The position numbers and the translations under genes are program-made. Shown here piece after piece: positions 1-61,095 of a stretch of 61,095 nucleotides of DNA (its first letter is position 1; each line of letters starts with the position of its first letter). Location: the IMG/VR virus record IMGVR_UViG_3300046005_000771, positions 1 through 61,095 of that record; one strand, written 5' to 3'. The notes below the pieces were generated by a model, which ran no database searches, was not told the DNA's origin, and worked only from the letters and a program-made list of their open reading frames with translations. This DNA comes from a virus.

Positions 1-127
1 TCAACAGCTTCTTCAGTTAATGAATAAGCCAAAGCAATGGTTTCGTGTGTGTAGCGAGCTGTGTAAACTTCTTGAGCATTGTCGTATGAAACGCCAGCAC
101 CCTCAGTTTTAACAGGAGCTTCACCGA
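1..127. repeat. Terminal direct repeat, left copy (contig-closure overlap)
   Basis: These 127 bases are identical to the last 127 of the window. An exact end overlap of this size is what an assembler leaves on a circular or circularly permuted genome (127 is a common k-mer length). The repeat lies inside the capsid gene, whose frame continues correctly across the join, so it is an assembly overlap and not a physical terminal repeat. The unit genome is then 60,968 bp. Confidence 0.95.
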
Positions 128-284
128 AGCCTGATAACATTACTTCTTCTTCAAACGCACGGTCAGAAGTTTCAGTGTCGTATATTTGCTCGTGCTCTTT
201 TTCGTAACCCTTGTATTCCATGCCGAACAATGCGTTCAGACCTGGCTCAAGTTCTTTTACTAGTTGGGAACGTGAAATTGCCAT
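1..284 (-). CDS. Major capsid protein, N-terminal part (wraps across the contig ends)
   Basis: This is the first 94 codons of the major capsid gene; the rest is at 60344-60968 and the joined gene encodes 302 residues. It starts at the ATG at 284, preceded by the Shine-Dalgarno-like AAGGAG seen as the complement of 'gctcctt'. The N-terminus begins MAISRSQLVKELEPGL and continues with a Tyr/Glu-rich segment typical of capsid proteins of uncultured aquatic phages that I associate with the Mu gpT-like, HK97-fold group. It is the last gene of the head operon and follows the decoration candidate by two bases. The protein builds the icosahedral shell. Being split is an artefact of where the circle was opened. 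Confidence 0.85.
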   Translation of the reverse strand, partial: MAISRSQLVKELEPGLNALFGMEYKGYEKEHEQIYDTETSDRAFEEEVMLSGFGEAPVKTEGAGVSYDNAQEVYTARYTHETIALAYSLTEEAV

Positions 285-286
285 GA

Positions 287-868
287 TTAAGCTCCTTGAC
301 CAGCAACGCCAGCGCTGCCGAATAGATGTTCATTGATTTTTACAACCGCAACGGCGTTAGTGCCGAATTCGTTGCCTGGAACGTTGTATAAACCAACGAT
401 TTTCACATTCAAAGCTGCTGTGTTGGCGATAGTTGAAGAATCTAACTCCATTGCAGATTGACCTGTGGTTGTGTTGCCTGTACCAGCGACTATGTCAGCA
501 TTCTTACCAATGTCAGCTTGTACAAGGTCTTCATCACATTGAATGATGAATAATTGTGCTGGATCATCGATAACATCAGCTGTAATAGTGCCTTGAGTGA
601 TGTTTACGCTACCTGGATAGTAGTTCTTCCATACAGGTTTGCCTGTGGTTGGATCAATGTAGTTACAACCGTTGAACACGCCTACTGCTGCAGTGTGTGT
701 CGCTGGTGCAAATGCCACTAAATAACCATCAAATACTGTTACCAAGTCGCCTTGGAAAATTGCGCCTGCTTGGTTGTCTGCGATTGTGAAACCGTACTGA
801 GCTTGCGCACCAGTAGCTGAAAGGTTCCCCATTGCACGAAGACCAAAGGCTTTATCTACGTTTGCCAT
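287..868 (-). CDS. Virion structural protein, head decoration candidate
   Basis: A 193-residue, Gly/Ala/Val-rich, low-lysine protein with predicted beta-strand character (segments such as FQGDLVTVFDGYLVAFAP). It has no signal peptide or membrane segment. It lies immediately before the major capsid gene with a two-base gap, so the two are surely co-translated at high level. Position and composition fit a head decoration or capsid-stabilising protein, and proteins of this type sit beside the capsid gene in many uncultured aquatic podoviruses. The exact role is inferred from context; no catalytic motif is visible. Confidence 0.6.
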   Translation of the reverse strand: MANVDKAFGLRAMGNLSATGAQAQYGFTIADNQAGAIFQGDLVTVFDGYLVAFAPATHTAAVGVFNGCNYIDPTTGKPVWKNYYPGSVNITQGTITADVIDDPAQLFIIQCDEDLVQADIGKNADIVAGTGNTTTGQSAMELDSSTIANTAALNVKIVGLYNVPGNEFGTNAVAVVKINEHLFGSAGVAGQGA

Positions 869-890
869 TTTGTCATTTCCTTAAATTAAG

Positions 891-1376
891 TTATTCGGAG
901 GATTTAGGTCCGCCGAACGATACACGGGTCTGACGAGTAGGATTCTGAATTCGCATGGATGAATGTCCATTTGATTTACTTAAATCGTTATCGACAGCCA
1001 ATAATTGGTCATGGGTGCGTGATTCGTAATACTCACGTCGCTCGTTTGCTGTTTCCTCTGGGATTCGTGCAAGCAATAAACCTCCCACGCTGATAACACC
1101 AGCATGTCGGCCATCGTCTACTGAAGGACTGCTAAAATCGGGGTACTCGTCGGCACGTACTAATTCATAACCTTCACGCATCTTGCCCATGACGTTAATA
1201 CGGTCTTCTTGTCCACCAGATTCTGATCTAATCCAACGGTGCTTGTATCCAGGAGGCGCAGGAGGCGCATCCAATCGTGAAGGAGGGGCCCAAGATTTAC
1301 GGCGCGCAGTTTTATCACGTGAATCTGTCTCACGTGCATTGCGGTTTAGTTTTGGTACAGCTTGTTCTTGATCCAT
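891..1376 (-). CDS. Conserved head-region protein of unknown function
   Basis: 161 residues. The N-terminal third is basic and proline-rich (SWAPPSRLDAPPAPPG), followed by KHRWIRSESGGQEDRINV, a pattern I associate with a conserved family next to capsid genes of uncultured phages. The C-terminal half is charged and Ser/Asn-rich, with a hydrophobic stretch (VISVGGLLLARIPEE). It lies between the scaffold candidate and the decoration candidate, so an assembly role is likely, but no enzymatic motif is seen. The start is the ATG at 1376, five bases from the upstream stop. Confidence 0.65.
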   Translation of the reverse strand: MDQEQAVPKLNRNARETDSRDKTARRKSWAPPSRLDAPPAPPGYKHRWIRSESGGQEDRINVMGKMREGYELVRADEYPDFSSPSVDDGRHAGVISVGGLLLARIPEETANERREYYESRTHDQLLAVDNDLSKSNGHSSMRIQNPTRQTRVSFGGPKSSE

Positions 1377-1380
1377 TTTA

Positions 1381-2283
1381 TTACTCCTTAACGTATTTGG
1401 CGTATTCTTCTAACGGAACACCCAATTTTTTAGCGATCGCAACTTGACTCGGTGATAACCGGACAGTGCGGCGTGCATTGTTTACTCCAGAAGATCTGGA
1501 AGCAGGCGCAACCGTTTGCACGGGTCGATTGGTCCTGGTTTTTACATTAAATTGCGTAGGAAAAGCCTCGCGCAATCTATTATTAAGCTCATCATAATAC
1601 TCATCTGAGTTTGGGTCAAATCTTTCTGCTAAAACTAATTGCTTATGAATGCCCTGAGCTGCATGTGTCATTGCCACGTTTTTGCCATACCATTCGTTTT
1701 CCTCGGCCCATGCTTCGGCTTTAGGGTCATAGACAGGACGCTGTTGTTGCACTGGTTGCTGAACTTGTTGAGGCGCTTGCTGTGCTTGTTCCTGGTTGTA
1801 TTGACGGCGTGACGTTACTTCAGAGAGGCTGCGTTGTTCCATTTGAATTTCAGTCAAACGTTCTTGCGCTTCAATCTCCGTGTCGTAGTCACCTTCTTCC
1901 CGTGCCTTACGGATAATCTGTTTTAGGGCAACAGCTTGTGTTTCAATACGACTCTGGGCTTCGCCTAGGCGAGCATTGTCAGAATTGTACGCTTGTTGCT
2001 CATAGGCCTGTGCTTTTTGCTGTACGTTTTTAGCGTACTCTAGCGCAGCCTGTTCGCGACGTTCTGTTTCGCGTAGACGAGCAGTAAGCTTGTCAATACG
2101 TTTCTTCACCTTGTCGCTGTATACATCTAATTCCTCGCCTTGCGCCTGTGTTGATTGTGTCTCAACAATAGGGGCCGCGTTGGATTCATTTTCAATCAGT
2201 TCTGAACCACCGTCGCCATCAAGCTCGACAGTAGCCGGGCTTTCGTCCTCTTCGCCTACCTTAAAGTCTAAATCATCAGCCAT
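1381..2283 (-). CDS. Scaffolding protein candidate (acidic coiled coil)
   Basis: 300 residues. The N-terminal 50 are strongly acidic (EEDESPATVELDGDGG), residues about 55-165 form a Glu/Gln/Arg-rich heptad-like coiled coil, and about 165-185 are nearly all Gln/Pro (QQAPQQVQQPVQQQRP). The basic C-terminal tail carries RRTVRLSPSQVAIAKKLGVP, which looks like a helix-turn-helix-type capsid-binding tail. This architecture, and the position two genes before the decoration and capsid genes, match phage scaffolding proteins, which template prohead assembly and then leave. No prohead protease is visible in the genome. The role is inferred from architecture and context. Confidence 0.65.
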   Translation of the reverse strand: MADDLDFKVGEEDESPATVELDGDGGSELIENESNAAPIVETQSTQAQGEELDVYSDKVKKRIDKLTARLRETERREQAALEYAKNVQQKAQAYEQQAYNSDNARLGEAQSRIETQAVALKQIIRKAREEGDYDTEIEAQERLTEIQMEQRSLSEVTSRRQYNQEQAQQAPQQVQQPVQQQRPVYDPKAEAWAEENEWYGKNVAMTHAAQGIHKQLVLAERFDPNSDEYYDELNNRLREAFPTQFNVKTRTNRPVQTVAPASRSSGVNNARRTVRLSPSQVAIAKKLGVPLEEYAKYVKE

Positions 2284-2296
2284 AACTTTCTACTCC

Positions 2297-2767
2297 TTAC
2301 ATATGCAAGATGTCTTCAGGGGAATTTACAATACCCAAGATTTCATCATCGTTTAAAAATCGGATTTCACCACCATCGATAGAAATACGTGAACCTGCGT
2401 ACCTGCCAAAGATAATCCAGTCGCCTTCTTTGCACCATGCGCCGAATGGGAATTTGGATTCGTCCTTGTAGGCTAAATCACCCAAACTTATTACATAGCC
2501 GCAATTCGTAGCCAGCTGTGTACGTTTCTGAGTTTCTTCTGCTATCACAATACCGCTCTTCGTGCGTTCTGCGCCACGATAAGGCAATATTGCTACCCGC
2601 CATCCTGTAGGTCGAGGAATACGGCTTATGGCCTCCTCTGGTATCAGTGTTGGGTCGAACTGGCCTTGTTCATCGTAAGCATCGTCAATAGATGACGGCT
2701 TATTCTGCTCATTCTCAAGCCACTTCTTTTCTAGCGCTGTTAGGTTCTTTACTTCTTCTTCTGCCAT
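2297..2767 (-). CDS. GroES-like co-chaperonin (Cpn10 family)
   Basis: About 156 residues. After an acidic, non-homologous N-terminal extension of about 50 residues comes a Cpn10 core: RPTGWRVAILPY (first beta strand), ERTKSGIVIAEETQ (mobile-loop region, with the hydrophobic IVI that binds GroEL), GYVISLGD, CKEGDWIIFGRYAG and a closing DDEILGIV. Bacterial GroES is about 97 residues, so the extension is the unusual part. I chose the ATG at 2767 over the in-frame GTG at 2779 because GGAG sits six bases upstream. It lies in the head operon upstream of the scaffold and capsid genes, so it probably partners host GroEL in folding the capsid protein, as T4 gp31 does; the partner is inferred. Confidence 0.85.
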   Translation of the reverse strand: MAEEEVKNLTALEKKWLENEQNKPSSIDDAYDEQGQFDPTLIPEEAISRIPRPTGWRVAILPYRGAERTKSGIVIAEETQKRTQLATNCGYVISLGDLAYKDESKFPFGAWCKEGDWIIFGRYAGSRISIDGGEIRFLNDDEILGIVNSPEDILHM

Positions 2768-2781
2768 AAGGGTCTCCACGG

Positions 2782-2976
2782 TTAAAAATCTATGTCATCA
2801 GGATTAGAATTCAAGGAGTCCTTGATCATATCCTCTACGAGTTTTAAGCCTTCTAGACGCCCCATCATAAAGCGATAACGCTCCATGTTAGCAATGGTTC
2901 CGTTCAGCACAATGCCTTCGGAGTCCGACTGTAACTTTCTAACTTCCTTAAGAAGTCTTTCTGCATATTCAAGCAT
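2782..2976 (-). CDS. Small helical protein of unknown function
   Basis: 64 residues, predicted almost wholly alpha-helical with alternating Leu and charged residues (MLEYAERLLKEVRKLQ) and an acidic end (NPDDIDF). There is no signal peptide, membrane segment or metal site. It lies between the basic small proteins and the co-chaperonin in the head operon. I do not recognise a family. Confidence 0.6.
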   Translation of the reverse strand: MLEYAERLLKEVRKLQSDSEGIVLNGTIANMERYRFMMGRLEGLKLVEDMIKDSLNSNPDDIDF

Positions 2977-3034
2977 GGTTCAATCTTCCATGTAAAAGGC
3001 AGACGATCAAGAGCCCTCGTCTGTAGGCTTAAAA

Positions 3035-3307
3035 CTATTTACAATTCCAGCGTTTTAATGACGCTGCTTTCCTTGTTGGGCGGCCTTTATCATCGACCAT
3101 AGGGCCAGGCATGCCTGACATCCTTGCGCAGAAGGACTTACGTCGAGCTGCGTCTTTCTTTGTCTTAGGATTAGGAGCAGGCGCCTTTAAGTTAGAGCCT
3201 GTTTCCTTGTTATACTTTGCACGGCCTTTAGCAGTAAGCCCTGCGCCTTTCGACACAGGAAGCTTCTCACCACGGCCCACGGCTAACGATACAGTCTTCT
3301 TTACCAT
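3035..3307 (-). CDS. Small very basic protein, conserved in aquatic phages
   Basis: 90 residues rich in Lys/Arg/Ala/Gly, with RRKSFCARMSGMPGPM followed by DDKGRPTRKAASLKRWNC at the C-terminus. I associate this C-terminal pattern with a conserved unknown family (DUF6321-like) next to portal genes of uncultured phages; the name is from memory. The charge suggests nucleic-acid or capsid-interior binding. It is separated by one base from the next upstream gene, so it is operonic. Confidence 0.6.
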   Translation of the reverse strand: MVKKTVSLAVGRGEKLPVSKGAGLTAKGRAKYNKETGSNLKAPAPNPKTKKDAARRKSFCARMSGMPGPMVDDKGRPTRKAASLKRWNCK

Positions 3308-3308
3308 G

Positions 3309-3551
3309 TTAGCAAATCTTCACTCGTTTATTGCCGTCTTTTTTCTTGACGTAAGTTACGCTGCTCGCCATGGCATCGCCGCCTTTTTTCATTTTAACTG
3401 GCTTAACCTTGGCCGTCTTAGCTGATTGCTTAAACGCCTTTGCAGTAGGAGCGCCCTTAGTGCCAGGCTTCCTCATCGTCTCGCCAGAGCCTTCTGCTAT
3501 GCGCTCACGCTTAGCATTAATATTTGCATACAAACCTGGTTTAGCTGCCAT
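3309..3551 (-). CDS. Small basic virion-associated protein with KKGGD motif
   Basis: 80 residues, strongly basic (Lys-rich), with the segment VKPVKMKKGGDAMAS. The GG motif after a basic/hydrophobic stretch recalls the DGG-V motif of several other structural proteins here. Its start overlaps the portal stop by 11 bases (3541-3551), which implies translational coupling. It has no recognised domain. Confidence 0.6.
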   Translation of the reverse strand: MAAKPGLYANINAKRERIAEGSGETMRKPGTKGAPTAKAFKQSAKTAKVKPVKMKKGGDAMASSVTYVKKKDGNKRVKIC

Positions 3552-5940
3552 TATTTTCTCCTTGAGCTTGCTGTTGTTGACCTAACATCTGTTGTTCCAT
3601 AATGGCCAACCGCTCACGGGCAATAGCAGCACGTTCCTCTGCAATTGCATCCTGCGATGCAATACTGGCCTTGTCATCTTGCGCTTCTTGGTTCAATTTT
3701 TCTTGCTGGAGTGCCAAGCTCTTCTCTTTAGCCGCTGCATCCGCCGCGTCAGCCTTAGCACGTTGATCCAACTCTTGTTTCTTGAGCTCAACGACTGGGT
3801 CTGTAGGTGGTTGATTCGCTCCAGAGATTTCATCTTGCATTGTTTTAACGTCAGCCATGGATTGCGCTACTTTCAATGCAATCATGCCTTCTTTTTGGAT
3901 TATTGACACCATGCCATCTGGATCCGTACCGTATGCCTTGAACAATTCTGCTTCCACGTCCTCTTCAGCCTTGATACGGATGTGTTGTAGGATATGTTTC
4001 TGCAAGATAGCAGCAGACATAGGATTAGCTTGCAACATCGGTGACATACCCATGCGTAAGTGCGCTTCAATGTGTGCATCATGCTGTTGGCCAGCAAATG
4101 CTTTCAATTCCATCGTATCCAACACGTCAGCATTCTCTGTCGCGGGGTCCTTGGGCATTTGTGAGCTCTGTGGACGCAATATACCGTCGATATCACGCAC
4201 GTTCAGGGCTGTGTAGACCCGGTAGTATGCCTCGTACATGTTATGCATCTGTGGGGCCGCCTGCGCAAGCTGTAGCTGTGTTTGTGCAAGGGTTATACGC
4301 TGTGCTGTAGAGAATATGTTAGGGTCGGCAACAGGAAGCACTGCCACCATGTTGTCAAAGTCTGCTTTTTTAATCTTACGACTGGCACCTGGCACGTCAT
4401 AAGGGTACTCTTTAGGTAAGTACTCACCAAAGCCCTGTGCAAGCAATTGGAATTCTAGTTTTTGTGCGTAGTGCAAGCGTTTATGGATGGCAGACATCAC
4501 CATTGAGCCGCGCTCTAGCAATGCAATCGTTGTTCCGACCGCTGCGTTCTGATTACCGTCACCAACTTGCATGTCCGCGATGCTTGCAAGGCGTTTACCA
4601 GCGTCTACAGTGAAGCCTAATAACTGGAATAGTGTTTGGCTAGGCTCTTTATACGGTAATGGCAATAGTGATGACTGCAATTCAGCGCCACCAGCGTCAA
4701 TATCACGCCATTCGCCGGGTTGGATAGGTGTATCCGTGTCCGCGATCCGTGCGCCTTTGGCCTTGAACCCTGCTGGTAGGTTAGAGAACGTACCTGCGTC
4801 AATCAATTGACGTAATGCAGACGTTGCTGTTTTCGATAAGCTGCCGATTAAGTGAACAAAGCCCAAGCCATACGCACCAAGGCCCTCGATCAACACATAA
4901 TGCACAAAATAATTGCGACGACGTTTCAATTCGTCGCCTTCTTTCCAGTTACGACGCACGCCAAGCACTTTACCGCTCACTTCGTCAAGCGTTACGACGT
5001 ATGGAAGCTTAATTCCTGTGATTTCACCGTCTTCGTCGGTGTCTTCGAAGCCTGGAATGTCATAATCCACTTGGAATTCAAGCAAAAATACTTCTTCGGC
5101 TTGGTCAGAAGGGCTTAAACCTGTTTGACGGTCCACGCCTTCTTGAATTTGGTCTTGATTTGGGTCAGAACTTTCTGCTTGGATGTCTAAATCCAAGTAT
5201 TCGCCAGCAACAACGCGCTTTCTGAACTCGTTTGCGTCCATTGGCACGCGGTGCGTGATCCGTGGGCATTGGCTCATGACGCTTGAGCCGGTGTAAGGGA
5301 TGTATAAGTCGTCAGCAAGCACTAACTTGCTGACCATTCTGTCTAATTGTGCATTAAAATACACTTTTTTGAACACAGAACCACCGTAACCCAGGTAGAA
5401 AAGTGCTTGGTCCATCTCTGGCGTGTACTCTTCCATCACTGTGGTCAGTTCGTAGTTCATAAAATCTTGAACACGTGACGCTTGCTGTAGTTTTTCTATC
5501 GTTTCCTTGCCCAAAACCTGAGTTCTAACAGGTCCGTCTGCCGGCATTAGCTCCTTCATCGCTTGCGATTGGAACTGGACTACCGCTTCTGTCAACATTG
5601 GATGCACTGCACCGGCTGCGCCACGGAATGGCTTGGTGCGTTCTTCGACTTTCAAGCCTAACAGCTCAAGGCCCTTGGCATACACCTGTTCCCAGTCACT
5701 ACGAGACGCCTTGTCGGCCTCAAATAATGCCAATAAGTCTATTGACATACGGTTTAAATCGTCTTCGTCAATGACTTCTGCTAGGTTGGCGTAGAATTCT
5801 ACGTCGTTTGCTTCGTCTTCACCTATCTCAACCGTAGCACTGCCGTCGTCTTCCAAGACTATTTCGATTTCGGGCATGCCTTCCTGATCAATCTCAATGG
5901 ATGTCTCAGGGGCTTGGTTAACTACTTTGTCAATTGGCAT
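3541..5940 (-). CDS. Portal protein
   Basis: 799 residues, close to the long portals of P22-like podoviruses (about 725). The N-terminal 50 residues are acidic; from about residue 102 the conserved FRGAAGAVHPML segment is followed by QSQAMKELMPADGPVRT, which I recognise from portal proteins of uncultured podoviruses. The C-terminal 100 residues are Gln/Ala/Glu-rich coiled coil (an extended barrel helix is typical), ending in QQQQAQGENNGS. It forms the dodecameric channel at one capsid vertex through which DNA is packaged and ejected. It lies downstream of the large terminase and upstream of the capsid genes, the usual head-module order. The start is ATG at 5940. Confidence 0.85.
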   Translation of the reverse strand: MPIDKVVNQAPETSIEIDQEGMPEIEIVLEDDGSATVEIGEDEANDVEFYANLAEVIDEDDLNRMSIDLLALFEADKASRSDWEQVYAKGLELLGLKVEERTKPFRGAAGAVHPMLTEAVVQFQSQAMKELMPADGPVRTQVLGKETIEKLQQASRVQDFMNYELTTVMEEYTPEMDQALFYLGYGGSVFKKVYFNAQLDRMVSKLVLADDLYIPYTGSSVMSQCPRITHRVPMDANEFRKRVVAGEYLDLDIQAESSDPNQDQIQEGVDRQTGLSPSDQAEEVFLLEFQVDYDIPGFEDTDEDGEITGIKLPYVVTLDEVSGKVLGVRRNWKEGDELKRRRNYFVHYVLIEGLGAYGLGFVHLIGSLSKTATSALRQLIDAGTFSNLPAGFKAKGARIADTDTPIQPGEWRDIDAGGAELQSSLLPLPYKEPSQTLFQLLGFTVDAGKRLASIADMQVGDGNQNAAVGTTIALLERGSMVMSAIHKRLHYAQKLEFQLLAQGFGEYLPKEYPYDVPGASRKIKKADFDNMVAVLPVADPNIFSTAQRITLAQTQLQLAQAAPQMHNMYEAYYRVYTALNVRDIDGILRPQSSQMPKDPATENADVLDTMELKAFAGQQHDAHIEAHLRMGMSPMLQANPMSAAILQKHILQHIRIKAEEDVEAELFKAYGTDPDGMVSIIQKEGMIALKVAQSMADVKTMQDEISGANQPPTDPVVELKKQELDQRAKADAADAAAKEKSLALQQEKLNQEAQDDKASIASQDAIAEERAAIARERLAIMEQQMLGQQQQAQGENNGS

Positions 5941-5999
5941 AGGATTCTCGTCCGAGTATTTTCCGTAGTGTACTCGGTATTGCAGGGTTTACGCAAGTG

Positions 6000-8681
6000 T
6001 TACTTCTTAGATTTAATAAAGTCCGTTACTTCACCGCCGTGCTTAAATGGTTCAGGCATAGGCAAAGTTACATCAGGAAATGATTGCGGCGCTACGCTAG
6101 GGTTTAGCCCTAGTCGCGCTCTTAATGCGTCTATGTAATCTTCTTTATATTCCCGTGCTTTTTGAGAGGTGAGATTGTAACTAGGTTGCAGTTCAATTAG
6201 TGTTGATTTATCCCCAAGCTTGGCTAAAGCCCTTGTTCTATGTCTTCCTTCATGTCCTGAAATGCGAATACCTCCAGACGCTGCTTCGCTCAAACCTAGA
6301 AAAGGTATTTCTTTTAAACCAGACTCACGCGCAACTTTCGCTAAATAATCAATGTATTCAGCTTGAGTCATTGACGTATCCGGTCCTGAAGCAATTCCCC
6401 TTAATGAATATCCTCTATCTTGTGAATAACCAGGGGGAATAGGGCTTGCGTATTCTTCAAAATATTTAGGGTCTAACACCATTAAGGCCTGCGGATTACT
6501 TCTATCCATCAACAGTCTTTCTAACGCTTTTTCGCTATATTGATTTTCAAGGTTAGGGACCTCATCTGCTGCGCGCTCTGCACGGCGGCCCATGTATTCG
6601 CCTCGTTCATTTTTAACCTTATTAATCAATGCACTAATGCTACCGCGTTCAGGCACAATAATATTTGGGGCGTTTAAATTCTCTGCCTTACTGAGTTCTT
6701 CAAGTGCTTCACGCTTAGCAGATATTTCGTTTAAATCGCCCATGTAAACATAACTGGTGCCTTTTAAATCTGGGTACTCTTCCTCTATAGCCTTTTTAAG
6801 TTTTCTAAAGGCCACTGTTCTACGGCGATTTTTTTCGCCTGTTGTGACTGTATTATCCACTTTAGCTGCATTTAAAAATTCAAAGTTAGGGTCGTCATAT
6901 TTTCTAACCGTTTCATGCAAGTCCCATATTTTTTTAGGTACTCCCTCCGGAGGATGGGCATTAGATAACTCTTTTGCACCTTTTACGTACTTAGTAATGT
7001 TAGGGATCAAAGGTAACGCACCTGCAGCGCCAAGTCCAGCCCCTACGTAGTCTTTATCCTTGAATGCCTGATAGCCTTCTGCTGCGGATTGGATATCACC
7101 TGACACTGGAATAAACGAATTGATAAACAACGCCACGTCCTTGGCACTGATATCCTCGTTCTTTAACCCCTGCATGATAGCGTCAAGGTTTTCTTTGACC
7201 CTGCTCTTTTCAGGCTTGTCTGCTGTTACGTCAATAGATTTAAGGGTTCGGACGTTCTCGCTTGATACGTCTCCTCCGTCTTCAAACTTTTTTGGTTTTT
7301 TAGGCTTTGCAATAGTCTTAGCTTGACCTGACTTGATTGCCTGCAGCGCTTGGTAGGCCATGTCTGCCTTGTCCTTGGACCGTAATCCAATGTCCATGCC
7401 CCGCGCGTCATTGGCCACGTCCATCGCCTGCTCTTCATCTGACTGTCCGCCAGTGAGCCAGTTCTCGTGGATATAGCTTGCAATCTCAGCAGGTGTCCTG
7501 CCGTACTTCTTCGCTATCTGTGCCTGCAACAACATATGACGCATCGCGTCACCACGACCGTCTAGCTGCTCGTCCTTAGGAAAGTAGAACTCAGGGATAG
7601 CATTGGCAAACTTAACCTCTTCGCCAAGGCCTAATAACCCTGCCATCGCTTCCTGGCCTTTACGTCCCCAACGCGCTACGGTATCCGCATACTCATTTGG
7701 ATGGCCTACTTCTTTTTTATTCGTAGGAGTGACGTCGATAGAGCGAAGGGTTCGGTCATTTTCGTTTGCTACTTCACCGCCGTCTTCAAAACGCTTGGTG
7801 TAACGCACGCCAGCATTGTAGTAGTCCTTGCCGTCCTTTTGGGGCACATACACGCCTTCAGCTGACACGTCACTAGTCGGACTCAGCTCCTTACGGATAG
7901 CACCCGTGATCACAGGCTGCTTAGTTTCAGGGTCGTACACATACTGCACTTCGTAATTGCCTATACGACCACGGCCCACGAAACTCGCACCCACTTGACT
8001 TAACCTCTTTCCGCCTACATCCACGTCAGCAAATGCCTGAAAACCGTCCACATCCTTACTCACACGTGTGTCATATTTGCCCTGTCCCCTTGACGAGCGT
8101 ACTTCTTGCACGTCTACAGGGCCCGCTTTGGTACGTGAGTTTTCCAATAAGAACTGTTCAAGGTCCATGGCCCGCGGGTCTTGGCCCGCTACCGCCTCAC
8201 CACCGTCCTCAAACGAGCTTACCCCTGCATGTCCTGCCAAATTATAGGCTTCTGGATTGGCAAAGGCACGGATGCCTCCTACTCTAGCCAATGCCTTATT
8301 CTGCGCTGCCGCAGCCAATTGTGCCTGATAGGCGTTTATATCCAACTCCCCTTGTGCCGTAGGAAGGGTAGGCGCTGTCGGCTCCGCTATGCCAGCATAT
8401 GCAGCCTCTGTTTTCCCTGCATTCCAGTCCGCCACCCACTTATTGTATGCGTCCGAGTATGCAGCATGGTCCGTTGCATACTGATTGTGTGCATTAAAAT
8501 AAGCTTTGTCCTCTGCTTTTAACTTAGGCTTTACGCTTCTTGCTGCCGCATATAACATCCCACCCGTGTCTTCCACTACACCACCTGCCGCCATCTTAGC
8601 TGGCTGACTAATCCCAAGGGATGCATAGGACTGCTGTACACGCTTTTCGTAGTCGTTGTCAAAGGGCAGAGTGTTGTTCAT
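6000..8681 (-). CDS. Large multidomain protein with ParB-like C-terminal segment and DGG-V repeats
   Basis: 893 residues. The N-terminal 150 are Ala/Tyr-rich. Residues about 160-310 contain a beta-rich unit. A near-repeat FEDGGEVANENDRTLRSIDV / FEDGGDVSSENVRTLKSIDV occurs at about residues 297 and 465. Between the copies, about 374-435, is a segment with GRGDAMRHMLLQAQ and VANDARGMDIG, resembling a conserved domain seen in polymorphic toxin-like proteins (low confidence). About 770-832 contains GIRISGHEGRHRTRAL, a ParB/Srx-like nucleotide-binding signature. The C-terminus ends FKHGGEVTDFIKSKK. It lies between terminase and portal, so it is probably packaged or used in assembly; such mosaics resemble polyvalent proteins injected with DNA. 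The function is inferred. Confidence 0.7.
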   Translation of the reverse strand: MNNTLPFDNDYEKRVQQSYASLGISQPAKMAAGGVVEDTGGMLYAAARSVKPKLKAEDKAYFNAHNQYATDHAAYSDAYNKWVADWNAGKTEAAYAGIAEPTAPTLPTAQGELDINAYQAQLAAAAQNKALARVGGIRAFANPEAYNLAGHAGVSSFEDGGEAVAGQDPRAMDLEQFLLENSRTKAGPVDVQEVRSSRGQGKYDTRVSKDVDGFQAFADVDVGGKRLSQVGASFVGRGRIGNYEVQYVYDPETKQPVITGAIRKELSPTSDVSAEGVYVPQKDGKDYYNAGVRYTKRFEDGGEVANENDRTLRSIDVTPTNKKEVGHPNEYADTVARWGRKGQEAMAGLLGLGEEVKFANAIPEFYFPKDEQLDGRGDAMRHMLLQAQIAKKYGRTPAEIASYIHENWLTGGQSDEEQAMDVANDARGMDIGLRSKDKADMAYQALQAIKSGQAKTIAKPKKPKKFEDGGDVSSENVRTLKSIDVTADKPEKSRVKENLDAIMQGLKNEDISAKDVALFINSFIPVSGDIQSAAEGYQAFKDKDYVGAGLGAAGALPLIPNITKYVKGAKELSNAHPPEGVPKKIWDLHETVRKYDDPNFEFLNAAKVDNTVTTGEKNRRRTVAFRKLKKAIEEEYPDLKGTSYVYMGDLNEISAKREALEELSKAENLNAPNIIVPERGSISALINKVKNERGEYMGRRAERAADEVPNLENQYSEKALERLLMDRSNPQALMVLDPKYFEEYASPIPPGYSQDRGYSLRGIASGPDTSMTQAEYIDYLAKVARESGLKEIPFLGLSEAASGGIRISGHEGRHRTRALAKLGDKSTLIELQPSYNLTSQKAREYKEDYIDALRARLGLNPSVAPQSFPDVTLPMPEPFKHGGEVTDFIKSKK

Positions 8682-8727
8682 TCGTTAGTCCTAAAAGTCT
8701 TGTTGCAATATTTCCTAATTGTAGTCC

Positions 8728-10197
8728 TCAATAGTACTCGAACGCAACATCTTGTTGTTTATCCTCTTCCATTAAATCCGTTCCAAGAGAGATAAAATTA
8801 CCTGCCCTAAAACGATTCAAGGCCTGCGTCGTGCTGTCGACCATGTCGTCGTTGTCGCCATTCGGGAATGCAGCGCACTCCTCCACTAATTCCTCTGCCC
8901 AGTCCGTGTCCGGGGCCCACACCATGCCTGCCTCCAAGATAGGGGCCACAGAATGCGCACGCGATACCTTGTCCTGCCCACTGCGTCTACCTCCTGGCGA
9001 ATACATGGTCACAGGAATACCCATCCTACGCAGCTCCTGCTGAAGCGTGATCCCTGTCGCTTTGGCCTCGATCAACACATTGTCAGGCTGCCACTGGTCA
9101 TACTGGTCCTTGGCAATACGTTTTAGCTCCGGGAAGTCCCAGCGTCCGCGCGTGACGTCAAGCAAGATTATGTTAGGCCCTGAGTCTTGGTCCGGGTAGA
9201 ACACGCCCCAGGTCGTGATTACAGAGTAGTCGGCCGTCTCTTTCTTGGAGTATGCCGTATCATACGATTGGATAATATACTCTACGGGGGGTGCTTCGTC
9301 CGAGGGCCACACTTGCCACCAGTCCCTCTTCAATATAGCGCCTTCGTCGTTGGTTGGCTGTTGCTGCCACTGGGCCTGCCACTTCTGTGGGGATAAGGAT
9401 GCTTTGACCGCGAGCAACTCTTCAAGCTTCCAGAACGAGGGCCACAACGGATTGCCGCTAGGCAAGACTGCAGGGAATTCAATAATCTCCCAGCGGTCAG
9501 CATTATGGCTAGTCTGTGCCTTGACAAGCTTTGCCGTTAAGTCCTTCGTGTTCCAACGGGTCATCACAATGACAATAGCACCACCTGGCTGTAGACGCTG
9601 ACGAGGGCCGGAGGTGTACCAGTCCCAGGCGTTCTCCATGGCCAGCTCTGACAAGGCATCCTGCTCTGAGTGCGGGTCATCAATAATCAACAAATCCGCA
9701 CCACGGCCGGTCATCGCGCCGCCAACCCCAACAGCAAAGTATTCCCCGCCATGGTCCGTGTCCCACCGACCCGCGGCCTTGGAGTCCGCTCGAAGGGCCA
9801 CATTATTGAACACCTGCTTATACTCTTCCGAGTCCATCAAGTTACGGACCTTACGGCCGAACCGCACGGCAAGCTCCCCCGTGTGGGTTGCTTGAATGAT
9901 CTTGGTCCGCGGCCGACGGCCCATTATGAACGCGGGTAGCAGATAGGACGAGAACTCAGACTTGGTGTGCCTCGGAGGCATGTTAACGATCAGTCTTTTC
10001 AAGGTCCCATCTGCTAGACGGTTAAAGGCATCTGCCATTTTTGTGTGGTGCGCGCCCAAGATAGCATCGGGCCATACGTATTTGGCAAAGGACAAGAAGT
10101 CCGTTTGCGCTTTCTCCTGCGCTTCTAATTGCAATAGACGAAGCTCTAGTCTGGCCGCTTCAATCGAGGCTTGTTCAGCCGCAGAGGTGCTAAGCAT
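8728..10197 (-). CDS. terL: Terminase large subunit
   Basis: 489 residues, normal for the family. The ATPase domain has the deviant P-loop MPPRHTKSE at about 73-81 and Walker B LLIIDDPHS at about 169-177, followed by VIVMTRWNTKDLT (coupling motif). The RNase H-fold nuclease half shows the acidic triad: IQSYDTAYSKK near 310, NVLIEAKATG near 375, and DNDDMVDSTTQAL near 455. It pumps DNA into the prohead through the portal and cuts the concatemer. It is the first gene of the late block. Its probable small-subunit partner is encoded 7 kb away in another operon. The start is ATG at 10197 with a weak AAAGAGA Shine-Dalgarno. Confidence 0.95.
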   Translation of the reverse strand: MLSTSAAEQASIEAARLELRLLQLEAQEKAQTDFLSFAKYVWPDAILGAHHTKMADAFNRLADGTLKRLIVNMPPRHTKSEFSSYLLPAFIMGRRPRTKIIQATHTGELAVRFGRKVRNLMDSEEYKQVFNNVALRADSKAAGRWDTDHGGEYFAVGVGGAMTGRGADLLIIDDPHSEQDALSELAMENAWDWYTSGPRQRLQPGGAIVIVMTRWNTKDLTAKLVKAQTSHNADRWEIIEFPAVLPSGNPLWPSFWKLEELLAVKASLSPQKWQAQWQQQPTNDEGAILKRDWWQVWPSDEAPPVEYIIQSYDTAYSKKETADYSVITTWGVFYPDQDSGPNIILLDVTRGRWDFPELKRIAKDQYDQWQPDNVLIEAKATGITLQQELRRMGIPVTMYSPGGRRSGQDKVSRAHSVAPILEAGMVWAPDTDWAEELVEECAAFPNGDNDDMVDSTTQALNRFRAGNFISLGTDLMEEDKQQDVAFEYY

Positions 10198-10372
10198 ATG
10201 TTTTCATTCTCTTTAATTTTTGTAAAAATTTTTCTGGCAATGGCTTTATTAAAACAAGGGGGCCTATTTGTAGGGTCATAATACCTCAATTTCGTTTGGA
10301 GTGCGAAAAACTGTGCGAAATCGGGCTAAAGCTACTGCTCCGCCGGCGGTGGGGCGTTTTTTTGGTGGGTGG

Positions 10373-10392
10373 GTTAGTGAGTGCTCACTTAC
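10373..10392. promoter_or_regulatory. Operator-like imperfect palindrome
   Basis: GTTAGTGAG, two bases, CTCACTTAC: 8 of 9 arm positions pair. The left arm carries the GTTAGT hexamer that also forms the arms of the two palindromes at 10656-10694, so one protein might bind all three. No binding protein can be assigned from sequence. Confidence 0.4.
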
Positions 10393-10480
10393 ACGCGGGC
10401 CATGGTTCTAGGGACTCTTCCCCCCTCGCGCCGGCCGCGGTCCATGGACCGGCGACCACGGACCGCGGACCATGAAAAAG

Positions 10481-10566
10481 TTATCCACAATTTGCAGCAT
10501 TTGCCACGAAAAGTTATCCACAATTCATGCACAGCGAATCCACAGGAAACGCACAGGATATCCACA
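10481..10566 (+). promoter_or_regulatory. Cluster of DnaA boxes
   Basis: Two perfect copies of the consensus DnaA box TTATCCACA lie at 10481-10489 and 10514-10522, then a two-mismatch copy (GAATCCACA) at 10536-10544 and a one-mismatch copy (ATATCCACA) at 10558-10566, all on the same strand. Chance occurrence of two perfect 9-mers 33 bp apart in an intergenic gap is very low. This is the initiator-binding pattern of bacterial and plasmid origins and suggests that host DnaA acts here, for replication or for transcriptional control. Confidence 0.7.
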
Positions 10567-10655
10567 ACCCGCCTTGTAGGGTAGGTTCAATTCCGGACCA
10601 AGGGCCGCCTAAGCGCTTAAAAAGGGCCTTGCTGGGCATGCGACTTTGCGCATTG

Positions 10656-10694
10656 GTTAGTGGTTACTAACATTTTAGGTTAGTGCCTACTAAC
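10656..10694. promoter_or_regulatory. Paired 16-bp palindromes GTTAGT-N4-ACTAAC
   Basis: Two palindromes with identical 6-bp arms and different 4-bp spacers (GGTT and GCCT) occupy 10656-10671 and 10679-10694. Their centres are 23 bp apart, close to two helical turns, so two dimers would bind on the same face of the DNA. Conserved arms with free spacers are typical of dimeric repressor or initiator sites. The likely binder is phage- or host-encoded and unknown. Confidence 0.6.
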
Positions 10695-10696
10695 AT

Positions 10697-10785
10697 GCAA
10701 TGTGACCAGGCTTTTTTCCGGACACGGGCACCGGCAATCCGGACACGGACCACGGGCAATGTGACCAGGCTTTTTTCCGGACACG
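10697..10785. repeat. Direct repeat, two 30-bp copies
   Basis: An identical 30-bp sequence beginning GCAATGTGACCAGGC, followed by a T tract and CCGGACACG, occurs at 10697-10726 and 10756-10785, 59 bp apart. It immediately follows the second GTTAGT palindrome. It is non-coding, and GC-rich small dyads around it continue to about 10850. It could be an iteron pair of an origin or simply a duplicated spacer. Confidence 0.7.
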
Positions 10786-10978
10786 CGACCGGCCGCGCGT
10801 ATCGCATAGCGGGTCACGCTCCACGGCCCACGGGCCACGCTCCGCTGGCCTAGTTTACATATAGACAGACAGCAAGGGCGGCGGCCAGCCATTGGACGGC
10901 GTAAAGGCGTGCCAGCGCTGTTTAAAGGGCATGCTGGCCGGCATTGGCCGGACTAGGTAACCGGCACGCAAAAAAGCT

Positions 10979-11008
10979 TGCAAGCTTTACTAATATAGGG
11001 TCTAATTC
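10979..11008 (+). promoter_or_regulatory. Promoter candidate for the accessory operon
   Basis: TTGCAA at 10979-10984 could be a -35 element, with a weak TAATTC (11003-11008) or CTAATT -10 at 17-18 bp. The -35 lies inside the perfect 14-bp palindrome AAGCTTGCAAGCTT (10974-10987), a possible operator. The first gene begins at 11065 after a GAAAGAAAGGG ribosome site. The -10 match is poor, so confidence is modest. Confidence 0.4.
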
Positions 11009-11064
11009 TAATTAGCACGACGCGGGCGCGGCGTGCAACATACAGCAGAAAGAAAGGGCACAAC

Positions 11065-11343
11065 ATGAAAGCATATAGACACCTAGTAAAGCATGCATTG
11101 GCCGCTGGCCATACCGTTTCAGTTTATGACGGCGAAGAGTGGGCATGCAAAAAGAGCGCCAGCCATAACCAAATTATTGCGGACATCGAGAGCGTCGAAG
11201 AGGCGCAATTAATTATCCGCGACGCCGCCGGCGAAAAGCTGGGCTGGGCGCTGGTAGTGCTGGGCTTGGCCGACGACGAACTAGTCGCGGACTTTTCAGA
11301 CAACCAATTCATGGGCGACTGGTGGAACAGCTACAACCAATAA
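11065..11343 (+). CDS. Unknown acidic protein, first gene of accessory operon
   Basis: 92 residues, acidic, with no membrane segment. It starts at an ATG after GAAAGAAAGGG. Sequence features are a helical N-terminus (KAYRHLVKHALAAGHTVSVYDG) and an Asp/Trp-rich end (DFSDNQFMGDWWNSYNQ). Its GC-rich codon use is unlike that of the late genes. I recognise a general resemblance to small plasmid/phage accessory proteins but no named family. Confidence 0.65.
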   Translation: MKAYRHLVKHALAAGHTVSVYDGEEWACKKSASHNQIIADIESVEEAQLIIRDAAGEKLGWALVVLGLADDELVADFSDNQFMGDWWNSYNQ

Positions 11344-11348
11344 ACCAC

Positions 11349-11366
11349 GGCGGCCAGCTGGTCGCC
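11349..11366 (+). repeat. Intergenic hairpin module, copy 1
   Basis: A 7-bp stem GGCGGCC / GGTCGCC (one G-U pair) with AGCT loop lies just after a stop codon and is followed by GCAACCATACAGAAAGAAAGGGG, which holds the ribosome site of the next gene. Near-copies lie at 12274, 12957 and 13617. There is no U tract, so it is not a classical terminator; an mRNA processing or stability element is more likely. Confidence 0.7.
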
Positions 11367-11398
11367 GCAACCATACAGAAAGAAAGGGGCAAGACAAA

Positions 11399-12265
11399 AT
11401 GAGCAACCCAATTTATCAGACAGTAACCGACCAAATTATCGCCGAGCTAGAAAAGGGCGCGGCGCCATGGGTAAAGCCATGGCACGCGGACGCGGCCAGC
11501 GGCGCCGACCATAATATCGTGACCGGCGCGGCCTATCGCGGCGTAAACCGGTTAATTCTAGGCATGGCCAGCATGGGCAACGGCTACGCGGCCGGCCAAT
11601 GGGCGACCTATAAGCAATGGCAAGACCGCGGCGCGCAAGTGCTCAAGGGCCAAAAGGGCACGGCCATTTGCTTTTATAAGCCCGTGGCCGGCACGGTAGA
11701 CGCGGCGACCGGCGACAAAATCAACGGCTATGCCGTGCTAAAAGCCTACTCGGTTTTTAACATCGAGCAGACGGACGCCGAGCGCGCACCGGCGGCCGAG
11801 CCCGTGGCCGTGCCATTCGACGCCAGCGAGCATTGCGAGGCGGCCATAGTAAAAACCGGCGCCATTATCCGCCACGGCGGGGACGCGGCATTCTACATGC
11901 CGAGCACGGACGCCGTGCAATTGCCGCATAAAGCAAGTTTCGACAGCGCCGCGCATTATTACGCGACGGCCTTTCATGAATTGGCCCATTGGACCGGCGC
12001 TAAGCATAGGCTGGACCGCGACCACTCCGGCCGTTTTGGGAATCCGGCTTATGCCTTTGAAGAGCTGGTCGCCGAGATAGGCGCCGCCTACCTATGCGCG
12101 GATAACGGCATCGCCGGTGAGCTCCGGCACGCTGGCTATATTCAGAGCTGGCTCAAGGCATGCCGCGACGATAACACGGCCATATTCAAGGCGGCCGCGC
12201 TTGCGCAGAAAGCGGCGGATTATATCAAGGGCACGGCCGAGGCCGTCGAGGCCGAGGCGGCTTAA
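11399..12265 (+). CDS. ardC: ArdC-family antirestriction protein (ssDNA-binding plus zincin metallopeptidase)
   Basis: 288 residues. The N-terminal ArdC domain (about 1-125) starts MSNPIYQTVTDQIIAELEKG and includes PWVKPWH, YRGVNRLILGM and WATYKQWQDRGAQVLKGQKG, all typical of the ArdC/TraC-primase N-terminal ssDNA-binding domain. The C-terminal zincin domain has the metal motif FHELAHWTGAKHRLDRD near residue 190, with downstream FEELVAEIGAAYL, the usual third-ligand region. Known members protect incoming single-stranded DNA against host restriction. It is second in the plus-strand operon, flanked by hairpin modules, and fits early expression against host defences. GC-rich codons suggest acquisition from a plasmid-like source. 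Confidence 0.9.
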   Translation: MSNPIYQTVTDQIIAELEKGAAPWVKPWHADAASGADHNIVTGAAYRGVNRLILGMASMGNGYAAGQWATYKQWQDRGAQVLKGQKGTAICFYKPVAGTVDAATGDKINGYAVLKAYSVFNIEQTDAERAPAAEPVAVPFDASEHCEAAIVKTGAIIRHGGDAAFYMPSTDAVQLPHKASFDSAAHYYATAFHELAHWTGAKHRLDRDHSGRFGNPAYAFEELVAEIGAAYLCADNGIAGELRHAGYIQSWLKACRDDNTAIFKAAALAQKAADYIKGTAEAVEAEAA

Positions 12266-12273
12266 TTTAACAC

Positions 12274-12293
12274 CGGCGGCCAGCTGGCCGCCG
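12274..12293 (+). repeat. Intergenic hairpin module, copy 2 (perfect palindrome)
   Basis: CGGCGGCCAGCTGGCCGCCG is a perfect 20-bp palindrome placed 8 bases after the ardC stop. It is followed by CAACCATAGAAAGGGAA, the ribosome site of the next gene. The same layout is seen at 11349, 12957 and 13617. Confidence 0.75.
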
Positions 12294-12318
12294 CAACCAT
12301 AGAAAGGGAACTAAAACC

Positions 12319-12474
12319 ATGTTTAAAATCTACTACAGCGGCGACCAAGCGCGACCAGCTAACACTTGGCCAGTTGAAACCTATACGCGGCGCATCGAGG
12401 CAGAAAGCGCCGCCATTGAACTATTAATGGCCGGCTACTATGTAAGCTGGGACGAAAGCGAGGCGACAGAATGA
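12319..12474 (+). CDS. Small unknown protein
   Basis: 51 residues, read from the ATG at 12319 after GAAAGGGAACTAAAACC. The sequence begins MFKIYYSGDQARPANTWPVE and ends in an acidic WDESEATE. The stop overlaps the next start as ATGA (12471-12474), so the two are translationally coupled. No family is recognised. Confidence 0.65.
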   Translation: MFKIYYSGDQARPANTWPVETYTRRIEAESAAIELLMAGYYVSWDESEATE

Positions 12475-12947
12475 AACAGGCAACCATAATCAAGCGCCTA
12501 CAAGCGCGAGCGCTGGCCAATTACAATAACGGCTGGGATACTTTCGTTGAATGCTACGAGGCGGCGGACTGGCTCGCATTCACGACCAACGATGACACCG
12601 GCGAGCCTATGACATGGCGCGAGGCGCTGGACATGGCCGAGCAATGCGTGAGTATATGGCGCGAGCGCGAGGCCGAGGCGGCAAGCTATAGCGAAAACTT
12701 TTTAAAGGCCGAGGCGGACGCGCTGGCGGATTTAATCACCGCGGACAATGCCAAGCTTTACGCCTTGGCCGATGACAAGCTAGTTTTCTGCGCCGATATA
12801 AGCGGCCTTAGAATAGACAGCCCGCAAGTGCTGGCAATTGAAAACGCGCTAATTGAGCTATGCGAGGCGGACGACGGCGACGACTGGAGCCCGCGCGAGC
12901 CGCTACAATTCATACCGCACGCCAGCGATTATTCACGATTTGATTAA
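12471..12947 (+). CDS. Unknown acidic, helical protein
   Basis: 158 residues, Ala/Glu/Asp-rich and largely helical, with RLQARALANYNNGWDTFVE near the N-terminus and an acidic C-terminal third (EADDGDDWSPREP). It is coupled to the previous gene through an ATGA overlap. There is no enzymatic motif. Confidence 0.65.
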   Translation: MKQATIIKRLQARALANYNNGWDTFVECYEAADWLAFTTNDDTGEPMTWREALDMAEQCVSIWREREAEAASYSENFLKAEADALADLITADNAKLYALADDKLVFCADISGLRIDSPQVLAIENALIELCEADDGDDWSPREPLQFIPHASDYSRFD

Positions 12948-12956
12948 TTAAACCAT

Positions 12957-12976
12957 GGCGGCCAGCGATGGCCGCC
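12957..12976 (+). repeat. Intergenic hairpin module, copy 3
   Basis: GGCGGCC at 12957-12963 pairs with GGCCGCC at 12970-12976 around an AGCGAT loop, followed by GCAACCATAGAGAGGGA. The stem is kept relative to copies 1, 2 and 4 while the loop differs, which suggests the structure matters. Confidence 0.7.
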
Positions 12977-13000
12977 GCAACCATAGAGAGGGATTAAACC

Positions 13001-13216
13001 ATGCAAACATACGACATCATTATCACCGACGAATGCGGCGACGAGTGCACCTATTGGACGGGATTCAAAACCGATAGGGAGGCCCGAAACGAGATGGCCA
13101 AGCTTATGGACGACCACCCCGAATGGTATGGCGCCCATGTGGAGCCAAGCCGGAAAGAGATATACCGCCAAGCATGGCAAGACCGCTACGATAACGATAC
13201 TCAAGACTTATATTAA
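13001..13216 (+). CDS. Unknown small acidic protein
   Basis: 71 residues (MQTYDIIITDECGDECTYW at the start), with a beta-alpha pattern like several other small proteins of this operon and two Cys near the N-terminus. An AGAGAGGGA ribosome site follows hairpin copy 3. No known family. Confidence 0.65.
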   Translation: MQTYDIIITDECGDECTYWTGFKTDREARNEMAKLMDDHPEWYGAHVEPSRKEIYRQAWQDRYDNDTQDLY

Positions 13217-13233
13217 AACGGAGGCATTAAACC

Positions 13234-13593
13234 ATGAGCAATTTAGACTTATTACACGAGGCCGCGCCGCAATTTTTTGAAACTCACGAGGCCAACAAGC
13301 GGGCGCTGGCCGCGCTCGATGGCGTGCTCTTAGGCAATGGCCATGTGATTATGGTGGGCGACTTAGCTATCAAGCCCACGATGGAGCGCGAGGCCGGCGG
13401 CTGGCGACTAGTGGAGGCGACGCCGTGCAAGCTAACAGACGCGCCGCAATACAGCAAAGAATCCGCCGAGAAGATAGCGGCGGCCGTAAGCAATGGCAAC
13501 GATGAGAAAGGGCACGCCGTGCATATACGCGAGGCCCTAAGCAATGCCATAGCGGCGAGCGAGGCCATAATAATAACGCTTGCAGAGATTTAA
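13234..13593 (+). CDS. Unknown protein
   Basis: 119 residues, Ala/Glu-rich and helical, without membrane segments. A short central region has HVIMVGDLAIKPTMEREAGGWRL. It starts 17 bases after the previous stop with a GGAGG site, the best canonical Shine-Dalgarno in this operon. Function unknown. Confidence 0.65.
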   Translation: MSNLDLLHEAAPQFFETHEANKRALAALDGVLLGNGHVIMVGDLAIKPTMEREAGGWRLVEATPCKLTDAPQYSKESAEKIAAAVSNGNDEKGHAVHIREALSNAIAASEAIIITLAEI

Positions 13594-13616
13594 AACTTGG
13601 CATTACAATAGCAACC

Positions 13617-13640
13617 AGCGGCCGGCGATGGCTGGCCGCT
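13617..13640 (+). repeat. Intergenic hairpin module, copy 4 (diverged)
   Basis: AGCGGCC (13617-13623) pairs with GGCCGCT (13634-13640) around a 10-base loop, followed by CAATCATACAGATAGAAAGAGAGG before the next start. The outer base pair is changed on both sides (G-C to A-T) relative to copies 1-3, a compensatory change that supports a selected RNA structure. Confidence 0.6.
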
Positions 13641-13669
13641 CAATCATACAGATAGAAAGAGAGGACATC

Positions 13670-14056
13670 ATGAGCACTAGAGGACTATATACATTCAAAG
13701 ATGCAGACGGAGCCTATACCGTTTTTAAGCATTGGGATAATTATCCTAAGAGCGACAGCGGCTATGGCGCCTATCAGTTTATTAAAAACGCCTTGGCCTA
13801 TGCTTGGCAATTGCCAAGGTTCGAGGCCGACGAGTTCGCGGCTTCATTTATAGCGGCCAATAAGAAAGCCGGCGGCGGCGATTTAAGACTGCTACCCGCG
13901 GACGCAACCAATGGCGACACGCTCGGCGTGGAGTTTTGGTATACCGTCGAGGCCGACGGCCAGCGGCTTAGGGTTTTATGCCGAGACTTATTCAATGGCG
14001 TGGACTTAGAGCCGGTTTATCTATCAGCATCAATCAATCAAAGAAAGGCGGCATGA
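13670..14056 (+). CDS. Conserved phage/plasmid protein (MSTRGLYTF family)
   Basis: 128 residues. I chose the ATG at 13670 because GAAAGAGAGGACATC precedes it. It begins MSTRGLYTFKDADGAYTVFK, then HWDNYPKSDSGYGAY; this N-terminal signature recurs in many phage and prophage proteins of unknown function. The C-terminal half is alpha/beta with several Trp/Tyr. It overlaps the next start by four bases. Cytoplasmic; role unknown. Confidence 0.7.
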   Translation: MSTRGLYTFKDADGAYTVFKHWDNYPKSDSGYGAYQFIKNALAYAWQLPRFEADEFAASFIAANKKAGGGDLRLLPADATNGDTLGVEFWYTVEADGQRLRVLCRDLFNGVDLEPVYLSASINQRKAA

Positions 14057-14346
14057 TCATGCGAATTTTATGTTATACAGACGCTGGCCATGGCTGGTTT
14101 AAAGTAGATAGAGCATTGCTGGAAAAGCTTGGCATTGATGGCGATATATCAACTTTCAGCTATCAACGCAAAAATAGCGTATACCTAGAAGAAGATTGCG
14201 ACGCTGGGCGCCTATTTAAGGCGCTGGACGACCGCAAAATTGCATGGACTTATATAGAAAGCCATACAGATAAAACCAGCAAAATACGCGGCTATGACCG
14301 CTATAAAAAGGGAGCCAGCCATGCAAACAATTCAATTCATGCCTAA
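14053..14346 (+). CDS. Unknown small protein
   Basis: 97 residues starting at the ATG at 14053 (MIMRILCYTDAGHGWFKV), with GAAAGGCGG just upstream. The C-terminal half is basic (KTSKIRGYDRYKKGASH). It overlaps the following GP88 gene by 26 bases. A D-AGHGWF motif at the N-terminus is shared, in my recollection, with other small phage proteins; no function is known. Confidence 0.65.
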   Translation: MIMRILCYTDAGHGWFKVDRALLEKLGIDGDISTFSYQRKNSVYLEEDCDAGRLFKALDDRKIAWTYIESHTDKTSKIRGYDRYKKGASHANNSIHA

Positions 14347-14941
14347 ACTTAGCGAGCCTAAGAAAATGCCATGCCATACCTTTAGCACGCCGGCGACGGC
14401 GTGCCATACTGGCCGCAAGCTGGCCGAGATTAAAGGGAGTGTATGCCATGGATGCTATGCCATGAAAGGCAACTACCGTTATAAGAACGTAATGGCCCAC
14501 AGGGAGCATAATTTGAACTCGCTGGGTGACTTACCCTCGTGGACCGCTGGAATGATAGCGGCCATTAAAAGCAACGATACGACCGGCTATTTCAGATGGC
14601 ACGACAGCGGCGATATTCAAAGCGAGGCCCATTTGATGGCTATCATGGACATTGCCGAGGCCATGCCGGAGGTAACATTTTGGCTACCGACGAAAGAGAA
14701 AGGCATGCTGGCCAAGGTAAACCGACAACGAGCCATGCCGGATAATTTAACCGTGCGATTAAGCATGCCAATGCTGGACATGGCGCCAGCTGGCACGTGG
14801 CCAACAACGAGCACCGTTATAACCAAGGCGGGCACCATTGACGGCGTCGAATGCAAGGCGCCAGCTAATAATGGCAAGTGCGGGACATGCCGCGCATGCT
14901 GGGATAAAGCCATTTCAAATGTAACCTACTTAAAACACTAG
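14321..14941 (+). CDS. GP88-family protein (cysteine-rich phage protein)
   Basis: 206 residues from the ATG at 14321, chosen because AAAAGGGAG precedes it; an upstream in-frame ATG at 14294 lacks a ribosome site. It shows clustered Cys: KMPCHTFSTPATACHTGRKL, SVCHGCYAMKG, and a C-terminal CKAPANNGKCGTCRACWD, with a central FRWHDSGDIQSEAHL. This combination matches the family named after mycobacteriophage gene product 88, found in phages and plasmids, whose biochemical role is not established. The Cys pattern suggests metal or Fe-S binding. It is the most conserved-looking unknown of this operon. Confidence 0.8.
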   Translation: MQTIQFMPKLSEPKKMPCHTFSTPATACHTGRKLAEIKGSVCHGCYAMKGNYRYKNVMAHREHNLNSLGDLPSWTAGMIAAIKSNDTTGYFRWHDSGDIQSEAHLMAIMDIAEAMPEVTFWLPTKEKGMLAKVNRQRAMPDNLTVRLSMPMLDMAPAGTWPTTSTVITKAGTIDGVECKAPANNGKCGTCRACWDKAISNVTYLKH

Positions 14942-14957
14942 AAAGCGAGAAAGCAAA

Positions 14958-15146
14958 ATGAGAGAAAGAGAAGACTTAATCCACAAGCTTGTGGGGTATA
15001 ACCTAGAGCTATGCCAAACCGATACCAGCTTCGCCGATGGCCTAGTATGGGACTTATTAATGCATGGTTTTAAGGGATTTAAAAACATGGACGAGGCCGA
15101 GCTATTGGCCGAGCTTAAACATTGTGACTTTGACGAAAGGGATTAG
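14958..15146 (+). CDS. Unknown small acidic protein
   Basis: 62 residues, acidic and helical (MREREDLIHKLVGYNLELCQ). It is preceded by GAAAGCGAGAAAG. No known family. Confidence 0.6.
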   Translation: MREREDLIHKLVGYNLELCQTDTSFADGLVWDLLMHGFKGFKNMDEAELLAELKHCDFDERD

Positions 15147-15149
15147 ACC

Positions 15150-15320
15150 ATGACAAAAGACCAAATACTTAGCGACTTAGACCAAGCGCAACGATTGTTG
15201 TCGAACGTGTATCACTATGCGCAGAATATCAACGACGGCAATGTAGAGCAATTGATGAGCGTGGCCGACAGTTGCATTATCGATGCTATTGATGGACTAG
15301 ACAGGGAGCCGGCGCTATGA
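15150..15320 (+). CDS. Unknown small acidic protein
   Basis: 56 residues from the ATG at 15150 (MTKDQILSDLDQAQRLL), helical and acidic. The stop at 15318-15320 overlaps the next start as ATGA. Spacing from the previous gene is three bases. Confidence 0.6.
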   Translation: MTKDQILSDLDQAQRLLSNVYHYAQNINDGNVEQLMSVADSCIIDAIDGLDREPAL

Positions 15321-15508
15321 ATCTACACTCAAGCATTGAATGGGCCGTAAGCCGCCTCGTGGATAATTACGAGTGGCAAGGCAATATAGACCGCGACGAA
15401 TGGCAAGAGCTACAGGAAACAATAGCGATGGCCATAATGGCCGATAGGCGCTTAGCGCAAACCGTATTGGCCGCATGCCTAGACAGCGGCATTATAGAGG
15501 AGGACTAA
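15317..15508 (+). CDS. Unknown small protein
   Basis: 63 residues, helical (MNLHSSIEWAVSRLVDNYEW), coupled to the previous gene through ATGA. A GGAGCC ribosome site lies in the upstream gene. No family recognised. Confidence 0.6.
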   Translation: MNLHSSIEWAVSRLVDNYEWQGNIDRDEWQELQETIAMAIMADRRLAQTVLAACLDSGIIEED

Positions 15509-15511
15509 ACC

Positions 15512-15694
15512 ATGGCAAAATTTGAAGCATACGCAGAGTATGTGACCATATTACGGATTGAGCTGGAGGCCGATACATTGGAGCAAGCCATTGAAATTGC
15601 CGGCGATACCGATGGCGGCGAGTGGAAACCAGTTGATTTTGATGGCTGGACCGTAACCGATGTATTACCTATGCAGGAGGTAAATCATGGCTAA
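15512..15694 (+). CDS. Unknown small beta-alpha protein, paralogue of next gene
   Basis: 60 residues, strongly acidic. The pattern ILRIELEADTLEQAIEIA resembles ITTIEVEADTPEEALGRE in the next gene, so the two look like tandem paralogues. AGGAGG precedes the start. This small beta-alpha fold is common in phage genomes, without known function. Confidence 0.6.
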   Translation: MAKFEAYAEYVTILRIELEADTLEQAIEIAGDTDGGEWKPVDFDGWTVTDVLPMQEVNHG

Positions 15695-15896
15695 ATACAC
15701 AATATGCCGCTATCTGATAACCACGATTGAAGTGGAGGCCGACACGCCGGAGGAGGCACTAGGGCGCGAGCAATACAGCGGAACTAAGGTAGACATTACT
15801 GACGATACTTACCCATTGGAATGGGAATGGTCCACTAATCCGGCATGGGTTATAGACGAGGACGGCGAGACCGTGCTAGAGGAGGGATACCCATGA
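15687..15896 (+). CDS. Unknown small beta-alpha protein, paralogue of previous gene
   Basis: 69 residues, acidic, sharing the EADT-E-A core with the previous gene and ending with several Trp and Glu. It overlaps the previous gene by 8 bases and the next by 4 (ATGA), within a tight chain of coupled genes. Confidence 0.6.
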   Translation: MAKYTICRYLITTIEVEADTPEEALGREQYSGTKVDITDDTYPLEWEWSTNPAWVIDEDGETVLEEGYP

Positions 15897-15973
15897 CCGA
15901 GAAAACTTTCACGATATGCCTATGGGCAATTACTTTAACGACAGCATCACTTTTAATTGGAGGTGTGATATGA
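15893..15973 (+). CDS. 26-residue single-span membrane peptide
   Basis: Starting at the ATG at 15893, it reads MTEKTFTICLWAITLTTASL and then LIGGVI: one hydrophobic helix after a short charged N-terminus. It is coupled on both sides by ATGA overlaps (15893 and 15970), which supports real translation despite its size. Membrane location is inferred. Confidence 0.5.
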   Translation: MTEKTFTICLWAITLTTASLLIGGVI

Positions 15974-16188
15974 CTAAATACGAAGTGCAAGAGTATTGCC
16001 TTTGTGGCGGCTGGACTAATACATGGAGCGATGACGATGGACCGACTAGGTTCGACAGCGAAGAAAGCGCACGCGCGGAGCTGGACTGGTTTTTTAAAGA
16101 GATGGAAGAAGAGGTAGAGGAAGGCAACATTGAAGACTTTACCGATAGAGAAGACTTTCGAATTGTGGAGGTGCAAGATGACATTTAA
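15970..16188 (+). CDS. Unknown very acidic protein
   Basis: 72 residues from the ATG at 15970, chosen because GGAGGTGTGAT precedes it. It begins MTKYEVQEYCLCGGWTNTW and its middle is highly acidic (KEMEEEVEEGNIEDF). The C-G-W motif is shared with small phage proteins of unknown function. High negative charge would fit a DNA-mimic, but that is only a possibility. Confidence 0.6.
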   Translation: MTKYEVQEYCLCGGWTNTWSDDDGPTRFDSEESARAELDWFFKEMEEEVEEGNIEDFTDREDFRIVEVQDDI

Positions 16189-16318
16189 TGCATACAACCA
16201 TAATGGCACATGCTTAGGCACCTTTGATAATGAGAAAGACGCCTTGGCTTGTGCAAAAGAGTATCGCTATGAAACAGAAAATGCCGCGTATGTAGAGGAG
16301 GTGCTAGATGACATTTGA
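16178..16318 (+). CDS. Unknown small protein
   Basis: 46 residues from the ATG at 16178 after GGAGGTGCAAG (MTFNAYNHNGTCLGTFDNEK). It overlaps the previous gene by 11 bases and the next by 11, with the same ...VDD/LDD-I-stop end as its neighbour, hinting at local duplication. Confidence 0.55.
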   Translation: MTFNAYNHNGTCLGTFDNEKDALACAKEYRYETENAAYVEEVLDDI

Positions 16319-16454
16319 TGAATTAAAAGCCTATGCCGCCAATTTAGGCTATGAGCTTTCAGACGACGATTGCACCGAGATTATATCCACCAGCTACGAT
16401 GGCGAGACCGTGAAAGAGGCCGTTAACGATTTTTTAGATGCATACGAAAGGTAG
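16308..16454 (+). CDS. Unknown small acidic protein
   Basis: 48 residues from the ATG at 16308 after GAGGAGGTGCTAG (MTFDELKAYAANLGYELSDD). Acidic, predicted helical; it shares the MTF start context with the previous gene. No family recognised. Confidence 0.55.
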   Translation: MTFDELKAYAANLGYELSDDDCTEIISTSYDGETVKEAVNDFLDAYER

Positions 16455-16460
16455 ATAACT

Positions 16461-16676
16461 ATGAGCTTTGATTTTGAATATAACGGCTACCTAGTAACGG
16501 CCGATGTGGACGAATGCTACGACGGCTACGGCACCGGAGACAGTCCGACGCTATACGAGGTTAAACTATTGCGAATAGTGGACGAGGAAGGCCTTGCCGT
16601 TCGTTTTAGCGAGCTGGGCAATGGATTCAGCGACAGCCTAGAAGACGAGGCCATACAAATCTATAAAGGTTATTGA
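16461..16676 (+). CDS. Unknown small beta-rich acidic protein
   Basis: 71 residues (MSFDFEYNGYLVTADVDECY), acidic, with predicted strands and a Gly-rich turn (GYGTGDSPTLYEVKLLRI). It is the second-last gene before the operon terminator. Resembles small phage proteins of unknown function. Confidence 0.6.
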   Translation: MSFDFEYNGYLVTADVDECYDGYGTGDSPTLYEVKLLRIVDEEGLAVRFSELGNGFSDSLEDEAIQIYKGY

Positions 16677-16685
16677 TGGCCAGCT

Positions 16686-16844
16686 ATGCCAAGAGAACAC
16701 CCGCACGACCGGCGTCGTCGATTAAGACGCGAGCGAGCAACGATAGTGACCAAACCAGCAGAGCCGGAGTCGCCTATTAAAATTAGCACGATATTCCGAC
16801 TACTATCGATGTTGTTATTTGCAAATATATTTGGAGGGAAATAA
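16686..16844 (+). CDS. Small basic protein with hydrophobic C-terminus
   Basis: 52 residues from the ATG at 16686. The N-terminus is extremely basic (PREHPHDRRRRLRRERATI); the C-terminus is hydrophobic (IFRLLSMLLFANIFGGK). No strong Shine-Dalgarno is seen, so it may be spurious, but it fills the space between the last clear gene and the terminator. Possible membrane-anchored nucleic-acid binder. Confidence 0.4.
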   Translation: MPREHPHDRRRRLRRERATIVTKPAEPESPIKISTIFRLLSMLLFANIFGGK

Positions 16845-16846
16845 AG

Positions 16847-16872
16847 AAGGGGCGCTATGCCCCTTTTCTTTT
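16847..16872 (+). terminator. Rho-independent terminator of the accessory operon
   Basis: A 7-bp stem AAGGGGC / GCCCCTT with loop GCTAT is followed by TTCTTTT on the plus strand. It sits exactly where the plus operon meets the convergent minus-strand nuclease gene, whose stop codon starts at 16873. Confidence 0.8.
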
Positions 16873-17287
16873 ACTCGGTTAAAGCATGCCTAAACATATG
16901 CCATTGCACATGCGACAAGGGCCACTTAGCAGATGGGATGCATTCCACGCCACGCAACAGTAAATCCTCTGCTTGGCCACCGTCATACAGCAATAGCTCG
17001 GCCTTTAGTGCAGATGTTGTGCCGGCCGGATGATACTGCACCAAGATATAAGTGGGACAGCCTAGGCTGGCATGCTTCAGATGGAAGGCGACTTGATGGG
17101 GACTAAGCGCGACTTTTTTACCACGCTTTACCACTTTCAGTTCAACCATTACAAATCTAGTCTTGTTCAGCGCTATCAGGCAATCCGGTATCCCTAGGTT
17201 CACTCTCGATTCTATCCTCGTTATGTGCGCCTCCGGTAGATTCTCCTTCAGTCTTTTGTATAGTCCGGCTTCGGGCTTTATTGCCAT
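16871..17287 (-). CDS. VRR-NUC-like nuclease (PD-(D/E)xK superfamily)
   Basis: 138 residues from the ATG at 17287 (GAGGT eight bases upstream). Catalytic-looking motifs are an N-terminal Glu in IKPEAGLYKRL, then RIESRVNLGIPDCLIAL and FVMVELKVVKRG, the PD...ExK core of the VRR-NUC fold, with a later SPHQVAFH that matches the conserved Q/H region. Members are structure-specific DNA nucleases. Its first 131 bases overlap the small-terminase gene in another frame, and the N-terminal Glu and PD motifs lie at or near that overlap, so it cannot be trimmed away. It probably processes replication or packaging intermediates. Confidence 0.8.
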   Translation of the reverse strand: MAIKPEAGLYKRLKENLPEAHITRIESRVNLGIPDCLIALNKTRFVMVELKVVKRGKKVALSPHQVAFHLKHASLGCPTYILVQYHPAGTTSALKAELLLYDGGQAEDLLLRGVECIPSAKWPLSHVQWHMFRHALTE

Positions 17288-17900
17288 TTTCAATTACCTC
17301 GTTTGCGTCAAATGATGGTTCTACTTCGATCGAACTCTCTACATCGACAGGTTCCATATCAATGATGGTTTGAGGTGGAGCGCCGTAGATGCGTTTAATT
17401 TCCTCAAGCTTACGCATTACTTCGTCTTTACTCATACTATCGATGGTGCCTATACGAACTTCTTTCCTCTCGATGTAGATGGTGCCAAGTGCCTGGCCTC
17501 GACGATATTCAGCCGCTACGGCCGCACCATATGCGCCAGCTTCCAATGCCTTATCCCGTATCAATTGCAAATCCTTCATGTGTCTATCGTAATTGGTGCC
17601 ATACTTTGCATTTATCTCTGCACGATACTCTTGGATGGCGGCCACTACATGTGGGCATATTTCAGGATTGGTCAGCTTCCATGCCGTGACCTTTGCAGAT
17701 TTCTCTGTAAAGCCCGCTCTGATGGCGCACTCTTTCATGGTGACTTGGCCGTCCCCAGATACTAGCTCTTGCACGAACTTCCATTCGCGTCCAGATAGCT
17801 TCTTTTTCTGGCTATACAATGAGCCTACATTACTAGATAGTCTCTTTTGCAATTTATCCCCTAAGATAGGTGGAACATTCCATACGTCTTTCGCGGCCAT
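17157..17900 (-). CDS. terS: Terminase small subunit candidate
   Basis: 247 residues from the ATG at 17900 (GGAGGG upstream; an earlier in-frame ATG lacks a site). The N-terminal 35 residues are linker, then SGREWKFVQELVSGDG, MKECAIRAGFTEKSAKVTAW and KLTNPEI form the helix-turn-helix of the Terminase_2 family. A helical oligomerisation segment (about 110-170) precedes an acidic C-terminal tail, whose last part is read in another frame by the downstream nuclease. It recognises phage DNA for packaging by the large subunit. It overlaps the upstream gene as TAATG. It is unusually remote from terL (about 7 kb, different operon). Confidence 0.8.
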   Translation of the reverse strand: MAAKDVWNVPPILGDKLQKRLSSNVGSLYSQKKKLSGREWKFVQELVSGDGQVTMKECAIRAGFTEKSAKVTAWKLTNPEICPHVVAAIQEYRAEINAKYGTNYDRHMKDLQLIRDKALEAGAYGAAVAAEYRRGQALGTIYIERKEVRIGTIDSMSKDEVMRKLEEIKRIYGAPPQTIIDMEPVDVESSIEVEPSFDANEVIENGNKARSRTIQKTEGESTGGAHNEDRIESEPRDTGLPDSAEQD

Positions 17901-18163
17901 TAGCTTACCCTCCGACAAATCCAAACACTATCGTCTTCCATTGTTTGACGCACAGTAAACCTACGCCCCTTTATCCGTTTATAGAATGATTGAAGGGCAT
18001 ACCGTAGATTGGCCGCTTCCGTCATGGTGTGGACTTCGATGTAATCCCCTATGATCATTCCCTTGAACGGATACTTCGCCCTTCCACTTACGCCGTTATA
18101 TCGTATGACATGCTTTCTAGGTGTTATACCTGTCATTCTTACTTCTACGTCTTTCAATGGCAT
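17900..18163 (-). CDS. Unknown basic protein upstream of terS
   Basis: 87 residues, basic (Arg/Lys-rich), beginning MPLKDVEVRMTGITPRKHVI and ending TMEDDSVWICRRVS. The alternation suggests a small beta-barrel, possibly nucleic-acid-binding. GAGGGG lies upstream of the ATG; the stop overlaps the terS start (TAATG). It is first in a three-gene unit with terS and the nuclease, suggesting a packaging or recombination role. Confidence 0.6.
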   Translation of the reverse strand: MPLKDVEVRMTGITPRKHVIRYNGVSGRAKYPFKGMIIGDYIEVHTMTEAANLRYALQSFYKRIKGRRFTVRQTMEDDSVWICRRVS

Positions 18164-18193
18164 TTCTTTGCCCCTCTATTAAAGTATGTAGAT

Positions 18194-18222
18194 AGTATAC
18201 TATGATAAAGTACTGTAATCAA
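18194..18222 (-). promoter_or_regulatory. Sigma70-type promoter for the terS operon
   Basis: Reading leftward: TTGATT (18222-18217), a 17-bp spacer, TATACT (18199-18194). The -10 lies in the palindrome TAGTATACTA. The start codon of the first gene is 31 bases downstream. A 17-bp spacer and 5/6 -10 match make this a good candidate. Confidence 0.65.
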
Positions 18223-18237
18223 TAGCAGGCATTTAAT

Positions 18238-18282
18238 CAATTATTCAATCCTATATAGTAGACGTCTTGAAAAAAAAGTGAA
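18238..18282 (+). repeat. 45-bp inverted repeat, left arm
   Basis: Its complement lies at 18561-18605 with 41 of 45 positions matching. It contains CTATATAGTAGACGT and ends in an A8 tract plus GTGAA. The arms enclose 278 bp. No transposase is encoded inside. Confidence 0.85.
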
Positions 18283-18408
18283 AAAAAAAATTAAAGGTCC
18301 TCGCGCGCAACCCCCTAGTAAATTTGCTGTTATTGCCTATTTTTTAATCAACTTTTTAAAATACTCTCTGATAATTCCCTATAAAAACCCCTTTTTTACC
18401 CTTTTTGC

Positions 18409-18536
18409 CATTACGTCTGTGAACAAAAAGTACCCATTACGCCATTACGTCTGTGATATTTCAACGTAATGGTGTAACGTAATAGATATGTCATTGATAT
18501 TACTAAGTAATCTCGACCATTACGTCTGATTACGGT
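18409..18536. repeat. Iterons CATTACGTCTG
   Basis: CATTACGTCTG occurs three times on the plus strand, near 18410, 18441 and 18519, with partial copies CCATTACGCC near 18433 and the reverse-complement core ACGTAATGG near 18463, followed by AACGTAATAG. Two full copies are followed by TGA. Spacing is irregular (about 31 and 78 bp). Confidence 0.75.
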
Positions 18537-18560
18537 ACTTTTCGTTAAAAAAAAAATCAA

Positions 18561-18605
18561 TTCACTTTTTTTTCAAAACGTCTACTATATAGAATCAAAT
18601 AATTG
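18561..18605 (-). repeat. 45-bp inverted repeat, right arm
   Basis: Reverse complement of 18238-18282 with four mismatches, three of them within the outer 13 bases. Confidence 0.85.
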
Positions 18606-18771
18606 CTCCGTGGTCCATGATCCGTGCACCTTTCTCCCCTCTCCCCCACCACCCTCCAAGACCCGCGCTCCGTGGCTTTCCAGCCATCCACCCTTTCCCC
18701 TTTCCCCTCAAAAATCCCCTTAAAACTGCCATTACGGCAAATTTTCGATTTTTCCGAAAAAGTACCTACAT

Positions 18772-18796
18772 AAAAAAAAGAGACCCGAAGGTCTCT
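18772..18796 (-). terminator. Rho-independent terminator (UUCG loop)
   Basis: On the minus strand: AGAGACC, TTCG tetraloop, GGTCTCT, then T8. It ends the minus-strand run of small genes beginning to its right and insulates the iteron region. The same UUCG design is used after the capsid gene at 60294. Confidence 0.9.
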
Positions 18797-18864
18797 ATAA
18801 AGTCATTCATTTATTTAAGTACGGGATTGAGGTACTTTACTGTTCCATATTTCCAATCTCACAT

Positions 18865-19077
18865 TTAGTGCACGGTATTGTTCAAATAATGCATTAAAGA
18901 TGCGACGACGTGTTTTGCGAGGACAAATTCACCGAATTCTAGGTCTTCGATCACGCCAACCTCTTCGTCATCGGGGACCATAGGAGGGCCGAAAAGGGTA
19001 TAAGTTTGTCCGTCGATGGTAATCCTTACCACCTGCATTAGATGTGCGTCGCCGTTCTTGTCATTATTGTCTGCCAT
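18865..19077 (-). CDS. Unknown small protein
   Basis: 70 residues, acidic, with a beta hairpin-like VVRITIDGQTYTLFGPPMV and helical C-terminus. It is the last gene before the terminator. No family recognised. Confidence 0.65.
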   Translation of the reverse strand: MADNNDKNGDAHLMQVVRITIDGQTYTLFGPPMVPDDEEVGVIEDLEFGEFVLAKHVVASLMHYLNNTVH

Positions 19078-19101
19078 TCCTATATAGTAGTATGTTTTGT
19101 C

Positions 19102-19398
19102 TTATTTGTCCGTACTGTCTTCTACAAATTCCACAAGGGCGTTGATATACCATTGTGCTTTCTTTAAATCCTTGAGTGTATCGTCTTTAAGTCCGGCGCG
19201 GGATAGGTACTTGAGTGCGGATAAGCGTAGGTGCCCCCTGAATTCCTCAGGGGTGGACTTGGCCTCCATGTAATCTATCGTTTCGATCCCTCCGCTGGTG
19301 TAGTGCGGTGGGCTGTTGATAAGGTCTTTTGTTGATGGAGAAGATTTCTTAAGCCACTCTTTCATTTCTTCTGCTGTCATTTCTATTATGTTACTCAT
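19102..19398 (-). CDS. DUF3310 family protein (nucleotide kinase-like)
   Basis: 98 residues. The core NSPPHYTSGGIETIDYMEAK, then RLSALKYLSRAGLKDDTLKDLKKAQWYI matches DUF3310, a short family present in many phages and often annotated 'nucleotide kinase' after phage SaV-type proteins; no P-loop is visible, so kinase activity is doubtful. It overlaps the upstream gene by eight bases. Confidence 0.8.
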   Translation of the reverse strand: MSNIIEMTAEEMKEWLKKSSPSTKDLINSPPHYTSGGIETIDYMEAKSTPEEFRGHLRLSALKYLSRAGLKDDTLKDLKKAQWYINALVEFVEDSTDK

Positions 19399-19645
19399 AT
19401 TGCTCCTCTTCCTTGTCTGCTTCTACGGCCGCCGCAAGGTCGACCAGTAATCTGTCCCAAATGGTTTGTTTAAAGTCGTCTGGGTATTCATTCCAGGCCT
19501 TGAAGTATTCGACGTCCGGACGGAAGCCGTAAGCGTCTTTATAAAGGTCGGACAATAGGTCACTGTCGAAGGTATGTGCCATTGATTCCATAACGATATC
19601 TTTTAAGATCGTACGGGTAATACGATTCTCTGAATCACTCATCAT
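19391..19645 (-). CDS. Unknown acidic protein
   Basis: 84 residues (MMSDSENRITRTILKDIVME), helical, aromatic-rich middle (YGFRPDVEYFKAWNEYPDDF), acidic end. It lies directly upstream of the DUF3310 gene. The start could be either of two adjacent ATGs. Confidence 0.6.
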   Translation of the reverse strand: MMSDSENRITRTILKDIVMESMAHTFDSDLLSDLYKDAYGFRPDVEYFKAWNEYPDDFKQTIWDRLLVDLAAAVEADKEEEQYE

Positions 19646-19652
19646 TGTTCTC

Positions 19653-19871
19653 CTATGAATACGATTCTGCGATCATGTCTTGTTTAAGTATTTCCAGTGC
19701 ACCTAATTTGCGCTCGATGTCTTTATATCCGCTGTAGGATAGTTTAAGGGTGCCGTCTTTGACGCCGATAATGAATACCTCATCAAATCCGTAGTCGATG
19801 GCGGCCTGTAGGCGATCGTTTACAAGGTTCTTTTCACTGGCCGTGGGCAGTGAAGCTAGTTTAATGGCCAT
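19653..19871 (-). CDS. Unknown small protein
   Basis: 72 residues (MAIKLASLPTASEKNLVNDR), with a central strand-turn-strand EVFIIGVKDGTLKLSYSGY and helical end. It overlaps the upstream gene by 16 bases. No family recognised. Confidence 0.6.
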   Translation of the reverse strand: MAIKLASLPTASEKNLVNDRLQAAIDYGFDEVFIIGVKDGTLKLSYSGYKDIERKLGALEILKQDMIAESYS

Positions 19872-20224
19872 GTGTTCTTTTCCTTTAATGCTTGTTCAAT
19901 AGCTTTGGCAAAGTCATCAACGTACACATTACATTCTGTTCCATATTCACCTTCATCAAACAATTCGTAATCAACGTGCAAGTATTTTAAATGACTTAGT
20001 TCATCATCCGTTAATCCTTGCCATGCTGGTTGTTCTAGCGCATCTTTAAACTCAATATCCCTAGCAATGCGTTCGTCTATGGTATGTTTCCAATCCCTTG
20101 TTAGGGGTTGTTCTAGTGCTTCTCTGCAAAGTTCTTTGTAGTTTTTATCAAGTATGTTGTATTTAAGAACTAAATCCTTATAATTTTTTTGAATTAGGTC
20201 TAGTTTTTCTTTATCTGAAATCAT
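19856..20224 (-). CDS. Unknown protein with ALEQP motifs
   Basis: 122 residues; the N-terminal 35 form a Lys/Asp/Asn-rich coiled coil (LIQKNYKDLVLKYNILDKNY). It contains REALEQPLTRDW and KDALEQPAWQG, the same short motif as the next upstream gene (KEALEQPT). Coupled to that gene by ATGA. Multi-copy ALEQP motifs are common in small phage proteins of unknown function. Confidence 0.65.
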   Translation of the reverse strand: MISDKEKLDLIQKNYKDLVLKYNILDKNYKELCREALEQPLTRDWKHTIDERIARDIEFKDALEQPAWQGLTDDELSHLKYLHVDYELFDEGEYGTECNVYVDDFAKAIEQALKEKNTWPLN

Positions 20225-20394
20225 TTTTTATGCCCTTCTGGATTGACTGGTCTATCAACATTTCTGTACAAATCATAATCAATGTTTGACGTTGGTTGTT
20301 CTAGTGCTTCTTTGCAAGCCTTAACTGCCTTTGTATGGTCTGTTCCATATAGCAACGCTTTAATCGCCATCTTTAATGCTTTGTCTTTAGTCAT
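20221..20394 (-). CDS. Small ALEQP-motif protein
   Basis: 57 residues from an ATG at 20394 (an adjacent ATG at 20397 is also possible). Sequence starts MTKDKALKMAIKALLYG and contains CKEALEQPTSNID. The start overlaps the upstream stop and the stop overlaps the next start (ATGA), a tight coupled chain. Confidence 0.6.
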   Translation of the reverse strand: MTKDKALKMAIKALLYGTDHTKAVKACKEALEQPTSNIDYDLYRNVDRPVNPEGHKK

Positions 20395-20647
20395 CATCCA
20401 CCTCTAATTTAATTTTGCCTAAGTATGGCCCATATTGTTTAAATGTTATGTTTCCGTTTTCTAGCCAACCATATACATTTATATACTGTGGCTCTTTAGG
20501 CTGTGGTTTAATGCGGTATGCAAAACCATCCCAAAATGGTGTACCTTTTACCTCATACCATCTGCCATTTTTATCTTGTGCTTCAATCTCCGCACCATCA
20601 GCCCATGCTTTAATTTCTTTGTGCCATTTATGTTGCTTAGTCATCAT
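20387..20647 (-). CDS. Conserved small phage protein (KWHKEIKAWADGAEI family)
   Basis: 86 residues. HKWHKEIKAWADGAEIEAQD, then GRWYEVKGTPFWDGFAYRIKP is a pattern I recognise from many small phage proteins of unknown function. It has a beta-rich centre and an acidic end. It overlaps neighbouring genes on both sides. Confidence 0.7.
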   Translation of the reverse strand: MMTKQHKWHKEIKAWADGAEIEAQDKNGRWYEVKGTPFWDGFAYRIKPQPKEPQYINVYGWLENGNITFKQYGPYLGKIKLEVDDD

Positions 20648-20828
20648 TGTTCTCCTTCAATAGGAAATGAGGCGTGGGCCGTGGTAAACGGACGACGTTA
20701 TTTGAATGAAGTAAGTATTTGCTACCCATTTGCTCCTTGAGCCGTGCAACTTTGCTCTCGCGTAACGCGATAGCGGCATGAAGTTCGGCATCGGGCAATT
20801 GCACACGTGCTAAGTCTATTAGATACAT
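20637..20828 (-). CDS. Unknown small protein
   Basis: 63 residues from the ATG at 20828, preceded by AAAGGAAAATACC (MYLIDLARVQLPDAELHAAI). Amphipathic helix first, basic-proline-rich end (VVRLPRPTPHFLLK). First gene of the leftward small-gene run after the 38-residue membrane peptide. Confidence 0.55.
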   Translation of the reverse strand: MYLIDLARVQLPDAELHAAIALRESKVARLKEQMGSKYLLHSNNVVRLPRPTPHFLLKENNDD

Positions 20829-20901
20829 GGTATTTTCCTTTTCTAACTTTCTGATGAACATAATTCGCCCCAATAATCAGGTTTGAGCAACTAGAATACC
20901 A

Positions 20902-21018
20902 TTATCTATGATTTTGTAAAGCTTTTTCAGCAAAAGTATATGAAACAAGTATACCAAACGACACGCCGAGTAAAAATGCTTCTTTGTAGCACAGGTAATA
21001 ATCGAGGATTTCAGTCAT
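20902..21018 (-). CDS. 38-residue single-span membrane peptide
   Basis: From the ATG at 21018 with an AAGGTG ribosome site: MTEILDYYLCYKEAFLLGV, then SFGILVSYTFAEKAL, one membrane helix and a short basic tail. The first gene left of the HNH gene. Function unknown; small phage membrane peptides often target host envelope processes. Confidence 0.5.
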   Translation of the reverse strand: MTEILDYYLCYKEAFLLGVSFGILVSYTFAEKALQNHR

Positions 21019-21057
21019 TTTTCACCTTGGTAGGATATTTACCATATTTACCATATT

Positions 21058-21086
21058 TTGCATATTAATACGATAAATGTTATAAA
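21058..21086 (+). promoter_or_regulatory. Sigma70-type promoter for the HNH gene
   Basis: TTGCAT at 21058-21063, 17-bp spacer, TATAAA at 21081-21086 on the plus strand, about 29 bases before the HNH start. Just upstream, TTTACCATAT is directly repeated (21039-21058). Confidence 0.65.
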
Positions 21087-21114
21087 GAGTCTTTCTGTAA
21101 GGGTATATTCTACT

Positions 21115-21486
21115 ATGCCGATCAAAGATCCGGAAGAACGAAGACTAAAACAACGGCAGTATTCAAGCAAGCACTACCATTCCAACAGGGAAGCGCACAT
21201 CGAGCGCATACGTTTGCAGAAGATTCGTATGCGGGCCGAGTGGGAAGAGTATAAGTCTACCTTGGAGTGCGTGCAGTGTGGACAGAATCATCCGGCCACG
21301 TTGGACTTCCACCATGTTATCAAAGATCCCGCCAATAGAAAGGTAAGTGAATTGACCCAAAACGGGGCATACAAGCTTGCCCGTGCGGAGATCGAGGCGA
21401 AGTGCGTGGTGTTGTGTGCCAGCTGTCACCGGATATGGCACCATGAAGAGCGCCAGATGAAGGAAGGAAGTTTTTTAGAGCGCTAA
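21115..21486 (+). CDS. HNH endonuclease, free-standing
   Basis: 123 residues from the ATG at 21115. A basic N-terminal helix region (ERRLKQRQYSSKHYH) precedes the HNH core: LECVQCGQNHPATLDFHHVI (Cys pair plus DFHH) and VVLCASCHRIWHHEE (second Cys pair plus His). It is a metal-dependent DNA nuclease of the ββα-metal type. It is encoded against the direction of all its neighbours and carries its own promoter, as expected of a free-standing homing-type endonuclease. No intron is seen. Confidence 0.9.
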   Translation: MPIKDPEERRLKQRQYSSKHYHSNREAHIERIRLQKIRMRAEWEEYKSTLECVQCGQNHPATLDFHHVIKDPANRKVSELTQNGAYKLARAEIEAKCVVLCASCHRIWHHEERQMKEGSFLER

Positions 21487-21846
21487 GTGTAAACCATGGT
21501 ATACAATAGGGCAGTTGTGTTGCCGATAAGTAACAGGTTTTAGTTCAAAACTAAACTAAAAGTGTAGACCTACGCAAATAATTAAACTCAAAAACTGTAT
21601 ATACACACGATGTGTATACAAAACGCCAAAAAATATACACGTTATCAAAACGTGTATACAAAACGCCAAAAAATATACACGTTATCAAAACGTGTATAAA
21701 ATGTCTAAACAAATGTCTAAACTAATAGTTTAGTTCTGAGTAACATATATGTTACCTTAACCTATTTAAAGCGACTTTTATGAATCACTTTGCAAGATAG
21801 TCGCGACTGTTTTAAAGTCGGCTACGATCGTAGTATTTGTAGCTAC
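21487..21846. other. Intergenic region with dyads and tandem repeats
   Basis: 360 bp without a gene. It holds AAACTAAACTAAA repeats (21547-21562), the tandem 40-bp repeat at 21611-21700, two AAATGTCTAAAC copies near 21698-21722, and palindromes such as CTACGATCGTAG (21821-21832). It lies between the HNH gene and the pqqA terminator and looks like an operator or origin array. Confidence 0.6.
21611..21700. repeat. Tandem 40-bp repeat with internal dyads
   Basis: The 40-bp block at 21621-21660 is repeated at 21661-21700 with one mismatch, and the preceding ten bases extend the pattern by a quarter unit. Each junction contains TATACACG, 9 bases, CGTGTATA, an 8-bp-arm dyad, so two identical protein-binding sites lie exactly 40 bp apart (near four helical turns). 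Confidence 0.85.
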
Positions 21847-21876
21847 AAAAAACCCCGCGTAGTCTCCTAGGCGGGG
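21847..21876 (-). terminator. Rho-independent terminator of pqqA
   Basis: On the minus strand CCCCGC, a 12-base loop, GCGGGG, then T6. The stem begins 22 bases after the pqqA stop, so transcription of the little gene is terminated directly behind it. Confidence 0.85.
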
Positions 21877-21898
21877 TGTGTATATACAATGTATATAC

Positions 21899-21970
21899 TT
21901 ATTTGTTCATTACGTACATTGTCACTTCGAAGCCAAAGCGCATTTCAGTTGCAGCTGGAGTTGTCCACAT
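21899..21970 (-). CDS. pqqA: PqqA: pyrroloquinoline quinone precursor peptide
   Basis: 23 residues, starting MWTTPAATEMRFGFEVTMY and ending VMNK. It matches cellular PqqA (recalled Pseudomonas type: MWTKPAYTDLRIGFEVTMY) at most positions, with the same length class and the Glu15-x3-Tyr19 pair that the radical-SAM enzyme PqqE crosslinks, bound by PqqD, to build PQQ. PqqA is the substrate, consumed one per cofactor. Start: ATG at 21970 with AAGGA eight bases upstream. The gene has its own terminator and a dyad-rich leader and lies last after small early genes. No pqqB, C, D or E occurs in the genome, so host enzymes must process it. Too short for usual gene finders. Confidence 0.92.
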   Translation of the reverse strand: MWTTPAATEMRFGFEVTMYVMNK

Positions 21971-21978
21971 GATGTTAG

Positions 21979-22041
21979 TCCTTAATATATATTAAGCAAA
22001 AGTGCTTGTGTGTAATAATCCGCCAAATACTACACACAAGC
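21979..22041 (-). promoter_or_regulatory. Dyad-rich leader of pqqA
   Basis: Two structures lie between the upstream gene and pqqA. GCTTGTGTGTA (22004-22014) and TACACACAAGC (22031-22041) are perfect 11-bp arms 16 bp apart: an operator or RNA hairpin. The 16-bp palindrome CTTAATATATATTAAG (21981-21996) overlaps the AAGGA ribosome site (21979-21983), so a weak RNA hairpin could mask it. No confident -35/-10 pair was found. Confidence 0.65.
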
Positions 22042-22077
22042 CATACGGATAATCATTAATCGCAAAAAAGTGATACA

Positions 22078-22161
22078 TTACTTAGCCAACTTCTTAGCGT
22101 TCTCTTTCATCTTACTAAGTATCAATAAGAAGCGTAGCTCTTCCATTTCGGCTTCGGTCAT
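22078..22161 (-). CDS. 27-residue unknown peptide
   Basis: From the ATG at 22161 (AGGGAGAAGTGT upstream): MTEAEMEELRFLLILSKMKE then NAKKLAK. An amphipathic helix, acidic at the start and basic at the end. It overlaps the upstream membrane-protein gene as ATGA, which together with a strong ribosome site supports translation. Confidence 0.55.
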   Translation of the reverse strand: MTEAEMEELRFLLILSKMKENAKKLAK

Positions 22162-22376
22162 ACACTTCTCCCTATATAAGTTGCCTTAACGTTATCTTTG
22201 AACTGCAAAGTCACAGCGCACTCTTGCCCTTTGTTTCCATTAAAAAGTTTATAAACTCCAAATCCCATAGCAAGAATTGCAATGGTCAGTAGGGTCGCCA
22301 CGATTACTACGGCTCTATCTCCACTACGATCGCACTGGCAATCACGCCCTTGGTTGCACTGTTGGCTACACGGCAT
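22158..22376 (-). CDS. Small membrane protein with Cys-rich N-terminus
   Basis: 72 residues. The N-terminal 15 hold four Cys (MPCSQQCNQGRDCQCDRSGD), then one membrane helix (VVIVATLLTIAILAMGFGVY) and a 30-residue polar tail. Its start overlaps the previous gene's end. A Cys cluster beside a membrane span could bind metal; function unknown. Confidence 0.65.
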   Translation of the reverse strand: MPCSQQCNQGRDCQCDRSGDRAVVIVATLLTIAILAMGFGVYKLFNGNKGQECAVTLQFKDNVKATYIGRSV

Positions 22377-22518
22377 CTTCGTTCTCCTTTTCCACAGGTT
22401 TAGGCGTGTCGTCTAGCTTGACTGACCAGTCGATCTCACCGTAATTCTTGTCAAACTTGTCGTTCTCGTTTACTTTAGACTGGATTTTGTCTCCAGTGAT
22501 ATCGTTACGGGCTACCAT
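22366..22518 (-). CDS. Small conserved phage protein (ARNDITGD family)
   Basis: 50 residues from the ATG at 22518: MVARNDITGDKIQSKVNEN and further charged residues. The N-terminal ARNDITGD-I-SK pattern is one I recognise in short phage proteins of unknown function. It overlaps its neighbours by 7 and 11 bases. Confidence 0.65.
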   Translation of the reverse strand: MVARNDITGDKIQSKVNENDKFDKNYGEIDWSVKLDDTPKPVEKENEDAV

Positions 22519-22769
22519 TGCATCTCTCCTATCTCTTCTACACTAAAAGGATCCACCTCTTCGGTACTATCCTCTTTAAGCGTATAGTATTCTTTCAAGG
22601 CGTCCTCGTGCAGGCCCGCGAGCCGTGAGAATTTAAACGCGTACACTTGCGCAAAAGACATCAACAATGAAGCTGGAATCGCTTCTTCTGATTCTGCCAT
22701 AGCACGTAGGTCATCCACGACCATCCAACAATCCATAATGCTTTCTTCCATATCTGTATATACACTCAT
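22512..22769 (-). CDS. Unknown acidic helical protein
   Basis: 85 residues (MSVYTDMEESIMDCWMVVDD), helical, ending in an acidic EEVDPFSVEEIGEMQW. AAGGAGCAAAAA is a clear ribosome site for the ATG at 22769. Confidence 0.65.
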   Translation of the reverse strand: MSVYTDMEESIMDCWMVVDDLRAMAESEEAIPASLLMSFAQVYAFKFSRLAGLHEDALKEYYTLKEDSTEEVDPFSVEEIGEMQW

Positions 22770-22799
22770 TTTTTGCTCCTTAAGCTCATTTTGTTCTCC

Positions 22800-22958
22800 T
22801 TAAAGGTCGTTCGCTATTTCAAGTTCGACGATGTCTATTTCCGTCAACTTGTCATTGGGTAGTTTTACCATTGCAGTAGTAGGGAAGTGACCCACACTAA
22901 TTACTTCAACAACACATTCACCCTTTTGCCACCACATCCATTGATACAAATGATTCAT
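22800..22958 (-). CDS. Small unknown protein
   Basis: 52 residues from the ATG at 22958: MNHLYQWMWWQKGECVVEVI, then VGHFPTTAMVKLPND and an acidic end. Compact beta-like pattern with Trp-rich start. No clear Shine-Dalgarno, so confidence is moderate. Confidence 0.5.
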   Translation of the reverse strand: MNHLYQWMWWQKGECVVEVISVGHFPTTAMVKLPNDKLTEIDIVELEIANDL

Positions 22959-22975
22959 TTTATTTATCTGCATAA

Positions 22976-23155
22976 TTAGTCTCTCTTTCCATTTGCCGCG
23001 TCGCGGGCATCTCGTTCGGCTTCTTTTTGAAACCGTATGTATATATTCTCAATAAGAATTCCAATAGATAGATAGTCAGGATCGTGCATACCTTTAACAA
23101 TGCCCGCCACTGTCTGCCCAAAGGCCTCTGCGTTCTTTTCATCTAGTTTATCCAT
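22976..23155 (-). CDS. Unknown small protein
   Basis: 59 residues from the ATG at 23155 (MDKLDEKNAEAFGQTVAGIV), which overlaps the upstream stop as TAATG. Helical, with a charged tail (KEAERDARDAANGKRD). An upstream in-frame TTG was discounted. Confidence 0.55.
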   Translation of the reverse strand: MDKLDEKNAEAFGQTVAGIVKGMHDPDYLSIGILIENIYIRFQKEAERDARDAANGKRD

Positions 23156-23685
23156 TACCAATTCCCAAACATAATCATACTGCTACCCATGGCCACGCCC
23201 GAATTGCGGCGGCTTTTCTCTTCCTTCCTCAAGGCAAAGTCCTTTTGAGACCGGCGGCTGTTGTAGTAGATAGTCGTATGTTCATCCACCTTCACGACCA
23301 CAGGGTCTACACGCGATGCTTTTGGCACATGGTCTACGTTATCCGTGGTCCGTGGTCCTTGAGCCGCGCGCTTTTCACGGTTCTTCTTATTCGCATCCGC
23401 ACGAGCCCTGATAGCAGATAGGTCTTTACCTACAAAAGGCCTCTTCCCTATCGTAAAACTGCACATGGATCGCTTGGCTATGCTACACAGGGCATGATCA
23501 TCTGCTATTTTTATGTACTCCTGCTCTAGAAGACCTTTAAGCAGGTTGTGCATTTGCATTTTAGAGATGTCCAGGACATTGCCTAACTCATTACGGGTCA
23601 TGGCCCGTGACTTGAGTATGCTTATGATCTTCACTTTATTCAATTCTGATTCAATGAAGATATCAGTACGTGACTTGGTGACCAT
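23155..23685 (-). CDS. Winged helix-turn-helix regulator candidate
   Basis: 176 residues from the ATG at 23685, preceded by AAGGAAAGGAAAAAAC. Residues about 18-70 form a winged helix: IISILKSRAMTRNELGNVLD, SKMQMHNLLKGLLEQEYI, then a wing. The C-terminal 100 residues are basic and Arg/Lys/Asn-rich. A MarR/ArsR-like DNA-binding protein, a candidate regulator of early genes or of the repeat arrays nearby. It may act at the TATACACG dyads beside pqqA, but this is speculation. Confidence 0.65.
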   Translation of the reverse strand: MVTKSRTDIFIESELNKVKIISILKSRAMTRNELGNVLDISKMQMHNLLKGLLEQEYIKIADDHALCSIAKRSMCSFTIGKRPFVGKDLSAIRARADANKKNREKRAAQGPRTTDNVDHVPKASRVDPVVVKVDEHTTIYYNSRRSQKDFALRKEEKSRRNSGVAMGSSMIMFGNW

Positions 23686-23851
23686 GTTTTTTCCTTTCCT
23701 TAAGCATTGCATCCGCTTGAATATACGCGAGCTCTGCACAAGTGCTGGCGCTGTAGTTTTCCTGAAACATCAGGCCTACCATTGCGCCTATCGCGAACAA
23801 GTCACGATAGTTTAAATCATCTACATCATCTTTTGGGGTCTTTGCTGTCAT
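23663..23851 (-). CDS. Small conserved unknown protein
   Basis: 62 residues from the ATG at 23851 (AAGAAGAGATAC upstream): MTAKTPKDDVDDLNYRDLFA then IGAMVGLMFQENYSAS. The DYFAxxAMxG-like helix pattern (alternating acidic start, Ala/Gly/Met helix) is common in small phage proteins. It overlaps the next gene by 23 bases. Confidence 0.65.
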   Translation of the reverse strand: MTAKTPKDDVDDLNYRDLFAIGAMVGLMFQENYSASTCAELAYIQADAMLKERKKHGHQVTY

Positions 23852-23951
23852 GTATCTCTTCTTTTTTATCTTTATGTTGAGGGTCAGGCGTGGCTCCAAT
23901 GCCTGCAAGCCCTATAATTAGTCCGATTAATGCTGATAGGGCGTAACTCAT
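23826..23951 (-). CDS. 41-residue membrane or secreted peptide
   Basis: From the ATG at 23951: MSYALSALIGLIIGLAGIGA, then a charged tail (DPQHKDKKEEIHDSK). A hydrophobic Gly/Leu/Ile helix without positive N-terminus. It is coupled to the upstream gene by ATGA and overlaps the next. Confidence 0.5.
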   Translation of the reverse strand: MSYALSALIGLIIGLAGIGATPDPQHKDKKEEIHDSKDPKR

Positions 23952-24178
23952 GATGGGTCCTTAGGCTTAAAAAACTCTGCTTCGTTGATGATAGGCTTAG
24001 AAGTGGCTGTTTTAAACCATTCTATTTGCTCATGCAGGCCTTCAAACGAGTCAGACATGATAGAAGCTTCTGAATAGCCGTTAGGATTGCCTTCTTTATC
24101 GTAAAATACCTCTTTTATCTCAAAGTATTCGCCCATTTCTTCATCATTAAAGCGTACTACACGGTGATTCCAGGTCAT
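23948..24178 (-). CDS. Conserved small phage protein
   Basis: 76 residues: MTWNHRVVRFNDEEMGEYFE, then IKEVFYDKEGNPNGYSE. The WNHRV...EVYYDE-G-P-GYSE pattern recurs in many small bacterial and phage proteins of unknown function. Overlaps both neighbours as ATGA-type junctions. Confidence 0.7.
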   Translation of the reverse strand: MTWNHRVVRFNDEEMGEYFEIKEVFYDKEGNPNGYSEASIMSDSFEGLHEQIEWFKTATSKPIINEAEFFKPKDPS

Positions 24179-24462
24179 AGTATGTCCTTTGTATTTTTAG
24201 TAAAGAACTTTTGTTTAACTGCAGCTCGTGCAGCCAACACATCGTCTTCAAATTTTAAGATTTGATCGTGATTAAGCGTCTCCGTAATGTTAATACGACG
24301 GATTTTCCCTGTATTTAGATTTCTAAGCTCAATCCAGACCTCTTCGATTTCAATTTGCTCTGGAATGTACTCAAAATCATCGTCAATGGATCCATACATC
24401 TCCGGAAGGACGCTGTAATTAAGTAAAACGTCTTGCAGTATCTCTGATTTAACGACGCCCAT
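24175..24462 (-). CDS. Unknown acidic protein
   Basis: 95 residues; the centre is acidic and beta-like (EQIEIEEVWIELRNLNTGK), the C-terminus helical and basic. It overlaps the RHH-like gene upstream by 14 bases. No family recognised. Confidence 0.6.
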   Translation of the reverse strand: MGVVKSEILQDVLLNYSVLPEMYGSIDDDFEYIPEQIEIEEVWIELRNLNTGKIRRINITETLNHDQILKFEDDVLAARAAVKQKFFTKNTKDIL

Positions 24463-24631
24463 TAGTCTGCTCCTCTAAAAGTTTATTAAACTCGCGTTCA
24501 ATAAGGTCCATAGCGGCTTGACCGATAGAAACTTCGTAATAATCAGCTAATTCTTTGAGCATTGCGTAAGATTTTGATCGAATGATCAACGTAGCCCATG
24601 CAGTGTCTCTTTGTGATGGCGATTTTGCCAT
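24449..24631 (-). CDS. Ribbon-helix-helix-like small DNA-binding candidate
   Basis: 60 residues. After a short basic start, ATLIIRSKSYAMLKELADYY has the strand-helix layout of ribbon-helix-helix proteins, followed by EVSIGQAAMDLIEREF as the second helix. Size and layout fit an Arc/CopG-like dimer, a possible repressor of the early region. Located just downstream of the polymerase gene. Confidence 0.5.
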   Translation of the reverse strand: MAKSPSQRDTAWATLIIRSKSYAMLKELADYYEVSIGQAAMDLIEREFNKLLEEQTNGRR

Positions 24632-24696
24632 TTACGCTCTCCTTTCTAATGAAAAGACACTGTATCATAAGCTTTTAAGATTATGCAAGCACTTTT

Positions 24697-26562
24697 TTAA
24701 CGTGCTCCGCCCCATGAATTACCTATTTCTACGTCTACTTTGCTGGGAACTTCGAGTTCCACAGCGTTTCGCATGATTTCTGCGGCCTGTAATGCCTCGT
24801 CACGGTTCTTAACAGACACGGCAACCTCATCGTGCACCTGTAAAAGGATACGGAAGCCTGCTTTATGTAATGCAATCATCGCCGCTTTGGTTTGGTCGGC
24901 GGCAGAGCCTTGGATTAAACGGTTCAAACCCTTATAAGTACCGGCACGCTTGATCCTTGGTCCGTATTCCGAGACGGCTTGTTCGTAAGGAAGCGCCTTG
25001 TTCACGCCCCATGCGATTGGTTCCCATAATGGGAACCTACATTTACGTCCCAACAAGGTGCGAATAGCGCCATTGGACGCAGGCTTTTCAATACGGCGCA
25101 TGACCGCGTCGACTGTACCGCGTAGAAAGGGCACTTTGTTGTGGAAAGTGGTCATCAATTCACTGGCTTCGTCCACAGGAAGGTCCAACTGGCCGGCTAA
25201 TTTGTTCTTGCCCATGCCATACATCAAGCCTAAGCCGATTGTCTTGGCTTGTTTACGCTCAATGCCTGCCATGTCGGCCACCATCTGATGGAAATCAGTG
25301 TCAGGATTGTCCCGATAGGCTTGTGCCATCTTCTCTGCACCGTCTAAACCGATAAGCGTAGCGTAATGCACTAGCAAACGTGGCTCTTGTGATGAGAAGT
25401 CGTTCGCGGCCCATAGCTCGCCCTCTTCAGGAAGGAATAAAGAGCGCACTAAGGGGCCTATGACCTCGTGTCTTGCTGGGACCTGCTGCAGGTTAGGCTG
25501 GGACATGGAAAGCCTGCCAGTGACCGTGCCGCCATCGTCAGAGCGAAGTTGATTGACATGTGGATGTATGCGTCCATCGGCCGCTGAAAAGTCCAGGTAA
25601 GGCTGTAAGAACGTTCCGTGGGTCTTGTTTAGCTCGCGTGCTTCTACAATCATCTTAGCGATAGGGTGTGCGTTGCCATCTAGGAAAGATTTAGTGAAGC
25701 TTGGTGCGCCGGCCTCGGTCCTTGGGTACTTGATATTAAGCTTGTCGAATGCAGTAGCGATACTAGACGCGGCCCATATATCGACGTGATTGCCCACTTC
25801 TTTCTTAATGTCCATCAAATACTGCTGTTCTTTGCGCTTCATGTCCTTGATCAGCTTCTCTGCGTTCTCGCGATCAAAGCGAACACCTTTAAATGTTAGG
25901 TCGATAAGGATAGGGAGCATCTCGGTTTCAATACCGAAGATGGACTCGACTTCTTCTTTACGCAGTAGCGTCTGCAGATGATGCCAAAGCTTCAATGTCA
26001 ATGCCGCATCTTGCTCGGCATAGTCGCCCACATACATGGCAGGCAACTTCCATAGTTCTTTCTTAGGGTGCACGCCGAAGTCGGCGGCCGCGTCTTTAAG
26101 TCCTTGCTCGGACTTGGTCTCTTTGAGCATGTCAAAGCCTAGGCTGTTCAGTGCGAATGAGAAACGGTTCTCGTCCACAATTGCAGCTGCGAGCATGGTA
26201 TCAATGATGCGTCCGTTGACCTCAAAGCCTTGTGCTTTAAGCCAGCCAGTATCGTATGCCGCGTTGTGCATAATCTTGTCGCAGGGCAATGCCAAGGTCT
26301 TCTTGACCCAGCGCTCCACAATGCCTTTATCTAGATTGCCTCCGCCATGATGTGCCACGGGGAAGTAGCCCTTCCATCCGTCTACTGCGAACGCGTAGCC
26401 GACGATGTAGCCATCTTTACGAGGCCAGCCTGGACCAAACTTCTCCATGTTAGGGTCGCATGTCTCCAAGTCGATTGCAATTTCCGTTGCCTGAGACAGG
26501 TCAGGAAAGCTCTGAGGAGGTAGCCATTCAGAGGACGTGGGGAATAGTGATCTGGGTTTCAT
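24697..26562 (-). CDS. polA: DNA polymerase I (family A) with 3'-5' exonuclease
   Basis: 621 residues, with no 5' nuclease domain. Exonuclease motifs: Exo I IDLETCD at 30-36, Exo II HNAAYD near 98, Exo III YAEQDAALTLKLW near 183. Polymerase motifs: A NDFSSQEPRLL near 400, B KQAKTIGLGLMYGMG near 450, C QVHDEV at 575-580. The residue matching E. coli Phe762 is Leu, a variant linked in viral ecology studies to altered fidelity/speed and often slower lifestyles. It replicates the phage genome together with the adjacent helicase and primase. It overlaps the helicase gene by four bases. Confidence 0.95.
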   Translation of the reverse strand: MKPRSLFPTSSEWLPPQSFPDLSQATEIAIDLETCDPNMEKFGPGWPRKDGYIVGYAFAVDGWKGYFPVAHHGGGNLDKGIVERWVKKTLALPCDKIMHNAAYDTGWLKAQGFEVNGRIIDTMLAAAIVDENRFSFALNSLGFDMLKETKSEQGLKDAAADFGVHPKKELWKLPAMYVGDYAEQDAALTLKLWHHLQTLLRKEEVESIFGIETEMLPILIDLTFKGVRFDRENAEKLIKDMKRKEQQYLMDIKKEVGNHVDIWAASSIATAFDKLNIKYPRTEAGAPSFTKSFLDGNAHPIAKMIVEARELNKTHGTFLQPYLDFSAADGRIHPHVNQLRSDDGGTVTGRLSMSQPNLQQVPARHEVIGPLVRSLFLPEEGELWAANDFSSQEPRLLVHYATLIGLDGAEKMAQAYRDNPDTDFHQMVADMAGIERKQAKTIGLGLMYGMGKNKLAGQLDLPVDEASELMTTFHNKVPFLRGTVDAVMRRIEKPASNGAIRTLLGRKCRFPLWEPIAWGVNKALPYEQAVSEYGPRIKRAGTYKGLNRLIQGSAADQTKAAMIALHKAGFRILLQVHDEVAVSVKNRDEALQAAEIMRNAVELEVPSKVDVEIGNSWGGAR

Positions 26563-28058
26563 AGTCTAAAGCCTTTTCTTTCGTTTTTAGGTAAGACAAT
26601 ATGCAGGGCTTGACGGGCACGTGTGATTCCAACGTACAGTAAGCGATTTACATCGTCAGCGTTTTTCTCGTACTCGTTTGCAAATTTAGAGGACAGGTCC
26701 GTGAGCAGTAAGACATTATCCGCCTCACCGCCTTTTGCTCCGTGGATCGTGGACAGTTTAATATTGACCTTGCCCATAAGCTTCGTGCCGCGACGTAAAA
26801 GCGCCACGATGTAGTCACGCTTCTCTTCGCCTATCTTTGTTAATGCCTCATGCCAAATTAAATTGGTGTCAAGGCCGTGGTTCTTGATAAGGTAGTCCAT
26901 AGTAAACATGCCTTCAGGGTCAAGGTCTTTTAGCATTTTGTGACCGCGTTTGATATAATTGGAATCGAGGTGCTTATAGATCTGTTTGACAACAGGGAAA
27001 GGGACTTCTTTACCCCGACGAAGTGTTTCCCACCCCATCACCGCAGTCATCACGGCTTCATTAATGCTCCGATGTCCTTGGCGCTCAAACATCAAACCCT
27101 GTGACTTAATCCAATTATGCATATCATTTAATAAGTAGTTAGTGGACGCGAGGATAAGCCACTCACCTTGGGATATGTCCACGTGCTCAAAGTCGTTGTA
27201 GTACTTCACATCACCCTCAAACTCACGAGGGTTCCATTCCTTAGGCTGTCTCGTACGAATACGATTGACCACGATGTTAGCCAAGGCATGCACTTTCGCC
27301 GGGACGCGATAAGATTGTGCAAGGACGGTTATGTCGCCAGTAAAGCCTAGAAAGCTATTTACGTCTGCCCCGGCCCAGTTATACACGGCTTGGTCATCAT
27401 CACCAGCCAGGAACGAACGCTTGGCCCGTGAGGCGAGCTCCGCGACCAGACGCCATTGCAGGCGTGACAAGTCTTGCGCTTCGTCTACAATGAGCACTTC
27501 TAAACTAGGTAGGCGATGTGCTTCTTCTACTATGCGTTCTAGTAGGTCGGTAAAGTCTAGCAGAGCATTGGCCTCTTTGTATTGACGGTAAGCACGCTCT
27601 ACGTATTCAAAGTGATACCACTCGATTTTCATCTCACTACGGTTGTAGTGGGTGCGTAAGTCCTCACCCCGAATACGCGCAATGTTGATTTCATTTAGGA
27701 TAGGGTTGTCTACCCGCACCATGAAGTCTTCCTCGCCGTTCTCTATGCCAAGCTCAATGCCTGCCTCTTTAGCGAACTCCCTGAAGTTCTCCGGCTTCAT
27801 CATGTCCTTGTTGCCGATACCTAGGCAGCGGTAAGCCAGACTATGAAGCGTTCTGAACCAGGGGAAATCTATTTCAGGATTTAGCTGCGGAAACTTCTCG
27901 ACCGCTCTATCTTTTGCTTCAGTAGCCGCCTTGCGAGTAAACGCAAAGTAGCCCATCTGCGAAGGATGAACGCCGCTATCTAATTCCTGTTGAACCATGT
28001 TCAACAGAAAAGTAGTTTTGCCTGAACCGGGAGGTCCGAATACCTTTCTTATTGTCAT
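26559..28058 (-). CDS. UvrD/Rep-like superfamily 1 helicase
   Basis: 499 residues. Motif I VFGPPGSGKTTFLL at the N-terminus; Ia GYFAFTRKAATEA; II VLIVDEAQDLS; III LAGDDDQAVYNWAGA; IV QSYRVP; V LSTIHGAKGGEADNVLL; VI RLLYVGITRARQAL. The set is complete, so it should be an active 3'-5' DNA translocase that unwinds DNA at the phage fork. Its stop overlaps the polymerase start (ATGA), giving a fixed ratio of the two. Confidence 0.95.
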   Translation of the reverse strand: MTIRKVFGPPGSGKTTFLLNMVQQELDSGVHPSQMGYFAFTRKAATEAKDRAVEKFPQLNPEIDFPWFRTLHSLAYRCLGIGNKDMMKPENFREFAKEAGIELGIENGEEDFMVRVDNPILNEINIARIRGEDLRTHYNRSEMKIEWYHFEYVERAYRQYKEANALLDFTDLLERIVEEAHRLPSLEVLIVDEAQDLSRLQWRLVAELASRAKRSFLAGDDDQAVYNWAGADVNSFLGFTGDITVLAQSYRVPAKVHALANIVVNRIRTRQPKEWNPREFEGDVKYYNDFEHVDISQGEWLILASTNYLLNDMHNWIKSQGLMFERQGHRSINEAVMTAVMGWETLRRGKEVPFPVVKQIYKHLDSNYIKRGHKMLKDLDPEGMFTMDYLIKNHGLDTNLIWHEALTKIGEEKRDYIVALLRRGTKLMGKVNIKLSTIHGAKGGEADNVLLLTDLSSKFANEYEKNADDVNRLLYVGITRARQALHIVLPKNERKGFRL

Positions 28059-28060
28059 GA

Positions 28061-28312
28061 CTAAGCGTCAAGGTCTTCTAGAATAGGCCACATGATGATA
28101 GGCGTTGTTTCACCTACATATGCACCTACTATATTAAAGTCGATGTACTCGATCGCTTCTTCTTCAGTCATGCCGTCTTGCTCTACCATGGCCTCTACAA
28201 TCATAGGGCCATCGTAAATAGCACGTTCAACAAGCATGTTGCCATGCCAGGTCATGCACATGCCGATTAAGGCAAAGTCATGGTTATCAATTAATAAGGT
28301 ATCTTCGTTCAT
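28061..28312 (-). CDS. Small acidic unknown protein in replication operon
   Basis: 83 residues, acidic (MNEDTLLIDNHDFALIGMCM, then MVEQDGMTEEEAIEYIDFNI). The second half recalls short phage proteins with a DGM-EEEAIEYI-FN pattern of unknown function. It sits between helicase and primase with no gaps. Confidence 0.65.
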   Translation of the reverse strand: MNEDTLLIDNHDFALIGMCMTWHGNMLVERAIYDGPMIVEAMVEQDGMTEEEAIEYIDFNIVGAYVGETTPIIMWPILEDLDA

Positions 28313-29841
28313 TAGAATGGACTCACTTTCTTCATTTCAGGAGTTACAAAAGGAGAGTCCTGTCTGTCAAATCGAGGTAGGCACCACACGCGTGTGGCTC
28401 TGCCTTTCAAGGAAAGACTTACAGGGTCTCCGCCTAGTTCGCGCATACGTTGCGCCATCTTCGGAGCAGAAAGCCCAGTGAAGTTGTTACGCTTCAAGTG
28501 AGCCTCCAAATCCTTGATTCGGAAATATACTTTACCTTCTTCATCGCTGGACCAAGGACGGCCCAGTAAAATTTCGTCGCGGTCCATGGCCTGTTGTAAG
28601 TGAGTGGTGAACTCTTCTACAAGGTCAACGAAGCGGCCGGTAATACTTGTATCGTCAGACGCCTCAGTAATCTGCTCTAGCTCCACCATCTCTTTGAGTA
28701 GGCCATTGAGCACGCCTTCCCAGTCTTGCTTACGCAAGGTAGGGGGCAACGTATTAATCTTGTCTATACATGCCTTTTGGAAAGCCATCTGATTGAACAG
28801 GCTTTCTGTCTCAAGCTCGATGCGTTTGCTGTTCACGTCCAAGAACCACAATGGCGGCTCGGAGTTATATTTAGATAGCGAGCCCATTTCAGGTGCATCA
28901 GGACCGTCACCGCCGATACCGAACTTACGAGTGCGGCAGATACCGGAGTTGCAGAATGAATTGATAGGTGCATCCTTGCACTTATACTTGTAATCTTTTT
29001 TCTGCAGTTGCTTGACAATAATTTGTAGCTCGCTCATTCCTAGTGGAGGACCAAAATACTTTTGGTTGTATTCCATTATCTTGTCTTCCCAGCCAATAGG
29101 ATGGACGCGTTTTAGGTAAATGCCAATATTGAACAGGCCATTGTTGCGAGTTCCCTCAGGAAAGCCTTGAGCACATAAAGCTTGCATGCAAGGAGGGCCA
29201 TCTTTGATCGGATTCTCTGTTTCACGAGGTTCTTCTGGAAATTCCAATTTATCGGCTTGCACAAAGCGGTCATAGAGCTCATAAAACTCCTCGATTGAGG
29301 CCGCAGTACCATCGTCCTTGATTGCGTAGCGGAAGCCATCATTACTTGCGAAATAGGGCAGGTTGAGGAAATTACCGGTGTCTCCACGCTCTACAAGTAT
29401 CTCAGATTGCTTAGGAAAGATCTCCCGACCCGATTCTCCGAGTAATCCAGCACATGCTTTGAGATATCGTTGCATTTCCCCTGCAGGGATAGGGTCTTTA
29501 GTAAATAGGAATACGTGTGCGCCACCGGATTTACTTCGGCATACCACAAGAGGTAAGTTTAGCTTGCGCACTTTTGTGACAAGGCCGAGGTGGTCTAGTG
29601 GATATTGGTCGATATCAATACAACCCCATATACAGGAGTTGTCTGCTCGAATAGGAATAATACCTAAGCTGGGTTCTACGCCATTAAGGTGATCAGTCCA
29701 TAGCTTATCAGTAGGCGGCTTACGGATGACCATAGCCTTGCCTGCCTGTTTGCCGTTGTCTTTAGATTTTTCAATCTTGTATGTGCCGTATGCAATATCT
29801 AATCCAGTAAATATTGCTTTGAATCGTGTGATGTCAGTCAT
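28312..29841 (-). CDS. Archaeo-eukaryotic-type primase (TOTE-like PrimPol)
   Basis: 509 residues. The N-terminal half has the AEP signatures: WGCIDIDQYPLDHLG (DxD metal site), VVCRSKSGGAHVFLF (S-G-x-H nucleotide motif) and ILVERGDTGNFLNLPYF, matching the primase domain of TOTE conflict systems as I know it. A central Cys cluster (CKDAPINSFCNSGICRTRKFG) resembles the Zn-binding PriCT/Zn region. The C-terminal 150 residues are helical with a winged-helix feel. It makes primers for the phage polymerase. The ATG at 29841 follows GAGAAAGATAGA. Confidence 0.85.
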   Translation of the reverse strand: MTDITRFKAIFTGLDIAYGTYKIEKSKDNGKQAGKAMVIRKPPTDKLWTDHLNGVEPSLGIIPIRADNSCIWGCIDIDQYPLDHLGLVTKVRKLNLPLVVCRSKSGGAHVFLFTKDPIPAGEMQRYLKACAGLLGESGREIFPKQSEILVERGDTGNFLNLPYFASNDGFRYAIKDDGTAASIEEFYELYDRFVQADKLEFPEEPRETENPIKDGPPCMQALCAQGFPEGTRNNGLFNIGIYLKRVHPIGWEDKIMEYNQKYFGPPLGMSELQIIVKQLQKKDYKYKCKDAPINSFCNSGICRTRKFGIGGDGPDAPEMGSLSKYNSEPPLWFLDVNSKRIELETESLFNQMAFQKACIDKINTLPPTLRKQDWEGVLNGLLKEMVELEQITEASDDTSITGRFVDLVEEFTTHLQQAMDRDEILLGRPWSSDEEGKVYFRIKDLEAHLKRNNFTGLSAPKMAQRMRELGGDPVSLSLKGRATRVWCLPRFDRQDSPFVTPEMKKVSPF

Positions 29842-29943
29842 TCTATCTTTCTCAGTTAAAGATGGGGTACTCGCTGCGTCTGAAAATGCTACCAGTTTTC
29901 AAGTCGGAATTGGACCGAACAGCATCCGCTTTCCCCCAAACGC

Positions 29944-30714
29944 TTAGAAGGGTAAGTTTTCTTCTCTTGCTGCTTCGTCTTGATGTTTAACTTTTACATC
30001 ACCTGTACTGATGGACTGTGCAAATAATTTAGCAGTTTGGTAAACGCCGGTGTCTTCAACTGAACCAACACGTTCAACTTCCCAACCGAACCACTTACCT
30101 TTATCGTTAGACTCACCAACTGTGCTTAGACGATAGACTTGGCTATACATAGGAGGCGTGTATAGACCGTTTTTACCATTCAATTTAACTGACATCATCA
30201 TTGAATTCCACTTGCGTGATTTCTTCAATTGTGTTGATTTCATCACAATCAATGCTGGGCTAGGAACGCCGTTAGCATCCAATACCATTACGTAATGGTT
30301 GGCAGTGTTTTCAATGTAATTGCCGCTATCTAAATAGTCACGGTTCTCACCTGTCTCACGATGTGTCTTAGACAAGATGTCGCTAGTGCTTGGATAGATA
30401 TTAATAGGTGCGCCTGAGCCGCTACCACGTGGTGCCCACTCTATGTACTGACGGACATAAGCTGTAGGAACTACAAGGATGCCTTTCTTACCATCATACA
30501 ACTCGCCTGTTACGCTGTTGTAAATCATGCCGGGTAATGCGCCATCTACATCGCCCACTTCAGGGGAAGTGTTTGTTAATAGACGTAAGAACGGAAGCGC
30601 AAAGTCTTCCTGATTCATTGTGTCAAAGCCGCTTAGTGCGTCGTCTTCAAATGATGAACCTAATACTAGTGCTGTAGAGCCTTTTACTTCTGCTATTTCT
30701 GATTTAGTAGCCAT
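29944..30714 (-). CDS. Single-stranded DNA-binding protein candidate
   Basis: 256 residues. The body is beta-rich (LPFLRLLTNTSPEVGDVDG; GILVVPTAYVRQYIEW; WFGWEVERVG). The C-terminus ends in an acidic stretch closing with REENLPF, like the acidic ...PF tail by which SSB proteins recruit partners. It lies in the replication operon directly upstream of the primase. These traits suggest a phage SSB, though I cannot show homology. Confidence 0.6.
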   Translation of the reverse strand: MATKSEIAEVKGSTALVLGSSFEDDALSGFDTMNQEDFALPFLRLLTNTSPEVGDVDGALPGMIYNSVTGELYDGKKGILVVPTAYVRQYIEWAPRGSGSGAPINIYPSTSDILSKTHRETGENRDYLDSGNYIENTANHYVMVLDANGVPSPALIVMKSTQLKKSRKWNSMMMSVKLNGKNGLYTPPMYSQVYRLSTVGESNDKGKWFGWEVERVGSVEDTGVYQTAKLFAQSISTGDVKVKHQDEAAREENLPF

Positions 30715-30734
30715 GATGCTTTATCCTTTTCTCG

Positions 30735-31289
30735 TTATGCTGATTTAATTACTGCTTTTTGGCCAATGTATGCGCCGAACAATTCGCTGGGGAACTCGTT
30801 ACCGCGTTCAACCTGCTCCTTAACCCATGCTTTTAAGGTCATCGGTTCTATCTTCTCGGCTTGATCAGCTGGATAGCCTGTCTCACCAAGTAGATTCAAT
30901 AGACGTGCACAGAGCTCGTCTTCGCCACGTCCGAAACGGACACTGACTGTATTCTTAATAATGTCATCAAAGCCGTGGTCCCTGAGCCATTGGTAGGCTT
31001 CAGCTCTACGTGCTTCTGAAATCGAGGCACTGTAGAAGGCTTTAATTTCAATGGATGACCCATCTTCCATACGGAACGCTTTCATGCCCATACCTGCTAA
31101 AGCCTCTGGAATAGATTCCTCGGTCAATTTACGGTACTGCTCTTTACGTTCTTTAAATACAGTTTCTAGGTCAAGGATTTCTTTCTCTAGATGCTTAGCG
31201 CGTTTAGCTAGATTAGCGATGCCTTGAATGTCGTCATCTTTAACCTGAAGCGCACCTGCGTCTTCCTCAAATATATTCGTCAAACTCAT
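30735..31289 (-). CDS. Unknown replication/recombination-associated protein
   Basis: 184 residues. Residues about 25-60 are a coiled coil (AKRAKHLEKEILDLETVFKE), followed by a compact domain with SISEARRAEAYQWLRDHGF and a C-terminal PMTLKAWVKEQVERG. I recognise this as a family that accompanies SSB-like genes in uncultured aquatic phages, of unknown activity. It overlaps the upstream gene by 23 bases. Confidence 0.6.
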   Translation of the reverse strand: MSLTNIFEEDAGALQVKDDDIQGIANLAKRAKHLEKEILDLETVFKERKEQYRKLTEESIPEALAGMGMKAFRMEDGSSIEIKAFYSASISEARRAEAYQWLRDHGFDDIIKNTVSVRFGRGEDELCARLLNLLGETGYPADQAEKIEPMTLKAWVKEQVERGNEFPSELFGAYIGQKAVIKSA

Positions 31290-31614
31290 CTATTTCTCCT
31301 TTCTTGGGGAACAAATCAACCTGAATTGGAATGTAACGTTTTTCTAGTTTATCCCATTTCAAGCACTTAAATCTACCATTATTTTTACTCGCTGCAATAG
31401 CGCTGATGATTCCAATGGCAGTAGGATCACCTATAAAGAGGAGATAATCCTCATCTGTAAACTTTTCTAACTTACGCTGTATTCTACGAACAGTAGGATA
31501 CACTGAAAAAGCAATTTGCGCATTAGGCGGCAGAATTGTTTCTATGTCTCCATAGTTTAAAGCAGACGTAATGTTATGTGAACCCGTCTCAGAGACGACA
31601 AAAACTGTTGGCAC
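31267..31614 (-). CDS. Unknown protein, first gene of the replication operon
   Basis: 115 residues starting at a GTG at 31614 (AAAGGGAGAAATATA upstream), beginning PTVFVVSETGSHNITSAL. Alpha/beta layout like a Rossmann-type nucleotide-binding core with GDPTAIGIISAIAA. Small proteins of this type are found at the head of replication operons in aquatic phages; function unknown. Confidence 0.6.
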   Translation of the reverse strand: MPTVFVVSETGSHNITSALNYGDIETILPPNAQIAFSVYPTVRRIQRKLEKFTDEDYLLFIGDPTAIGIISAIAASKNNGRFKCLKWDKLEKRYIPIQVDLFPKKGEIDEFDEYI

Positions 31615-31636
31615 TATATTTCTCCCTTTCTAAATT
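31608..31636 (+). promoter_or_regulatory. Promoter of the helicase-nuclease pair
   Basis: TTGGCA (31608-31613), 17-bp spacer, TAAATT (31631-31636), plus strand. It lies 62 bases before the SF2 helicase start and overlaps the start of the divergent gene. Confidence 0.5.
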
Positions 31637-31645
31637 CGAAAAGAC

Positions 31646-31674
31646 AGTGTACACTCTCGGTTATGGGATTGCAA
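31646..31674 (-). promoter_or_regulatory. Promoter of the replication operon with operator-like palindrome
   Basis: Leftward TTGCAA (31674-31669), 17-bp spacer, TACACT (31651-31646). The -10 is half of the perfect palindrome AGTGTACACT (31646-31655). That dyad resembles the GTGTA-type dyads beside pqqA, so a common regulator is possible. Confidence 0.55.
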
Positions 31675-31697
31675 CCCCTCAACTAGAAAGAAAGATT

Positions 31698-33152
31698 ATG
31701 ACAACTGAATTTTTACATAACTATCCGTTTAAGAATAAACCATTTTTACATCAAGAGGCTTACCTAGAGCGCTTTTGGAACCATCGTGTGGCAGCGTTAT
31801 TTGCTGACATGGGTACCGGAAAGAGCTTCATGGTCATCAATAATATAGCCATGCTATATGACCAGGGTAATATAAATGCTGTATTAATTGTCGCGCCCAA
31901 AGGTGTATACCGCAACTGGCTCGATACTGAAATACCTAAGCATTTACCGTTACATGTAATATTTAGAATGGCAATATGGAACCCGTCGCCTAAGAAGGCA
32001 GAGAAAGAGGCGATGGATAGATTGTTTGAAGTGACAGAAGACTTGAAGATTTTAATCATGAACATTGAAGCGTTGTCCACGGAGAAAGGCGTTAAGTTCG
32101 CGAGCCGCTTCCTCTTGTCGCATGACGCGTATATGGCGATTGATGAGAGCACTACCATTAAGACGCCCACTGCTGCGCGGGCCAAGAACGCTGTTAAGGT
32201 AGGCAAGCTTGCTAAGTACCGTCGCATTATGACTGGATCTCCTGTTACGAAAAGCCCTATGGACTTATATCAACAGTGCGCCTTCTTGTCAGAAGATTGT
32301 CTAGACGCCCGTAGCTTCTATGCTTTCCAGGCTCGGTACGCGGTCACGGTAGAACGAAGCCTTGCTTCTCACTCCTTTAAACAGGTAGTAGGATACCGCC
32401 ATCTGGACGAGCTGCAAGAGAAGATCAATCGCTTTGCTTTCCGCGTGACTAAAGAGGAATGCCTGGACTTGCCAGACAAGATGTATACAAAGCGTGAAGT
32501 AGACTTAACCGACGAGCAGATAAAAGCCTACAACGAAATGAAGACCATGGCGCTGGCTATGTTTAAGGAGGGCATGGCGTCTACCGTCAATGCCTTGACG
32601 CAGATTATGCGCCTGCATCAGATAGTGTGTGGTCACTTAAAGCTTGATGACGGTACTATAAAAGAACTGCCTAATAACAGGGTAAAAGAGCTACTGAACA
32701 TTGTCGAAGAGACTAGCGGCAAGATTATCATATGGGCGAACTACCGCCATGACATCGAGGCAATTAAGATAGCGCTACAGAAGGAATACGGCATGAACTC
32801 CGTCGCCACGTATTACGGTGACACGGTGTCCGAAGACAGGCAGAAGATTGTCATTGACTTCCAAGACCCTGAATCAGAGCTGCGTTTCTTTGTTGGAAAC
32901 CCAAGGACAGGCGGCTACGGCTTGACCCTGACGGCTGCCAGCGTGGTCGTGTACTTCAGCAACAGCTTTGACTTGGAGGTACGCTTGCAATCAGAAGACC
33001 GTGCGCACCGTATTGGCCAGACAAAGAACGTGACATACATTGACTTGATATCGCCTAAGACAGTGGACGAGAAAATTGTGCAAGCCTTACGCGCTAAGAT
33101 TGACATCGCAAACCAAGTAATGGGCGAGGAGCTAAAAGAATGGTTGATTTAA
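31698..33152 (+). CDS. SNF2-type superfamily 2 helicase
   Basis: 484 residues from the ATG at 31698, which has GAAAGAAAG upstream; an upstream in-frame ATG at 31578 lies within the divergent gene. Motif Q/I region FLHQEAYLERFWNHR and ALFADMGTGKSFMVI; motif II DESTTIK (DExx variant); motif III TGSPVTKSP; C-terminal motifs FFVGNPRTGGYGLTLTAAS and QSEDRAHRIGQTKNVTYI are classical SNF2/Rad54. It is an ATP-driven dsDNA translocase, probably in replication restart, recombination or packaging preparation. It overlaps the next gene by 13 bases. Confidence 0.92.
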   Translation: MTTEFLHNYPFKNKPFLHQEAYLERFWNHRVAALFADMGTGKSFMVINNIAMLYDQGNINAVLIVAPKGVYRNWLDTEIPKHLPLHVIFRMAIWNPSPKKAEKEAMDRLFEVTEDLKILIMNIEALSTEKGVKFASRFLLSHDAYMAIDESTTIKTPTAARAKNAVKVGKLAKYRRIMTGSPVTKSPMDLYQQCAFLSEDCLDARSFYAFQARYAVTVERSLASHSFKQVVGYRHLDELQEKINRFAFRVTKEECLDLPDKMYTKREVDLTDEQIKAYNEMKTMALAMFKEGMASTVNALTQIMRLHQIVCGHLKLDDGTIKELPNNRVKELLNIVEETSGKIIIWANYRHDIEAIKIALQKEYGMNSVATYYGDTVSEDRQKIVIDFQDPESELRFFVGNPRTGGYGLTLTAASVVVYFSNSFDLEVRLQSEDRAHRIGQTKNVTYIDLISPKTVDEKIVQALRAKIDIANQVMGEELKEWLI

Positions 33153-33847
33153 TCCCTATCAAAAAGCTATATAAATATGAAACATTGCAGCGGGTAGACG
33201 CCCCGGAAGGACGCCGCTATGTATACGGTGAACAAAAACTGCCAAGCGTAACAACGGTCCTGTCCAAGACTAAAGACCAGTCTCATCTTGACGCGTGGGC
33301 CGCGAGGGTTGGTGCGTCAGAAGCGGATCGTATAAAGAATGAGGCCGCTACAGTTGGCACGCACATGCACAACGTAATGGAGCGCATGATAGCCTATCGC
33401 AGCTTACCACGGCCCACGAACTGGCTGATGTGCAAGGGCTACGAGATGGGGTATAAGTTGATCAATACCTATTTCAGGAATATAGACGAGATATGGGGCT
33501 CTGAGGTCGCACTGTATTACCCGGACAAATATGCAGGGACCACGGACTTAGTGGGCGTGTATCGTGGAAAGCCTGCCATCATTGACTTTAAGCAAAGCGT
33601 TAAGCCTAAGAAGCGTGAGTGGATTGACGATTATTTCCACCAGCTGGCAGCGTATGCCTTAGCGCATGACATTGTTCACGGCACTAATATTGAAAACGGT
33701 GTAGTTTTGATGGCAATACAAGATGGCACAACCATGGAATATTCCACGGCTGGCCAGGAGTTTGTACGATATAAAGAAGAGTGGTTAAGACGCGTTGAAA
33801 AGTACTACGCCATGGACGAGATTGTGTCCATTGGGAAAAGCGACTGA
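33140..33847 (+). CDS. RecB/Cas4-like PD-(D/E)xK exonuclease
   Basis: 235 residues. Key motifs: GTHMHNVMERM (first His/Glu), YAGTTDLVGVYRGKPAIIDFKQS (D...DFK catalytic core) and YFHQLAAYALAH (QxxxY motif). This is the PDDEXK_1 family used by phages as recombination exonucleases or to process ends. It forms a unit with the SF2 helicase. Its last 43 bases overlap, tail to tail, with the convergent late gene. Confidence 0.88.
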   Translation: MVDLIPIKKLYKYETLQRVDAPEGRRYVYGEQKLPSVTTVLSKTKDQSHLDAWAARVGASEADRIKNEAATVGTHMHNVMERMIAYRSLPRPTNWLMCKGYEMGYKLINTYFRNIDEIWGSEVALYYPDKYAGTTDLVGVYRGKPAIIDFKQSVKPKKREWIDDYFHQLAAYALAHDIVHGTNIENGVVLMAIQDGTTMEYSTAGQEFVRYKEEWLRRVEKYYAMDEIVSIGKSD

Positions 33848-36800
33848 AGCATTTTACGACTAGCAGACTGCTCACCTTCTGGTCCTTGAGGCGTGGCCAT
33901 TGATACAGGGCCCGGTGCTGGTGCAGCCGGGGCCATTGGAGCTGCAGCAGGTTTAGTACCACGTGTCTGAGCGGTAGGCAAAGAGTTCAGAGACCTACGT
34001 GAAACAGACGGTTGCTGGTCAGTAAATTGCAATCCAGGCCGTACTCTTTCTTCAGCAGGCATAGGCTCATCATCTTGCTGTGCGTAGTTTAAACCAGCCG
34101 CGGTCAAGTAAGAATGCAACTGACGAGATATCTGGAATTTTTCGCGTTGTGTTGCACCTTTTTTAAGCAACAAAGCCATCAACTGAGGGTCTTGCGTTGC
34201 TTTTTCGATAATGCCTTTTACCATGAAGGTAGGAAGTTTATCAAATTGTTTACGCACGTATTTAGAACCAGCAGAAGAAGCCACAAGGCTGTTGCCCCCT
34301 GGAGTCAACGCCGTACCTAATTTAGCGCCAGTAACGCGTAATGCTAGTTCAGTTAAAGCATCTGCACCTTGCACTACTTCGTCAGTAAGCTTGTTGTTTT
34401 TCATCGCCTTTTCAATGTTTTGCATAGGATTAATCAACTTACGAAGGTTTGTTGCCTCTGTAAGATCGATCACACCTTGACTGCGCAAGATATTGAACAA
34501 GGATGGTTGGCCTGGTGCCATTGGAGAGAATATAGCCTTGTTAAAAGCAGCAGGACTAAAGCCTGAATCACCGCCTGCTTTGAGGAAAGCGTAGTCATAT
34601 ATACTGGCTTTTAAGCCTTGTATTGCTTCTGGTCCGCCGGTCTTGGCTAGTGTAACGATGTTGTTAAAGCTCTTTACTGGGTAGCGACTATTTAAAGCGT
34701 CTGTAACGGCCGAAGTAGGATTCTCAAACTTAAGCACTTGAGCAAATGCAGACTGTTGTTCCATGGTCTTACGCGCAACACTGTTTGTTTCCTGCATCGC
34801 ACGGAAGGCGTTCTCTGCTTTTACTGCATCAGACAAGTCACTAGTGATTTGTAATCGGTCAAGCATGCCTTTGTTTTCGGCAACGAAAGTAGCCAATTGT
34901 TTTGGATTAACTCGACCAGTGATAGGATCAATTGCCTTGGCTGCCGCTAGGCGTAAAGCACGACCTTGGGCATCACGAATAGACACGACACCTTGTTTAG
35001 ATAGATCGGCAGTTCCTTCTAATGCCCTAGCCTGTGCGCTGTTTTTACCAAACTTAGCCACCGCGTCATCGTATTGAGCGCCCATCATGCCCACAGCGTC
35101 TTCAATATCAGCCATGCGATGAGCCGTCACGTCTGCTCCGCTACCAAAGGCTCTTGCTACAAGGATTTCAGGAGGAAGTTTTTCAGCGCCTTTTTTATTT
35201 ACAGCGATTAAATCACCGGCATAAGAGCGGGTAAAGTAATCATTCAAGGTGCGTGAGAATTGGCGTGCCTTATCGTAGGCAGGATTCTTCATTGAAGATA
35301 GGTCGTCTAATACAGACTCTGCCAAACGACCATAGAAGCCAGCATTAGAGACATCGCCTTTAGAGGCTGAATCACGGGCAAAGGCAAGCAAGTCACTACG
35401 GACGTTAATTAGGTCTTGTACATCTGTCTTCTTAAACACAGATATGGTTTTACGACCGTCTTGTTTTGTTAGATACTGAGCCGGGACGACGCCTGTTTCA
35501 AGGTATTCTTGAGTCTGTTTACCAGCAGCATATTTAGCAATGGCTTCTTCATCTACACCAAGTCTATCCATGATAGACTTAACTTCAGGAGGCATTCTAT
35601 ACTTGAAGCGCTCAGGCGTCATGGAAGACGCAATGTCTAAGAATGAAGTACCAGTGTTAGTTGGAGCTACTGTTTGCAAGGCCATCACTTTCTCGCCTTT
35701 TACAGTTTTCTTACGGAAAGAACCTTTAAATGCATCTGTCCATAAGGCTTTTTCTTGAGTACGCGCATCAGCAAGTGCACGTTCTGTTTCAGAACGGACA
35801 ATTTGACCTATTTCAACACGTGCTTGAGGCGTGTCTTTGGTTATCTTGGCAATCTTAGCAGCCGCATCCGCATCAGCAAGAGCCATGCGGCCCTCTAGTA
35901 ATGCTTCAAAGCTTGCAGATTCTAGTTCGGCTGCTTTACGTAACGCCGCTGGACTACCGATATCACGTAGTTTACCAATTAGTTTTTCATACGCCTGAAT
36001 TGATTCTAAACCCTTTTCTGCTACTTCGGCACCGTATTTAGCGTTACCTCTGGCTAGGGTCGTTTCAAGCATTACCAAACCAGCTTCGCCTGTCTTTTGA
36101 GCAGAAGTAGTGGTAACACCGGTAGGAACTGATGTTTCTAGTTTTTTAATAAGAGCAGGTACGTCTGTACCTACATCATTTAATAAGGTGTATAAGGCAT
36201 TTGCAGCACGTGTTTCACGGGCATCGGCCGACATACTACTGGCAAGTGTTTTTGTAAAGTCTTTTACAGCACCCACAGTGCTGATTAAAAAACGGCCTGG
36301 ACTAAAAAATCCACCTGCAACTTCAGCGCCAAAGCGAGGCCCTGCTTGACCTGGAAAATAAGATTCAGAAGTACCGCCTGCAACACCCGCACCTGCTCCG
36401 CCCATTATCTCTGAGACAAGAAATGACTTAGGATACTTACGTGCAGCTTCTCCAATACCTGACATAAAACGTGCCACACGGTTGGCATTCATTACAGGTA
36501 TACCAAATGCAACAGGGGCTGCAGCTATGGATTCACCAAATGTCTTACCGCCTTCACGATAAGGAATTAAATCTTCTCTTGGCACGTCTGGAAAGAACTG
36601 CTCATACTGCGAAGAAGCTACTGCACCTGCTGTCAGACCTACACCGAATCCAATAGTAGCAGCAATTGGTTTAGCCAATGGACCTACTATAGGCAAGACA
36701 GGGGGAGTCATTGCCGCACCCGTACGAGCTCCCATAAGGGCTGCCCCCATAGTGGTTCCACCCTGTATTCCTCCTATAGTAGTTCCATAGCCAATTTCAC

Positions 36801-36966
36801 GCATTTTTTCAGCACCAGTAGGCTCTGTAGAAACTGCGATGTCTTCTATAGAAGGGCCTTGTGCTTGATCATTCCCGCTATTGACTAATTGGTCTATCAC
36901 TCCCGGATCACTGATTGGAGACGCGATATCCTCAATAGAACGAACAGGGCGGGTATTATCTGTCAT
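33805..36966 (-). CDS. Large internal virion / DNA-ejection protein candidate
   Basis: 1053 residues, last gene of the late block. Residues about 55-130 include Gly/Ala/Pro-rich hydrophobic segments (GGIQGGTTMGAALMGARTGA; IVGPLAKPIAATIGFGVGLT) of membrane-inserting type. The long middle is Ala/Lys/Glu-rich helix; the C-terminus is Pro/Ala-rich (PAAAPMAPAAPAPGP). Very long helical proteins with short hydrophobic stretches in podovirus late operons are usually ejection proteins that form a trans-envelope tube (T7 gp14-16, P22 gp7/16/20). Assignment rests on architecture and place. A tape-measure role is less likely, since no tail-tube genes are seen. Confidence 0.6.
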   Translation of the reverse strand: MTDNTRPVRSIEDIASPISDPGVIDQLVNSGNDQAQGPSIEDIAVSTEPTGAEKMREIGYGTTIGGIQGGTTMGAALMGARTGAAMTPPVLPIVGPLAKPIAATIGFGVGLTAGAVASSQYEQFFPDVPREDLIPYREGGKTFGESIAAAPVAFGIPVMNANRVARFMSGIGEAARKYPKSFLVSEIMGGAGAGVAGGTSESYFPGQAGPRFGAEVAGGFFSPGRFLISTVGAVKDFTKTLASSMSADARETRAANALYTLLNDVGTDVPALIKKLETSVPTGVTTTSAQKTGEAGLVMLETTLARGNAKYGAEVAEKGLESIQAYEKLIGKLRDIGSPAALRKAAELESASFEALLEGRMALADADAAAKIAKITKDTPQARVEIGQIVRSETERALADARTQEKALWTDAFKGSFRKKTVKGEKVMALQTVAPTNTGTSFLDIASSMTPERFKYRMPPEVKSIMDRLGVDEEAIAKYAAGKQTQEYLETGVVPAQYLTKQDGRKTISVFKKTDVQDLINVRSDLLAFARDSASKGDVSNAGFYGRLAESVLDDLSSMKNPAYDKARQFSRTLNDYFTRSYAGDLIAVNKKGAEKLPPEILVARAFGSGADVTAHRMADIEDAVGMMGAQYDDAVAKFGKNSAQARALEGTADLSKQGVVSIRDAQGRALRLAAAKAIDPITGRVNPKQLATFVAENKGMLDRLQITSDLSDAVKAENAFRAMQETNSVARKTMEQQSAFAQVLKFENPTSAVTDALNSRYPVKSFNNIVTLAKTGGPEAIQGLKASIYDYAFLKAGGDSGFSPAAFNKAIFSPMAPGQPSLFNILRSQGVIDLTEATNLRKLINPMQNIEKAMKNNKLTDEVVQGADALTELALRVTGAKLGTALTPGGNSLVASSAGSKYVRKQFDKLPTFMVKGIIEKATQDPQLMALLLKKGATQREKFQISRQLHSYLTAAGLNYAQQDDEPMPAEERVRPGLQFTDQQPSVSRRSLNSLPTAQTRGTKPAAAPMAPAAPAPGPVSMATPQGPEGEQSASRKMLQSLFPMDTISSMA

Positions 36967-38947
36967 TTTTTGTCCTCATCGGTGTAGTGCCATTCCATAA
37001 GAATTCAGCATCCGGACCTAGTTTGAGGGCCTCTTCTACTGAATAGATTTTAGGGGGCAAATCAAGTATCTTCAGCGCATTTTTCATTTCTTCTAAACGA
37101 GTAGCGACTGTTTTACGCAATTCTACAGGAAGATTGGGGTTTTGTAATTGACGTTCAGCAAGAGATTTTTCTTGCTCGATAAATGCACCTACACCAATTA
37201 ACCTATTACGCAATGCAGCAGGGTCATCAAATAGTTGAGGATTAAGACCTAAATCGGCTTTAATTTCTTCACGCTCTGAGTTACCAAACCTATCCGTAGT
37301 ACGCAATGCAGATACTACACCATTAATGGCGGTCTCAGCATACGCACGAGCTTGTGTTACCTGAGGGAAAGAACCGCCTTGTCCAGGTATTCTTGCAGCG
37401 CCTGCTTGTAAGGCAGACACTGGACCTGTCATTGACCCTGACAACTTCCATAAGGATGAGTTAGGGATAACGGGAGCGGCCGGAGCAGGAGCAGGAGCCG
37501 GAGCAGCAGGCGAAACAGAAGGTTTAATGCCGCGTTCATAAGCTATGAGCACCTGTTGTGCTTCTACATTACCATTTTGCGCAGCTGCTTGTAAACTAGC
37601 TAGTTCATCAGCAGGAAGTTCGCCACCCGTCCAAGAAGGAGGCACTTCAACACTAGAAGGAGCTACTTTAGGTGTCATACCTGATAGCGTATTACGCGCC
37701 GTAATAGCTGTTTTAACATACTCAGGGATTTGAGGTGTTCTAGTCTCTATGTTTCCAGTGTAGGGGTTATTAAACTGAGTAGGAGTCTGAATAATCTGTA
37801 AAGCAGATTCAAACTTACGTGAAAGTTCTTCGCTCAAAGTACCATTTGCATAAGCAGGAGCATATTTGTATAGGGTAGTATGAGCTGCGCCTTCTACGCC
37901 GCTACCAAAACCTTTATCACCAGAGTCCTTCATGCTTTGTTTAAATACTTCTCTCCACATAGTACGTTGGCTATTAACAAGTTTAGTATTCTCACCACGG
38001 ATATCTTGAATATCTTTTTCAGTAGCTTGAAGAGCAGCCATTTTGACAGCCCGTTTATTTTTCTCAATATCCGCAGTTATTGCACCCATTGCAGTTGGAA
38101 GGGTACGAACAGCACCCGCAAAGCGTGCAGCTTGAGAACCTTGAAGTGGACGACCTTGGTCATCCACGTTGGCAGCATAATTAAAAGCACGATTACCTAA
38201 CTCAAACAAAATCTGTGCTTGAGACTGTTTAGGGTCTACACCAAGAAGTTGTTCATACAGTGGAACACGAGATTCCATGCCCGCTCTTAAGTCAGGCACT
38301 TTAAGGGGCTTTTGAGCCATTTCTTGCTCTACCATATACTGTGCAGCTGCTTTCCAGTCCGCAGGGTAGTTATATGAGGATGTATCTGTAGTCGGGGTCA
38401 CGCCATCCTCGTCGGTCCCGTCGCTAAAATGCTGTACGTATCCACCCATGGCCATGGCCACTGGTTCTTGAGGCATTGCTCCTTGGTCCATGGCCAATGC
38501 ACCGATACCACCCATACCCGCTTCTGCAGGCATGGCTTCTGGCATCATGCCTGGCATAGCTTCTGGCATTGGTTGAGGCATAGCCGCTGGAATACCCCCT
38601 TGTGGAGGCATAGGCACTGCTTGTTGTTGAGCAAATACTGGTTGTAGTAAGGCAAGCACGTCTTCTGGGGTATCCGCCGCAGCGTTGTAACCCACTAAAT
38701 CAGCAAGCTCCTCGACCCGCGCATCGATAGAGCGCATGTCACCACGAAGGTTATTCATTAAGATTTCAGGTGAATTAGGACGACGATCCGCTACTTTCGT
38801 CGCTTCGTTATCGTCCATTTCGTATTCGTCTTCACTGTCATCTTCTTCCATTGAATCCATAAAGCCTTGCATAATGCCAACGTTTTCTACGTCAGTCTCA
38901 TCCGTTGGTTTTTTAAACATAGGTCGATCTGATATTTTAGCTTTCAT
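36956..38947 (-). CDS. Internal virion protein candidate (Met/Pro/Gln-rich)
   Basis: 663 residues. The acidic N-terminus (EEDDSEDEYEMDDNEATKVA) is followed by a Met/Pro/Gln tract (PQPMPEAMPGMMPEAMPAEA) and MAMGGYVQHFSDGTDEDG, one of the recurring GG-V motifs. Then come helical segments and an Ala/Pro linker (PAAPAPAPAPAAPVIP). No enzymatic motif. It overlaps the next gene downstream by 11 bases; with its neighbours it forms a four-gene internal-protein cluster. Confidence 0.6.
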   Translation of the reverse strand: MKAKISDRPMFKKPTDETDVENVGIMQGFMDSMEEDDSEDEYEMDDNEATKVADRRPNSPEILMNNLRGDMRSIDARVEELADLVGYNAAADTPEDVLALLQPVFAQQQAVPMPPQGGIPAAMPQPMPEAMPGMMPEAMPAEAGMGGIGALAMDQGAMPQEPVAMAMGGYVQHFSDGTDEDGVTPTTDTSSYNYPADWKAAAQYMVEQEMAQKPLKVPDLRAGMESRVPLYEQLLGVDPKQSQAQILFELGNRAFNYAANVDDQGRPLQGSQAARFAGAVRTLPTAMGAITADIEKNKRAVKMAALQATEKDIQDIRGENTKLVNSQRTMWREVFKQSMKDSGDKGFGSGVEGAAHTTLYKYAPAYANGTLSEELSRKFESALQIIQTPTQFNNPYTGNIETRTPQIPEYVKTAITARNTLSGMTPKVAPSSVEVPPSWTGGELPADELASLQAAAQNGNVEAQQVLIAYERGIKPSVSPAAPAPAPAPAAPVIPNSSLWKLSGSMTGPVSALQAGAARIPGQGGSFPQVTQARAYAETAINGVVSALRTTDRFGNSEREEIKADLGLNPQLFDDPAALRNRLIGVGAFIEQEKSLAERQLQNPNLPVELRKTVATRLEEMKNALKILDLPPKIYSVEEALKLGPDAEFLWNGTTPMRTKNDR

Positions 38948-38956
38948 GGTATTTCC

Positions 38957-40396
38957 TTAGAATAAACCGGCTCTACTTGCCGCAGCAGCTGTGGTAACAC
39001 CCCCTACTACAGTCCCTAATGCTGACTGTAACGGAGAAGCAGAAGGGGCACTAGCTGAAGTCAGTGTCATTTGTGAAGAAGGAGCGCCTTTGTATATATC
39101 AGACACAAACGCTAGTTGCTGATAGGGCGTCATCGCTTCTTGCAAACGAGTAGCACGAGACGCGTCTAGTTGCGCTTGAGCATTTTGTTGTTCAAGAGCA
39201 CCAATACCTGATAGTAATGACACGTCGGCGGTGTTTAGTTGCTGACCGGCTTGACCTAATGCTGCTTGTTGCATGCCCATGGCGCCCATGCTGCTGCCTA
39301 ACTGACCTAACGTAGAAGCACGTTGAGTATCAACACCTGCTTGTTGTGCTGCTAAGGAGCCAATGCCTTGTCCCGCTTGGCCATATAAAGAAGCTTGTTG
39401 TCCAGCTAGGTTTCCCATAGTAGATGCCCCTGCCTGCCCTAATTGGGCCTGGGAAAGTGCTTGTTGACCATATGTAGTGCCTATATTTCCCAACTGCTGT
39501 CCTGCCTGACCATAGATATTTGCCGCATTGGTACCCAGTGCACCTAGTGCAGTACCCGCAGAAGTAATACCCTGTGACGCTGCCAACTGTCTTTGTTGTT
39601 GCTGCTCTGCACTAGTCATCGCAGCAGTTTGGGCTTGGCCATAATTAGCCGCATAGTCTTGGAAAGTACGCTGAGACATCAGGTCCTGAAGATTACGTTC
39701 CTGTTCTGCACGTTGAACACCTTCTCGTGTTCCACCAAATGCACCTGATTTAACCGCCTGAGCCGCAGTACCCTGTGCCGCTATGTCACTTTGACGACGC
39801 ATTTCAGCCAGAGCCTTGTCTGTTACCTGCGACTGATACGGATTCATAAAGGCCGCTGCTTGTGTTGGATCATATGCACGAGTAGCTTGTTGCAGCCCAG
39901 AAATCCCCTGCTGAACGGCGCTTAACCCCTGCTGTTGAGCTCCTACGCCTGCCCCTACCATTTGGTTGGCCATCCCTGCAGCCTGTCCTAACATCCCTTG
40001 AGAAGGAGCTAAATTAGCCTGTAAATAGTTTCCTGCAATGTTGGCAGCACTTCCTACCCCGCCTGCGGCTTGAATACCTGCCTGAGTTGCATTTTGAGCC
40101 GCGTTAAATTGAGGAGCGACATTCATTCCCCCTACTATACCTGCTCCTTGGGACGCGAGCTGTTGTCCTTGTGTTACGCCCGCAGTACCGGCAGCCATAT
40201 ACGGCTTCCATTGACCAATGCCTTGCCCAGCAAGTGCGGCCGCTTGCCCTTGAGTAGCAGAAAGCTGTGCGGCTTCTACTGCAGGAAGGTTTAAGGGTGT
40301 GCCATAAAGGCCCTGTGCTTTTTGTAATAGTCCAAGTTTATAAGCCTCAATCTCTGGGGCTTCCCTGACTATCTGGGTGCTGATTTCCTCGGCCAT
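38957..40396 (-). CDS. Internal virion protein candidate (Ala/Gly/Gln-rich)
   Basis: 479 residues, over half Ala/Gly/Gln, organised as degenerate short helix repeats (QQAGVDTQRASTLGQLG-like units of about 20-25 residues). A region with YQSQVTDKALAEMRRQSDIA is the most conserved-looking part. Low hydrophobicity but flexible. Such proteins sit next to ejection proteins in many uncultured aquatic phages. Role inferred from context. Confidence 0.6.
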   Translation of the reverse strand: MAEEISTQIVREAPEIEAYKLGLLQKAQGLYGTPLNLPAVEAAQLSATQGQAAALAGQGIGQWKPYMAAGTAGVTQGQQLASQGAGIVGGMNVAPQFNAAQNATQAGIQAAGGVGSAANIAGNYLQANLAPSQGMLGQAAGMANQMVGAGVGAQQQGLSAVQQGISGLQQATRAYDPTQAAAFMNPYQSQVTDKALAEMRRQSDIAAQGTAAQAVKSGAFGGTREGVQRAEQERNLQDLMSQRTFQDYAANYGQAQTAAMTSAEQQQQRQLAASQGITSAGTALGALGTNAANIYGQAGQQLGNIGTTYGQQALSQAQLGQAGASTMGNLAGQQASLYGQAGQGIGSLAAQQAGVDTQRASTLGQLGSSMGAMGMQQAALGQAGQQLNTADVSLLSGIGALEQQNAQAQLDASRATRLQEAMTPYQQLAFVSDIYKGAPSSQMTLTSASAPSASPLQSALGTVVGGVTTAAAASRAGLF

Positions 40397-42406
40397 TTAT
40401 TTCCCCTTCGATTCAAGTTGTTTCATTAGTTTGTACATACGCTTCGCGCCTTTTCTACGTGACCCTTGGCCCATGGCCCGTACTGCTCTGGCCGTAAATA
40501 CAAACTCGCCGTCTGATAGCATTGCTGGAACAGAATCAGAAGTCCCTGTGCCCGGACCGTCAATAGGACCGTTTTTACGAGGGAAGTCTTCTAATGAGGC
40601 AATACCACCGGCAGCTAATCTTGCAGTAGGGTAAGGAGCAGCCGAGCTGCTGTAGATGTTATCGTATGGATTACCTTGGTATGTAGTCGTGTTAGCAAGA
40701 CCTGCAGAATACATATTATTATAGGGATTAGCCGCATAGGTAGTGCTTCCACCACCGTAAGTAAGGCCATAGGTCGACGGATCACGGGCAAGTAAGTCTT
40801 TACCCGTTGTAGTAAATTGATCTATGTTAGACGGAGGTGCAACAGGCTCCGGTTTAAATGCACCACCTAAATAGGCTGCACCTAGACCAACCCCTGCTAT
40901 AGGGCCATAGGTAGACAATAAACCTGGAGAGGCTGCTTTGAATGCTGTCTCATAGGCCGCTGATTGCATCGCTGGAGTAGCAGTAGGAAGTTTAGCCACA
41001 AGATTGTTTACTGCATCCACGCCCGCTTGTTGAGCAGATACAGCACCTCGCTCTGTAATAGCAGAAGGAGAGATAGTATCCCATGCATTAGAGGCCATGT
41101 TCTTGGTGGCATCCCACGCATTAGATGCAGTGTTCATGATTCCACCGCCTCCTGATGTTGCAGGGGCAATGCCCGCAGTAGTATTCGACAAGTTTACACC
41201 TGGTGCACCACTATAGGCTGGTGTGGTAGCAGGGGCTGCCGTTAATATATTGTAATCAATAGGACCGGTAGAAGGAATAGGAGCAGGTGTATATCCACCT
41301 AAGTTTTGTATTCCACCCAGACTAGGAGAAGAAACAGGAGATACCTGTACAGCACCACCTGGTTGTGTGATGTCAAACACGTCTGGTTGGTAAGAAGGGG
41401 CAGGAGCGCCTACCGGGGGGATTGAATCTATAGGAGTAAATCCGCCTTCCACAATAGGAGCAGGAGTTGTCGTAGGAGAGGCCGCAGCGGCTGAAGGGGT
41501 CATTGCATAAGTCACTACCCCTGCCATTGCACCCGCTATTGCACCGCCTTTAATTGCCTGACCTAGTTTTTGGCCCGAAGCAAGATTGACAAGGGTGCTA
41601 CCTGCAAAAGTATTTACACCCATTGCAGTTGCACCTGTAAGTCCCATGCCACCGGCTAAGTTAAACCCAGCAGGACCCATGAAATATACAGCAGCTGCTG
41701 TAAGTATAATTTTACCAATAGGGCTCTTTGCAACCTTCTTCACTACCGCGGCAACTTTTTTAACCACCTTAGCTACCGTCTTCACTACTTTACCAACGGC
41801 TTTTTTAATTTTCTTAAACAAACCAAATTCAGGCAAGCCTGTGTCAGGATTGATGGTGCCACTACCACCGCGACTACGTAATAGACGCATTTCTTCAGGC
41901 GTAATGTGCGCGAGCATTGTATCGCCGCCACGGCCCATGTCAGATAGTTCTTTAGAAATTGTTTTAACATTAATAATGCCACCGTCCGCAAAGGTAGGAA
42001 CGGCTGGTTCTTTGTTAATGTCTAGCTGGTCTAAGGCAAGATTGAATGCTGCAAAATACGCAGGGTCAAACTGGTCTGGAAGTAGTTCCTCTGGAACGCC
42101 TTCTTGAATGAATTCTGCTCGGTCTACTGCATAGGTTTCAGGGTTAGCTAGGATGTTGTCTACCATCAACTGAAGTGCATCAATCACTTCTGGAGGCAGC
42201 TTCATCGCTGCGAGTTCTCTTATGAACTCATCCGTCATCGCAGGATCGGCTTCCGCCATTCCACCCAATATGTCTCGTCCAAATTCACGAGGGCTATTCT
42301 TAGCATAGCTCTCCACTACTGGACTAAATTTAGATGGGTCTATTTGACCCCTCGGCTCTTGTTGCCCTTCAGGCAACGCCATAATTCCTTGCATTTCTTC
42401 TGCCAT
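40397..42406 (-). CDS. Membrane-active internal virion protein candidate
   Basis: 669 residues. About 135-150 carries PTFADGGIINVKT. About 195-230 is a strikingly cationic amphipathic stretch (FKKIKKAVGKVVKTVAKVVK and repeats of VAKVVKK), followed by hydrophobic GKIILTAAAVYFMGPAGFNL and AIAGAMAGVVTYAM. A Pro/Thr/Ala linker follows. The C-terminus (GGIASLEDF, then DSVPAMLSDGEFVFTARAVR) is a widely conserved module in aquatic phage virion proteins. The layout suggests a protein that inserts into the cell envelope during DNA entry. Confidence 0.6.
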   Translation of the reverse strand: MAEEMQGIMALPEGQQEPRGQIDPSKFSPVVESYAKNSPREFGRDILGGMAEADPAMTDEFIRELAAMKLPPEVIDALQLMVDNILANPETYAVDRAEFIQEGVPEELLPDQFDPAYFAAFNLALDQLDINKEPAVPTFADGGIINVKTISKELSDMGRGGDTMLAHITPEEMRLLRSRGGSGTINPDTGLPEFGLFKKIKKAVGKVVKTVAKVVKKVAAVVKKVAKSPIGKIILTAAAVYFMGPAGFNLAGGMGLTGATAMGVNTFAGSTLVNLASGQKLGQAIKGGAIAGAMAGVVTYAMTPSAAAASPTTTPAPIVEGGFTPIDSIPPVGAPAPSYQPDVFDITQPGGAVQVSPVSSPSLGGIQNLGGYTPAPIPSTGPIDYNILTAAPATTPAYSGAPGVNLSNTTAGIAPATSGGGGIMNTASNAWDATKNMASNAWDTISPSAITERGAVSAQQAGVDAVNNLVAKLPTATPAMQSAAYETAFKAASPGLLSTYGPIAGVGLGAAYLGGAFKPEPVAPPSNIDQFTTTGKDLLARDPSTYGLTYGGGSTTYAANPYNNMYSAGLANTTTYQGNPYDNIYSSSAAPYPTARLAAGGIASLEDFPRKNGPIDGPGTGTSDSVPAMLSDGEFVFTARAVRAMGQGSRRKGAKRMYKLMKQLESKGK

Positions 42407-42493
42407 GTTTAACCTTTCCCAAATACATAAATGGCCTCACAGGGCCGCACCTTAGTAAAGAAGGCGAAGATGTTGTAATTATGAGCTATTTTA

Positions 42494-42832
42494 CTAGTTT
42501 CTGTCTACAAGTAAAGCAGAAACAGTTACGTCTAACCCCGTTGCGGATGATGTTATTTTTAATATATCCGTTGATTCCAGTATCAAAGGCCCTGCCACTT
42601 TTCCTGCTAATAGGTCTACATACGAGTTTGTCGCTACCGCTAGGGCCGGGGCAATTGTAGTAGCCCCTGTTCCCAGAGGAGAAAAAGCAGCCGTTACATT
42701 AATAGAACTGCCTGTTGTATTAGCTACAATAATAGAGCGTACAATGGCAGAAGTTGCATCAGGTACCGTCAATAAAGATTCGGTAGTCGCTCCTGTAAAT
42801 ACTTTTTGATACCGCTTATATAAGTTTGCCAT
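42494..42832 (-). CDS. Small virion structural protein
   Basis: 112 residues, Thr/Ala/Ser/Val-rich, beta-type (MANLYKRYQKVFTGATTESL, then SAIVRSIIVANTTGSSINVT). The pattern is known to me from tail- or head-associated proteins of T7-like and aquatic podoviruses. Its ATG overlaps the upstream stop as TAATG. Confidence 0.65.
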   Translation of the reverse strand: MANLYKRYQKVFTGATTESLLTVPDATSAIVRSIIVANTTGSSINVTAAFSPLGTGATTIAPALAVATNSYVDLLAGKVAGPLILESTDILKITSSATGLDVTVSALLVDRN

Positions 42833-43008
42833 TATTTACCAAAAAACCAGGCTAGTGCCTCGGCTTTATCCTCAGTTACGTTAGGGGTGTAATTACTATT
42901 AAGCGTCAACACAATCTGCTCTAAGGACCTTACCAATTGGTTAAACTGAGCCGGACTATAGCCTTCTGTAGCCGCATTGGGAAGACGAACGTTTGTTATC
43001 TTACTCAT
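42832..43008 (-). CDS. Small conserved structural-region protein
   Basis: 58 residues from the ATG at 43008: MSKITNVRLPNAATEGYSPA, then QFNQLVRSLEQIVLTLN and a C-terminal WFFGK. Short proteins with this QFNQLVRxLEQI-LNxxY pattern recur in aquatic podoviruses beside tail genes. One base separates it from the upstream stop, and TAATG couples it to the next gene. Confidence 0.7.
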   Translation of the reverse strand: MSKITNVRLPNAATEGYSPAQFNQLVRSLEQIVLTLNSNYTPNVTEDKAEALAWFFGK

Positions 43009-43009
43009 G

Positions 43010-44872
43010 CTATCTCAACCCATCCGGCACAACATCTACGCGCAACGTACCAAAGCGCCAAGTGCTCCCAAGGTCATCACTTTCCATACGCAATGCTATC
43101 TGTCTACCTCGCGCTCTTGTGTCTACTTTTTGAGTAGTAGGGGTGATCACGTAAGGGTCAAGCGAACTTGGACTTGCAGTAGCCTGTGGGTACGGACGTA
43201 GTAATAACTGCACCGTAATGTCCCCTACCTGGTTTTTAAAGTCAGGAATAAATCGCTTCATGTAGAGCATGTTATCCCCTTCGGAGATATCAAAATACCC
43301 AGACTGAAGGTAGGCGGTAATAGGCAAGCCATCCGCATCTTCCCCTGATTCTTGTTTGTAGAGGTATGAGCGACCTGCTGTTAGACCGTAAATAGTAGGC
43401 GTAACAGCCGTGTTGTCCGTGTTATCGTAACTAGTGGCAAGGGGCTTACCTATTACGCCCGCGTCTACCCAAGCCGTGCGAGCTAGAGAACCTATTGACC
43501 AAGTATTTTCAAGGTAGTTATAGGTCACAAAACGGTCTATGTAGTCGGAGGTAAAGGAACAATAGAACCAAGTTATCTCACTAAACTGGGAGTTAAGGCC
43601 TACATTAATTTTTTGTGCTTGCGAAAAATTAATGTCTTTATAGACATAATCTTGCACAGTACAGGGCAGTTTTTTAACCGTACCGTCAAACACAAAGAAG
43701 CCCTTGATGCACATCCAATAGGCTACACCATTAATGTCAATAGCCGCATGAGGACCTACTACACCACAGTTAGAGCTAAGTTGCTGGAAGCTAAAGGTAT
43801 ACGGGGGACCTACATACTGCATAGCCTGTAGCGAACTGTCCGTAAAGATTAGAATTTGACCACGGGATCTAAGTGCAGAAATAATTCTATTACCATCCGA
43901 TAGGCGTTGGCCCCCGGCCGTGTTGGTTGCCGAGGCTTCCCATGTATTGATGTCCTCTTGATTAGAGAACCGAACAAACATAGGGTCTTGCGTAGAAGGG
44001 TCACCTATGGTCGTCTCTGCTCCAAGTGATACCAGATGCCTGTCAGGAGTAGATACCAGCGAAAACTGGGCCTTGGTCGGCGCACCTGCAATAGCAGTAG
44101 CACGTAGCGCAGGAGAACCTACTGCTGGGACATCCCAAAGGTAGACAGCGCCCCCACACAGTTGACATACTACATCCTCTCCATACGTATCAAACTGCCA
44201 TACGCGAGAATATAAGGTATCACCTGGAACGGAAGAAGCTGGACGGGGTGTTCCCCATGTTCCCATTCCCCATGTCCCTATGCTCCATCCATAGTTCACG
44301 GACGTCACATCATTGCCCACGGCTATTTGAAAGGAAGCATCCGCCAAACCTGCTGTGGCCACAGTTGAAGTAGCGGCAGCAGGAGACACAATAGTGAACG
44401 TGTCCTCTGTAATAGTCTGCACTTCAAACTCATTCGTTAAACTTGCATTTGAAATACCACCGGGATTACCACTTACATCGTATATAGTAACAAAGTCGCC
44501 TATTTCAGCCCCATGGGCCACGGCATTCACGGTAACCGTCGTACTGCCATTGGTTGTACTAAACGTTACGCCTGTTTCAATGCTTCTGATGGGCGTAATA
44601 TCTGTCCAAGTGTCAAGTGCATATACGTATAGTTTACGGGTAGTACCTATTATACTGAAGGTAAGGCCAGTCAAACTATTCCAGTTAAATACCTGGCTGA
44701 CCATTCCAATAAAAGGGGTACTGACGGAATCAAAGGATTTCCATCCACCTATTTTTTCAGGTAGGCCATACCTAAAGCGTACATAGTCACAATCCACCCA
44801 GCCACCTTCAGCACCGTATTCGGTGTTTTGCTTGTCAATGCCGGGGTTAAGTGCTAATCGTACGAGGGCCAT
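43010..44872 (-). CDS. Tail hub / DNA-stabilisation protein, P22 gp10-like
   Basis: 620 residues, beta-rich with Trp/Gly repeats suggesting a beta-propeller. The N-terminus (MALVRLALNPGIDKQNTEYG, then GGWVDCDYVRFRYGLPEKIG) is characteristic of a conserved family in short-tailed phages. An insert at about 95-160 (TTVTVNAVAHGAEIGDFVTI) looks like a small Ig-like ubiquitin-activating-type bead. P22 gp10 plugs the portal after packaging and forms the tail hub; the similarity is by pattern, and the role is inferred. Confidence 0.7.
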   Translation of the reverse strand: MALVRLALNPGIDKQNTEYGAEGGWVDCDYVRFRYGLPEKIGGWKSFDSVSTPFIGMVSQVFNWNSLTGLTFSIIGTTRKLYVYALDTWTDITPIRSIETGVTFSTTNGSTTVTVNAVAHGAEIGDFVTIYDVSGNPGGISNASLTNEFEVQTITEDTFTIVSPAAATSTVATAGLADASFQIAVGNDVTSVNYGWSIGTWGMGTWGTPRPASSVPGDTLYSRVWQFDTYGEDVVCQLCGGAVYLWDVPAVGSPALRATAIAGAPTKAQFSLVSTPDRHLVSLGAETTIGDPSTQDPMFVRFSNQEDINTWEASATNTAGGQRLSDGNRIISALRSRGQILIFTDSSLQAMQYVGPPYTFSFQQLSSNCGVVGPHAAIDINGVAYWMCIKGFFVFDGTVKKLPCTVQDYVYKDINFSQAQKINVGLNSQFSEITWFYCSFTSDYIDRFVTYNYLENTWSIGSLARTAWVDAGVIGKPLATSYDNTDNTAVTPTIYGLTAGRSYLYKQESGEDADGLPITAYLQSGYFDISEGDNMLYMKRFIPDFKNQVGDITVQLLLRPYPQATASPSSLDPYVITPTTQKVDTRARGRQIALRMESDDLGSTWRFGTLRVDVVPDGLR

Positions 44873-44873
44873 A

Positions 44874-45395
44874 TTATTCTTTCCTAAACAGTGCTGCTTC
44901 GTCTTTGCGGCGGTTATCTAGTCCTTTCAAGACCTTACCGCCGGCTTTATTATACTTGAGAAGACTTTGCATAGCCATGATTTTATCCCCGCGCAAAAGC
45001 GCCTGACGGAGGGTTGACCTCTGAAATGTGCCAAGACCAAGATTAAAGCAAAAGCTAAGAATAGCATCGTATTCATTCTGTGAAAGTCGTATAGGTAGAT
45101 AACGGGCAAGCCCTCGTTCAAATCGTGCGACATCCTTAGCCAGTAACTTGTCAACTTCTTCCTCACTCCATCTGCGGTTGTCTTCAGGCTTTAAAGGGTA
45201 CGCTTTACGAGTAGCCATGCCCTCTATGCTTGATGGTATTTTAGCCTGTTCTGGATATAAAACACTACCAACACCAATAGTCCAAAGTTTTGCAGGGCAT
45301 TGATACGGTTTGTACCTAACGCCCTCGTGGTGCTTAAGCATTTTAAATAATTCTTTACTTGCCTTCACGGTGTTTTTCCCATTGACGAGAACCAA
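44874..45395 (-). CDS. Endolysin, GH24 phage lysozyme
   Basis: 173 residues. The catalytic triad follows the E-8-C-5-T variant: KHHEGVRYKPYQCPAKLWTI holds Glu, then Cys after eight residues (in place of T4 Asp20), then Thr after five. RLSQNEYDAILSFCFNLGLG and LDNRRKDEAALF are the usual C-lobe motifs. It cuts peptidoglycan glycan strands at lysis. No signal-anchor is seen, so it needs a holin. It overlaps the holin-like gene by 41 bases. Confidence 0.93.
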   Translation of the reverse strand: MVLVNGKNTVKASKELFKMLKHHEGVRYKPYQCPAKLWTIGVGSVLYPEQAKIPSSIEGMATRKAYPLKPEDNRRWSEEEVDKLLAKDVARFERGLARYLPIRLSQNEYDAILSFCFNLGLGTFQRSTLRQALLRGDKIMAMQSLLKYNKAGGKVLKGLDNRRKDEAALFRKE

Positions 45396-45852
45396 AGTAG
45401 AAGCCGATTATGCTACTTACAATTGCCATTTCATCATCAGAAAATACTAAGCTCATAGCAGTGCCAAACTCTACGCCAGTATATATTGCCCAACCTAGAC
45501 CAACAAGATCTACTATTACAAGCAAGCCCACAAACGTAAAGGCTATTATAGGACGCACCTTAGCATTTAAATCTACTGTGCCTTGTGATGCCTTGTCCAT
45601 CATCTTCATGTCGTGAGCATACAAAGCCTCGCGCTCTTGTGCATAGGTCTGCACTTCAATCTCGTCTAGCTTGATGGCTTCAATCTTTTCTTGTGATGCA
45701 AAGCCAGCGGCAGCCATAGCGGCTTCTCGTTCTGTCTGCAAACGAGCCATAGCCATCTCATGCTTCTGATCGCCCTTCTGTTGAAAGAAGCCTAAGATAC
45801 TTGGTAGTGCTGATGAGCCTATGCCTAATAGGCCTGATATGATAGATAACAT
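45355..45852 (-). CDS. Holin-like three-helix membrane protein
   Basis: 165 residues. An N-terminal hydrophobic helix (MLSIISGLLGIGSSALPSIL) precedes an Ala/Glu/Lys coiled coil, then VRPIIAFTFVGLLVIVDLVG and a C-terminal DDEMAIVSSIIGFYFGSRQW. This matches the 3TM holin family linked to gene transfer agents as I know it. Location beside the lysozyme gene supports a holin role; some homologues are annotated structural. Confidence 0.7.
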   Translation of the reverse strand: MLSIISGLLGIGSSALPSILGFFQQKGDQKHEMAMARLQTEREAAMAAAGFASQEKIEAIKLDEIEVQTYAQEREALYAHDMKMMDKASQGTVDLNAKVRPIIAFTFVGLLVIVDLVGLGWAIYTGVEFGTAMSLVFSDDEMAIVSSIIGFYFGSRQWEKHREGK

Positions 45853-45854
45853 AA

Positions 45855-46325
45855 TTAATTCCCCAGTGGATTTGACGTTGCCCGTTTAAGGGCTTTTAGT
45901 TGTGATTCAATGCCTTCGCGGGTGGCTTTCATCTCTTCCCGCACACCCATTAAAGACGCGGCAGTTTCACGTACATTGCCGTTAGTAATTGCTTTAGCTT
46001 CGTTAGCAGTGCCAATGGCGTTTGATACCTTCTCTTGCATGGACACCAATTGGTTTGATGTTTGCACCATCGAGTCTTTAACTACGTTTACTGAAGCTTG
46101 CTGTGCAGACAACTGCACCTTTAGTGCGTTGACTTCTGCTTTTAACTCGGCATCGTCGTAGGGTTTAGCAGCTTCAATCGCTTCAGTCGCCGCTATAACT
46201 CGGTTGTAGGTCGTTATGCCGACGTAGATTGTTCCACCTATCGGCGCTAATACTCCAAAAAGAACTACTAATAGCGTTTTCGCTGAGTAGTTCGAGTAAG
46301 ATTCCTTGGTTTCCTTTAAGCTCAT
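45855..46325 (-). CDS. Membrane-anchored coiled-coil protein, spanin candidate
   Basis: 156 residues from the ATG at 46325, chosen for GCAGGAG seven bases upstream. One membrane helix (TLLVVLFGVLAPIGGTIYVG) near residue 25, then 100 residues of coiled coil (DDAELKAEVNALKVQLSAQQ). An i-spanin-like topology (cytoplasmic end, membrane span, long periplasmic helix). No lipoprotein partner is obvious. It overlaps the secreted Cys-rich gene by 143 bases. Confidence 0.55.
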   Translation of the reverse strand: MSLKETKESYSNYSAKTLLVVLFGVLAPIGGTIYVGITTYNRVIAATEAIEAAKPYDDAELKAEVNALKVQLSAQQASVNVVKDSMVQTSNQLVSMQEKVSNAIGTANEAKAITNGNVRETAASLMGVREEMKATREGIESQLKALKRATSNPLGN

Positions 46326-47469
46326 ACGGTAACTCCTGCTGGTATGCCAGTGCATCGTTCAATTGAATCTCTTGAATCTGCATAGGCTTGTTTAAAATCT
46401 CTAGGCTCAACACAATCCCAAAGCCTGGCACTAGTTCCTTGCCCTTGGGTGCTTGCGGTGCTGTCGGTGTTTGTGTTGTCTCTTGGGTCGTAGTCGTTGC
46501 AGTGGGCGCAGGGGAAGCTGGTATGCTCGGCATCTCCATTGCTGGTTGCTCTTGTTGCTGTACTACTGTCTCCTGCATCGTTGGTGCTATTGGACTGACT
46601 GGATTCAACGGACTGCTCATGTTCGTTACGTTGGTTGGACTCTTGGTGCAGGTATCCTGAGTCACCATCCAGCTGCTCCACACAGGCTCGCTGTAAGGTG
46701 TCGCGCAACTCGACATCCTGTTTTCCGTTACTGCTCCGATGTAATCTTCCTGACATGCTAAAGTCCTAACCTGCGTTGATACTGAACACGTTGCCGGGTC
46801 TGGTGTGCATGAATTTGACACCGTTGTCCACACGCCTTCCGTTGGTTGTCCATACGGGTCCGAGCAAACGCTTGTCTTGGTTTGCTGTATTGAGCCTGAA
46901 AAGTTTTGTGGACATACTAAGCTTTGGCTTTCAACGGCTGTTTGGCAGGTTGGCGGAGCGGCTTGGCAAGACCTGCTGATTTCAAACCATCCTGAGTCGA
47001 CTGGAGAGCCGTAGGGGTCGGGACAGTTTTGTTCTCTTTTAAACGTGACCGAGCCGATTTGGTTACTCCCACAGGCCTGCCTCTCTTCGGTGACGGCGCT
47101 GTAGGTGCAGCTTGCTTGGTTGGGTGTACAATTGTCAGAAGTAGTTGTCCAAGGGGTAAAACTCTGGCTTTGACACTGATAAGTGCGACTTTGATTGACT
47201 GAACCGCTGTGATTAGGGGCACAAGCAAGACTTTGATATTCAACATGGTCTGTACAGCTAGGCGGTACAGGTTGACCACATTCTGGAATACCTGGGTAAT
47301 ACTGGCAAGCAATTGCTTGGCACTGGGCAAGATCCGTTCCTTGACCAACGTAGAGACTCGAATATACCGGGCCATAACTAGTCCATTGACTTGCTGCACA
47401 ATACGCGTAAACATAGCTACTCCTTATGAGAGTCAGGAAGAGGAGTGATAAGAACGAAGTCTTTACCAT
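46183..47469 (-). CDS. Secreted cysteine-rich four-repeat protein
   Basis: 428 residues from the ATG at 47469 (GAGG six bases upstream). A clean signal peptide (MVKTSFLSLLFLTLI, then RSSYVYA) is followed by a Cys-rich head and four repeats of about 50 residues: C-x9-12-C-x4-GS-V/I-x8-C-x-DPYG-P-x5-W-x6-C (for example SGSIQQTKTSVCSDPYGQ). The pattern recalls thrombospondin type 1-like modules but is not an evident match. A Pro/Thr/Gln linker (TTTTQETTQTPTAPQAP) and a hydrophobic C-terminus follow. It overlaps the upstream gene (53 bases) and the downstream gene (143 bases). Exported, probably disulphide-bonded; possibly envelope or host-surface acting. Confidence 0.7.
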   Translation of the reverse strand: MVKTSFLSLLFLTLIRSSYVYAYCAASQWTSYGPVYSSLYVGQGTDLAQCQAIACQYYPGIPECGQPVPPSCTDHVEYQSLACAPNHSGSVNQSRTYQCQSQSFTPWTTTSDNCTPNQASCTYSAVTEERQACGSNQIGSVTFKREQNCPDPYGSPVDSGWFEISRSCQAAPPTCQTAVESQSLVCPQNFSGSIQQTKTSVCSDPYGQPTEGVWTTVSNSCTPDPATCSVSTQVRTLACQEDYIGAVTENRMSSCATPYSEPVWSSWMVTQDTCTKSPTNVTNMSSPLNPVSPIAPTMQETVVQQQEQPAMEMPSIPASPAPTATTTTQETTQTPTAPQAPKGKELVPGFGIVLSLEILNKPMQIQEIQLNDALAYQQELPYELKGNQGILLELLSENAISSSFWSISADRWNNLRRHNDLQPSYSGD

Positions 47470-47935
47470 AAATCGCCTCAAACCAATCGGGGTGTAAGTC
47501 ATACCACGCCTTTCTTGCTGCATCACCAATAGCGCCGCCTATAGGACAGGGACTGCCCGACATCTCCATAGCGACCCAGTTTTCATGGTTGGCTGCACAA
47601 GCAAGAGATACTGCCGCAACCTTTAGTCCACTATCGCTTAGGAACTTAGCCCAACGTAACTTAACGCAGTTGTTGTCCGTAACCATCGTTCCACCGGCTA
47701 CAGAAAATATCCCACCGTTGACAGCACCACTAATGCCAATGCTGCAAACATCTTGACTGAAAGCTGACATCGAAGGAGCCATAGCAGAGGGGACAGGTTG
47801 ACCCTTATAATTAATTGTTGTTTCGTCCGCATACGCTACTCCTACGGCTAATAGACCGCCGATTAAAAAACCTAGTAGTAAATACCCTAGGCTTTTTATA
47901 TTTGATCGGCAGTGTCTGTGATGAGGTAAATTCAT
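47417..47935 (-). CDS. Exported protein of the lysis region
   Basis: 172 residues. N-terminal basic stretch, hydrophobic helix (LGYLLLGFLIGGLLAVGVAYA) with an AYA-type cleavage site, then a mature part with paired Cys: QDVCSIGISGAVNGG, NNCVKLRWAKFLSDSGLKVA, LACAANHENW, GSPCPIGG. This LKLAK-L-GLKVAAV-C pattern is familiar from exported proteins near lysis genes of aquatic phages; function not known. Confidence 0.7.
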   Translation of the reverse strand: MNLPHHRHCRSNIKSLGYLLLGFLIGGLLAVGVAYADETTINYKGQPVPSAMAPSMSAFSQDVCSIGISGAVNGGIFSVAGGTMVTDNNCVKLRWAKFLSDSGLKVAAVSLACAANHENWVAMEMSGSPCPIGGAIGDAARKAWYDLHPDWFEAIYGKDFVLITPLPDSHKE

Positions 47936-47946
47936 CTACAAGCTTC

Positions 47947-48228
47947 CTAAACTAATGCGACTACAACAAAGCCAACCACGCCACCTAATACAGTTGCTAC
48001 CCAGTCCATGAAGTCGGCGGTGTGCTTGTCAGGGTGACGGGCATCGTATATCTCTTTTAAGGCTGCAATTACAGCCACCACTAGGATGGAGTAAGCGCCA
48101 ATGAACGGTGTTAATACCGCCGCAATGATGAAACCTGATAGGAAATGCATTTGCTTGTCACAAGGCACTTTGCACACGATGCAGAACTGGCTCAAAAAAG
48201 CGTTTACTTTAGCTATCAGGTTTTCCAT
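47947..48228 (-). CDS. Small membrane protein, second holin candidate
   Basis: 93 residues with an N-terminal helix, CKVPCDKQMHFLSGFIIAAV, then YSILVVAVIAALKEIYDAR and a C-terminal WVATVLGGVVGFVVVALV. The DK-HF-GF...KE-D...D---T--GG layout resembles the DUF2279/VanZ-like small membrane families. Three membrane spans and the location near lysis genes allow a holin role. Confidence 0.6.
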   Translation of the reverse strand: MENLIAKVNAFLSQFCIVCKVPCDKQMHFLSGFIIAAVLTPFIGAYSILVVAVIAALKEIYDARHPDKHTADFMDWVATVLGGVVGFVVVALV

Positions 48229-48230
48229 TG

Positions 48231-48443
48231 TTATTCCTCTTTAGGTGCGGTTAAAGACTCTTTAAGCAAGTTTACAAATGCAGACTTGCCGACATTAAGC
48301 TGGTCTAGGTTAAACTGACTTGTGCCTATCTTACGGTCTAAGTCTGATATGTGATTGACCATTGCTTGTTGTTGTGGAGTCATGTCTTCATAAACATAAT
48401 CTACATCGTCAACAGTAATGGTGGTTTTTTTGGTTTCAGCCAT
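48231..48443 (-). CDS. Small conserved protein (DUF6447-like)
   Basis: 70 residues, MAETKKTTITVDDVDYVYED, then a helical part (QQQAMVNHISDLDRKIGTSQ). KTTITVDxxxY followed by coiled coil is a recurrent short protein near tail-fibre genes of phages and phage-like cyanobacterial loci; the DUF number is from memory. Confidence 0.6.
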   Translation of the reverse strand: MAETKKTTITVDDVDYVYEDMTPQQQAMVNHISDLDRKIGTSQFNLDQLNVGKSAFVNLLKESLTAPKEE

Positions 48444-48459
48444 TTTGTTTCCTTTGAAA

Positions 48460-49686
48460 TTAAGCAGCTTCTAAGGCAGCCACTTTAGCCTTTAATTCGT
48501 CTATCATTGCTTGTTGCTCTTGAATTGCTTTTACTAAGTGCGGAGTGATTTTACTGTAATCAACAGACCACATAAGTTCAGCATCATCTGGCTTAGTAAC
48601 TACTCCATCAATTACCGTATCTAACTCTTGAGCAATAAAGCCATAATCTTGGTGGACATTTGCATCTTTCCAATCATATTGCCTTACTTTAATCTTACTA
48701 ATTGTTTCTAATACTGGATTTGAATCAGCAATGTTTTCTTTTAATCGCTCATCTGATGTTGTGTTATATAAAACAGCATTGGTAGTTGTGTTTCTACTTA
48801 TTGAACCTATGCGAGTACCAGTATGATTTAAGAATGAGGCGAATACTGCGCCAGATGTGCCATGTGATGGTTTTAGTTCAATGCCAACATCAGTTCCAGT
48901 AAATAACCCATAATAATGTCCTGTTGTTAATTCCAAATTTCCAAGAGGAGTTAATTTCATTGATTCTGATGCTGTGTTATTTACCGTTTTAAATGTTAAC
49001 CCACCACGGAATGTGGTAGATAAGTCTGTAGTGTAACCATATACCCCCCAAGTCCTAGTAGAACCACTAATGTTTCGTGTGCTAAATTCAAAGCCACCAC
49101 GCTCTACTTCTCCATTATCTGTATTAGAGGCAATCCAAGAATTTCTAGTATAGACTGCTGCTGTTGTTGATGACGGCTCTAATCTTACAGCAGGACTAGT
49201 AGTACCAATACCTACGTTACCTGCAGAGTCAATACGCATATATTCAGCATCAAGACCAACTGCATTAGTTGTTTGTGCAGCACCAAACGCTATAAAACCA
49301 TTTGCTGCTGAAACTGAACCTCTACCAGCTCCAACATATAAGTTTCCAGAAGTATTACCTGAGCCGCTTCCATTACCTGCTTTTACTGTAAGGTTGCCTC
49401 CATTACCTGCCGTAGTTGCAATATCTACGCCAATGTATGCCGCTGTTTTTTCTGCAAAACTTTGATTACCATTTACTGTTAATTTTGCAGTAGGACTAGC
49501 AGTACCAATCCCTACGTTACCCGAAGCGTCTTTAATCAGTCCACCGTTGCCTACATTTAATGTGTCTGTGCTTGCGTCACCGAGTATGGTGTTCCCCGTT
49601 GTGGTGAGGTTTACGATGGTCTCTGTACCTGTGTTGGTAAGACCCGGAGTGGTGATTCCCGTTGTGCCGTCTAGCGTGATTGCCAT
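48460..49686 (-). CDS. Tail fibre/spike with S74 autoproteolytic chaperone
   Basis: 408 residues. N-terminal Thr/Gly/Asn-rich fibre repeats (GNTILGDASTDTLNVGNGG, then SGNVGIGTASPTAKL), a beta-rich shaft, then the S74 domain: TTSDERLKENIADSNPVLET with catalytic Ser, YGFIAQELDTVI and a C-terminal coiled coil (QEQQAMIDELKAKVAALEA). The chaperone drives trimer folding and cuts itself off. One of two S74 fibres here; first gene downstream of the 82-residue protein. Confidence 0.88.
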   Translation of the reverse strand: MAITLDGTTGITTPGLTNTGTETIVNLTTTGNTILGDASTDTLNVGNGGLIKDASGNVGIGTASPTAKLTVNGNQSFAEKTAAYIGVDIATTAGNGGNLTVKAGNGSGSGNTSGNLYVGAGRGSVSAANGFIAFGAAQTTNAVGLDAEYMRIDSAGNVGIGTTSPAVRLEPSSTTAAVYTRNSWIASNTDNGEVERGGFEFSTRNISGSTRTWGVYGYTTDLSTTFRGGLTFKTVNNTASESMKLTPLGNLELTTGHYYGLFTGTDVGIELKPSHGTSGAVFASFLNHTGTRIGSISRNTTTNAVLYNTTSDERLKENIADSNPVLETISKIKVRQYDWKDANVHQDYGFIAQELDTVIDGVVTKPDDAELMWSVDYSKITPHLVKAIQEQQAMIDELKAKVAALEAA

Positions 49687-49687
49687 G

Positions 49688-49936
49688 TTAAGCTCCTACT
49701 TTCGCTACCTGTTCTTGATAAGCTGCTACAACTTCTTCTGTCCAAGCTACATTAGCAATCGCCACTACGTTAGCTGGTACGTCTGTTAAATCACTTGCTG
49801 GGGCTAGGCTAGAACGGTGATAGGTTTGTGCTATCTGCTCACCATCTTTTAAAATACGAGTAGCTTCACGGTATTGAATTGTACCGTTCTCTACTACTGT
49901 TATTTGGTCTATTACTTTTTCTTCTGTTAAAGCCAT
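49688..49936 (-). CDS. Small tail-fibre-associated protein
   Basis: 82 residues (MALTEEKVIDQITVVENGTI, then QYREATRILKDGEQIAQTYH). Proteins with this pattern (…V-YR--TRI-KDGE-I---YHR) lie between fibre genes in many phages, of unknown role, perhaps fibre assembly. Precedes the S74 fibre by one base. Confidence 0.7.
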   Translation of the reverse strand: MALTEEKVIDQITVVENGTIQYREATRILKDGEQIAQTYHRSSLAPASDLTDVPANVVAIANVAWTEEVVAAYQEQVAKVGA

Positions 49937-49980
49937 TGTGTTTCTCCTTTTATGTGTCTGACTACATCAATCCAATGTAG

Positions 49981-51018
49981 TTAAGCTACTTCATAATGTC
50001 CTGTAAGCATTAAACTCCCTGCCGTATCCATAGCTACTGCAGTAGCAGCACCACCCCCAACAGGGGTTTGAGATAAGGAAACAATAGTTGCGTTTAAGTT
50101 AACGTACGCTGCTAATAAGTTTAATGCTGTCATTGTAATGTTTTGGTACCATGTAGAAAGAGCATTAAACGTGCCAGCAGTTGCAATACTGGTAAATGGA
50201 AGCCCTGCAACACTCATATTTCCTGTGCCTGTATGAGCAGTCCAAACAAAATATATAGTAAAATACACACGATTGCCTATTTTTGTATACCTACCTATTT
50301 GAGAGTTAGCTGAATAAGTTCCTGTCCCAGCAGTAGTAGTACCTATAATGGTAGGCGTAAATGTACCTTCCTCATAATCATCTAGCGTATTAGCATCTGT
50401 ACTCGCTGATTGTGTAGCTGGGAATGTAATACCTGAACCTGATGTAGAAGGTGTTGCGTTGCCTACACCGATAGTGTTTAGAGTTTGAAGTCCACCACTA
50501 GCATTTAGTGTCATTGCTTGGGTGAAGGTTATAGCGTTACCTGCTGTGCCTGATGCTGCCGTGAACCATTGGTGCGCACCACTTGAAGTCATTACATATT
50601 GAGCTGGAACGTATGAAGTGCCTGTCCCTTTATAAATAAAATTCGTACCGTTATAGTAAGAACTATTCATCAAACGAGTATACCCAGATGTTGCCGCAGT
50701 ACTACCAACAAGTGCTGTCCATGCTCCTGCTTCAACAGCACAATTGCTTGCGCTCCAAGCACTAGGAGTTACACCTATACCCACGTTACCCGAAGCGTCC
50801 TTGACCAGCCCACCGTTGCCTACATTAAGCGTGTCTGTGCTTGCGTCACCGAGTATAGTGTTGCCTGTGGTTGTTAGGTCAGTAAACGATGCTGCTCCGC
50901 CTGATGATATTAATGTTCCGCTAACTGCAGGCAGGGTTAGTACCGTTGAACCTGATACTGCTTGGGCTTGTAAGGTAACGCTACCGCTGGTGTCACCAGC
51001 TACAATTACGCTTGACAT
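49981..51018 (-). CDS. Tail fibre protein without S74 domain
   Basis: 345 residues, Thr/Ser/Gly-rich. The N-terminal part shares a duplicated module with the previous fibre (TTTGNTILGDASTDTLNVGN). The C-terminal half has RYTKIGNRVYFTIYFVWTAH, a beta-sandwich pattern found at the ends of phage fibres. It likely contributes to receptor binding. Confidence 0.75.
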   Translation of the reverse strand: MSSVIVAGDTSGSVTLQAQAVSGSTVLTLPAVSGTLISSGGAASFTDLTTTGNTILGDASTDTLNVGNGGLVKDASGNVGIGVTPSAWSASNCAVEAGAWTALVGSTAATSGYTRLMNSSYYNGTNFIYKGTGTSYVPAQYVMTSSGAHQWFTAASGTAGNAITFTQAMTLNASGGLQTLNTIGVGNATPSTSGSGITFPATQSASTDANTLDDYEEGTFTPTIIGTTTAGTGTYSANSQIGRYTKIGNRVYFTIYFVWTAHTGTGNMSVAGLPFTSIATAGTFNALSTWYQNITMTALNLLAAYVNLNATIVSLSQTPVGGGAATAVAMDTAGSLMLTGHYEVA

Positions 51019-51019
51019 A

Positions 51020-52081
51020 TTATTTAACTCCCTTGAGTAAATCTATTTCTGCTTTTAATTCGTCTATCATTGCTTGTTGTTCTTTAATAGAGTTAAGCAT
51101 TAACCATGTAATTTCAGTTGCGTCAAACTTTTTGATGTCTGTATCATCTTCGTCATCTGCATTTAATTTAGCTTGGTAAGTACCAACAGTATTTGGTAAC
51201 ACTTCCATTACTTCATCGGCAATAACTCCAAGACCTTTCATACCCTCGGTAGTGCCACCCTTACCGTTATATTCCCACTCTTTAACATTAACTTGCATTA
51301 GTTCTGCAAGACCTTTTGTGTAGTTTGTTACGTTGTCTTTTAGGCGAATGTCTGATGGGTTAGACCACGTAGTTCCTGTTGCTTTTTGTGCCGTAGAGCC
51401 AGCTAGTATTAAGGCTCCAGCAGAATCAATACGCATACGTTCCGTGCCATTTGTATAGAATATCTGTTTAGTATTTGCACCAGTCATGTAAAATTCAAGA
51501 GCTTCACGTCTAGTAGTTGTAGCAAAGGTAGAGCCAAGATATTGAATGACAGCACCCGAAGCGTCAGTATCATTGCCTAAACCAAAGTTAGTTGCACCTG
51601 CTGAACCTGCTATAGATAGACTTAATCTTTGGGCGGTACTAGTAGTGCCAATACCCACGTTACCAGCAGAATCAATATGCATACGTTCTGCTAAAGCACC
51701 AGAAGCGTTTGGAGTGGTATAAAAACCTATAGAGCTACCAGATGCAGAGCCAATACGATTAATCTGCATATAAGCTCGGTCTGTTCTACCAAACTTAGAA
51801 TTTCCATCTATATCAGTACCAGTATCGTAATTACCACCAGCAAGACCTATACTATTGCCATCAAATGTCATGTTAGCATTATCAATTAATTCACCACCTG
51901 TAGTAGCGTAAGTAATACGCCCAGAGGTTAATGCAGATGATGTAACCGCCCCCGTAATAGCAGCGCCCGATGACGTAATAGCAACAATGGTTGTGCCACC
52001 GCTTTGTAGGTTTAAGTTGCCCGATGTGTCTGCTGTCTGGACTAGACCTGTTGAAAGACTCGCATTTAATGTAACTGCCAT
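51020..52081 (-). CDS. Tail fibre/spike with S74 autoproteolytic chaperone
   Basis: 353 residues from the ATG at 52081, preceded by AAGGAAATTATT. N-terminal fibre repeats, SAGNVGIGTTSTAQRLSLS, then the S74 domain: NPSDIRLKDNVTNYTKGLAE, KGLGVIADEVMEVLPNTV, and a closing coiled coil (KEQQAMIDELKAEIDLLKG). Second S74 fibre; the two chaperones share only the core motifs, so they are probably independent receptor proteins. Confidence 0.88.
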   Translation of the reverse strand: MAVTLNASLSTGLVQTADTSGNLNLQSGGTTIVAITSSGAAITGAVTSSALTSGRITYATTGGELIDNANMTFDGNSIGLAGGNYDTGTDIDGNSKFGRTDRAYMQINRIGSASGSSIGFYTTPNASGALAERMHIDSAGNVGIGTTSTAQRLSLSIAGSAGATNFGLGNDTDASGAVIQYLGSTFATTTRREALEFYMTGANTKQIFYTNGTERMRIDSAGALILAGSTAQKATGTTWSNPSDIRLKDNVTNYTKGLAELMQVNVKEWEYNGKGGTTEGMKGLGVIADEVMEVLPNTVGTYQAKLNADDEDDTDIKKFDATEITWLMLNSIKEQQAMIDELKAEIDLLKGVK

Positions 52082-52091
52082 AATAATTTCC

Positions 52092-53042
52092 TTATAAAAT
52101 CGCCCAAGAGTAGCCACTTGGCACAGTAACCACCACGCCCGCGTTAATTGTGATAGGTCCAACGCTCATGGCAGACTTGCCTGTAGACAATGTGTAGTTA
52201 GTCGTGACAATCAATTGGTTCTCTTGGAACACTTGATCACTGCCACCACCTGTAGCACCGCTGCCAATGGATCCCCAAACCGACCCATTATATCCCTCAA
52301 AGGTGGTGTTGCTGGTGTTAAAGCGAACCATGCCGGATACAGGAGAGGGCCTTTGCGCTGTTGTACCCACTGGAGTAGTAAGTGCACCCGTAGTTGCAGT
52401 ACCTACAAACCCTGAAACGGCCAAACTAGTTGCAGAGGCTACGCCAAGAACAGGTGTGACCAGTGTAGGGGAAGTATTAAACACTAAGCTGGTGCTTGTC
52501 GTACCCGTTGCACCAGAGGCCGTGTAGCCTGTAATATTATTAAAGGCTGTGATGCTTGCAGAGGTTGCGTTCGTGCCCCCTGAAGCGACAGGAAGAGCCG
52601 AAGCAAGAGTAAGGGATGCAAGATGCGTAATCGCATCCACTACATTCGTCCCATTATTAAACACAAACATAGACTTGCCTGCAGGTACTATCACACCCGT
52701 TCCCGTGGTGTTCTTAACGGTCTTAGCCGCAGTGGTAGTGTTGTTTACCAAATATAACTTTTCAATCTGACAGCCTGCTCCAAGGATTAAACTGCCTACA
52801 TAACCAATGCCCGCGCCGCTCTCTGTAATATTTAAACGTAAGTTACGCGCAGTTTGGGCAGCATTAGTATCCGTTAAAGTAACCGTAACATCGGCAGCAG
52901 AACTATAGGCCACGTCCGCAGACCCTGTGATAGCTTCGCCCAAGGCAGTACCCAAATTGTTATTTGTGGTTGTGCCCCACGTGTACGATTGCTCGCCCGT
53001 AGCAATGAGCTCTATTTTAAGCGGTGAAAAGGTTGAAGCCAT
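52092..53042 (-). CDS. Tail fibre protein
   Basis: 316 residues. Starts MASTFSPLKIELIATGEQSY, then TWGTTTNNNLGTALGEAITG, a known tail-fibre N-terminal domain that docks to the tail. It has SGGTNATSASITAFNNITG linker repeats and ends ITINAGVVVTVPSGYSWAIL, the same C-terminal module as the fibre at 54040. Part of the fibre array. Confidence 0.8.
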   Translation of the reverse strand: MASTFSPLKIELIATGEQSYTWGTTTNNNLGTALGEAITGSADVAYSSAADVTVTLTDTNAAQTARNLRLNITESGAGIGYVGSLILGAGCQIEKLYLVNNTTTAAKTVKNTTGTGVIVPAGKSMFVFNNGTNVVDAITHLASLTLASALPVASGGTNATSASITAFNNITGYTASGATGTTSTSLVFNTSPTLVTPVLGVASATSLAVSGFVGTATTGALTTPVGTTAQRPSPVSGMVRFNTSNTTFEGYNGSVWGSIGSGATGGGSDQVFQENQLIVTTNYTLSTGKSAMSVGPITINAGVVVTVPSGYSWAIL

Positions 53043-53078
53043 GTTTTAGTCCTTCAAATTTAAGTACATTTTACAGTA

Positions 53079-54038
53079 TTATTGGTTATCGTCAACCACA
53101 TTCCACCCTGGGGATTGCGTGTCATTTACGGGTGTCCACGTTATTGTCTGTGCATCATTTATAGCTACCCAATCAGGGGTTTGACCATCATTTACTTGGA
53201 ACCATCCACGAGCATACTGCAAATCTAGCAGCGTCATCAATTCCAACACCGTTCCAACAAACTCAACCGATCCAGACTGGGTATCGGTCATTGTAAATAA
53301 TTCAAAACTATTGGCTAAAAAGGCCGCGTTTACACTTTGCGTATCGGCTAGTGTGGTGACTTCATCTCGCACGGCCACAAACGCAGCAAGTACATCCTGT
53401 GAGTCCGTTACCGTTTCTGTTTCAGTGACTAATCCTATAAAATCAGCCAATACATCTTGTGCTTCAGTAACAGTTATGGTATCTACCACAAAGCCTAAGA
53501 AGCTGCCTGTAGACGAGCTTGCTTCTAGCATTACTATCTGTTCTCCCTGACTTGCTAGGAAGTCCGCATTTACATCATCATTGGTCGACAATGTGATGTT
53601 GTTATATTGAGCTGCTACGAAGTCTGCCTGTACTGCCTGTGAATCGGTTAAGGTTTGTGACTCGCTTACTGACCCTACAAAATCCGCTTGCACCGCTTGT
53701 GAATCAGTTAGTGTTACTTCTTCTGTTTGAGAAGATAAAAAGTCTGCTGCAGCACTTTGTGCTTCGGATAGCGATATTGTCTCTGCCTGTGCAGATAGAT
53801 AATCAGCGAGGGCACTTTGCGTCTCAGACAGTAACAGGCTTTCATCTCTTGCTGCAATAAATCCTGCAAGCACATCCTCTGCGCTTGATACTGTTAGGCT
53901 TTCATCTCGTAGGCATAAGAAATCAGCTGATACAATTTGTACTTCGGTCAGTGTAATGGATTCAGCTATGTCTACAGGATAAGCAGTTCCCCCTAGTGCG
54001 GCAAACGGTATCTGAGCAAAAGATGCAAATCCAAACAT
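53079..54038 (-). CDS. Solenoid repeat protein of exact 20-residue units
   Basis: 319 residues from the ATG at 54038, one base after the upstream stop. After a short start come about 12 consecutive units of exactly 20 residues of the form E-x-x-T-L-T-D-S-Q-x-V-x-A-D-F-x5 (for example ESQTLTDSQAVQADFVAAQY), then about four 11-residue units ending in W (QVNDGQTPDWVAINDAQTI). Fixed unit length and periodic hydrophobics indicate a beta-solenoid or beta-helix fibre shaft. It lies inside the fibre array. Confidence 0.75.
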   Translation of the reverse strand: MFGFASFAQIPFAALGGTAYPVDIAESITLTEVQIVSADFLCLRDESLTVSSAEDVLAGFIAARDESLLLSETQSALADYLSAQAETISLSEAQSAAADFLSSQTEEVTLTDSQAVQADFVGSVSESQTLTDSQAVQADFVAAQYNNITLSTNDDVNADFLASQGEQIVMLEASSSTGSFLGFVVDTITVTEAQDVLADFIGLVTETETVTDSQDVLAAFVAVRDEVTTLADTQSVNAAFLANSFELFTMTDTQSGSVEFVGTVLELMTLLDLQYARGWFQVNDGQTPDWVAINDAQTITWTPVNDTQSPGWNVVDDNQ

Positions 54039-54039
54039 G

Positions 54040-54783
54040 CTACAATACAACCCATCTACTACCTGACGGCACGGTAATCGTAACACCCCCTGAAATTACC
54101 ACCGGCCCAACTGAACTAGCAGAGTAGCCTGATGGGATTGCGTAGGTAGTACCTATGGTCATGTTATTAATAACTAGTCCATTTGAAGCTAGTAACTCCG
54201 CACCTGTAACTGTAGCTGATACAGAAAGACTTGTGCCGGTTGCAGCGCCTATAACGGGCGTGATTAAGGTTGGAGTGTTATCTACTACAAACTTAGTACC
54301 TGTACCTGTCTGGCTTGCTATGCTTGTAGCATTACCTACTGAAGTGATCGGACCAGTTAAATTGGCATTGGTGGTAACGTTTCCTGCTGTTAAACCTGAA
54401 GCGGTACCCGTAATGTTAGTACCTACCAAGGAGGCCGGAGTACCTAGTCCAATAGCATTACCAGATGCATCTAGCCACAAGCCTTTTTCAGCAGGGTATG
54501 TAACAAATACATCCTGTGTGCCTGAACTAAAATTAGTAAGTGAACCACCGTTAGAGGAAGATAACACCGTTGTTCTAGCTAGTGTAGTACCCGATAGCGT
54601 ATACGTGCCAATACCCACTTCCCAGTTTGGACCACCCTGATCTGAGATAGTGTAGTAACAAGTATTGCCATTACCGACAACAGAAAAAGCCTGGAAGCCT
54701 GTGGAGGCTCCAAGCAGTGTAACCGTGCCCGTACCTGGCGAGTTCGCGGTCTCTTTTACTCTATCTTTAAGGACGAGAGCCAT
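54040..54783 (-). CDS. Tail fibre protein, tail-attachment type N-terminus
   Basis: 247 residues. The N-terminal part (MALVLKDRVKETANSPGTGT, then NWEVGIGTYTLSGTTLARTT and VFVTYPAEK) is a very common phage tail-fibre docking domain. The C-terminus ends TIPSG-type VVISGGVTITVPSGSRWVVL, shared with 52092. It probably anchors fibres to the tail. Confidence 0.82.
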   Translation of the reverse strand: MALVLKDRVKETANSPGTGTVTLLGASTGFQAFSVVGNGNTCYYTISDQGGPNWEVGIGTYTLSGTTLARTTVLSSSNGGSLTNFSSGTQDVFVTYPAEKGLWLDASGNAIGLGTPASLVGTNITGTASGLTAGNVTTNANLTGPITSVGNATSIASQTGTGTKFVVDNTPTLITPVIGAATGTSLSVSATVTGAELLASNGLVINNMTIGTTYAIPSGYSASSVGPVVISGGVTITVPSGSRWVVL

Positions 54784-54796
54784 TTGCGGCTCCTAA

Positions 54797-55363
54797 TTAA
54801 GCGGCAGTTGCAGCGTATGTAACGGATAAAGTGTCGCCTGATGTTACAACCTTATTGCCTGCAGTAAAGTCACCAGCACTAAACAATGTGCCTGTTGTGT
54901 CGTCTTTAGTAGCTGAACCACCAATATTAATGAAACAACCTGCTACTGTACCTGAACCTGTCATTGCAAACACAACTGCGGCTGATGTAGTTTTAACACC
55001 CCCTGTTGCTGAACCAAATGCTGGAGTTTTACGAGTACCTGTGTATGTCGGAGCATTAGTGCCGCCTACTTCATTCCAAGCTGCATGAGAGGCTTGTGTA
55101 TCAGCGATATCAGCTGTACCTACACCTTTTAAGCCCATAACAACTGCACCTGCCGCAGAGTTGCCTAGAATAGTGTCCATTGTTAGGTTTTTACCTACTG
55201 TGGTCACTAGATTGTGGATGTCGTCTTTCCACTTCAAAGCACCGCTGGCGTCATGACACTCAACAGTGTAGTAACCTGAAATGCTGGTTGATTCGGAATG
55301 ATTAGCGCCTCGGTCGACTGAAGCCTCGCATACATCCGCCATTTGTACTTTTTCTTTAAACAT
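54797..55363 (-). CDS. Virion structural protein
   Basis: 188 residues, Thr/Gly/Ala-rich beta protein. GGYYTVECHDASGALKWKDD-like segment then NLVTTVGKNLTMDTILG is a pattern I know from tail-region proteins of aquatic phages. Start ATG at 55363 with AAGGAG eight bases upstream; an internal Met at residue 8 is a weaker option. Confidence 0.7.
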   Translation of the reverse strand: MFKEKVQMADVCEASVDRGANHSESTSISGYYTVECHDASGALKWKDDIHNLVTTVGKNLTMDTILGNSAAGAVVMGLKGVGTADIADTQASHAAWNEVGGTNAPTYTGTRKTPAFGSATGGVKTTSAAVVFAMTGSGTVAGCFINIGGSATKDDTTGTLFSAGDFTAGNKVVTSGDTLSVTYAATAA

Positions 55364-55374
55364 AAAATAACTCC

Positions 55375-55806
55375 TTAGATGATTCTAATAATAGCACTTG
55401 ACGCATTATTTGGTGGAAAACGAATGGTAAATGTATTATTTACTGAAACCTTTTCTGATCCAAAATTTAACACAGCTACGGCCCGATTGCCATTTGATGC
55501 ATTATATACTAAAGCCCCAAATGCTGTAATAGTTGATGAGGTAAATGAAATGTCACTAAAACTGGTGTAGCCAATCGTTCCAGATACCGAAGTACCTACT
55601 TTTGTTAGAGTACCCCCTCCTGCAGTATATGACCCGCTTGCAGGCACTTCCCCTACCGTTGTGTATACAGTGGTGGATGCATTAAGCGTTGCCGTATCTG
55701 TATATAAAGCAATCTTAAAGGTATTGCCTCCCACAACATCGAAATCATGCAATGCTTGCAAGAGTTCTTGTTTAAAGGAGGAGCATAAGGTCTGTGTAAT
55801 GGCCAT
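55375..55806 (-). CDS. Virion structural protein, tail region
   Basis: 143 residues. CSSFKQELLQALHDFDVVGG, then TFKIALYTDTATLNASTTVY is a conserved family in tail operons of many phages. Beta-rich C-terminus. It is 9 bases from the next gene. Exact role unknown. Confidence 0.75.
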   Translation of the reverse strand: MAITQTLCSSFKQELLQALHDFDVVGGNTFKIALYTDTATLNASTTVYTTVGEVPASGSYTAGGGTLTKVGTSVSGTIGYTSFSDISFTSSTITAFGALVYNASNGNRAVAVLNFGSEKVSVNNTFTIRFPPNNASSAIIRII

Positions 55807-55815
55807 TTATAGTCC

Positions 55816-56472
55816 TTAGTTAGGAGAAGGAGACTGGACAACAAGCCTAGCCATACCATCCCTGTATTCGTCACGACGACGGCGACCTTGTTGTTCAACA
55901 CCAAGACCTTGAATAGCTTGTTTATAGCTGTTCTCAAAGTATGCCATCATGTCAGGCGGTCCTTTTGTATAGCTATAGGCTTGTATCAAGCAAGCATATA
56001 AAAGCGCCTCAGGGGCGTTAATACTGACCCATGTTTCGGTATTAGTAGAAGATAATGTAGTAGGCTTGCGAATATAACCTATTTCTACTGAAAAGTTGGC
56101 ATTAGGGGTAGGGGCAATGTAAAACGTGTTTTGATCCCATACGGAATAAAATTTAGGAACACCCGTTGTAGTGCCGTCTACCCAATATTCTTTTAAGAAA
56201 GAAGTATCTCTAAATTCTAGGAAAATTTGATCACCGGCTGCATCTGTTAAGATTAGGTAACGGTGTGTAAGCAAGTCAGTCGGAGCCGTTAAAAACCTAT
56301 TACCACTTGTCATCGTTCCGGTAGATTCTTTTTTAAAGTCATCAAGGTCGATGTCTCTAAGAATCCTATTTTCAGACATTGTAATAAATGTATTAATCAC
56401 AGGCTCAGTAAATACATTACTGCCCACTTCGGTGTAGTTTCTAATATTTGTTACTAGTTCATCATATGTCAT
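55816..56472 (-). CDS. Head-tail adaptor protein candidate
   Basis: 218 residues. MTYDELVTNIRNYTEVGSNV, then FTEPVINTFITMSENRILRD, a helical start typical of the adaptor ring proteins of short-tailed phages, then a beta region (PKFYSVWDQNTFYIAPTPNA) and APEALLYACLIQAYSYTKG. It would sit beneath the portal. Overlaps the previous gene's stop by four bases. Confidence 0.7.
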   Translation of the reverse strand: MTYDELVTNIRNYTEVGSNVFTEPVINTFITMSENRILRDIDLDDFKKESTGTMTSGNRFLTAPTDLLTHRYLILTDAAGDQIFLEFRDTSFLKEYWVDGTTTGVPKFYSVWDQNTFYIAPTPNANFSVEIGYIRKPTTLSSTNTETWVSINAPEALLYACLIQAYSYTKGPPDMMAYFENSYKQAIQGLGVEQQGRRRRDEYRDGMARLVVQSPSPN

Positions 56473-56819
56473 GTTATTTCCACCGTAACTGTTCCTAGCG
56501 CACTTACTGCATATAAATCCCTATCTTCTGTAGCAGGGCGCATATCTATGGTATTCGTTGCACTTCCTCTACTCTGAAACGCAGTGTCTCCAGGAGCTCC
56601 TACAAACACAACCAGCGGCTCTACTCGATCGGGCCTAGGTTGCTCAAGGGCTTGGGCATCTGCCACAAACTGCAAGGGCTCTAGCTGAGGCTCTTTTGGT
56701 TCATAGTCGTCTGGGCAGACTTTAAATCCACGCCAGTTTTTTCTTAATACGTTGTACGGGTACCGCTGGCCGCAGTAATCGCATAATCCAAACGCGTACT
56801 TACCAGAAGCATATGCCAC
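56469..56819 (-). CDS. Conserved Cys-containing protein, tail region
   Basis: 116 residues. CDYCGQRYPYNVLRKNWRGF followed by VCPDDYEPKEPQLEPLQFVA: four Cys in a small zinc-ribbon-like start, then Pro-rich, then an Ile/Val/Thr end. I recognise it as a recurring protein between adaptors in aquatic phages. Role unknown. Confidence 0.7.
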   Translation of the reverse strand: MAYASGKYAFGLCDYCGQRYPYNVLRKNWRGFKVCPDDYEPKEPQLEPLQFVADAQALEQPRPDRVEPLVVFVGAPGDTAFQSRGSATNTIDMRPATEDRDLYAVSALGTVTVEIT

Positions 56820-56820
56820 A

Positions 56821-57495
56821 TTAATATCCCATTACGTCTGGTACAAAGTGGGCGCTTGCGGTATCCCTATCCTCTGCCGCTGCACGTGCGAACTCTTCTT
56901 CATATAGCGCTTTTAAAGCGGGCGTACGATCAGGAGTAAATTTAAGGGACAAGTAGTAAGCCAATCCAGCAGCTAGACAAGGCAAGAAACGGAAATTAAC
57001 ATCCGCTGTATTGGAGTATTCCCCCGCATCGTCCATTCGTTTAATACGATAGTACCTAAGTTGATATAAATTGGAGGCACTAGGCGTTGGGTACAGGTAT
57101 ACTTTAGGAATGTTGGTACGTTCCACATATAACTGGGCAGGCCTTGCCTGTGTTGATTTATCTGGTATGTGCAAATACTCTGCACGACTAATCCTATCAA
57201 TTACAATGTCTACAGAAGGGCTTTGGGACAAATCTCTGATAACGGCTGAAAGCACGTTTACAGTATCCGTATCCAATACCACTTCTATTTGACCGACCGT
57301 CAGGTTAGCTGTTGCAAGTTCAATAGTCCAAAGGTTCAGGCCACGATTTGCCCACTCTAAAAACATTAGATTGAGTGAACGACGAGCTGTTTTGAGCTGA
57401 TTACCGTTGGTCATTTGCATGCCGCAACGTTCAAAAGATTCTTCTATAAGCTCGTCGATCTGTAGATCAAATATCGTGGTACCTGAAGTAGCCAT
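56821..57495 (-). CDS. Head completion / tail accessory protein, P22 gp4-like
   Basis: 224 residues. DLQIDELIEESFERCGMQMT, then TARRSLNLMFLEWANRGLNL and a C-terminal LPCLAAGLAYYLSLKF, the helical layout of the adaptor family. P22 gp4 binds the portal and starts the tail. Follows the basic repeat protein directly (one base). Confidence 0.75.
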   Translation of the reverse strand: MATSGTTIFDLQIDELIEESFERCGMQMTNGNQLKTARRSLNLMFLEWANRGLNLWTIELATANLTVGQIEVVLDTDTVNVLSAVIRDLSQSPSVDIVIDRISRAEYLHIPDKSTQARPAQLYVERTNIPKVYLYPTPSASNLYQLRYYRIKRMDDAGEYSNTADVNFRFLPCLAAGLAYYLSLKFTPDRTPALKALYEEEFARAAAEDRDTASAHFVPDVMGY

Positions 57496-58068
57496 TTAGC
57501 AGGCGCCACCTTTTTTCATTTTTTTAGGGTGTTTTTTACCCTTCATCATAGTGCCGTCAGGCATCATGTGATAGCCTGCTTTTACATTACCGCCGTCTTT
57601 CATGCCCATGCCTTTTTTTGCTGCTACTGCTGCTTTTGTTACTGCTTTACGCAAAAGCCCACTGCCTTGATTTGGGGCAGTTGCAGGCATGCCTTTAATA
57701 GCTTTTGCTGCTGCACGCATAAACCCACTGCCTTGACTTGGGGCAGTTGCAGGCATGTCTTTAGTAACTTGTTGTGCTGCTGCACGGAAAAGCCCACTGC
57801 CTTTTTTTGGAGCAGTTGCAGGCATGTCTTTAGTAACTTGTTGTGCTGCTTGCGCAACTTTACGCATGACTCCACCAAATGCCATTTTCACAGGACTACC
57901 GCCATCTTTCAAACCCATAGCCATGCGTTTGCGAGGACTTACGTCACCACCGTCCGCTAAAAACACAGGACCCGTAGTTTTACTTGTTTGTGATACCATT
58001 TTATTGCGGGAGCCTTTTTCAACACAACCACCACCAGCAGTTGCTGCACCCATACCTTTTCCAGCCAT
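57496..58068 (-). CDS. Basic virion protein with 23-residue tandem repeats and DGG motifs
   Basis: 190 residues, basic. Three consecutive 23-residue units (AQQVTKDMPATAPKKGSGLF type). FLADGGDVSPRKRMAMGLKD and MGMKDGGNVKAGYHMM carry the recurrent DGG motif, and the C-terminus is Lys-rich (GKKHPKKMKKGGAC). Probably packaged or capsid-interior; repeats suggest recent expansion. Confidence 0.7.
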   Translation of the reverse strand: MAGKGMGAATAGGGCVEKGSRNKMVSQTSKTTGPVFLADGGDVSPRKRMAMGLKDGGSPVKMAFGGVMRKVAQAAQQVTKDMPATAPKKGSGLFRAAAQQVTKDMPATAPSQGSGFMRAAAKAIKGMPATAPNQGSGLLRKAVTKAAVAAKKGMGMKDGGNVKAGYHMMPDGTMMKGKKHPKKMKKGGAC

Positions 58069-58086
58069 AATAGTTCTCCTTAATTA

Positions 58087-58329
58087 TTACTTTTCAGCAA
58101 GTTTATCAATTTTTGCTTCAAGACGGTTAATCCCATCTTCAAAGCGTTCCATAATTCTTTCAATGTCTGCCCTAACTTCTGCACGAGTGATATGGTCACG
58201 CGCTATCTCCTCTCTGGTACGGTTAAGCAAAATACTAAGCCTATCAAGGTCTTCAAACTTAGATTTAAGTAAAAACCCCATAATGGCTACCATAAAAGAT
58301 AGCACGATATTCCATACCATCATTTCCAT
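58087..58329 (-). CDS. Membrane-anchored coiled-coil protein
   Basis: 80 residues: N-terminal hydrophobic helix (VWNIVLSFMVAIMGFLLKSK), then coiled coil (RAEVRADIERIMERFEDGIN). Similar small proteins occur in many podovirus late operons. It may be a structural or lysis-linked factor. Confidence 0.65.
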   Translation of the reverse strand: MEMMVWNIVLSFMVAIMGFLLKSKFEDLDRLSILLNRTREEIARDHITRAEVRADIERIMERFEDGINRLEAKIDKLAEK

Positions 58330-59114
58330 TATGCAGCGCTTCCATCGTTCTTAATTAGTACGATATTAAAAAACGCACTGGCAGAGTTATTAGCAGCAGA
58401 ACCTAATGCCGATGCTCCAATGCAATTTTTTTCCGCTACTGTAATTGGGTAAGTAAAAACATAGCTAACAGACCCATTATTTAATGTAGAAACCGCTGCA
58501 ACCCGTAGAATACCGTCTGGACCGTGTTGCTTTAAAAATGCTGTAACTGAAGTAGAGCCTGACGCCTGTCCTGCCGTTATGGCCCCTTGTACTAAATAAG
58601 CAGTGTATCCAGCTGGAACACAATAATGCGCGGTGGTACGGGTGTTATAGCCGATAGCAATCAGGTCATATAGAACGGCTGGAACACCAGCGGTAACTAC
58701 ACCTGTCCCTACGTTAATTACACCTGCGTTTTCTCCTCCAGAACCAACTGTTACAACGTACAACTGGTTAACATACATGTATGAGTTTGTGGTGTTTACG
58801 GCAGTTTGCCCGTTTAGTATTACCGTTTCACTAACAACGTTATAACTACCATTTAGCCCTTCGATGTATACCGTACGGGCGCCTGTACCTGCAGAAGTGT
58901 CATCTGCACTTGTAGAGCTTACTTTTAAAACAGAAGCAGTAGTAGGATGAACAATAGTGCCACCATCTGGCCATATTGTCTCTTCCGTCGTATCTACATC
59001 GGGGTTGTATCCAAATACAGTGATACTAGTGTGGCCCATGATCTGGCCTCTAGACACCTGTAACTCAAACGGTTCGTATGTACCTACACGAGTAATCGAA
59101 GAGAGAGTAGACAT
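58329..59114 (-). CDS. Virion structural protein, beta-rich
   Basis: 261 residues. FELQVSRGQIMGHTSITVFG, then YNPDVDTTEETIWPDGGTIV is highly conserved in a family I recognise from marine and freshwater podoviruses, followed by YIEGLNGSYNVVSETVILNG. Probably a capsid-surface or tail protein. Start ATG at 59114 with GGAG upstream. Confidence 0.75.
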   Translation of the reverse strand: MSTLSSITRVGTYEPFELQVSRGQIMGHTSITVFGYNPDVDTTEETIWPDGGTIVHPTTASVLKVSSTSADDTSAGTGARTVYIEGLNGSYNVVSETVILNGQTAVNTTNSYMYVNQLYVVTVGSGGENAGVINVGTGVVTAGVPAVLYDLIAIGYNTRTTAHYCVPAGYTAYLVQGAITAGQASGSTSVTAFLKQHGPDGILRVAAVSTLNNGSVSYVFTYPITVAEKNCIGASALGSAANNSASAFFNIVLIKNDGSAA

Positions 59115-59145
59115 TATTTAACTCCTTTAAAGTTAGAAGTTAAAA

Positions 59146-59643
59146 TTAAGCAGTACGAGTAAATGTATAAGCAGTTGCGCTTGCAAACATTAATGTAAAG
59201 CGTGCGATGCCTGTAGCTCCAGCAGCAATAGTTAACTGACCAAAACTAGCAGCAGTTGTTGTTGCAGCATCAGATAAAATGCCATTTACAGCTACTACCA
59301 TAGTTACAGTGCTTGCGCCTGCTGTATTATCAACGTACAAGTCAAAAACACTACCTCTAACTGCACCAAGTGCAGCACCGAGTAAAGTACCTGTAGGAAG
59401 TGTGATTGCTGTAGCTGCTGCTGATGTAGATGTAATATAACCTGTAGCTATTTGTGCTGCGGTTGCTGTGGCAGTGGCGTTGATTGCGGCGGTCGTAGCA
59501 TGAGTGATGCTGCCACTTCCTGCGATATTGCCTGTGATGTTGCCAGTTACATTACCTGTTACATTACCTGTTACATTACCTGTAATGTCGCCCTCAAAAC
59601 CATTAGCAGATGCTACTGGTCCGGAAAAGTGTGTAGTTGCCAT
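59146..59643 (-). CDS. Virion structural protein with GNVT repeats
   Basis: 165 residues. After MATTHFSGPVASANGFEGD, the tetrapeptide GNVT/GNIT is repeated five times in a row, then an Ala/Thr-rich beta domain. The GNVTGN pattern is known from head-fibre or tail proteins of many podoviruses. The repeat DNA is near-perfect 12-bp tandem repeats (59531-59585), prone to length change. Confidence 0.75.
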   Translation of the reverse strand: MATTHFSGPVASANGFEGDITGNVTGNVTGNVTGNITGNIAGSGSITHATTAAINATATATAAQIATGYITSTSAAATAITLPTGTLLGAALGAVRGSVFDLYVDNTAGASTVTMVVAVNGILSDAATTTAASFGQLTIAAGATGIARFTLMFASATAYTFTRTA

Positions 59644-60233
59644 TATAAAACTCCTTGTAAATGTTTATATTTAATAAATAATTTGCGGGTAGTAGATATA
59701 TCTTTTCCTAAATGACGCCCGCGTTCTGCATAACTCATTGTAGGATTATCAAGGATATACTTAAGATTTGCAACAAATACTTTGTCTGAAAAAAAACGAC
59801 TATGTTGCCCTTTTCTTAACTTCTCTTTCCACTCAGGATCTGAGTAATTAAAATTTTGATTTATCTTCGTGTCTCTTATCTTTTGTCGTGTTTCTAGCGT
59901 ATGTACTTTTCCACGCATTGGAGCTTTGGCAAAATTTGCAATGTTATATGCCGTATCTTCTTCAAACCATGCTTTTTTATTTAAAAAAGCTTCTTCAAGC
60001 GTATCTAACTCTGTAGCGTCTTCACAAACGATTTCAATATGCCCTGTGAAGGCGCCTTCTCCGTACTTGTTAAAAGAATGTTGAAGGTGATCATTAGGAT
60101 GTTTATTGTTTTTAAGCAATCTAAAGTGTTCTTTAATCCGCTTTTTTACACGTTGGGACTGCCCTACATAGCACTTTTGAGTAACATTATTAACAATCTT
60201 ATATATTCCAATGTAATCCATTGCGTATGGCAT
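59643..60233 (-). CDS. GIY-YIG homing endonuclease, free-standing (Seg-like)
   Basis: 196 residues. GIY-YIG core: IGIYKIVNNVTQKCYVGQSQ, then Arg and Glu of RVKKRIKEHFRLL and LEEAFLNKKAWFEED. The C-terminus has NUMOD-type DNA-binding parts (APMRGKVHTLETRQKIRDTK) and a helical end. It lies directly after the major capsid gene, separated from it by terminator and promoter. No intron or split gene is seen. Start ATG 60233, AAAGGAG upstream. Likely promotes its own spread or marker exclusion between related phages. Confidence 0.93.
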   Translation of the reverse strand: MPYAMDYIGIYKIVNNVTQKCYVGQSQRVKKRIKEHFRLLKNNKHPNDHLQHSFNKYGEGAFTGHIEIVCEDATELDTLEEAFLNKKAWFEEDTAYNIANFAKAPMRGKVHTLETRQKIRDTKINQNFNYSDPEWKEKLRKGQHSRFFSDKVFVANLKYILDNPTMSYAERGRHLGKDISTTRKLFIKYKHLQGVL

Positions 60234-60252
60234 ATACTACTCCTTTGGTCCC

Positions 60253-60280
60253 ACTATACAGTATACGTATTCCTTGTCAA
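60253..60280 (-). promoter_or_regulatory. Near-consensus sigma70 promoter for the tail module
   Basis: Leftward: TTGACA (60280-60275), 16-bp spacer, TATAGT (60258-60253). The -35 is perfect, the -10 matches 5/6. It lies between the capsid-operon terminator and the GIY-YIG gene and would drive the homing endonuclease and the tail genes. Strongest promoter match seen in the window. Confidence 0.8.
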
Positions 60281-60293
60281 CCTTCTAATTGCA

Positions 60294-60320
60294 ATAAAAA
60301 AGCCACCCGAAGGTGGCTTT
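60294..60320 (-). terminator. Rho-independent terminator after the major capsid gene (UUCG loop)
   Basis: On the minus strand AAAGCCACC, TTCG, GGTGGCTTT, then further Ts (complement of the AAAAAA run). It begins 23 bases after the capsid stop, so abundant capsid transcripts end here. Same tetraloop as the terminator at 18772. Confidence 0.92.
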
Positions 60321-60343
60321 CCATTCTACGTATTACCGTTGAA

Positions 60344-61095
60344 TTAAGGTGTACCTGGGCAACCGAAGATACCGCGTGGATCGCTGTAGCCAAAGCTATA
60401 ACGCTCACGTGCTTTGTAGCGTACGTTACCTGTATCAAAATCACCTTCAAAACCAGTTTTGAACGCAACACGTTCAAACATTTTCATGCCGTTAGGAGCA
60501 TCAGTTTTGATGAACCAAGCGTCTGGGTCTGTTAAGTAATGGTTTACTGTGTAGCCTTGTGGAACCATACCCATGTTTTTGATAGCGTTGATATCGTTAT
60601 CAGCAGTACCAACACGTAGAGTAGATTTCAAGATGCGGTCTGAGGTAAATTGTAGTTCTTTTGGAACAATCAATTTCAAGCCACGAACAGCGATTTTTAA
60701 ACCACGCTCATCAGTGAATGCTGCGATGTCAATCAAAGCTTGCTCAAGCGATGTTTCGCTTAAGTCGGCTGGAGTTGTCAACTCGTTGCGTAGATCTGGA
60801 CCAGACAATGTTGGATGGTCAGTTGCACACAAAGGTTTGCCGTCGCCGCCGATTGCTGTAGTAAACGCATTGTTTAATACGGCTGCTGCTTTGATTTGTT
60901 TTGTTGTTGCCATTGAACGAGCTAATGCTTTGGTGTAACGAGCAGCAAGTGATGCGTACAAGTTATCCTCAACAGCTTCTTCAGTTAATGAATAAGCCAA
61001 AGCAATGGTTTCGTGTGTGTAGCGAGCTGTGTAAACTTCTTGAGCATTGTCGTATGAAACGCCAGCACCCTCAGTTTTAACAGGAGCTTCACCGA
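60344..61095 (-). CDS. Major capsid protein, C-terminal part (wraps across contig ends)
   Basis: Codons from about 95 onward (the last 127 bases repeat window start). Segments: ALAYSLTEEAVEDNLYASLA, AVLNNAFTTAIGGDGKPLCA with DHPTLSG, VPKELQFTSDRILKSTLRVG and a C-terminal RERYSFGYSDPRGIFGCPG. The RYTKALARSMATTKQIKAA helix and D-K-L-C-DHP-LSG loop match capsid proteins of uncultured aquatic podoviruses, with HK97-type fold expected. Stop at 60344, then the terminator. Confidence 0.88.
   Translation of the reverse strand, partial: GEAPVKTEGAGVSYDNAQEVYTARYTHETIALAYSLTEEAVEDNLYASLAARYTKALARSMATTKQIKAAAVLNNAFTTAIGGDGKPLCATDHPTLSGPDLRNELTTPADLSETSLEQALIDIAAFTDERGLKIAVRGLKLIVPKELQFTSDRILKSTLRVGTADNDINAIKNMGMVPQGYTVNHYLTDPDAWFIKTDAPNGMKMFERVAFKTGFEGDFDTGNVRYKARERYSFGYSDPRGIFGCPGTP
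60969..61095. repeat. Terminal direct repeat, right copy (contig-closure overlap)
   Basis: Identical to 1-127; see the left copy. Counting it once gives a 60,968-bp circle. Confidence 0.95.

Follow-up and report, generated by a model that had tools for sequence, protein, structure and literature searches.

A non-coding element of inverted arms and iterons beside terS, a candidate packaging-initiation site in phages of the HTVC023P/DSL-LC04 group

What is a non-coding, single-copy site of about 370 bases, built of inverted arms and iterons, doing beside the small terminase gene of a water phage? The site lies in a 61,095-nucleotide stretch of DNA (the window) from an uncultured member of the HTVC023P/DSL-LC04 group. 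Its record, a circular-type assembly, looks complete, with 127 bases repeated at both ends, and encodes TerL, a portal protein, PolA, a UvrD-like helicase, an AEP-type primase and TerS. A nucleotide search in phage records gave no match, and the closest annotated genomes to the window are DSL-LC04, 023Pt_psg01, HTVC027P and HTVC023P. Between the TerL and portal genes, an 893-aa protein (6000-8681) has DUF6973 as its sole domain; its DSL-LC04 counterpart, in the same place, is annotated as PcfJ-like. Three tandem repeats of 66-69 bp each occupy 57639-57850 in the structural-gene region, and a 40-bp unit shaped as a terminator-like hairpin (GTATACACG...CGTGTATAT) is exactly repeated in tandem, as two copies, within a non-coding stretch at 21612-21701.

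Anatomy of the element and its neighbouring genes

An original prediction, made from the window alone, described a long inverted repeat that encloses iterons and no gene, and we could reproduce each of these features. The arms, each 45 nt long, are 91% complementary and 278 nt apart, and they find each other with E = 7.8e-10 when the window is compared with itself by BLAST. Between them lie three exact copies of CATTACGTCTG, with partial copies (CATTACG/CGTAATG) in both orientations; beyond the interval, the full iteron occurs twice in 61 kb, at 56830 and, on the opposite strand, at 31563. The one open reading frame of at least 50 aa in the interval, a 63-aa frame at 18278-18469, lacks the signs of a gene. 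The element had also been placed between the terS promoter and the terminator of a run of small genes. A terminator-like hairpin is indeed present, while the promoter amounts to a consensus match (TTGATT-17-TATACT, 18222-18194) in the interval that separates the proximal arm from sm87, and such matches are not enriched in the region, with 12 found in 16000-24000 against 19.1 expected from shuffles. The operon of sm87 and terS starts at 18163. Coordinates are collected in Table 1.

Table 1. Positions in the window of the parts of the element and of adjoining features
Feature	Position	Strand	Remarks
terS-proximal arm	18238..18282	.	contains CTATATAG and AGACGT; A-tract on inner side
terS-distal arm	18561..18605	.	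41/45 complementary to proximal arm
Iteron CAGACGTAATG (CATTACGTCTG on +)	18409..18419	-	
Iteron CAGACGTAATG	18443..18453	-	tandem with CGTAATG at 18435-18441
Iteron CAGACGTAATG	18518..18528	-	
Opposite-orientation iteron ACGTAATGG	18464..18472	+	second partial copy at 18478-18484; inverted pair
Central IHF-like site TATCAATGACATA	18487..18499	-	one mismatch to WATCAANNNNTTR
GC box, AGGGGGTTGCGCGCGAG on terS strand	18300..18317 (about)	-	ACGGGGTGCGCGCGCG in many relatives
sm87, conserved 87-aa protein gene	17900..18163	-	usually between element and terS
terS, small terminase subunit	17157..17900	-	SF6/SPP1-type DNA-binding domain
Intrinsic-terminator-like hairpin	18779..18796	-	closes upstream small-gene run

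The original prediction did not mention the conserved GC box or the IHF-like site, nor that other phages share the complete design. The corresponding IHF-like site of a sister lineage, TATCAATGACTTA, matches the consensus perfectly. Among all 120-bp segments of the window, one inside the element ranks second in predicted curvature, calculated with wedge parameters; the element of HTVC027P contains the most curved 120-bp segment of the stretch examined there. An Rfam scan gave no match. Repeats of the ATGGACCACGGACCACGG type occur in the window at 10435-10472, 10717-10793, 18605-18628 and 23340-23358. In about half of the lineages they touch the outer side of the terS-distal arm, and they are also found elsewhere in the genomes.

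The profile of the adjacent TerS matches the DNA-binding domain of the SF6 small terminase (4zc3, 3zqp and 2cmp; E 2e-7 to 1e-6), and a Foldseek comparison of its fold returned 4zc3/2cmp with a probability of 0.99 and an E value of only 0.35. The sm87 family, whose members have 87 residues, has invariant P32, F33, M36, D40, W81 and R85. Its model is an alpha-beta fold (pLDDT 87.5) rather than a helix-turn-helix (HTH), a fold search gave no convincing match, and no known family was found for it. A weak profile match to the N-terminal domain of PylRS (E 0.04) is probably due to chance. Two lineages (L272 and L274) have, by eye, a different small HTH-like frame in place of sm87, about 100-500 bp upstream of terS.

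Conservation and matched change beside terS

Lack of conservation had been set beforehand as the result that would count against the element. We compared the relatives of TerS taken from IMG/VR and found that the architecture is kept beside terS throughout the group. The conserved design consists of an outer arm with CTATA(T)AG, an A/T tract, tandem and inverted iterons, often a CGCGCG box, and a second arm. In 33 of 43 distinct regions upstream of terS, the inverted repeat exceeds those of all 40 shuffles, and 24 of these 33 have TATA in both arms. A scan for the box ACGGGGTGCGCGCGCG returned 66 stretches, nearly all of which contain a matching arm pair once GC-rich false matches and contigs cut at the box are set aside. 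Wherever a GC-box locus has an arm pair and its sequence extends far enough to the right, terS lies on that side, at a distance of 0.1-0.7 kb, and this link holds with or without sm87; in one genome (G018) the element directly abuts terS. The arms of the DSL-LC04 element are at 20554-20597 and 20729-20773, and the design also appears in contigs of bacterial bins and in distant members of the group.

The design varies across the group. In the 023Pt group terS is reversed and the element, with TGGCACA iterons and weak arms, lies beyond its 3' side. By eye, we assigned a diverged element in HTVC027P to 14739-14953 of MN698241, and iterons (CTAGGAAA) without arms to HTVC023P. The genomes with a reversed terS (the 023Pt group and HTVC027P) still have the element within about 1 kb of the gene. 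Among more distant phages, we did not see the element in Pag-Yong1 and did not find the inverted repeat in CRP-902. A sister clade (L007-L017), whose TerS proteins are 91-97% identical, has lost one arm and kept the iterons and the GC box, so the arms are not indispensable. A perfect IHF consensus occurs in 11 of 48 elements, compared to 1.4 expected, an excess limited to some lineages.

The arms differ among lineages, yet they match within each genome. When each left arm was scored against its own and foreign right arms, the mean was 33.5 for own pairs and 18.7 for crossed pairs, and none of 10,000 permutations, which ignore tree structure, reached the own-pair score. Masking A/T runs left the scores at 32.1 and 20.8, respectively. 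Some left-arm windows missed the arm, a bias that runs against the own-pair result. In one clade, a third, internal copy in reversed orientation has the same variable base as both arms, and one lineage (L072) retains a mismatched arm pair. These two observations led us to reject hairpin pairing between the arms, and they fit shared recognition better. Arms and a third copy that change together would be expected if one DNA-binding protein recognized all of these sites. Because the design recurs beside terS in many related phages with matching changes in both arms, we regard it as a real control site. We conclude that the original prediction described a genuine feature, which is spread more widely than could be seen from the window alone.

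Packaging, replication or regulation

An origin of replication, a packaging (pac) site and a large operator had all been suggested for this locus. We favor the packaging site, with the origin and the operator as less probable alternatives. The likeliest reading, to which we give about an even chance, is that the element is a pac-like site for the initiation of packaging and a candidate recognition site for the terminase. In its favor are the constant link to terS, a TerS of the SF6/SPP1 type and a layout that resembles cosB and pac. A cis site at or near terS and a TerS of the appropriate kind are present. Repeats and predicted curvature are seen as well, and the repeats may flank a cleavage region.

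The element might work as follows. Ring-shaped TerS, alone or with a host bending protein, would bind the iteron arrays, the arms or both across a bend, and the bound protein would fold the DNA and bring the two halves of the element together. Headful packaging would then start from a first cut that the large terminase makes in the concatemer, perhaps close to the GC box. With the element upstream of the terS operon, bound TerS might in addition control the operon that encodes it, as it does in SPP1.

Assemblies pass through the element and wrap around, which agrees with permuted headful DNA or DNA with terminal repeats, and with both better than with simple cohesive ends. One contig of 67,995 bp (G005, of lineage L107) contains terS twice, 63.6 kb apart, and thus wraps by about 4.4 kb. 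A simple or lambda-type cos site was rejected, as full-length contigs contain the element internally and have no assembly end there; cohesive ends of the simple kind are therefore unlikely. At the element we saw no clear excess of contig ends: 12 of 53 starts fall within 500 bp of terS (non-significant by estimate). Two contigs, from L063 and L041, begin at one identical base by the GC box.

Several observations weigh against a packaging function. terS and PolA, 5-11 kb apart, belong to one largely syntenic block, so the adjacency of terS to the element may partly be plain synteny and is not proof, and iteron divergence follows that of PolA as well as that of TerS. In vitro, the binding of DNA by SF6/SPP1 TerS is weak and not sequence-specific, and bent DNA has been proposed as the source of specificity (PMC4737164); such binding fits poorly with specific sites that co-vary. 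The arm missing from the L007-L017 clade also marks that part as dispensable. Additionally, iterons and AT-rich DNA are equally typical of origins, and SPP1 oriR is likewise non-coding, with iterons and AT-rich DNA (PMC6316719). At an origin, an initiator would bind the iterons, the A/T tracts would melt, and the arms would either be further binding sites of this protein or determine which way the fork is assembled. This is a possible but rather unlikely function, for which SPP1 oriR would be a fitting model. The element is single-copy, has tandem and inverted iterons of 7-11 bp by long A/T tracts and an IHF-like site, and in many genomes lies where the replication module meets the packaging module. 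It shares direct repeats, AT-richness and a non-coding character with SPP1 oriR/oriL and iteron origins. Unlike these, it has no recognizable initiator among the proteins scanned (a scan that covered part of the small genes and could miss a diverged initiator), and it stays with packaging rather than replication genes: it keeps with terS, while PolA is 5-11 kb off and, in G018, inverted relative to it. GC skew, which the original prediction had proposed as a check, tracks gene orientation without a switch at the element and lends no support to an origin.

We consider it improbable that the element is a large operator of the terS (late) operon, at which a phage regulator would loop the arms and switch the promoter between the proximal arm and sm87. 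That interval does contain the promoter-consensus match, two genomes (G017 and G020) have, by eye, an HTH-like frame instead of sm87 between element and terS, and multiple co-varying sites suit a DNA-binding regulator. SPP1 offers a precedent, as its TerS, gp1, acts in packaging and also represses its own synthesis and operon (PMC6316719). However, the element far exceeds the usual size of an operator, the predicted fold of sm87 is not an HTH, and in 023Pt-type genomes and HTVC027P the element lies upstream of small genes that face terS, not upstream of terS, with its architecture kept. The reversed terS of the 023Pt group thus disfavors a pure terS operator. Control of the late operon could possibly coexist with a pac function, as it does in SPP1.

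Very unlikely, in our view, is a pair of inverted terminase nick sites formed by the arms, with the 130-280 bp between them as a short direct terminal repeat of a linear genome, which fill-in would duplicate once the strands had been nicked in a staggered way. In favor of this reading are the inverted orientation, which nicks staggered across the two strands would need, the CTATAG close to the outer end of each arm, and the circular-looking assemblies, which collapsed terminal repeats also yield. Against this, contig ends are not enriched at the arm borders, the L007-L017 clade has dispensed with one arm, and TerS is akin to those of headful phages. Least probable of all, to the point of being nearly negligible, are a MITE-like mobile element, an invertible switch and a divergent pair of promoters for a phage RNA polymerase. 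A short non-coding segment flanked by long imperfect inverted repeats would suit any of these, and CTATAG, which the arm ends resemble, is part of the T7 and SP6 promoters. The position beside terS is nevertheless fixed although the sequence changes. A mobile element was rejected because the arm core occurs, in the whole viral collection, at this locus only, in two near-identical contigs. The interior keeps a constant orientation across all lineages read, which rejects an invertible segment. T7-like promoters were rejected as well, with no further copies and no RNA polymerase among 40 proteins scanned with PHROGs or the unknowns scanned with Pfam.

Relation to known packaging sites

The P1 pac site consists of hexamer arrays around an IHF site. 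It resembles the element in having two arrays of short repeats around an IHF-like center, and differs in that it is not known to have inverted arms or a GC box and in the type of its TerS. SPP1 pac overlaps the late promoters and the 5' end of terS, and gp1 binds pacL and pacR on either side of the cut (PMC6316719). Like the SPP1/SF6 site (pacL-pacC-pacR), the element lies 5' of terS at a putative late promoter, with repeated boxes flanking a center, bent DNA (predicted here) and the same type of TerS domain. Unlike it, the element has large inverted arms, many short iterons in two orientations and a GC box, it is often separated from terS by the sm87 gene, and binding and cleavage are putative. 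In lambda cosB, an IHF site is flanked by R sites for TerS in either orientation (PMC4669245). The element resembles lambda cos (cosQ-cosN-cosB) in its putative TerS sites in both orientations around an IHF-like site, its GC-rich core and its place beside terS; the two-orientation iterons are accompanied by an IHF consensus in the 11-of-48 subset only. Unlike lambda cos, it has its GC box on the terS side of the iterons and a TerS of the SF6/SPP1 type. In function the element would best be called pac-like, without assignment to the SPP1 pac family.

We tentatively suggest, as a rather unlikely possibility, that this is a new architecture for a terminase site. Fast-evolving, matching inverted arms and an internal third copy would surround the iterons, one co-evolving DNA-binding protein would recognize them, and the start of packaging may be combined with a start of replication or a short terminal repeat. 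If true, the new architecture belongs to an abundant group of aquatic phages. How TerS recognizes pac is a disputed question (PMC9611059), and natural sites that vary among lineages, including the diverged one in the cultured phage HTVC027P, would make this recognition directly testable. The predicted cis site also provides a defined sequence that may be used in annotation.

Follow-up and report, generated by a model that had tools for sequence, protein, structure and literature searches.

A gene for PqqA, the 23-residue precursor peptide of the redox cofactor PQQ, lies on the minus strand at 21899-21970 of IMG/VR virus record IMGVR_UViG_3300046005_000771, and it probably acts as an auxiliary metabolic gene of the phage, supplying substrate to the PQQ pathway of the host. 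The record was analysed over its whole length of 61,095 nucleotides, hereafter the window. The gene stands in a phage genome with isolate relatives, is a homologue of a host metabolic gene and is under selection, which are three of the marks of an auxiliary gene. The recurrence of pqqA in many viruses linked to methylotrophs suggests that it helps keep methanol oxidation running during infection. An earlier note on this DNA had proposed that the phage tops up the substrate of the host pathway, and judged by sequence this proposal gains support, as it came through the checks on family match, retention at the locus and retention of the reacting Glu and Tyr.

The minus strand of 21899-21970 reads exactly as a 23-codon open reading frame, MWTTPAATEMRFGFEVTMYVMNK, followed by a stop codon; the plus-strand reading of the same positions gives no such gene. 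The earlier note had described this reading with no strand given, and its two expression signals were both located. The Shine-Dalgarno sequence AAGGA, read directly, lies at 21979-21983 on the minus strand, eight nucleotides before the ATG, and an intrinsic terminator on the same strand (21847-21876) begins 22 bases 3' of the stop with a G+C-rich hairpin (21876-21853) followed by six T (21852-21847). The predicted fold of 21820-21905 has an energy of -28.4 kcal/mol (z = -4.8). A simple terminator scan of the window did not list this hairpin, and its stem contains a mismatch. The peptide matches Pfam PF08042 with E = 3e-10 and 40.3 bits (cut-off 21.1) and NCBIfam TIGR02107 (PqqA) with 38.8 bits (cut-off 20), so that a chance open reading frame is rejected, since the scores pass well beyond both cut-offs and the family match that had been put forward stands far above background. 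The canonical PqqA profile is matched over its full length, both reacting residues included, and the gene has the form of the family, a short free-standing gene (23 codons, against about 22-30 in the family) with a ribosome-binding site. The E-x3-Y pair is present as Glu15 and Tyr19, which correspond to the residues cross-linked by PqqE in characterised PqqA. The consensus given earlier holds as to family membership by both profiles, but not as to the spacing from P to R, which is five residues here and not six. A search of solved structures gave no match to the 23-mer.

Other elements surround the gene. A 14-bp hairpin (22004-22041, minus strand), upstream of the ribosome-binding site, may mark where the preceding transcript ends; the view that it is a regulatory element shared by related loci was rejected, with no clear enrichment (29 of 146 related loci vs 99 of 730 random stretches). 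Further downstream of pqqA, an exact tandem duplication of 40 bp that holds terminator-like hairpins (21612-21691) lies between the gene and a plus-strand open reading frame at 21058-21486. Sigma-70-like sites near pqqA numbered three, vs 3.1 expected from shuffles, and because they are no commoner than in shuffled sequence no promoter is claimed.

The window, 61 kb long, probably represents a complete phage genome, because it has a direct terminal repeat of 127 bp (1-127 on the left, 60969-61095 on the right), together with matches to phage genes for terminase, portal, DNA polymerase, primase, helicase, tape-measure and tail-fibre proteins. The terminase large subunit (8728-10197, minus strand; phrog_38, 2.6e-114) and DNA polymerase A (24697-26562, minus strand; phrog_17) place DSL-LC04, HTVC023P and HTVC027P as the nearest named phages. 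The terminase is 78% identical to that of DSL-LC04 and 57-60% identical to those of the pelagiphages HTVC023P and HTVC027P; the polymerase is 78% identical to that of DSL-LC04 and 52% to that of HTVC023P. Over both proteins the two pelagiphages, whose hosts are given as Candidatus Pelagibacter, range from 47 to 60%, and phage 023Pt_psg01 shows 51% (polymerase) and 63% (terminase). Unlike the window, the whole records of DSL-LC04, HTVC023P and HTVC027P have no PqqA match. The window also encodes an ArdC-like anti-restriction protein with a zincin-like peptidase domain (11399-12265; PF08401, PF18818); no tRNA was found in it, and no Rfam match at gathering scores.

The window does not hold a complete PQQ operon with pqqB, C, D and E. 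As had been claimed earlier, these genes are absent: the PqqE profile gave no match, nor did tblastn with PqqB, C, D or E at E <= 1e-3; there is also no profile match to a PQQ alcohol dehydrogenase. PqqE was sought more widely in 48 whole pqqA-bearing records, made up of the window, six isolates, one spring phage and 40 longer IMG/VR contigs. Each of the 48 has exactly one PqqA, none has a PqqE match above the cut-off, and 47 have no match to a PQQ alcohol dehydrogenase (one does). It is quite unlikely that the peptide instead feeds another radical-SAM or peptide-modifying enzyme and yields a product other than PQQ. Radical-SAM enzymes do modify many small peptides, and in one record (G025, 47246-47494) the PqqE radical-SAM profile matches weakly and in part, at 27.7 bits against a cut-off of 381; yet the other 47 records have no such match, and the window peptide matches canonical PqqA over the full profile with both reacting residues. 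A separate observation concerns a 72-kb record (IMGVR_UViG_3300025120_009955) in which pqqA and a PQQ alcohol dehydrogenase of the methanol type lie about 6 kb apart.

Within the lineage of the window itself the gene is sparse. Among 50 whole records of relatives, several of them fragments, PqqA was found in two and not in 48, which counts against pqqA being an old trait of the lineage. Both bearers belong to a group of eight relatives with terminase identity of 95-97%; judged by length and position, the contigs of the other six, and that of a relative with 96% polymerase identity (L251), do not extend to the site that pqqA would occupy. The more distant relatives searched, which include DSL-LC04 and both pelagiphages and of which several are fragmentary, have no PqqA. 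In one bearer (L414) pqqA and its terminator are identical to those of the window, and the sequence upstream is nearly so. The other (L415) has pqqA in the same place with immediate flanks that cannot be aligned and a different terminator, and its gene differs from that of the window at seven codons, all by synonymous changes that leave the peptide the same. The two closest relatives with contigs that cover the site thus bear out the expectation that related phages keep the gene at this locus.

The gene recurs in cultured phages. A tblastn search of the window peptide against 50,697 phage records, with E up to 10, gave 12 records, namely nine Methylophilales phage isolates (P19250A, Venkman, MEP301, MEP401, MEP402 and four Melnitz phages), one Manatee Spring phage and two Acinetobacter contigs. 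The nine are a count and not a share of all such isolates, as the taxonomy also names MEP431-434, HIM624-A, phiMB624-A, Venkman EXVC038S, MG-MtP1 and RSA-MfP1, among others, which did not come up in the searches. The isolates that carry the gene include phages filed as Zobellviridae and Kyanoviridae. In five of the nine the annotation under the match is blank, in four it reads hypothetical protein and in none pqqA; the Manatee Spring record is likewise without a pqqA annotation. Alphaproteobacterial and pseudomonad PqqA queries retrieved no additional records from the same set. Both Acinetobacter contigs bear the name 'Acinetobacter phage MD-2021a', and the one examined in detail (CAKLQF020000010.1) has a pqqABCDE operon beside cellular genes and is apparently host DNA filed as phage.

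Recurrence is much broader among viral contigs. Three pattern scans of IMG/VR gave at least 120 matches each, and 250 pqqA stretches among the matches listed (median 7.6 kb, maximum 14.8 kb) fall into 236 distinct immediate contexts. In 249 of these pqqA is a short free-standing open reading frame with a start no more than 15 nt from the W codon, while in the exception (L535) a GTG 18 nt upstream may serve as the start. A ribosome-binding motif is present in 246 of the 250. Nine of the first 120 matches fit a sub-pattern that itself gives at least 120 matches; by rough extrapolation, viral pqqA contigs in IMG/VR may number around 1,600 or more. A tblastn search with queries from Acinetobacter or methylotrophs found PqqB, C, D or E in none of the 250 stretches, a search confined to stretches of up to 14.8 kb (PqqE alone was sought in the 48 whole records), whereas the same Acinetobacter queries match pqqB-E in 55 of 118 host loci among the matches listed. 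These counts bear on the view that such genes are misassembled or misbinned host DNA and not phage genes at all, as the MD-2021a contig with its whole pqq operon illustrates. That view is so improbable as to be nearly negligible and is rejected, since nine phage isolates carry pqqA, the window has terminal repeats along with terminase, portal, polymerase and tail genes, and pqqB-E were found in none of the 250 viral stretches.

Acquisition of pqqA in several phage lineages is likely, because the neighbouring gene families are varied, few terminases are shared and the isolates belong to different families. Over 149 loci, with neighbouring open reading frames called by a simple finder, 66 families occur upstream and 71 downstream (9 and 8 loci, respectively, have none). 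If any shared flanking family counts as a link, 139 of the 149 loci join one component, which undercuts a simple count of independent acquisitions. Of 49 pqqA-bearing records, some of them fragments, four (the window included) have a terminase at least 50% identical to that of the window, and eight have a match to it at any level.

The sample used to gauge selection on the viral copies comprised 119 of 120 matches listed (one with an N was excluded), 109 of them distinct, with no further filter. The pN/pS ratio was 0.27 over the 14 codons left free by the search pattern and 0.15 over the nine of those free codons from residue 9 onward; with a residue filter applied, and over the codons fixed by neither it nor the pattern, it was 0.30. 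Among the same matches Phe14, which was free in the pattern, is retained in every one of the 119 and Asn22 in 116. In a separate scan that left Glu15 and Tyr19 free, both are retained in 120 of 120 matches listed, so that the loss of the pair that had been named as a check was never seen in the sample. The pN/pS ratios indicate purifying selection on the codons of viral pqqA. There is also strong enrichment of ribosome-binding motifs and terminators at viral pqqA. In a set of 135 sequences of the Methylophilaceae type, 134 of 134 scorable phage pqqA genes have the motif ahead of the start, as do 2207 of 25138 ATGs elsewhere in these loci; a terminator follows within 90 nt for 60 of 133 genes, vs 10 of 665 random stretches. 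A neutral recent acquisition from a host, without function, is for this reason very unlikely and largely refuted. The gene is indeed tiny, cheap and identical to host copies, and among the 50 records of relatives only the closest carry it; against this stand the purifying selection, the enriched signals, the many neighbour contexts and the L415 locus, where the flanks have diverged and the peptide is unchanged.

The peptide also links the phage to a host. Genome contigs were scanned for RFGFEVTMY, which gave at least 118 loci, and among the matches listed the exact 23 residues of the window occur as 24 copies in 23 loci. Twenty of these 23 loci bear the names Methylotenera, Methylophilus, Methylophilaceae or OM43; the other three are named only at a higher rank. 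The G+C content is 46% in the window and 35-49% in the host loci with the identical peptide. These matches point to a member of the Methylophilaceae as the host of the window phage, and the idea that the gene serves as a host marker is strengthened by the presence of the exact peptide in genomes of that family. The Methylophilaceae peptide belongs to the same families (TIGR02107/PF08042) and has the same 23 residues, but the window copy stands in a phage and is not accompanied by pqqBCDE. Copies of pqqA may pass between phage and host, and the peptide may mark the host of uncultured phages. The rest of the window DNA was compared in three pieces (all but 20001-23000, the site of pqqA) with 187 Methylophilaceae genomes, and matches were found in 4, 2 and 7 genomes, the best being 165 bases at 73%; the remaining matches are short or are a common terminator hairpin. 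Exact window matches of 26-29 nt (near 60291-60319) were rejected as a host link because they are hairpin sequence of the terminator type.

The hosts themselves multiply the gene. In a survey of 122 genomes from the family to which an OM43 genome belongs, selected at 90% completeness, pqqA was present in all 122, with a median of four copies, at least two in 118 and up to twelve. A passage of PMC4109929 gives 3-12 pqqA copies and typically a single set of the other pqq genes. Passages of PMC9851590, which also state part of the chemistry of PqqA as the precursor of PQQ, describe a methanol-using production strain with five pqqA copies that are unequally expressed. Because hosts hold several pqqA copies but typically a single set of the remaining genes, a role in topping up the substrate is better motivated. 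One Methylophilaceae bin has a contig (L552; G176 contig C147) in which pqqA lies beside DNA 70% alike to the end of the window; this contig may be phage, and for that reason pqqA counts derived from bins may include phage copies.

PqqE, together with PqqD, joins the Glu and the Tyr of PqqA, and one PqqA is consumed for each PQQ made; the other proteins of the pathway are catalysts or chaperones. In the proposed mechanism the phage would produce PqqA as a genuine precursor peptide of the host type, the PqqD and PqqE of the host, with the rest of the pathway, would cross-link and trim it to PQQ, and PQQ would load the PQQ-dependent methanol dehydrogenase in the periplasm of the Methylophilaceae host. 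A phage that stops host expression would need to replace only PqqA, because PqqA is consumed one-for-one and the other proteins are reusable catalysts, and such a phage would gain most per base from pqqA alone, because hosts multiply this gene and typically not the rest. The enzyme that benefits would have to be that of the host, since nearly all whole records lack a PQQ alcohol dehydrogenase. Keeping PQQ-loaded methanol dehydrogenase active would be the likely effect; we infer that the gene would be expressed in infection, that its peptide would be processed to PQQ, and that methanol oxidation and phage yield would be affected. If PqqE rather than PqqA limits the flux, extra peptide would be of little benefit.

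The same peptide could be imagined as a decoy or inhibitor that occupies PqqD or PqqE and so lowers PQQ synthesis in the host or diverts the enzymes. PqqA binds PqqD in characterised systems, and the phage is without the rest of the pathway. A decoy could do without Glu and Tyr, yet the pair is retained in every match listed; the window peptide is letter-for-letter a host PqqA, and the hosts themselves hold several pqqA copies. This explanation is therefore unlikely, and supply of substrate is the preferred reading. Cyanophage psbA offers a parallel, in which a phage replaces a fast-used component of the energy system of the host, there a protein subunit that suffers damage and has to be renewed. 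PqqA is alike in that a consumed component is replaced, and differs in being a substrate that becomes a cofactor and not a subunit. The balance of evidence leans toward pqqA as a recurrent, nearly hidden core auxiliary gene of methylotroph phages, a 'psbA of methylotrophy' carried independently by unrelated phages with the gene-dosage logic of their hosts and sustaining methanol oxidation within infected cells of lakes and coastal seas. If this is so, phages of abundant methylotrophs affect carbon flow through a 72-base gene that annotation misses, by supplying a consumed peptide substrate rather than an enzyme. The gene would then offer a clean test of which component limits PQQ synthesis and a short host tag linking uncultured phages to methylotrophic hosts. 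Isolated pairs of pqqA-bearing phage and host exist and are open to direct testing.

Phage PqqA itself is already known, and the class-wide pattern seems unreported. The novelty that the earlier note implied is weaker, as passages of PMC7678222 (2020) report PqqA in the Lake Baikal phage population VP_266, together with methanol dehydrogenase. VP_266 in those passages resembles the window in having PqqA in a presumed methylotroph phage, where it is proposed to enhance methanol oxidation, and differs in encoding methanol dehydrogenase, which the window is without; the evidence given here on recurrence, selection and host copy number is absent from the same passages. The pairing of pqqA with a methanol-type dehydrogenase in the 72-kb record (L055, with L249 and L250) resembles the Baikal population. 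A passage of PMC13188868 lists pqqA, pqqE and pqqD among viral genes. The main texts of three OM43 phage papers (PMC8024684, PMC10580990 and PMC8163748) do not contain 'pqq', and that of a fourth (PMC9004378) names PQQ only as a medium supplement, with no pqqA in phages. A wide pattern of stand-alone phage pqqA was not found in the open-licence papers searched.

The viral copies are not all of one type. Among the 250 viral pqqA genes, 44 fall outside the regular expression for Methylophilaceae (for example L013, L023, L028, L034, L038, L035 and L093), and these comprise a few near-variants, types resembling Methylococcales hosts and unplaced RLGFEVTMYFKN types. One further type among them resembles the PqqA of Klebsiella. 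Because the 44 include types other than those of the Methylophilaceae, phages of other PQQ makers may carry pqqA as well.
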